A DNA stretch of 20,794 nucleotides from a virus, in the IMG/VR virus record IMGVR_UViG_3300048583_000089, positions 1 to 20,794 of that record, one strand, 5' to 3'. The position numbers were made by a program, and so were the translations under genes. The notes below the pieces were generated by a model. That model did no database searches and was not told the DNA's origin. It saw only the letters and a list, made by a program, of their open reading frames with translations. This document shows, piece after piece, positions 1-20,794 of this stretch. Within the stretch, counting starts at the first letter, position 1. Each line of letters begins with the position of its first letter.

Positions 1-1500
1 CTCACTCGGGGCCCAATCCTCCCATACGCGGAAGCAGCACGCCGACATCTCCGGCTGCCACGTCGGCTGACTGTCGCGGTGTCCGATGGCGACTTCCACG
101 AACAGGTTGTTCGTCCATGCGATGTTCGACGCCACCTCTGTGTAGACGTCCTCGTCCTCCCGTCGATAGTACGCCGTGACGTTGGAGTATCCGCTTGCCG
201 GGATGCCTTCATAGACCACGGCAACATGAAGCCACTCGTCAATCGCCGGGGACGCGCCGACGTTGTATCCGCTGACCGTCATCCCGCCGTCATACGAGTT
301 GATGTTCAGGTACTCGTAGCTCGCATCCCCCGAGGAGTGCAGGATGTAGGCGGTCTCCGTGTCGGTGTCGGCACGGCGACAGAACCACCCCATGATGACG
401 CCATCGCGCAGGTTGATGCCGGGCGAGATGCCGCTCCGAATCAACCCGCCTTGGTTCAGCCTCGTGGACCCTGCCGGGGCAGGCCCCTTGTTCGTGCGCC
501 GGATCAGCGCCCCAAGTCCGGTCACGCCCCCGGCGACCGACTTGCCGGTGCGACGCACCACGCCCGTCAGGCCGAACACCTCAAGGTCGTCGATCCACAT
601 GATCGTCGCCCCGGTGTTCTGGTGCATCTCAAGGCGGACATCGGCGGTGGCCGTCGGGGTGTAGGTGCCGCCCCCAAGGCCACCGCCGAGGTTCAGCGAG
701 TATACGACGACGCCGTTGAAACGGGCCGTAAACGTGTTGGCGATCTGCTGAAGGTCAACATCGATGATGTCGCCTGCGGTGTACGCGAGCGCGCTGTCCT
801 CCCCGGCCCCGTCGAAGTAGACCACATAGATCCCGACGCTCACGCGCACGTATCCGGCGGTCGCAGGCGTTTCCGAGCCGACGTAGAACTCGATGTAGTG
901 ACCATTGGTGTAGATAATCCGCACATTCACGCTGCTGTCCGCGCGCACTTGGTAGCGGAACCGCACCCGCCATTCGCTCATGTCCGTGACCGCGCTCTGC
1001 GCTGCGCCGTAGTAAGTCCCCGTGGCGGCCACGGGTTCGAGGCGATTGCTGCGGATGACCAACGAGGCGCCGTACACCGGATGCGCGACCCACGCGCTGC
1101 CGACGTCCGGGGTGGTGCCGACGAGGTTGGTGCCGTCGGTGTCAGTAAACGTGTCCTGAAGGATCGGCGTTGATCCTGCGGGCATGACGTAGCCGACGAA
1201 GTTGCGGAGGGCGACCTTCGTGGACGCGAGCGTTCCGGTGGGCGTCGCGGTGCCTGCGAGCATCTTGTCGGTGCGCCGGATCAGCGCCCCCGAGGGTGTC
1301 ACACTCCCCGCAAGCGCACGGGCGAGGGCGCGCTGCAACGCGCCAGAGGGCACGACCGTGCCGACGAGCGCTTTGTTGGCCTGACGGGTCAGCGCCCCTG
1401 TTGGCGTGACGCCCCCCGACACGGACACCGGATACACGGTGCCGCTCGCGGCCTGCTGTTGGGCCGCGCCGGGGAGGAGGATGCCGTACGCCCAATTCAT
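1..1500 (-). CDS. Large modular tail fibre-like protein (partial at left edge)
   Basis: The frame is open from the ATG at 1500 to the window edge (500 residues visible). That start lies three bases after the previous stop and has only a weak ribosome-binding site. Residues 29-110 are 18-residue repeats of the form G-x-[VA]-[TV]-P-x-G-x-L-x-R with the proline at 33, 51, 69, 87 and 107. Residues 115-310 form a concanavalin-like beta sandwich ('DTFTDTDGTNLVGTTPDVGS', 'IDVDLQQIANTFTARFNG', 'TIMWIDDLEVFGLTG'). Another repeat copy is at 324-340, and residues 358-500 resemble a LamG domain ('GWFCRRADTDTETAYILHSS', 'DEWLHVAVVYEGI'). The layout suggests an adhesive fibre for host recognition. The missing C-terminus could carry the receptor-binding or chaperone part. 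Confidence 0.72.
   Translation of the reverse strand, partial: MNWAYGILLPGAAQQQAASGTVYPVSVSGGVTPTGALTRQANKALVGTVVPSGALQRALARALAGSVTPSGALIRRTDKMLAGTATPTGTLASTKVALRNFVGYVMPAGSTPILQDTFTDTDGTNLVGTTPDVGSAWVAHPVYGASLVIRSNRLEPVAATGTYYGAAQSAVTDMSEWRVRFRYQVRADSSVNVRIIYTNGHYIEFYVGSETPATAGYVRVSVGIYVVYFDGAGEDSALAYTAGDIIDVDLQQIANTFTARFNGVVVYSLNLGGGLGGGTYTPTATADVRLEMHQNTGATIMWIDDLEVFGLTGVVRRTGKSVAGGVTGLGALIRRTNKGPAPAGSTRLNQGGLIRSGISPGINLRDGVIMGWFCRRADTDTETAYILHSSGDASYEYLNINSYDGGMTVSGYNVGASPAIDEWLHVAVVYEGIPASGYSNVTAYYRREDEDVYTEVASNIAWTNNLFVEVAIGHRDSQPTWQPEMSACCFRVWEDWAPSE
481..531 (-). repeat. Displaced copy of the fibre repeat
   Basis: Residues 324-340 ('GGVTGLGALIRRTNKGP') are another copy of the fibre repeat, on the far side of the beta-sandwich domain. 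At the DNA level, 27 bases here (487-513) match 1264-1290 at 25 positions, so the copies separated recently or are kept similar by recombination. Confidence 0.6.
1171..1416 (-). repeat. Tandem 18-residue GxxTPxGAL repeats in the fibre
   Basis: Four successive units start at residues 29, 47, 65 and 83, followed by a partial unit at 103. Typical forms are 'GTVVPSGALQRALARAL' and 'GSVTPSGALIRRTDKML'. Units contain a short strand, a P-x-G turn, and an Arg/Lys-containing strand, consistent with an elongated fibrous stalk. Confidence 0.65.
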
Positions 1501-1503
1501 CGG

Positions 1504-1851
1504 CTAGGCGACCTGCCGGATCGACCATCCAATCGTGCGGTCGGTGCCGCTGATCTTGTCGAGCGTGAAGTCCCACCCGTGCAGCAGGATGAAGCTCGGG
1601 CTGACCCAATGCGGCTTCCCCTGCGCGCCGTCGAACGTCCACGTCTCCACGAGCCGCTGCGTGCCCGCCGACTGCACCTTCTCGTAGAGCTTCGCCTCGT
1701 ACTGGTCGCCCGCCGCCATCGCGCTCAGGTCGAGGAAGATCTGGTAGATGCCGTCCGCTGTGACCGGCGTCAGCGTGGTGCTGTCGTTCGGGAGCGAGTA
1801 TTCGGTGGTGCCGATGCTCGCGCTGTCCTCGTAGGCCGCGCTGATGGCCAT
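1504..1851 (-). CDS. Conserved small phage protein of the fibre region
   Basis: The start is taken as the ATG at 1851 (115 residues), which has GGAGG at 1861-1857 and lies one base after the previous stop; an in-frame ATG at 1881 would be inside the upstream gene. The sequence matches a small family I recall from many tailed phages: 'AYEDSASIGTTEYSLPNDST', 'DGIYQIFLDLSAMAAGDQYE', 'LYEKVQSAGTQRLVETWTF', 'SPSFILLHGWDFTLDKISGT' and a final 'GWSIRQVA'. It looks like a single beta-sandwich domain. Members sit beside tail fibre or structural genes, as here, but have no assigned biochemical role that I know of. A baseplate, fibre or fibre-assembly role is plausible. Confidence 0.65.
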   Translation of the reverse strand: MAISAAYEDSASIGTTEYSLPNDSTTLTPVTADGIYQIFLDLSAMAAGDQYEAKLYEKVQSAGTQRLVETWTFDGAQGKPHWVSPSFILLHGWDFTLDKISGTDRTIGWSIRQVA

Positions 1852-1852
1852 G

Positions 1853-2695
1853 CTATCCTCCGATGCCCACGGCGACGGCATTCCAGCCCGTGACCGCCGT
1901 GCCGGAACAGGTGCCCCGGACGTAGATGGTGGACCCTGCCGGGACGAAGCACTCGGTGTGCATCTGCAACCCGGTGTTGATCGACTCCGCCGTGCCTTCC
2001 AACCCGATGAAATGGTTTTCGAGGATCATGTGCTTGTTAGACCCGTCCCCGTAGGCGAGGTCGATGTGGTAGCCCAAGCTCGTGATCGTGCCGTTGTCGA
2101 TCTGGACGCCAAGCTGCCAGAACCACAAGTCCTTCGCCGTCGTGCCGAGGGACACCCATGTGCCCTCGGCGTTGCTGTTGCCCGGCGTGAAGCTGACGCC
2201 GTTGGAGTTCGTGATCGTCCCGACCGTCTCGCTGTACTGGCCGCTGCGGACGAGTTCGGGCCGATCCGGCTTCCCGTAGAACATGGCGACCACGCGCACG
2301 GTGCCCGCCGTCGCGTTGCTGCCCTGAATGCGGACGGCCACCGACGAGCCCGCCTTGATCGCGAGCGGGAAGTAGTAGTAGCGGCCCCCGTTGACCGCCG
2401 TCGCGGACGCCCCGCACGCGAGGTTGCTGATCCGCGCCGTGTACGAGGTGCCGCCCGCCGGATCGACGCCGAGGTCGAGCAGATGGTTCTTCGCGTTGCC
2501 TGAGGACGCGCCCGCGCAGATCCAGAGCAGCACCCCGTACACGTCGTTCGCGATGTTGGCCGAGGACGCGATGGCCGTCCACGAGCCCTCGGCGTTCGAC
2601 GCGCCGGGGACGACGGAGGTGCCCGGCGAGGTGCCGGGGTTGTTGTTGTTGGTGTACTTCCATCCGAAGCGGTTGGGGATCGGCCCGGCGATCAT
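1853..2695 (-). CDS. Fibre-like protein with two tandem beta domains
   Basis: This 280-residue protein starts with ATG at 2695, six bases after GGAG. Residues 28-140 and 169-280 look like two copies of one domain. Each opens with the same motif ('PGASNAEGSW' at 30-39, 'PGNSNAEGTW' at 171-180), continues with a hydrophobic strand ('VYGVLLWICAGAS'; 'LWFWQLGVQIDNG') and an 'L.dlG.d..gg' or 'IDLAYGDGSN' segment, and ends with 'AGSSVAVRIQGSNATAGTV' or 'AGSTIYVRGTCSGTAVTG'. Jelly-roll-like tandem domains of this kind are frequent in phage fibres and decoration proteins. It is followed after one base by the small conserved gene at 1504-1851. Surface binding or decoration is inferred; no ligand can be predicted. 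Confidence 0.62.
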   Translation of the reverse strand: MIAGPIPNRFGWKYTNNNNPGTSPGTSVVPGASNAEGSWTAIASSANIANDVYGVLLWICAGASSGNAKNHLLDLGVDPAGGTSYTARISNLACGASATAVNGGRYYYFPLAIKAGSSVAVRIQGSNATAGTVRVVAMFYGKPDRPELVRSGQYSETVGTITNSNGVSFTPGNSNAEGTWVSLGTTAKDLWFWQLGVQIDNGTITSLGYHIDLAYGDGSNKHMILENHFIGLEGTAESINTGLQMHTECFVPAGSTIYVRGTCSGTAVTGWNAVAVGIGG

Positions 2696-2706
2696 GCGGA
2701 CTCCAT

Positions 2707-2728
2707 GCCCCCGACCGAAGCCGGGGGC
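2707..2728 (-). other. Intergenic hairpin with UUCG tetraloop
   Basis: In the transcript, the arms GCCCCCGGC (2728-2720) and GUCGGGGGC (2715-2707) pair over nine positions (one G-U) and are closed by UUCG inside a C-G pair, the very stable C(UUCG)G tetraloop. It fills most of the 43-base gap between the 2739-3554 and 1853-2695 genes. A GGAG ribosome-binding site follows at 2704-2701. No U-tract follows, so the likely effect is mRNA stabilisation, pausing or a weak terminator, not complete termination. Confidence 0.6.
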
Positions 2729-2738
2729 CGGTCAGGGG

Positions 2739-3554
2739 TCAGGAACCTGCCGTCTGCGTGTGATCGTAGGTCGCCTGCAACGAGTCGAGCGCGGCGAGGT
2801 TCACCGTGCTGAACACCGAGCGGTCGAGCAGCACGCCGCCGCCCGTCGCCGCCTGCGAGAAGATGCCGTGCTCCACCGCCGCGATGCTGCCGTCCGCCGT
2901 CAGCGTCCCGATGGTGCGGTAGACGCCGTTGCCGTTCGCGCTCTGCGTCCCGGTGCCACGGGTGCTGTCCGGGTTCAGCGCCGTGGTGGACTCGGTGACG
3001 AGGGCCGTGTCCCCGATGGCCTCGGCGGTGTTGCCCGTGCCGATGCCGTGGTAATTCATCAGCTCCAGTTCCACGGTGTTGCGAAACGAGTCGCGGATGT
3101 GGTTCACGCCCGCCGTCGTCACGACGCGCATCGACACGATGCCGAAGTCGAGCGACGGCAGGCCGAGCTGCCCCCACTCGTAGTCGTCGAGCGTGACCCA
3201 CCCCTTGTTCAGCGGCGTGACGAGGTGGGGGAACGTCGCGGCGAACCCTCGGGTGACGCGGAGGCCGAGCGCGCCGAAGAACGTCGGGATGCGAAGCTCG
3301 CTCGCGATCACGAGGTTCGTCAGGCCACGCACGAGGTGCATCTGGTTCCGCTTCCGGTACAGCCGCACCTCGTCCGGCAGGGCGCGGTCGTCCATCCCGG
3401 CGGCGAGGTACGGGGCGAGGAGGTCCGACTTCCGGGCCGTCGCGATCACGAGGTCCGGGGTCAGCTTTTCGAGCATCCGCGCCCACCAGACGCGCTCCGT
3501 CTTGCCGAGCGCGGCGGGCGATGAGGAGGACGCTCCGAGATGAGCGCGGTGCAT
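2739..3554 (-). CDS. Phage structural or fibre protein with conserved C-terminal beta domain
   Basis: This 271-residue protein has its ATG at 3554, six bases after an AAGGAG ribosome-binding site. The first 140 residues include a charged helical part ('RVWWARMLEKLTPDLVIATA') and a less familiar middle. From about residue 140 it follows a pattern I know from many phage proteins of the fibre region: 'LDFGIVSMRVVTTAGVNHI', then 'MNYHGIGTGNTAEAIGDTAL', 'NGVYRTIGTLTADGSIAAVE', 'HGIFSQAATGGGVLLDRSVF' and a final 'LDSLQATYDHT'. These proteins are usually described only as structural or hypothetical. Adjacent fibre-like genes support a role in a tail appendage or capsid decoration. The exact function is unknown. 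Confidence 0.6.
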   Translation of the reverse strand: MHRAHLGASSSSPAALGKTERVWWARMLEKLTPDLVIATARKSDLLAPYLAAGMDDRALPDEVRLYRKRNQMHLVRGLTNLVIASELRIPTFFGALGLRVTRGFAATFPHLVTPLNKGWVTLDDYEWGQLGLPSLDFGIVSMRVVTTAGVNHIRDSFRNTVELELMNYHGIGTGNTAEAIGDTALVTESTTALNPDSTRGTGTQSANGNGVYRTIGTLTADGSIAAVEHGIFSQAATGGGVLLDRSVFSTVNLAALDSLQATYDHTQTAGS

Positions 3555-3557
3555 GGC

Positions 3558-3719
3558 CTACTCCTTCTTGGCGGACACGACGAGCGTGCCACCGATGGTG
3601 AGGGACTTCGCGGCCTCGGGGGTGTCGGCCACGAGCTTGACGTACAGCCCTTCCCCGGCGAGTTCGGCGCGAACCTTCCCGTCCGCGCACGCTTCGAGCT
3701 TCTTCACGGTCAACTGCAT
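3558..3719 (-). CDS. 53-residue protein of unknown function
   Basis: This small gene starts with ATG at 3719 after an excellent GGAGG ribosome-binding site (3729-3725) that overlaps the lipoprotein stop codon, and it ends at TAG 3560-3558. The protein begins 'MQLTVKKLEACADGKVRAEL' and ends 'TIGGTLVVSAKKE'. It has alternating hydrophobic residues that suggest a small beta-rich domain. The start of the next gene lies three bases downstream, and this gene's last codons supply that gene's AAGGAG ribosome-binding site, so the two are probably translationally coupled. I do not recognise a family. Confidence 0.65.
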   Translation of the reverse strand: MQLTVKKLEACADGKVRAELAGEGLYVKLVADTPEAAKSLTIGGTLVVSAKKE

Positions 3720-3728
3720 GACATCCTC

Positions 3729-4112
3729 CTAGGACTGCGTGAGAGGGGCGAGCGGCGGAACGAACGACTCGATCCCCCACTCGATGACCGCCGCATCCGC
3801 GACGGCCTGCTGCTTCTTGTTCACGGCCCGCACCGAGTCAGGGAACGTGAGGACGTACGTCGTCTGGCACGCAGCCCGGTCCCGCGACCGCATTGCCACC
3901 CGTCCATCCTTGAACTGCCCGAACCAACAGAACTGCACCGCCTCGCCGATCACCACCGTGGTGTCCTGCGGCAGCACGACGTCGAAGACGATCTCCGGCC
4001 CCCGTGCCGCCAACAGGTCGTCCTGCACCTCCGGGGACAGCGCCCACTCCGCGCACGCCACGACGAGAAGCGTGAGCCAGAGCGCCCATGCCCAACGCAG
4101 CGTGCGCGGCAC
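3729..4112 (-). CDS. Putative phage lipoprotein
   Basis: The proposed start is the GTG at 4112 (127 residues), because it directly precedes a signal peptide: 'MPRTLRWAWALWLTLLVVAC' has a positively charged start, a hydrophobic core and a lipobox V-V-A-C with Cys20 as the lipidation site. No good ribosome-binding site is visible, so the start is uncertain. The longer open frame upstream is a shadow. The mature part has a strand-rich segment 'VVIGEAVQFCWFGQFKDG' and 'CQTTYVLTF', suggesting an immunoglobulin-like fold with a possible Cys62-Cys82 disulfide, then a short helix. Candidate roles are outer spanin or a superinfection-blocking lipoprotein. The length and folded domain differ from typical short, Pro-rich outer spanins. 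Confidence 0.6.
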   Translation of the reverse strand: MPRTLRWAWALWLTLLVVACAEWALSPEVQDDLLAARGPEIVFDVVLPQDTTVVIGEAVQFCWFGQFKDGRVAMRSRDRAACQTTYVLTFPDSVRAVNKKQQAVADAAVIEWGIESFVPPLAPLTQS

Positions 4113-4135
4113 GATTAGCTGACGACTGGCATGAG

Positions 4136-4483
4136 TCAGCCCTCGGCGGGCAGGGTGCCCGTCTGGAGATCCTGTACGATGGTCTCCATGTTGGCGAGCG
4201 CCGCCGCCACGGCGGCTTCGAGGGCCGGATCGCCCGGCGTCGAGCCCGCGAGCTGATCCTTCAAGCTCTGGATCTCGGCCTTCAGATTGGCGATGGCGAG
4301 CTGCACCGCCGCCTGCGTGGCGTCCACCGTGGCCTGCACTTCCGCGACCTTCGCGGTGAGGTCTTCGACGAGTCCCATGATACGCTCCTGTTGAATGCGG
4401 ATGGTCGCGAGTTCCGAGACGAGCGATTCCAACGTGTCTCGCAGCCACGTTGGGATGATGAACCACAGCCACGGGCGCTTCAT
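4136..4483 (-). CDS. Small coiled-coil protein of unknown function
   Basis: The start is the ATG at 4483, in an ATGA overlap with the PA14 gene, giving 115 residues. The N-terminus 'MKRPWLWFIIPTWLRDTL' is short, aromatic and hydrophobic, and is probably an amphipathic or membrane-touching helix instead of a full transmembrane segment. Residues 18-78 have heptad-like hydrophobic spacing ('IRIQQERIMGLVEDLTAKVA', 'LAIANLKAEIQSLKDQLAG') and should form a coiled coil. A Gly/Pro break near 80-87 precedes an Ala-rich helix. Coiled-coil proteins of this size next to lysis genes can be spanin-like, fibre trimerisation or scaffold elements. With a lipoprotein gene next, an inner spanin is one possibility, but the missing clear membrane helix argues against it. 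Confidence 0.6.
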   Translation of the reverse strand: MKRPWLWFIIPTWLRDTLESLVSELATIRIQQERIMGLVEDLTAKVAEVQATVDATQAAVQLAIANLKAEIQSLKDQLAGSTPGDPALEAAVAAALANMETIVQDLQTGTLPAEG

Positions 4484-5667
4484 CGCTTCCTCCATCCGAA
4501 GCGGAAGTACCCGTTGTCGCTGCTGTTGTAATACTCGACCTTCAGCGTGTGCGCGCCCGCCGTCAGCGCCACGGTGTCGCGGTAGGTCTGCCCGGACTGC
4601 GGCACCCACGAGTCGCGGATCAGCACGCCGTCGATCCAGTACCGGAACCCGTCGTCCGGCTGCACCGTGAACTCATACGACCCTGCCGGGACCGTGAGCG
4701 AGCCCACCCATCGCACCGTCTGCCCGTTGGCCGCGACGTTGCCGCTCGATGGCGCGGCGTGCCAGATCGTGTCCACCGTGCTCAGGACCGGGGTGCTCGT
4801 CCACACGGCGAGGGAGTCAGCCCCCGGCAGATCGCGGGGCGCGCCCGCGTAGACGGCCTTCGAGAACGACGGTTTCGGATAGCTCGTCGTGTCGGGCGTC
4901 GGCGTGGTCGGCACCGTGTCGATGCTCTGCCGAACGCCCCGGACGGCGCGGTACAGACTCTCGTCGCACTTCGGGTAGTGGTTCCGTGCCGTCGTACCCC
5001 ATGAGTGCGCCGAGTCGAGGACCGCGAGGCACCACCACCCGCCCGCCGTGTCCACCTGCCCGGCGCACGAGGCAAGGTCGATCACCCGGCTCACCGACCA
5101 ATCGGTGCCCGCCGCCGCCTTGCAGGCGGTTTCCGCTGCCGCCGAGAGACGGCCCCGCGTGACCGCCATCAGCACCATGACGGTGTGGTTCCGGTACAGG
5201 GAGTCCACGAACAGGGCGCTGCGCCACGGCACCCAGAGGTCGGCCATTGTACACGCCTCAGGGATTGTCACACCCGTCCTATACCCCTGCACGCAGGCCC
5301 ACCGCTGCACCGTCTTGCCGTAGGGGTCGGCCCAGAGGACCGTACGCTTCCGCGCCCACCCCGGCAACTTGGCTCCCCGACTGTCTATCGGCTTCGGCGG
5401 CGTCTGGCGCACGCTGTCCCGGCCCCAATCGCTCCATCCCCACCGCACCCGGAACGAGTCGGCCACGAACCCCGAGACGCCCCAGAGGACGTCCTGCGCG
5501 GTCGTGTCGGCCCGCCCGGCGCTGCGGGGGGCCGAGAACCGGACGTTCGTCACGGTCTGCGCCGAGACGGTCGTCGTGGCATAGCACCCGGCCATGATGC
5601 CGATGATGATGCCGATGATCGTCACCACGATGGCGACCTTCCTGTCCTCGTCGCGGTCGTCGCTCAT
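4480..5667 (-). CDS. Membrane-anchored PA14-domain protein
   Basis: The start is the ATG at 5667, in an ATGA overlap with the endolysin stop, giving 395 residues; the upstream open frame is a shadow of the endolysin. Residues 10-27 ('KVAIVVTIIGIIIGIMAGC') are a membrane helix, with Cys28 in a degenerate lipobox position. The middle (40-250) is unfamiliar and Cys-rich (125, 139, 182, 201, 213, 234). A Thr/Pro linker near 250-262 leads to a PA14-type beta domain at about 275-395, with 'YEFTVQPDDGFRYWIDGVLI', 'TVALTAGAHTLKVEYYNSS' and a final 'FRFGWRKR'. PA14 domains often bind glycans on cell surfaces. An anchored surface protein in a lysis block could remodel or mask the host envelope or aid lysis; this is inference. 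Confidence 0.7.
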   Translation of the reverse strand: MSDDRDEDRKVAIVVTIIGIIIGIMAGCYATTTVSAQTVTNVRFSAPRSAGRADTTAQDVLWGVSGFVADSFRVRWGWSDWGRDSVRQTPPKPIDSRGAKLPGWARKRTVLWADPYGKTVQRWACVQGYRTGVTIPEACTMADLWVPWRSALFVDSLYRNHTVMVLMAVTRGRLSAAAETACKAAAGTDWSVSRVIDLASCAGQVDTAGGWWCLAVLDSAHSWGTTARNHYPKCDESLYRAVRGVRQSIDTVPTTPTPDTTSYPKPSFSKAVYAGAPRDLPGADSLAVWTSTPVLSTVDTIWHAAPSSGNVAANGQTVRWVGSLTVPAGSYEFTVQPDDGFRYWIDGVLIRDSWVPQSGQTYRDTVALTAGAHTLKVEYYNSSDNGYFRFGWRKR

Positions 5668-6191
5668 GCGAGCTTCCCTTCCGGCAGCGCCGGGTACAGC
5701 GAGACATAGCCGAGGACCGGGTCGCGGTCGGTGACGAGTTTCATGGCGACGGCGGTGCCGTTGCGCTCGAAGGCCGAGCCCTCGACCGTAGTGTTCCCCT
5801 CGACGCTCAAGACCGCAGGCGTCAGGCGCACGATCAGGCCAATGTGCCGAGCATCGCCCGGCACACCGTACAGGACCGCCGCTCCAAGCTCCGGCATTCG
5901 ACGCCACCGCTGCGTCACCTTTGCCCACGTCAGCCACGCATCGCACGAGGCATAGCCTCGGGGCACCTCGAAGCCGCACTCCCTCCACCATGCCCCACAG
6001 GCTGAGGCACACCAATAGGAGCCCTCAGCGACGCCCGCAGCGCGGTTGTACTCGTCGATGCGACCGGAGCGGTTGCTGCCGAGGGGGGTTTCGAGCAGGC
6101 CGATGTCCTTTAGGGCGCGCTCGATGACGGCCCGTGTACCGGACAGCGTATCGGCCGGGAGCCACGGCGCGAGACTACGCGCCGGGGTCAT
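5664..6191 (-). CDS. CHAP-domain endolysin (peptidoglycan hydrolase)
   Basis: This 175-residue protein starts with ATG at 6191, inside the end of the holin-like gene. It shows the CHAP amidase/endopeptidase signature: 'GSNRSGRIDEYNRAAG' near residue 38, the catalytic cysteine in 'SYWCASACGAWW' (Cys61), the catalytic histidine in 'DARHIGLIV' (His116), and a third active-site element in 'LSVEGNT' (Glu131/Asn133). The domain fills residues 30-165, so there is no separate cell-wall-binding domain and no signal peptide, implying release through holin lesions. It would cut the peptide part of peptidoglycan. The stop overlaps the PA14 gene start by ATGA. A virion-associated hydrolase is the main alternative, but adjacency to a holin-like gene favours lysis. 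Confidence 0.85.
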   Translation of the reverse strand: MTPARSLAPWLPADTLSGTRAVIERALKDIGLLETPLGSNRSGRIDEYNRAAGVAEGSYWCASACGAWWRECGFEVPRGYASCDAWLTWAKVTQRWRRMPELGAAVLYGVPGDARHIGLIVRLTPAVLSVEGNTTVEGSAFERNGTAVAMKLVTDRDPVLGYVSLYPALPEGKLA

Positions 6192-6525
6192 GCTTGGGCG
6201 GGGCCAACTTCATCCCCGCCTCCTTGGCGAAATACTTCTGATTCTGCCCGATCTTGAACACGTAGGCGAGCACCACCGCGACCGTCTCCCCCAACTGCGA
6301 CTGATCCCACAGCAGCGGGTCGGGGCCGGGCAGCGACAGGCCGAACTTCGTCGAGAGGTAGACGACGGAGGCCACGACCATCTGCGTGACGTACGGGGGA
6401 AGCCCCTGTAGCACCTTGAGTGCCGCCTGCCACTTGTCGTAGAACGCCGCGACGAGGGCCGGGACGGCAATCGGGATCAGGAACTTCAGGAACGCGACGA
6501 CCTCTGCCATGACTGTGTCCATCAT
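6175..6525 (-). CDS. Putative holin
   Basis: This 116-residue protein starts at the ATG of an ATGA overlap (6522-6525). Residues 8-28 ('EVVAFLKFLIPIAVPALVAA') form a clear hydrophobic helix. Residues 45-60 ('YVTQMVVASVVYLSTK') and 80-92 ('TVAVVLAYVFKIG') are further, weaker membrane candidates. The C-terminus is short and charged ('KLAPPKHDPGA'). Small size, two or three hydrophobic segments and placement directly upstream of an endolysin are the usual features of a holin, which opens the inner membrane at the time of lysis. Its start lies within the membrane-protein gene above and its end overlaps the endolysin start by 17 bases. The assignment is by topology and context only. Confidence 0.6.
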   Translation of the reverse strand: MMDTVMAEVVAFLKFLIPIAVPALVAAFYDKWQAALKVLQGLPPYVTQMVVASVVYLSTKFGLSLPGPDPLLWDQSQLGETVAVVLAYVFKIGQNQKYFAKEAGMKLAPPKHDPGA

Positions 6526-6983
6526 GCACCGTCCTCGTGGTCAAGGAAACGACGACGCCCTGCGTCCTCCTCGCGCGCCTCGCGCAAGTCGCTGCGGAAG
6601 CCACGAAGCTCTGCGCGCAGGGCCCCGAATTGCGTGCTCAACTCCTGCTTGACATGCTCGGTCGCCATCGCGGCGATGCGGGCCGCGTGCTCGACCTCCT
6701 GCTTCCCGGCCTTCTCAGCGATGTCCTTCTCGACCCGCTCGAGTCGCACACGCATGGCCCCGTATGCGATAAAGCCCGCCGCCCCAGATGTCAGGAGTGC
6801 GACGAGCGATGGGTTGAGGACGAGGGAGCCAGACGGGGAACCGGGCCCGGACTGACCCCATACAGTATATGCCGTCAGCGTCAGGAGCGCGACACCGGCA
6901 CCCACGGCGACTGCCCACTTCCGCGAGGCGGCGAGGGTGACCCGATACGTCTCCCCTGACCAATGGACGAGATGCTCATGCAT
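6522..6983 (-). CDS. Two-helix membrane protein with coiled coil, lysis-block associated
   Basis: The chosen start is the ATG at 6983, which overlaps the previous stop by eight bases and gives 153 residues; the in-frame sequence further upstream lies inside the preceding gene. Residues 22-42 ('KWAVAVGAGVALLTLTAYTV') and 58-76 ('PSLVALLTSGAAGFIAYGA') look like membrane helices, joined by a Gly/Pro/Ser loop. Residues 78-137 are strongly charged with heptad character ('RLERVEKDIAEKAGKQEVE') and probably form a coiled coil. The next gene (holin-like) overlaps by ATGA, so this protein may be part of the lysis system, as a second holin, an antiholin or an inner-membrane partner. No motif decides among these. 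Confidence 0.55.
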   Translation of the reverse strand: MHEHLVHWSGETYRVTLAASRKWAVAVGAGVALLTLTAYTVWGQSGPGSPSGSLVLNPSLVALLTSGAAGFIAYGAMRVRLERVEKDIAEKAGKQEVEHAARIAAMATEHVKQELSTQFGALRAELRGFRSDLREAREEDAGRRRFLDHEDGA

Positions 6984-7377
6984 AGCACGAAGGGACAAGG
7001 GTCGTTTCTTCTGCCCGCAGTCGTCGGGCGGCGTAGGCGGCGACCTCGCCGCACCAGAGGTGATTGCAAGTGTGCAAGCGTCCGTCTTGTGTCCAGAAGA
7101 TCGCGTGCAGGACGCTGTCGTCATTGATCTCGACGTCGCAGGGCACCACGAGGAGCATCATGGCCTCGAATACCCGCCCCTTATGCTTGAACTCACGGCG
7201 TCGCAGCGCCCATGTCAATCGGGCCGGAATCGGTTCGAGGGGCAGCGACGCCGCGCCTTCGGCCGACGCCAGAATCACACGCACCACACGTCCCCATTCG
7301 ATCCGCTCCATCTCTGCGCCGGTCGGTTCCCCGGTAATCAGGCCGTTGCGGTACTCCACAAACCATGTCACACCCAT
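6976..7377 (-). CDS. Conserved-looking phage hypothetical protein with CxHxxC motif
   Basis: This 133-residue protein starts with the ATG at 7377, four bases after the repeat-protein stop. A much longer open frame extends upstream but is an off-frame shadow of the two preceding genes. The N-terminus 'GVTWFVEYRNGLITGEPTG' and the later strands 'RVVRVILASAEGA', 'VFEAMMLLVVPCD' and 'SVLHAIFWTQDGRLHTCNH' resemble small phage proteins of unknown function that often lie near tail fibre and lysis genes. Cys104, His106 and Cys109 form a C-x-H-x-x-C cluster, with more cysteines at 80 and 131, which could bind a metal or form disulfides. I do not know its function. It overlaps the next gene by eight bases (ATGCATGA). 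Confidence 0.55.
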   Translation of the reverse strand: MGVTWFVEYRNGLITGEPTGAEMERIEWGRVVRVILASAEGAASLPLEPIPARLTWALRRREFKHKGRVFEAMMLLVVPCDVEINDDSVLHAIFWTQDGRLHTCNHLWCGEVAAYAARRLRAEETTLVPSCYA

Positions 7378-7381
7378 CGCG

Positions 7382-7738
7382 TCACCCGTAGATGGCGACC
7401 CAGAAGCCGCCCGTCGAGGAAGGCGGCAAGCTGATGATCGCTTCGATGCCGAGTTGCGTTGTGCGCCCACGGGCCGCTGCGCCACCAATGACCGACTCGA
7501 TACCGTCCTGTGTGACGCGGACGGAGCCCGCTGCGCCACCGATGATGCCTTCAATGCCCACCTGCGTGACGAGGTTCGGCCGCAACGGGATGATGGCTTC
7601 GATGCCGACCTGTGTCGTGCGGACGTTCGCGGCGGCACCGCCGACGACCGCCTCGACGCCGGTCTGTGTCGTGCGCCCGGACCCGGCCGCACCTCCGGTG
7701 ACGCCTTCGATGCCTGTCTGCGTGACGCGACCGGCCAT
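7382..7738 (-). CDS. Six-fold VTQxGIE repeat protein, probable fibre or appendage component
   Basis: This 118-residue protein starts one base after the previous stop. Almost the whole protein is a tandem array: the core [VT]-T-Q-x-G-[IV]-E-[AGS]-[IV] recurs six times with TQ at residues 6, 24, 42, 58, 76 and 94, separated mostly by 'GGAA..-R' linkers. The period is 18 residues, with one unit shortened to 16. The array ends with a distinct aromatic tail 'GGFWVAIYG'. Regular short strands with Gly/Ala turns suggest a beta-solenoid or fibrous fold. Similar 'RVTQ.GVE' repeats occur in phage virion proteins, and the neighbours here are tail tip and structural genes. A structural or adhesive function is inferred; no enzymatic motif is present. 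Confidence 0.65.
   Translation of the reverse strand: MAGRVTQTGIEGVTGGAAGSGRTTQTGVEAVVGGAAANVRTTQVGIEAIIPLRPNLVTQVGIEGIIGGAAGSVRVTQDGIESVIGGAAARGRTTQLGIEAIISLPPSSTGGFWVAIYG
7430..7729 (-). repeat. Six tandem 54-bp coding repeats
   Basis: The DNA encodes the six VTQxGIE units of the 118-residue protein. The repeats are coding, diverged at the base level and mostly 54 bases long, with one copy 6 bases shorter. Copy number in such an array could change by slippage or recombination. Confidence 0.65.
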
Positions 7739-7739
7739 C

Positions 7740-8786
7740 TCACGTCACCAATTCCTGTCCGGCTTCTACCGAGTTCACATCGGAGATCGACCACGCGCCG
7801 CCGCCCGGCTTCGTCGTGAAGCGCTCCTTCCAGTAGCGGTACGTCGTGCCGAGCGCCACCGTCGTGCCGTTCGTGTCCGTGCCCGAGAGGCGCAGGCGGG
7901 GCCGGATCTCGCGGGTGCCACCGTCGTCCTTGCGGGCGCGCACAACGGTCTGCACCGCGTACACGGTTCCGGTCGTCGGCGTCACATTTTCCATCGCGTA
8001 GGTGTCCGCGGTCGCCGCCGCACTCGCCGAGACGTAATCCGTGTCGCCGTTCGGGTTGTTCTCGTCGACGCATTGGTAGTTGCTGCCCGCCGAGGGCGTC
8101 CATCCCGTGTAATTCCCCGCGCCGGTTGGCAGACAGCCCTCGATCCGCACGTCCCCGAGGAAGGTGCCGACCGAGGCGTCGACCACGTACAGGTCGTCCA
8201 CGTAGCAGGGAGCCGAGGCGAAGCTCGCGGAGTCGAGCACGCCAGAGGTGCCACCGTTCCGCGTGTCCTGCGAGGTCAGGTTCAGGATCGGCGTCGAGGA
8301 GCCGTTGAACCGCATCTCCACCTCGCCTGCCGAGTTGTCGACCTTGACGCGAATCTCCACGAACCCGAACGAGGAGTGAATGCTGTACGGCAGCGCACTC
8401 GACGTGCCGAGCAGCGTGCCGTCGCCCCGGTAGACGGTGAACTGCTTGGTCGTGTAGTCGTAACGCACGTAGACGTGGAGAGTGGTGCCCTCCCAGAACT
8501 GAAAGCGGTTCCACGTCGTCGTCGTGTGCAGCTCGCGCACGCCGAGGCCGACGATCACATGGGAGTACGAACCCCCGAAGGCGATGTTGGGGCAGCGGTT
8601 GTTGTTGTTGACGTACAGCCCGTTCTTCGTCGCGTGGCGCGTGTACGAGGTGCCCGCGCTCGCCTCGCCCGCGCCGTACACGGCCCGCGTCCCCGAGTTG
8701 TCGACGGTATAGTCCTCGTCGAACTCCTCGGTGCCGGTGTACAGGTCGAACCCGTCCGCCCAGAGAATGCCGTCGCCTGCCGCCAT
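7740..8786 (-). CDS. Tail-associated structural protein, concanavalin-like beta fold
   Basis: This 348-residue protein starts one base after the gpJ-like stop. It begins 'GDGILWADGFDLYTGTEEFD' and continues with strand-rich sequence ('VIVGLGVRELHTTTTWNRF', 'FGFVEIRVKVDNSAGEVEM', 'CYVDDLYVVDASVGTFLGDV') typical of lectin-like jelly-roll domains in phage appendages. The C-terminal third has a pattern I recognise from many phage structural proteins: 'FLGDVRIEGCLPTGAGNYTGW', then 'NYQCVDENNPNGDTDYV', 'ADTYAMENV' and a final 'YAVQTVVRARKDDGG'. Position right after the tip protein fits a fibre or tip decoration that binds the cell surface. Structural identity is likely; ligand and location on the virion are unknown. 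Confidence 0.65.
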   Translation of the reverse strand: MAAGDGILWADGFDLYTGTEEFDEDYTVDNSGTRAVYGAGEASAGTSYTRHATKNGLYVNNNNRCPNIAFGGSYSHVIVGLGVRELHTTTTWNRFQFWEGTTLHVYVRYDYTTKQFTVYRGDGTLLGTSSALPYSIHSSFGFVEIRVKVDNSAGEVEMRFNGSSTPILNLTSQDTRNGGTSGVLDSASFASAPCYVDDLYVVDASVGTFLGDVRIEGCLPTGAGNYTGWTPSAGSNYQCVDENNPNGDTDYVSASAAATADTYAMENVTPTTGTVYAVQTVVRARKDDGGTREIRPRLRLSGTDTNGTTVALGTTYRYWKERFTTKPGGGAWSISDVNSVEAGQELVT

Positions 8787-8787
8787 G

Positions 8788-11700
8788 TCAGTCGAGCCTC
8801 ACGACTTTGAGGGTGACGCCGAGCAGCGTGATGTCGACCACGCTATCGACGTTGAACACGATGTCCACCGGGCCGTCCTGCCCGAACGTGCGCTCGACGA
8901 GGCCGGTCAGCGTCGTGTCCTCGTACTCCTGCGCGCCGGTCATCGTCGCGACGGTGCTGTCGAAGATCGTGTCCGCCACGGTCGGCACGCCGCTGTCGCT
9001 TCGCAGCCGAATCCAGATGTCCATTTCCACGTCGCCTGCTTCCTTCGGCGCGAGCATCGCGATGCTGAGAATCTGGAACGGGAAGTCCACCTTCGCGGTC
9101 CCGGCGATGCCGGTCGGGATCACGCTACCACCGTTGCCGAAGCCCACAGCAATGTTCACCGGCTTCTGGCTGTCGGAGGAGGTCCGAAACATCAGCGTCT
9201 CGGTGTCGCCGTCCTCGGTGAAGTAGGTCACGCGCCACTCGACCGTGCCGTACGTCCCGTTCGCGTTGAGCGGCACCCACTCCTCCGTCTCCACGGTTGT
9301 CTGCACGCCGAGCCCGAGCACCTCAGGTGGCACCGTGGGCTCACGCCACACGCTCCACTCGCCGTCCGTCAGGAACCGCACTTCGATGCGATACAGGTGC
9401 CGCTGCGGATCGGTCAGCGTCAGCGTCGCAATCGTCAGGTCGTTGACCAGATCGAACGTGGTCGTGATTACGCCGGTCGGCGCGACGTGCGCCGGGCGGG
9501 AGGTCGGAGTGCCCGCGACGACGGTGAACTCGTAGGGACCAAGCTCCTCCGAGTCCTCGTAGACGTTGTTCGGGTCGTAGCTCTTGAGCCACAGGTAATA
9601 GGTGACGCTCACCGTGAGGCCGGTCGCGTCAAAGTACGTGTCCGGCGACTCCACCACGCCGTCGTCCACGAGCGTCAGACCGGCGGAGTCCGACGTGATG
9701 CGAATGGCGGCCGGGTAGCCGTTGGCGAGCCAGACGTAGATGCGATCCGGGTCGCTGATGCCCCATCCCGTCGGCGGGAGCAGCGCCCCGAGGGTCGGCG
9801 GGCCGTCATCGCCCGGCCCCGCCGTGGGATCGTAGACCACGAGGCCGGACAGGGAAAACACGTCCTCCATCCCCTCGACGTGCATCTTCCGATCCTCCAA
9901 CGTGCCGAAGTCCACGTTGGTCACGCGGAAGATCGTCTCGTCGAGGTCGGGCCGGATGGCGGTCAGGTCGAACACCGCGCCGGGATGCAGGTCGAATGCC
10001 TTACGGTCGCAGTCGAAGCTCACCGTTCGCACGCGCCGGGACGCACCCCGGAGCGACCGCTGCGCGACGAACCGGGCGAAGGGCTCCGACGGGATCATGC
10101 CGTAGTCAGACGTCTCACTGCGGAGGTCGCCGGTCGCCATCCATGTCGCGAGGTTCTGCGCGGTCGCCACGGCGTCACGGAACCCGATGAACCGAGGGAA
10201 GGCGGTGTAGTCCGCCGTCACCGGGTCACCCTCGGTCACGTTCGCGCCACTACCGAGGACGAGGACGATCCCGTTCCCGTAGTTGATCTTGTAGTCGGTG
10301 CCCTCAACCCATGTCGTCGCTCCCTGCTCCAACACGACGTTCTGCAAGTTCGATCCGGGGATCTTCAGGTACGTGAACCCGAGAATGAGCCGCAGGTTGG
10401 CCGTCAACTGCACGTTGGTCTTGATCCCTTCCTCGCCGTCGTAGAACTCGCGGTACTTGACCTTGACCTCGGCGGTGAGGTCCGGCACCTCGACCTGTGA
10501 CGTCTCGATGTTGTCGACGTGATCGGTCGTCAGCGACAGGATCGTGCCGGGATCGTAGTCGTTGCGGATCAGCTTGATCTTGAGCAAGCCGGTGCGGATG
10601 TCCGTCCAGTAGGTGGCGTCGATCAGCCCCATGATGTCGTCGAGCCAATCCTCCGCGTCCCGCCCGTCGTCCATGAGGAACGAGATACCGAACTGCTCCT
10701 CCTTCAGCCGTTCGGCGGCGTCCTCCCATCCGGCGGTGTCGATCAGCGCCGGGTCAGCCCCGATGCCCCATTGCGCGTTCGTCAGGATCTCGTAGCACAC
10801 CGCCACCGGGTTCGCGTGCGACCCGATCTGCTTGTTCGTGAGCCCGACCGGCATCCGCTGCAACAGCAGCGTCGGCGGCTGCGGATTCGGGTTGTTCGTG
10901 CCCCAGAAAAAGCGATGCTCTCCCGGCGCGAGCCACTCGTTCGCGTCGTAGTACGGGGTATGCTGCGGATACGACTCCGGGGTCGGGTCGCTGTCCGCGT
11001 CGGGCACCAAGCGCAGGTTCCACATCTGCATGAACACCGCGCCGTCGCCGTACTCCTGCCCGAAGCAGCCGATGCGGACGGTCATCGTGCCGTCCGTCGA
11101 GTCGCTGCGAACGCGGAAGCGAATGTCCCGACCTGCGGTGAAGTGCCCTGCCGAGTAGATGTAGTCGCCGCCGAGGCCGTCGCCGGGCTCTGGGTCACAG
11201 GAGACGCCGATCAATGTCGTCGAGGACAGCGCAATCACCCACGGCACCGTCGACCGCGCTCGCATCGACATCGTGAGCGTGTACCACGTCCCCGGATCGC
11301 AGGGCACCGTGGACTCTTTGTAGTAGTACGCGCCGCCGCCTCCGATGCCGGAGGACAGGTGCCCGGCAATGATGCCCGCGAACCACGGCTCCGCGTTGAC
11401 CGGCTCCGGCTCGTCCGTGGTGCAGCCGCCAACCCACGGGTCCGGCACGCTGCCGGGGTTCGGCGTCTCGACGCACTCGCCGAGCATCTGATCGACTTCC
11501 GTCGTCCATGACGTGCCGAGCGGTGCGCCTGCGCCGGGGATCGGGAACCGGGCCCACCCGAAGGTGACGTAGCAGATGCCGGGGAAGCGGGACGCCCAAT
11601 CGACGCCGTACGCTTCTTTCGTCAGTTCGCATACGACGTCGTCGAGCACGCCCCAATGAAGGTGCATGATTCCCGCGACCCCACCCTGCGCGAGCCCGCC

Positions 11701-12159
11701 GCCGAACAGCTTGTACAGGCCGAGCCATTGCTCCGCGTGCAGGTTCGTTCCCGTGTCGCGGACGATGGGGAACTCCGCTGTGTACAACCCCTTCACCGGG
11801 AAGTGCGTCAGGTCCGTGCCACGGGCGTAGGCCGTGCGCGGGTTTGCGAGCCGCGTCGATTTGTCGGCCCACTTCAGTTCGAGCCATGCATCGACCGGCC
11901 CGTGGCACAGCATCCCGAGCGCCTTGCCGTAGTATTCCCGCACGTTGTTGTCGAGCTTGACTTCCTTCTGGTCGCCGAACCACACGATGCTCGGCGCAAG
12001 CTCGAACACGCCGAAGCCGACGGGGATCGTCTCGCCTTCCTCGACGCGGGGGATCTTGAACTTCTCCGACGCCTGCTTCGGCGGGCGGGGACGCAGGAGG
12101 TACTGCGCGACTTGCAGCGCGATGAAGATGAGCGCAATGCCCCAGAGTGGCAGCGGCAT
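8788..12159 (-). CDS. Central tail tip / host specificity protein, gpJ-like
   Basis: This is the longest gene (1123 residues), starting at the ATG in a TGATG overlap with the hub gene. Residues 5-22 are hydrophobic, and such an N-terminal segment is common in this protein type. Residues 30-205 and 420-720 look like the split hub-type part of gpJ relatives ('IPVGFGVFELAPSIVWFG'; 'LLLQRMPVGL' to 'PVAVCYEILTNAQWGIG'; 'WTDIRTGLLKIKLIR'). Residues 205-420 appear to be an inserted Cys-containing beta domain. Further on are fibronectin-like beta segments, and the last 90 residues ('GDVEMDIWIRLRSDSGVP' to 'ITLLGVTLKVVRLD') match a strand-rich domain frequent at the ends of phage tip and fibre proteins. 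The protein would form the tip spike and contact the receptor. Confidence 0.82.
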   Translation of the reverse strand: MPLPLWGIALIFIALQVAQYLLRPRPPKQASEKFKIPRVEEGETIPVGFGVFELAPSIVWFGDQKEVKLDNNVREYYGKALGMLCHGPVDAWLELKWADKSTRLANPRTAYARGTDLTHFPVKGLYTAEFPIVRDTGTNLHAEQWLGLYKLFGGGLAQGGVAGIMHLHWGVLDDVVCELTKEAYGVDWASRFPGICYVTFGWARFPIPGAGAPLGTSWTTEVDQMLGECVETPNPGSVPDPWVGGCTTDEPEPVNAEPWFAGIIAGHLSSGIGGGGAYYYKESTVPCDPGTWYTLTMSMRARSTVPWVIALSSTTLIGVSCDPEPGDGLGGDYIYSAGHFTAGRDIRFRVRSDSTDGTMTVRIGCFGQEYGDGAVFMQMWNLRLVPDADSDPTPESYPQHTPYYDANEWLAPGEHRFFWGTNNPNPQPPTLLLQRMPVGLTNKQIGSHANPVAVCYEILTNAQWGIGADPALIDTAGWEDAAERLKEEQFGISFLMDDGRDAEDWLDDIMGLIDATYWTDIRTGLLKIKLIRNDYDPGTILSLTTDHVDNIETSQVEVPDLTAEVKVKYREFYDGEEGIKTNVQLTANLRLILGFTYLKIPGSNLQNVVLEQGATTWVEGTDYKINYGNGIVLVLGSGANVTEGDPVTADYTAFPRFIGFRDAVATAQNLATWMATGDLRSETSDYGMIPSEPFARFVAQRSLRGASRRVRTVSFDCDRKAFDLHPGAVFDLTAIRPDLDETIFRVTNVDFGTLEDRKMHVEGMEDVFSLSGLVVYDPTAGPGDDGPPTLGALLPPTGWGISDPDRIYVWLANGYPAAIRITSDSAGLTLVDDGVVESPDTYFDATGLTVSVTYYLWLKSYDPNNVYEDSEELGPYEFTVVAGTPTSRPAHVAPTGVITTTFDLVNDLTIATLTLTDPQRHLYRIEVRFLTDGEWSVWREPTVPPEVLGLGVQTTVETEEWVPLNANGTYGTVEWRVTYFTEDGDTETLMFRTSSDSQKPVNIAVGFGNGGSVIPTGIAGTAKVDFPFQILSIAMLAPKEAGDVEMDIWIRLRSDSGVPTVADTIFDSTVATMTGAQEYEDTTLTGLVERTFGQDGPVDIVFNVDSVVDITLLGVTLKVVRLD
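10900..11547 (-). other. Domain insertion in the gpJ-like protein
   Basis: Relatives of this protein usually run directly from a 'YVTFG..'-type strand to the '..QR.P.GL' and 'NPA..LYEILT..WG.G' segments. Here about 200 residues (roughly 205-420) intervene. The insert has cysteines at 229, 246, 287, 321 and 365. Its core, 'VPCDPGTWYTLTMSMRAR' to 'DIRFRVRSD' and 'MTVRIGCFGQ', reads like a carbohydrate-binding-module-type beta sandwich. The fold is inferred from pattern only. Confidence 0.5.
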
Positions 12160-13025
12160 CAGGTCGTCTCCCCCGTATCATCGGGATCGCCACCGTCGGC
12201 GTTTTCCTTCATGCCGATGATCCCGGCCCACGGGTTGTAGAGCGGCAGGCGGTGATGCCCACCGAAGCGCGTGACGTTGGCGAACTTGTCCGAGCAGGTG
12301 CCGATGGTGCGGTCGCAGCCGGGGAATGCAATCACGGTATCGCTGACCGCGATACCCTTGGGGCGCTCCATCATGCGTAGGACGTCTCCACTCTGGCCCT
12401 CGATGTAGCCCACCACGAGCCCGCTCTTCGTCAGGTAGCCATCGACGAAGTACGTCAGGTCACCCGCCACGAAGGTGTTGAGGCCGGTCACGGTCACCTC
12501 GTTCGTCACCATCGACACGGCACTCACCGTCCCGCTGAAGTCGTAGGCGCTCATGTCGACGTTGCATTGATCGTCACCGAGCATGAAGGGGCAAGTGCGT
12601 GAGATCGCCATGCGGGGCACGCGCCGGGTGAGGCGTCCTTCGAGCGAGCGGGCCGTCAGGATGGCCTCGACGCCCTGCACCGTGGCCCCGGTCACCATGC
12701 CCCAGAACGCGAGCAGGAACTCGCTGTCGGCGCGGTGTCGCACGAACACCTTGAGGCCCATCCCCGTGTGGATCGACCCGGTGATGAACTCCTGCGCGAG
12801 CGGATGATTCCACGGGGCGCGGAACTCCATCATTCCGGCCTGACTCGCGCTCGGCAGGCGCTCCCACTTCCCCCGCGTCACCGGCGAGGCGACGTAGGTG
12901 TTCGCGAGGTAGGTCTGATCCTCGTCAGCCGACGTATACCGCCACGCCGTTGCCCCCCGAGTGAACTCGTAGAGTTCGACCGGGGCCCCGGCGTTGACGG
13001 ACTGTTCGCGCGCGTCGTAGGTCAT
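12159..13025 (-). CDS. Tail tip hub protein, lambda gpL / DUF2163-like, with four-cysteine site
   Basis: This 288-residue protein starts at the ATG of an ATGA overlap. The N-terminal part ('PVELYEFTRGATAWRYTSAD', then a strand-rich region ending 'WGMVTGATVQGVEAILTARS') is the DUF2163-like hub domain. The C-terminal domain has 'RTCPFMLGDDQC' and, later, 'AFPGCDRTIGTCSDKFANVTRFGG', giving Cys145, Cys154, Cys237 and Cys244. Lambda gpL carries an iron-sulfur cluster on four cysteines in a comparable C-terminal domain, so a 4Fe-4S cluster here is a reasonable inference. Hub proteins sit between the distal ring and the central tip protein. The stop overlaps the next start (TGATG), coupling it to the gpJ-like gene. 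No NlpC/P60 peptidase gene lies between them. Confidence 0.8.
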   Translation of the reverse strand: MTYDAREQSVNAGAPVELYEFTRGATAWRYTSADEDQTYLANTYVASPVTRGKWERLPSASQAGMMEFRAPWNHPLAQEFITGSIHTGMGLKVFVRHRADSEFLLAFWGMVTGATVQGVEAILTARSLEGRLTRRVPRMAISRTCPFMLGDDQCNVDMSAYDFSGTVSAVSMVTNEVTVTGLNTFVAGDLTYFVDGYLTKSGLVVGYIEGQSGDVLRMMERPKGIAVSDTVIAFPGCDRTIGTCSDKFANVTRFGGHHRLPLYNPWAGIIGMKENADGGDPDDTGETT

Positions 13026-14197
13026 ACCGAGGTCGGCGTCTCGTTCGGGAGGTCGCGGAAGGCGAGATCACAGCGCCCGAGGCCGGGTGCGACCCAATCA
13101 ATCGCCATGCTGTCATCCTCCATGCGGACGTAGCGCAGGAGGGCGCACAGGTGGTGCTCCGGGGTGAACGTCCCGCCCGTGATGCTTGCGTCGAGCGTGA
13201 GGGTCTCGGTCCCGGCCCCGGCCGAGGAGGCGGTCACGCGCCGATGCTCGACCACGCCGGGGGCCCGAATTAGCGCCAGATGCCGGAAGCGCTCGCGCGG
13301 GAACCCATAGGTGGTGTACTCGATGCGCTCGATCGTCACCGTGCTGCCCGCAATCGAGATGACCGGCAACTCCTGTGCGTACGAGGGCACCCACGCTGCG
13401 TTGCACGCCCCGAGCATGGCATCCTGCACCGCCCACAGCTCGGTGGCATCGGCAAGGTCAAGCACGAGGGTCGGGTAGGCGAACGTCGCCCGAGCGTCCG
13501 TCGTGCGCTCCTCCACGACGAACCACGAGGCGTAGCTGTCGAGGACGTGCGGGTCGTGGTCGAGGCTCAGGCGATGATCCTGCGCCCCATCCGGCATCAG
13601 CGTCGGCGTCCGCACAATGGCCGTCGCCCCGGCGACCGTGGCCGAAGCCGGGAAGAGCGCCTCGTCGAGCAGGAAGGCCACCGAGGCTCCGCGGTGGGTC
13701 GCGAAGAGCCGGGAGACCGGCACCTCGCTCGTCCGCCACCCCCGATGGCAGGGCACGATGATGCTCCCGGCAGGCCACGTCCCGCTGATCGCCGGGACCG
13801 TGAGGGTGTCCCCAGACACGTTGGACAGGGTGACCAGTTCGTAGTCGACCGGCGAGCGCCACAGCATCGCGGTCTGCCCGACGATGAAGCTCCGGTCGGT
13901 GGTCGGACAGGTCAGGGTGGTCGCCCCGGCCGTGCGGAGGGTGTCGAGTTCGCTCGCGTGGGGCCAGAAGGGGACCGCGAAGTCGGTCTCCGGGCTCAGG
14001 GCGAGGGTCAGGTCGAGTGCCGCCGCCTCGCGCGCCTCGACCTCCACGACCCGGAACTCCACCTGTCGCCGAGGCCGGGCCCGAAGCTGCGCCCGCTGCT
14101 CCACTCGGGTCTCCGAGCGCCAGATGTGCGTGCGAAAGGTCCGCCGCTCCGTGTAGGGCTCGGACCACTCACAGGCGAAGGGGAAAGGGGTCGGCAT
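13022..14197 (-). CDS. Dit-like minor tail protein at the tail tip
   Basis: This 391-residue protein starts two bases after the tape measure stop. Its N-terminus has the recognisable tail-tip pattern 'W.eP..E...f.T......t.vEQR..LR..PRR...f' ('CEWSEPYTERRTF', 'ETRVEQRAQLRARPRRQVEF'), followed by 'FAVPFWPHASEL'. This matches minor tail proteins found between tape measure and hub in many lambda-like and Mu-like siphophages. The middle ('TTDRSFIVGQTAMLWRSP' to 'GSIIVPCHRGWRTSEVP') and C-terminus are beta-rich, as expected for a distal tail ring protein. Its role is inferred to be capping the tube and joining it to the hub. It overlaps the hub gene by an ATGA at 13022-13025. The ring-forming role is inferred from position; the family pattern is seen directly. 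Confidence 0.68.
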   Translation of the reverse strand: MPTPFPFACEWSEPYTERRTFRTHIWRSETRVEQRAQLRARPRRQVEFRVVEVEAREAAALDLTLALSPETDFAVPFWPHASELDTLRTAGATTLTCPTTDRSFIVGQTAMLWRSPVDYELVTLSNVSGDTLTVPAISGTWPAGSIIVPCHRGWRTSEVPVSRLFATHRGASVAFLLDEALFPASATVAGATAIVRTPTLMPDGAQDHRLSLDHDPHVLDSYASWFVVEERTTDARATFAYPTLVLDLADATELWAVQDAMLGACNAAWVPSYAQELPVISIAGSTVTIERIEYTTYGFPRERFRHLALIRAPGVVEHRRVTASSAGAGTETLTLDASITGGTFTPEHHLCALLRYVRMEDDSMAIDWVAPGLGRCDLAFRDLPNETPTSV

Positions 14198-14199
14198 CG

Positions 14200-17100
14200 T
14201 CAGCCCTGAACGATGGCGCGGATGGCCTTGCGATTGTCCTGCAAGAACTTCATCTGCGCCTTCGTCCCGGCCCGGCTCTGCATCCCCCGCACCACGAGGC
14301 CATCCTCGAGCCCGATCATCGCCTCGAAGCCCGTCGTCGTACTCGCGCCCTCACGCGAGGCCGTAGCCGTGCGCTTGCCGACGTCCACGAGCCCCCCGGC
14401 AGCGTAGGCGGGGAGATCGCGGGGGCGTAGGGACATGCTGTTGAGTTGGTGGAACAGCCGCTCCCCGTAGTGGTCGACTGAGGCTGCCCGGATGACGTAT
14501 TCCCGGTCACTCAGGCGGGCGAGGACCGAGTCGCTCGTGGGCGTGCCCGGCCCCCGGACGCGCCCGCCCGGCACGGCGTCGAGGACGCCCCCACCCTGCG
14601 CGAGGGCAGGCAGCGGGCCGACGACGCGCCGCGCGGCCCAAGTGCCCGGCGCGCTCCCGGCCACCGACCCGCCCTTGGCGTACCCACGCAGGAAGCGCCC
14701 TTCGCGCGCGTCCACGCGCCCTCCGGTGGCCGCAACAGGCAGCAGGGCGCTGCCCCCCGAGGTCAGGGTGAAGCCGATCCCCTGTAGCAACTGCTGCACC
14801 GCGTACTGAATGAGCATCTGCCGGATGATCCCGGCGATGTCCGCCACGATGGCCTTCGCCATGTCGCTGAACGCCTGACTTGCCGACTTCGACCCGTCGA
14901 TCAGCGCCGTGAAGGCCGAGTCGATCTGATTCGTCAGCGCGCCTTCGAGTCGGTCGCCGAGACCGTCAAAGATCCTCTGCGTCGCCGAGGCTGCGATGGT
15001 CAGATCCGACATCCGCCCCTCAAGCTCTTCGAGGTACTTCAACGTCTCCGGGTTCGTCGGGTTCGACGCCTTGATCGTGGCATAGGTGCGGGCAATGACG
15101 TCAGCCGTCTGATTGTACGCCTCGCGCAATTGCCGCTGCCCCTCCACGCGCGAGATCGTGCCGGTCTTCACCTGCGTCTCAAGTTCGCGCTGCTTGCGGG
15201 CAAGCCCCTCCTCAGACTGCTCCACCTCGGCGCGTCCGGCATCGACCGGGGCGTCGACGGCCTGCTGCCGTCGTGCCGTGGCGCGCGTGCGAAGGTCGCG
15301 CACTTCCTGTGCGACCGTGGCGCTGATCGGGTTCCCGTCCTCCGCCGTGTTCGCCTTCTCAATCGCCAAGGCGTACAACTCGATGGCTGCCGCCGCGTCG
15401 AGGTACTCCTGTTCTAGGATCTCGAGCCCGGCGGCGCGCGTCAGGGTGCCATCCCTGATCTGCTGCTCGACCTCCTTCTCCTTCGTCGCCAGAGCCGTCT
15501 CAACGGCCTGCGCCTCGCTGCTCGCCTTGTCGGCCGTGATCTTCAGGAGTTGCAGGTTGTACAGCTTGCCCGCGATGGCGATGGCCGCGAAGTCCGACTG
15601 TGCGACCGCCGCCGCCGTGAACTTCTGGAAGCGATCGAGCGCCTCGATGCGCGCCGCCTCGTCGTCCTTCCCCTCGGCGCGCAGGGCATCGAGGAACATG
15701 CGCCGACGCTCGTCGAGGTATTTCCGCTCGGCGTCCGCGCGCTTCTTCAGCGCCTTCTCGTCCTCGTTGTCGCCGGGCTTGCCCTTGAAGCTGAAGTCAC
15801 CCTTCGGTGGCGGCTTCTTGTAGAGCTTGTCCTGCGCGTCCTGCGAGCTACGCACGACGTCCTCGAACCACTTGTCCAAGTTCGCGGTCTCGCCGAGCTT
15901 GAGGAAGTTCTTCTCGAAGCCATCCGCCGTCAGGCGCGCAATGCCGATCAGCTCCTCGCCCCGCTCACGCAGCCCGGCTCCCCACTCCTTCCCGAGTGCC
16001 TCGCCGATGCGCCCCAAGGCGATCTCGATGAGGCCGAGCGGTGGCAGGACGATGAGCGTGAGCGAGTCGCCCACAACCTTGATGAGCGACCCGATGAAGC
16101 GCACGGCATCGGCAATCAGCGCCGCCGCAAAGGCGATCCCCTGAAAGACGACCTTCAGCGTGCCCGACGTCGTGAGCGACCCGAGCAAGCTCCCGGCGAG
16201 CTTGCCCGCCTCGACCACGATCTGCCCGAGGAACCTCGCCATCCCGATGAAGGCGTCGACTGTGTCGAGGACCGTCTCGCGATTCTCAAGCAGCCACCGC
16301 GAGATGTCCCCGAGCACCTTGACGATCCCCTGCGCGACGTCGATCAGGACATCGCCGAGCTTGGCATACACCTGCTCGGCGATAGCGGCGAGTCCGGCCA
16401 CGGCAGGCCCGATCTCGGCCGTCGTCGTGTCGAAGAGCGAGTCGAGGATGATGCGGGCAGCGGTCTTCGTCCGGTCGAAGAGGGGTTTGGCGATCTTCGC
16501 GGCGAACGTATCCACGGCCTCTTCGAGGTTGGACAGGATGCCGGTGAACGAGTTTGCCACGGCATCGCCCGCGAGCGCGAACGACGCGAGCTTCGCGTCG
16601 AGGAGGTCGTAGACCTTGCCCTTCGCCTTCGCGACTTCGAGTTCCTGCTTGGAGATCTGAAGGATCTGATTGAGGCGGGCGTTGCGCCCGGTCTCACCGG
16701 CAAGGACGGCGCGGGTTTCCTGTCCGATCTCGCGCAGGGGGATGCCGAGCGCGCCCATCGCCTGCGTGATCTTGACCGTCACCTCGCGCGTCTGATCGAG
16801 GTTCAGCCCCATCTCGGTGGCGGGGCCGAGGGCCACCCGGAAGCCCTCGGCAATCTGCTCGGTGGTCGCGGCCGTCTTCAGGCCCGCAATCCGAATCTTC
16901 TCCATCTGATCGGCCGCAAGCACGGTCGAGGCACGAAACTTCTCCATGCCCTCCACCTGCTTACCCGAGCCATCGCGGATCTCGCCCTGCGCCGTGATGA
17001 TCGACGCGAGGGACAGCTCGGTGTCCTCGAAGAACTGATTGGTGCGGATGCCGATGTCGGTGATGCGGATGGCAGCCGCCCCGGCCGCGTCGAACGCCGC

Positions 17101-17322
17101 GCCGATGGACTGCACCACTTTGAGGAAGGCGGTCGCTGCGACCTGCCCGGCAAAGACCCCGGCCGCGAGCTTCGTGACCGACTGCTCGGCGACCTGAAAG
17201 CCCCCACCATTGGCGAAGCGGCGCGCCTTGACGTCGAGACGTCCGAGGTCGCGCTCGATCTGCGCGATCAACTGCCGGACGTTGTCGTCCTTGCCGCTGA
17301 ACCGAATAGTGACGTCAGCCAC
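14200..17322 (-). CDS. Tail tape measure protein
   Basis: This is the second longest gene in the window (1040 residues), starting with GTG at 17322. It lies after the chaperone and before the tail tip genes, the invariant place for the tape measure. Residues 50-300 are helical with a conserved-looking tape-measure core. Residues 380-445 contain hydrophobic stretches ('VVFQGIAFAAALIADAVRF', 'SLTLIVLPPLGLIEIAL'), usual in proteins that are injected and cross the membrane. Residues 520-780 are charged coiled coil with an internal duplication. Residues 800-847 resemble the lambda tape-measure C-terminal domain, and residues 924-946 carry the common 'GPGTPTSDSVLARLS...EYVIRA' motif. By the usual rule of about 1.5 angstroms per residue the tail would be roughly 150 nm long. 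Confidence 0.92.
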   Translation of the reverse strand: MADVTIRFSGKDDNVRQLIAQIERDLGRLDVKARRFANGGGFQVAEQSVTKLAAGVFAGQVAATAFLKVVQSIGAAFDAAGAAAIRITDIGIRTNQFFEDTELSLASIITAQGEIRDGSGKQVEGMEKFRASTVLAADQMEKIRIAGLKTAATTEQIAEGFRVALGPATEMGLNLDQTREVTVKITQAMGALGIPLREIGQETRAVLAGETGRNARLNQILQISKQELEVAKAKGKVYDLLDAKLASFALAGDAVANSFTGILSNLEEAVDTFAAKIAKPLFDRTKTAARIILDSLFDTTTAEIGPAVAGLAAIAEQVYAKLGDVLIDVAQGIVKVLGDISRWLLENRETVLDTVDAFIGMARFLGQIVVEAGKLAGSLLGSLTTSGTLKVVFQGIAFAAALIADAVRFIGSLIKVVGDSLTLIVLPPLGLIEIALGRIGEALGKEWGAGLRERGEELIGIARLTADGFEKNFLKLGETANLDKWFEDVVRSSQDAQDKLYKKPPPKGDFSFKGKPGDNEDEKALKKRADAERKYLDERRRMFLDALRAEGKDDEAARIEALDRFQKFTAAAVAQSDFAAIAIAGKLYNLQLLKITADKASSEAQAVETALATKEKEVEQQIRDGTLTRAAGLEILEQEYLDAAAAIELYALAIEKANTAEDGNPISATVAQEVRDLRTRATARRQQAVDAPVDAGRAEVEQSEEGLARKQRELETQVKTGTISRVEGQRQLREAYNQTADVIARTYATIKASNPTNPETLKYLEELEGRMSDLTIAASATQRIFDGLGDRLEGALTNQIDSAFTALIDGSKSASQAFSDMAKAIVADIAGIIRQMLIQYAVQQLLQGIGFTLTSGGSALLPVAATGGRVDAREGRFLRGYAKGGSVAGSAPGTWAARRVVGPLPALAQGGGVLDAVPGGRVRGPGTPTSDSVLARLSDREYVIRAASVDHYGERLFHQLNSMSLRPRDLPAYAAGGLVDVGKRTATASREGASTTTGFEAMIGLEDGLVVRGMQSRAGTKAQMKFLQDNRKAIRAIVQG
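15010..15480 (-). repeat. Internal duplication in the tape measure protein
   Basis: Residues 615-640 (starting 'EKEVEQQIRDGTLTRAAG') and residues 711-736 (starting 'QRELETQVKTGTISRVEG') align without gaps, sharing the pattern E-x-E-x-Q-[IV]-x-x-G-T-[LI]-[TS]-R-x-x-G and a downstream [EQ]-x-x-Y. Weaker similarity continues in the helices that follow, giving a repeat unit of about 96 residues. Such units are a plausible way for tape length to change by duplication. Confidence 0.6.
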
Positions 17323-17334
17323 AGGATCTCCTTA
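17323..17334 (-). promoter_or_regulatory. Ribosome-binding site of the tape measure gene
   Basis: The sequence TAAGGAGATCCT directly precedes the GTG at 17322. The AAGGAG Shine-Dalgarno (17333-17328) overlaps the TAA stop of the frameshifted chaperone and sits five bases before the start. This decides the start of the tape measure protein and suggests that its translation is coupled to ribosomes finishing the long chaperone form. Confidence 0.7.
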
Positions 17335-18053
17335 GTCGGTGTGTCCCCCCTGTAGCAGCGGGTCGGGGACGGGCTTCTGGGCAAGGCCCCCGAGGACGTA
17401 GAGCAGCACCTCGAATTGGTAGCGATCCTTGGCGTTCGTCCGCATGTGCCGCTCGTAGGCGAGCAGGGCTTCGCGAAGGGGCCAGTCTAGGACGCGCTGC
17501 TGCTCATCCCAATCTCCGTCGGCAAGCTCTCGGACGATGTGCTCCCACGGTCCTCCGAGGACGCCACGGGGTCCATCGGTGCGTCGGCGGGCAAGGTCGG
17601 CGAGGTCGTGCTGTCGGCGCTTGCGCTCGGCTCGGGGCTTGTCGCGTCGGAAGAGGTCGGCGAAGTCCGCGAGGACACGAGCGCGTTCGTGAAAAAACCG
17701 AGCAGCACCCCGGCCATCGCGTCCCGCAGGCGCGTCTTGTCGACGTGCTCGGTGAGATCGGCGAGGAACTCGGCCGTCTGCCGGGCCGTGGCCTCGGCAA
17801 ACTTCTCTCCCTCAGGCACGAAGAGCCCCCCGAGGAGATCGAACAGGTGCCCGCTCTCGTACATGCCGAGGATGAGCGCCTGCACCGCCTCGCTCGCCGA
17901 GGCCCCTTCGTTGAGTAGGCGCGCCACATGACGCGAGCCCTCGCCAAAACCACTCGCGCGCACGATGGCGGCGCAGTAGGTGTCCTGTCGTACCGTGGTC
18001 CGGGGCGACATGATGAAGCGTCGACCCGCCAGTTCCAACGTGACGTCGTCCAT
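17332..18053 (-). CDS. Tail assembly chaperone, long (GT-like) form via -1 frameshift
   Basis: If ribosomes slip back one base on the T TTT TTC heptamer, 121 shared codons are followed by 119 residues in the -1 frame, ending at TAA 17334-17332 and giving a 240-residue fusion. The extension reads as real protein, unlike the frame-0 tail. It is rich in helix-forming and charged residues, and contains 'GPWEHIVRELADGDWDEQQ', 'RVLDWPLREALLAYERHMR' and 'DRYQFEVLLYVLGGLAQKP'. This extension covers the otherwise unexplained space between the short form and the tape measure gene, stopping nine bases before its start. It has no plausible ribosome-binding site of its own. In lambda the T domain of gpGT binds the tube protein; the same job is inferred here. 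Slippage itself is predicted, not observed. Confidence 0.78.
17487..18053 (-). CDS. Tail assembly chaperone, short (frame-0, G-like) form
   Basis: This 188-residue frame-0 product starts with the ATG at 18053 after GGAGG at 18062-18058. Residues 1-121 look like a folded, mostly helical domain ('DVTLELAGRRFIMSPRT' at the start, later 'TAEFLADLTEHVDKTRL' and 'AMAGVLLGFFTNA'). The remaining 67 residues are a low-complexity Ser/Thr/Pro/Ala tail, which is what reading out of the main frame over a coding region tends to give. In lambda-like phages the gene between tube and tape measure encodes chaperone G, with a longer GT form made by -1 frameshifting. The slippery heptamer at 17691-17697 and the long open -1 frame fit that scheme. 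The protein would bind the tape measure and recruit tube subunits. Confidence 0.78.
   Translation of the reverse strand: MDDVTLELAGRRFIMSPRTTVRQDTYCAAIVRASGFGEGSRHVARLLNEGASASEAVQALILGMYESGHLFDLLGGLFVPEGEKFAEATARQTAEFLADLTEHVDKTRLRDAMAGVLLGFFTNALVSSRTSPTSSDATSPEPSASADSTTSPTLPADAPMDPVASSEDRGSTSSESLPTEIGMSSSAS
17691..17697 (-). promoter_or_regulatory. -1 ribosomal frameshift heptamer T TTT TTC
   Basis: On the transcript the heptamer UUUUUUC is in the correct phase (U UUU UUC in frame 0, encoding Phe-Phe at codons 120-121), and it matches the X XXY YYZ rule with X=Y=U. It lies at the border between the folded first domain and the low-complexity tail of the short chaperone form. A 5-bp inverted repeat CACGA/TCGTG (17691-17687 and 17680-17676) follows at once with a 6-base loop. 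It starts too close to be a typical stimulatory hairpin, so its role is uncertain. Confidence 0.75.
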
Positions 18054-18065
18054 GTGTCCTCCACG

Positions 18066-18097
18066 GCGCGCACGCCCCCGTGAGAGAGCGTGCGCGC
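18066..18097 (-). other. Strong hairpin between tail tube and chaperone genes
   Basis: The arms GCGCGCACGC (18066-18075) and GCGTGCGCGC (18088-18097) form a perfect 10-bp stem around a 12-base loop. It fills most of the 51-base gap between the tail tube stop and the chaperone start. Its 3' side (in the transcript) ends three bases before the chaperone ribosome-binding site GGAGG (18062-18058). There is no T-tract, so it is not a textbook terminator. It may lower expression of downstream genes relative to the tube protein or hinder ribosome access. That role is inference. Confidence 0.5.
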
Positions 18098-18104
18098 GAT
18101 GAGA

Positions 18105-18923
18105 TTAATACTGGATGATCGAGTACAGCGGCGACGCGGACGACCCACCGAACGCCCCGGCGCTGTCGTCCTGCAACGCGATGGAGATGCTCGCGTTGCT
18201 GAAGTCCGTCGAGATGAAGTTCAGGTCGCCATCCGGGGCCACCGCCCCGTTCCAGAACTCGAGCTGGAACTTCGGCCCCGTCGTCGGGTCCGGCACGAAC
18301 AGGCCCGAGACCTCGATGAAGTTCTGCGTGCCACCACGGATCGTCTTCGCCTGCCCGGCCGTCACCGCCGCCGGGGTGTAGTCGATCGTCAGGTCGTCCG
18401 CGCCGTTCGTCGTGACCGTCGAGGCGGCGAGGATCGTGATGACGCCTCGGGTCAGGTCGACCGTGTAGTCGGTGTTCAGCACGGCGGTCGCGGCACCCAC
18501 CTCGACCGTGACGGCCGAGATCGCGCCGATCTTGGCGACCTTGAAGCTCTTGCCCCCGAGGGCCGCACCGAGGGTGGCGGCGGGCACGTTGGCGAAGAGC
18601 ACCTCGCTCGTGACGGCGGACGCAGCCTGCGTGTAGTCCACGCTGTCCGCCATCATGAGCAGCTCCATGTTCCGGTAGCTGAACTCGTCGAACTGGAGCT
18701 TCAGGGTGACGAGGCGGCGCTGCAAGCGCCGGGCGTACAGCGGCCGGGCCGCGCGCATGGAGGAATACTTCTCCAACAGCGTGTCCGCCGTGTTCGTGGC
18801 GTACAGCTCCACGTTGCCGACGTGGAAGTACCCCGTCCGCGCGTCGCTGACGTGCTTGTCGAGGTAGATGTCCCCTGCGCCGATGTACAGGTTGTCGGCG
18901 GTCGGGCTGATGTTGAGCGTCAT
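18105..18923 (-). CDS. Major tail protein (tail tube)
   Basis: This 272-residue protein starts with the ATG at 18923, preceded by GAGGAG at 18936-18931 with good spacing. It resembles a tail tube family common in siphoviruses. An N-terminal 'YIGAGDIYLDK' segment is followed by 'TGYFHVGNVELYATNTAD', a 'YSSMRAARP' segment, and a helix 'FSYRNMELLMMADSV'. A second half rich in short beta strands includes an inserted small domain ('GGKSFKVAKIG' to 'LTIDYTP') and ends with 'LEFWNGAVAPDGDLNFI'. The protein would polymerise into the tail tube on the tape measure. The gene sits between the terminator-like gene and the frameshifted chaperone, the canonical position. A strong hairpin follows it. Confidence 0.82.
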   Translation of the reverse strand: MTLNISPTADNLYIGAGDIYLDKHVSDARTGYFHVGNVELYATNTADTLLEKYSSMRAARPLYARRLQRRLVTLKLQFDEFSYRNMELLMMADSVDYTQAASAVTSEVLFANVPAATLGAALGGKSFKVAKIGAISAVTVEVGAATAVLNTDYTVDLTRGVITILAASTVTTNGADDLTIDYTPAAVTAGQAKTIRGGTQNFIEVSGLFVPDPTTGPKFQLEFWNGAVAPDGDLNFISTDFSNASISIALQDDSAGAFGGSSASPLYSIIQY

Positions 18924-18936
18924 GATCCCACTCCTC

Positions 18937-19464
18937 TCAAACGGGGGTGATGCGGGAAACGAGCCCGACCACGAGCACGCTGCCCATCAGGGTCGCCGAT
19001 CCGAGACCCCCGACGGTGCGGGACTCGGCGAACTCGTCGAACTTCAGGAGGGTCACTCCGTCGCGCACCCTCCACTCACCTGCGAGCAGAGGTTCGTTCA
19101 GCGCGAGCAGGCTATCCATCACCGCTCGCAGGGCGTACTCGGCGCGCTGCCGTTCCTTCGTGATACTCTGGATGTCCCGCACCACATACGAGACGCCCCA
19201 TCCGATGCGCGCGGCCAAGAGCGACCGCTTCCGCTCGTGCGCCACGGTGGGGTCGATCTCCCCCACCACCACGATGGCGCGCTCGGCGTCGGAGTCATAC
19301 TTCCGCGCCACCTGCTCATCATCCACGTCCGACAGCACGGGGAAGCCGAGCGGGGGCAGCACGTCCTCGTCGTCGGGCGTGGTGCGCTGCAAGTGCGCGG
19401 CCACGCTGTAGACCGGATGCTCGCGCAGCCATCGCGCCACGATCCGCGTTGCCGGGACGATCAT
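18937..19464 (-). CDS. Putative tail terminator / tail completion protein
   Basis: This is a 175-residue protein starting with the ATG of an ATGA overlap with the virion morphogenesis gene. It has an N-terminal amphipathic helix, a middle with alternating hydrophobic residues ('RAIVVVGEIDP', then 'IGWGVSYVVRDIQS') and a helix 'RAEYALRAVMDSLLALNEPL' followed by strands. This alpha/beta pattern, the size, and the location directly before the tail tube gene are typical of tail terminator proteins, which cap the tube and provide the surface that joins it to the head. I see no diagnostic motif, so the role is inferred mainly from synteny. Another neck or completion protein is the main alternative. 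Confidence 0.5.
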   Translation of the reverse strand: MIVPATRIVARWLREHPVYSVAAHLQRTTPDDEDVLPPLGFPVLSDVDDEQVARKYDSDAERAIVVVGEIDPTVAHERKRSLLAARIGWGVSYVVRDIQSITKERQRAEYALRAVMDSLLALNEPLLAGEWRVRDGVTLLKFDEFAESRTVGGLGSATLMGSVLVVGLVSRITPV

Positions 19465-19931
19465 CGAATGCGGCCCTCCACGAGCCAGTTGCGGAGCAAC
19501 AGGGCGAGGTCGCGCTCGACCTCAGCCGGGATCGGGTCAGGGATCACCTGCCGCTTCGGCAACTTCACCTTGTAGCGCTCCGGGGTCTGATGGTAGTCGG
19601 CATACGGCACCGCCGTCCCGAACTCCAATCCGTCGCGCGTCATCTTCGTGATCGAGTCGCTCGTCTGCATGATGACGGAGCGCTTGAGGCGCTTCGACTC
19701 GACCATGATCTGCGGCCCCTTCTTCCGACGCAACGTGCTCGGGGCGAGCGGGTGCCACGGTCGGGGCGTCGAGAGCCCACCCTTGGTATCGAAGTTCTCC
19801 CGAGCCATGCGCCGCAGGCGCGCAAGCACGCCATTCTTGAGTACCGGCCGGAAGTCATCGAACCGCTTCGCCTTCAGCGCGAACTCCACCTGCGCTCGGG
19901 TCGCGTTGAGGGCGACCTCAAGGCCGATCAT
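19461..19931 (-). CDS. Virion morphogenesis protein (Mu gpG / P2 gpS-like tail completion)
   Basis: The preferred start is the ATG at 19931, which forms an ATGA overlap with the upstream stop and gives 156 residues; an in-frame ATG at 19970 would only add an extension into the upstream gene. The sequence shows the usual elements of the phage virion morphogenesis family (Mu gpG/P2 gpS): an N-terminal helix, the 'W.PLAPSTLRRK' segment ('PWHPLAPSTLRRKKGP'), a following 'LKRSV' helix, then 'LEFGTAVPYADYHQ' and a C-terminal 'PKRQVI' segment. Family members help complete or join heads and tails. The next gene overlaps by ATGA at 19461-19464, so translation of the neck genes is probably coupled. The family assignment is fairly secure; the exact step in assembly is not shown by sequence. 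Confidence 0.75.
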   Translation of the reverse strand: MIGLEVALNATRAQVEFALKAKRFDDFRPVLKNGVLARLRRMARENFDTKGGLSTPRPWHPLAPSTLRRKKGPQIMVESKRLKRSVIMQTSDSITKMTRDGLEFGTAVPYADYHQTPERYKVKLPKRQVIPDPIPAEVERDLALLLRNWLVEGRIR

Positions 19932-20308
19932 GTGATCGGCCCGCGCACGCTCGTAAGGCCATCGCCCCACGGGTCGAGGGAGCCCATCGCCACGGCAGCC
20001 AACTGCGCCGCGCGTGGGTCCACGAGGGGCACGTCACTCCGATAGCTGACCGCCTCCTCCATCTTGCCCGTGCTCTCGCTGCTCATGAAGAACGGGTCGA
20101 TGCCCAACTCGATCTGCCAGTTCACCTGCATCGCCACCGCCAACGCCGCCTGTGCAGCCTTGCGAACGTCGGTCAGCGCCGGTTCGGTCAGTTTCAGCAG
20201 GGTCTCGGCCAACAGGACGCCCGCGTCAAACTGCTCGATCTTGCTCGTCACCATCTCCCGCGCCTTACCCGAGAGCGCCGGATGGGTCGTCACGCTGTAG
20301 ATCGCCAC
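19928..20308 (-). CDS. Putative head-tail connector (neck) protein
   Basis: This is a 126-residue protein starting with GTG at 20308, three bases after a GGGAGGG ribosome-binding site. It is largely helical in appearance, with an Ala/Leu-rich middle ('KAAQAALAVAMQVNWQIELG') and a C-terminal segment 'SSESTGKMEEAVSYRSDVPL' followed by a short helix. Small helical connector proteins of the HK97 gp6/SPP1 gp15 kind have this layout: an N-terminal helical domain, then a 'SEs.G..s..Y' strand, then a final helix. Gene position, immediately after the capsid protein and before the neck and terminator genes, supports a role in joining the portal to the tail. It overlaps the next gene by an ATGA. The functional call rests on context and overall pattern, with no decisive motif. 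Confidence 0.5.
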   Translation of the reverse strand: MAIYSVTTHPALSGKAREMVTSKIEQFDAGVLLAETLLKLTEPALTDVRKAAQAALAVAMQVNWQIELGIDPFFMSSESTGKMEEAVSYRSDVPLVDPRAAQLAAVAMGSLDPWGDGLTSVRGPIT

Positions 20309-20385
20309 AGACCCTCCCGATGTGACGCCGGGGCGACCGCCGCCGTTTCGGCCGCGACCGCCCCGATTGTCAGGTCAGCTCGGGC
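20309..20385 (-). other. Intergenic hairpin after the capsid gene
   Basis: This 77-base gap is the longest non-coding stretch in the window. It holds a nested inverted repeat. The outer arms CGGGGCG (20329-20335) and CGCCCCG (20359-20365) are perfectly complementary, and an inner stem GCCG/CGGC (20342-20345 and 20349-20352) closes a three-base loop. An 8-base direct repeat GCGACCGC occurs at 20333 and 20354. No T-tract follows in the direction of transcription, so it does not look like a standard intrinsic terminator. A leaky terminator or an mRNA-stabilising 3' end after a highly expressed gene are both possible. A strong ribosome-binding site, GGGAGGG, lies at 20318-20312 just before the next gene. 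Confidence 0.45.
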
Positions 20386-20794
20386 TCAGATGCCCGCGTT
20401 CACGACGTAGATCGCCTGCTCGTTCGGCAGGCACAGGGCGTTGACCTGACACTCCACCGTCAGCTCGCGGCCTGCGTTGCCGATGTCACGCACGACGGTC
20501 ATCCCACGCACGTCGATCTGTGCGCCGGGGTTCTCGTTGGCGATCTGGTACGCCCGCGCCACCGGGGCGTAGAACGTGTTGCCGATCTGCCCCGAGGCCG
20601 GAATCCACGCGACGCGGTTCGCGGGCCACAGGTTCGTCTTGGTCACCGCGGTGCCGCCATCGTTGTAGATGTCGACCGTGTCCTCGATGACCACGAAGCG
20701 GAATGCGGTGCCGAACTCGTCCTCCATGCGCTCCGACAGCACCCGACGCGAGATCGGGATGACCTGACCGGCCGCCGCCGCCGCCGGGGCCGAG
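20386..20794 (-). CDS. Major capsid protein, C-terminal part (partial at right edge)
   Basis: The reading frame is open to the window edge, so only about 135 C-terminal residues are visible. The internal GTG at 20742 is probably not the true start, because in-frame Ala-rich coding sequence continues upstream of it. The visible part reads like the end of a lambda gpE-family capsid protein: a segment ending in a proline-containing 'WPANRVAWIP' strand, then a short loop, 'FYAPVARAYQIANENP', and a final strand-rich part ending 'LPNEQAIYVVNAGI'. Its position fits, being directly before connector, neck and tail tube genes, which is where the capsid gene sits in siphoviruses. The capsid shell role is inferred from this resemblance and gene order. 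A different head protein such as a decoration protein is less likely given the length and the missing N-terminus. Confidence 0.62.
   Translation of the reverse strand, partial: SAPAAAAAGQVIPISRRVLSERMEDEFGTAFRFVVIEDTVDIYNDGGTAVTKTNLWPANRVAWIPASGQIGNTFYAPVARAYQIANENPGAQIDVRGMTVVRDIGNAGRELTVECQVNALCLPNEQAIYVVNAGI

Follow-up and report, generated by a model that had tools for sequence, protein, structure and literature searches.

A gene between the tail tube and tape measure genes of an unclassified environmental phage very probably (roughly 93%) encodes a tail assembly chaperone of the G/GT kind known from lambda and SPP1, with a predicted programmed -1 frameshift; the assignment is made by position and gene anatomy. 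We analyzed IMG/VR virus record IMGVR_UViG_3300048583_000089, a stretch of 20,794 bases with 67% GC that we call the window. From a single start, this gene would give rise to two tail assembly chaperones. All parts of the locus lie on the minus strand, a point on which a preliminary description of this DNA was silent:

18105..18923, minus strand: major tail (tube) protein; matches phrog_807 'major tail protein with Ig-like domain' at 5.4e-32 and NCBIfam NF052337 tail tube at 1.8e-37, above cut-off
17487..18053, minus strand: frame-0 product G, 188 aa, from an ATG at 18053; 121 residues common to GT plus a 67-residue Ser/Thr-rich tail
17691..17697, minus strand: candidate slippery heptamer T_TTT_TTC (U_UUU_UUC in the mRNA), in phase in the later part of G
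17487..17690, minus strand: two-frame overlap of 67 codons, where the tail of G (frame 0) coincides with the beginning of the T extension
17332..17691, minus strand: -1 frame T extension, 119 codons plus TAA (17334..17332); 121 G residues and the extension make up the predicted 240-aa GT fusion
14200..17322, minus strand: tail tape measure protein, 1040 aa, with a GTG start at 17322; matches PHROG tape measure families down to 4.9e-14

The anatomy of the locus agrees with what had been proposed for it. The preliminary description gave the gene order as tube, chaperone, tape measure, and the chaperone gene indeed lies between the tube gene (18923..18105) and the tape measure gene (17322..14200) on the same strand. 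It read a U UUU UUC in the correct phase, which we find as T_TTT_TTC at 17697..17691, and 119 open -1 codons ending nine bases before the tape measure start, which matches a TAA at 17334..17332 and a GTG at 17322. Its fusion length of 240 residues is likewise right, 121 and 119 codons adding up as claimed. A GGAGG Shine-Dalgarno sequence stands directly upstream of the G ATG, and the tape measure Shine-Dalgarno, AGGAG, overlaps the GT stop (local sequence TAAGGAGATCCTGTG).

The second half of the gene lacks a start codon of its own, as had been asserted. The -1 frame stays open upstream as far as 17811, and we found no ATG, GTG or TTG in it from 17811 to 17445, where the first ATG occurs and keeps only 37 residues. 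This startless open frame runs up to the tape measure start. By itself, a long open -1 frame carries little weight, because DNA of 67% GC leaves 52% of such shadows open, as counted for 66-codon -1 shadow frames in the window's known genes. The case for the reality of the -1 frame rests on its codon-usage signal and on conservation in relatives.

The frame favored by codon usage changes along the locus. We scored each frame in bits/codon with a model trained on the window's other genes. In the part of G shared by both products, frame 0 scored +0.41 bits/codon versus about -1.0 in the other frames. In the part read in the -1 frame only (17486..17335), past the frame-0 stop, the -1 frame scored +0.26 versus -0.83 and -1.39 in the others, which bears out the earlier impression of protein-like sequence. 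GC by codon position in this same part (0.78, 0.38, 0.86) has the pattern of real codons. The -1 stretch is protein-coding, as seen from codon usage and GC position in the window and from dN/dS in the relatives L006 and L008 only.

The 67-codon overlap looks dual-coding. Frame 0 scored +0.06, frame -1 +0.05 and the third frame -1.26 bits/codon. Among 761 single-coding chunks of known genes used as controls, real frames averaged +0.57 and the +1 shadow reached at most -0.36. The overlap thus acts like doubly coding DNA, because both of its frames lie near zero whereas +1 shadows never exceed -0.36. The preliminary description had treated the frame-0 continuation as a Ser/Thr-rich low-complexity tail. 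The tail is indeed 43% Ser and Thr, but this richness is uninformative by itself because it falls inside the range of this genome's +1 shadow frames (mean 32%, 99th percentile 46%), and by codon usage the tail looks like more than mere waste. A stronger reading is possible but doubtful: a truly dual-coding overlap whose two products, the Ser/Thr-rich G tail and the start of T, each have a function and are under selection, within a pair that has no sequence kinship with known G/T families.

G carries an in-phase X_XXY_YYZ heptamer in its later part, and the heptamer is the sole one of its sequence in the window. TTTTTTC has one copy there versus 0.19 expected, with at least one copy in 17 of 100 shuffles. 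The heptamer contains the only A6/T6 run of the window, and TTT is a rare Phe codon in the window's genes (17 TTT versus 164 TTC). Pseudoknot-free folding of 45-100 nt after the heptamer gave no RNA structure of unusual stability (z -0.34 to +1.0). Downstream structure is apparently not involved at some tailed-phage frameshift sites (review PMC5009743).

The architecture recurs in distant relatives that were chosen blind to the heptamer. We gathered loci by tail tube similarity alone, because G and T themselves find no relatives. In most loci that include the tube as well as the tape measure start, the ORF after the tube is overlapped by a startless -1 frame reaching the tape measure start. 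After near-duplicates and loci with unscorable layout were set aside, 15 loci, window included, could be counted; 13 had an in-phase X_XXY_YYZ (Y being A or T) in the overlap, versus 1.21 expected from codon-shuffled overlaps (nominal P 2e-14, ignoring common descent), and the remaining two still keep the -1 overlap. The heptamers comprise A_AAA_AAG, G_GGA_AAC, G_GGA_AAG, G_GGA_AAA, A_AAT_TTC, T_TTT_TTC and T_TTT_TTT, and the direction and place of the shift are constant among relatives although the heptamer varies. Beyond the frame-0 stop, the codon test favored the -1 frame in all 12 relatives tested, and in the close pair L006/L008 the -1-only stretch has a dN/dS of 0.15 in the -1 frame versus 2.5 and 1.4 in the others.

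Departures from this layout are few. The preliminary description had named two findings in relatives that would count against it, the joint absence of heptamer and open -1 frame, and a start codon of its own for the second domain; the comparison came out in its favor, most tube-selected loci keeping the layout, with a few distant exceptions. One is L048, a distant Cylindrospermopsis phage with two separate genes. L023 may have an upstream start for the -1 frame, the layout is absent from L021 and L022, and L009 is atypical, with short G and T and no tail-frame match within the criteria used.

These observations bear on other readings of the locus. If the assembly or sequencing had lost one T from a longer T run, the real gene would be a single in-frame G-T ORF, and the frame change does coincide with the sole six-base homopolymer of a metagenomic contig. 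The frame-0 tail would then be a meaningless +1 shadow, yet at +0.06 bits/codon it tops all 761 controls, and the same layout is found in many independent relatives with other heptamers. The dual-frame codon signal of the overlap thus argues against such an error, and together with the shared layout it led us to reject this explanation as highly improbable. Chance is a poorer explanation still. About half of the 66-codon -1 shadow frames here are open by chance, so the -1 frame could be a shadow of GC-rich DNA and G the sole product. Past the G stop, however, coding-like signal is present in the -1 frame only; 152 nt preceding the tape measure gene would be left non-coding, and L006/L008 keep the -1 stretch under purifying selection. 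On the strength of that codon usage and that selection we rejected a chance open frame, and its probability seems to us negligible.

The T part could also be a separate gene, coupled to the end of G and begun at its own internal start. Databases list the T half as short genes with internal starts in Salmonella phage FSL SP-030 and Ruegeria phage V16, and L048 has two separate genes. The window itself offers little room for such a start: ATG, GTG and TTG are absent from 17811 to 17445 in the -1 frame, the first ATG retains 37 residues, and the sole near-cognate codon with a Shine-Dalgarno-like sequence is an ATC at 17538, an improbable start. The -1 coding signal is moreover present already in the overlap. 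We rejected an internal start because the start codons are missing, and give it as slim a chance as the sequencing error.

Neither half of the gene resembles a known G or T in sequence, so the GT-like label rests on position and mechanism. Searches of Pfam, PHROG and NCBIfam with the window's G and T returned no family at a meaningful score: G had no Pfam or PHROG match, T a match of 0.19 at best, and hhalign gave a probability of 0.1%. Direct searches with both halves in viral contigs and phage records found no relatives, one search giving chance-level matches only. Viral-contig searches with the window's tape measure, hub and adjacent tail proteins yielded 0-1 locus each, none usefully spanning the chaperone, and queries with the tail tube recovered no locus from bacterial or archaeal genomes. 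The relatives' G proteins are recognized by PF23789 ('Pre-tape measure protein') and by PHROG 'tail assembly chaperone', and PHROGs named tape measure recognize some of their T proteins. Profiles built from the relatives' G and T did not pick out the window's G and T in a six-frame translation; the T profile of all relatives had rows L031, L036 and L054 cut in the wrong phase, and a seven-sequence profile without such rows was equally negative. AlphaFold models were mostly helical and of low confidence (pLDDT 62-63), and fold searches from these low-confidence models gave no meaningful match. G/T tail chaperones are noted for low sequence similarity (PMC5009743). The preliminary description's GT-like chaperone thus stands on position, phase, codon usage and conserved layout, but not on sequence homology.

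Among known systems, SPP1 offers a close parallel in layout. Its gp17.5/gp17.5* pair shares with the window the order tube, chaperone, tape measure and the slip site UUUUUUC (PMC6316719). The published description gives gp17.5 as 173 aa and gp17.5* as 297 aa with 112 shared residues (PMC6316719), and by that description they are close to the window's 188, 240 and 121. SPP1 likewise has a long frame-0 tail, about 61 residues to the window's 67, a long -1 extension and a tape measure gene beginning just past the -1 stop; its frameshift, too, was identified by bioinformatics only. Slip site and stop are on average 26 nt apart in SEA-PHAGES and 36 nt apart in the Xu set, against which the window's 67-codon overlap is long, a feature that SPP1 shares (PMC10885494 for the averages).

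Other phages share the place and direction of the shift. In Pseudomonas phage MP48 (Casadabanvirus), an annotated gpG and a joined gpGT follow an Ig-like major tail protein and precede the tape measure gene, with an in-phase T_TTT_TTC as in the window and a 44-codon Ser-rich frame-0 tail; its G and T show no similarity to the window's by profile search. The chi-like Salmonella phage FSL SP-030 encodes a 'pre-tape measure frameshift protein G-T' of the same place and direction, with a different in-phase heptamer, A_AAA_AAG, and again no similarity to the window by profile search. The slip site of lambda is GGGAAAG, unlike the window's, and the window's halves have no family-level sequence match. 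In layout the window resembles lambda gpG/gpGT, where a -1 frameshift near the end of the chaperone gene makes a rarer long form (PMC5009743). The roles of gpG and gpGT were demonstrated experimentally in lambda: the tape measure protein is bound by both, the tube subunit by T, and the ratio of the two forms is important (review PMC5009743). TP901-1 mutants that lack gpT fail to form tails (PMC4493119).

By analogy with lambda, the window's pair would work as gpG and gpGT do. On U_UUU_UUC most ribosomes would stay in frame 0, yielding G (188 aa). A small share would slip back by one base, both Phe tRNAs re-pairing from UUU UUC to UUU UUU; their product, GT (240 aa), would end just before the tape measure gene. 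The tape measure protein may be coated by G, and the T part of the rare GT copies may recruit tube subunits and so start polymerization. The occurrence and rate of slippage and the roles of G and T are predictions; the phase of the heptamer, the startless -1 frame, its coding signal and the conserved architecture are observed here. The G/GT kind of frameshift is long known, and the window adds a further predicted example in an unclassified environmental phage, mildly uncommon for its 67-codon overlap and the sequence isolation of both halves. It would be one more clear case from an uncultivated phage of recoding conserved across long-tailed phages whose proteins are no longer alignable. The T half of such genes escapes gene callers or is given a wrong start, which calls for joined annotation.

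Records of the relatives illustrate how variably the T half is annotated. In Pseudomonas phage YuA (L049:2961-3299) and Bordetella phage MW2 (L055:6571-6909), the annotated tail assembly chaperone has an in-phase GGGAAAC 15 codons from its end, with a long open -1 frame. The YuA record carries no annotation of the T half, which MW2 lists as a separate 'tail chaperonin'. At L052:5812-6009 and L054:5079-5288, the latter in Ruegeria phage V16, the T half is annotated as a short separate gene with an internal start, and the V16 gene bears the name 'tail length tape measure protein'. These short separate genes are likely mis-started annotations.

Some relatives without a strict heptamer carry G_GAA_AAG in phase at the same place (L020:5193, L031:1556, L036:5658 and, in V16, L054:4980). 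There it encodes ..GG(L/V)EK.. and lies 22-23 codons upstream of the frame-0 stop; the -1 frame after it is open, with the T-type consensus, and the motif may be a degenerate slip site. At L018:4216-4686, a short tandem repeat lies within a 57-codon overlap and is translated as DAERDAERDAERDE in the -1 frame, as PSETPSETPSETSE in frame 0. Elsewhere in the window, two minus-strand ORFs at 7382-7738 and 1-1500 have internal repeats, with units of about 20 residues such as TQVGIEGIIGGAAG and units such as LAGSVTPSGALIRR.
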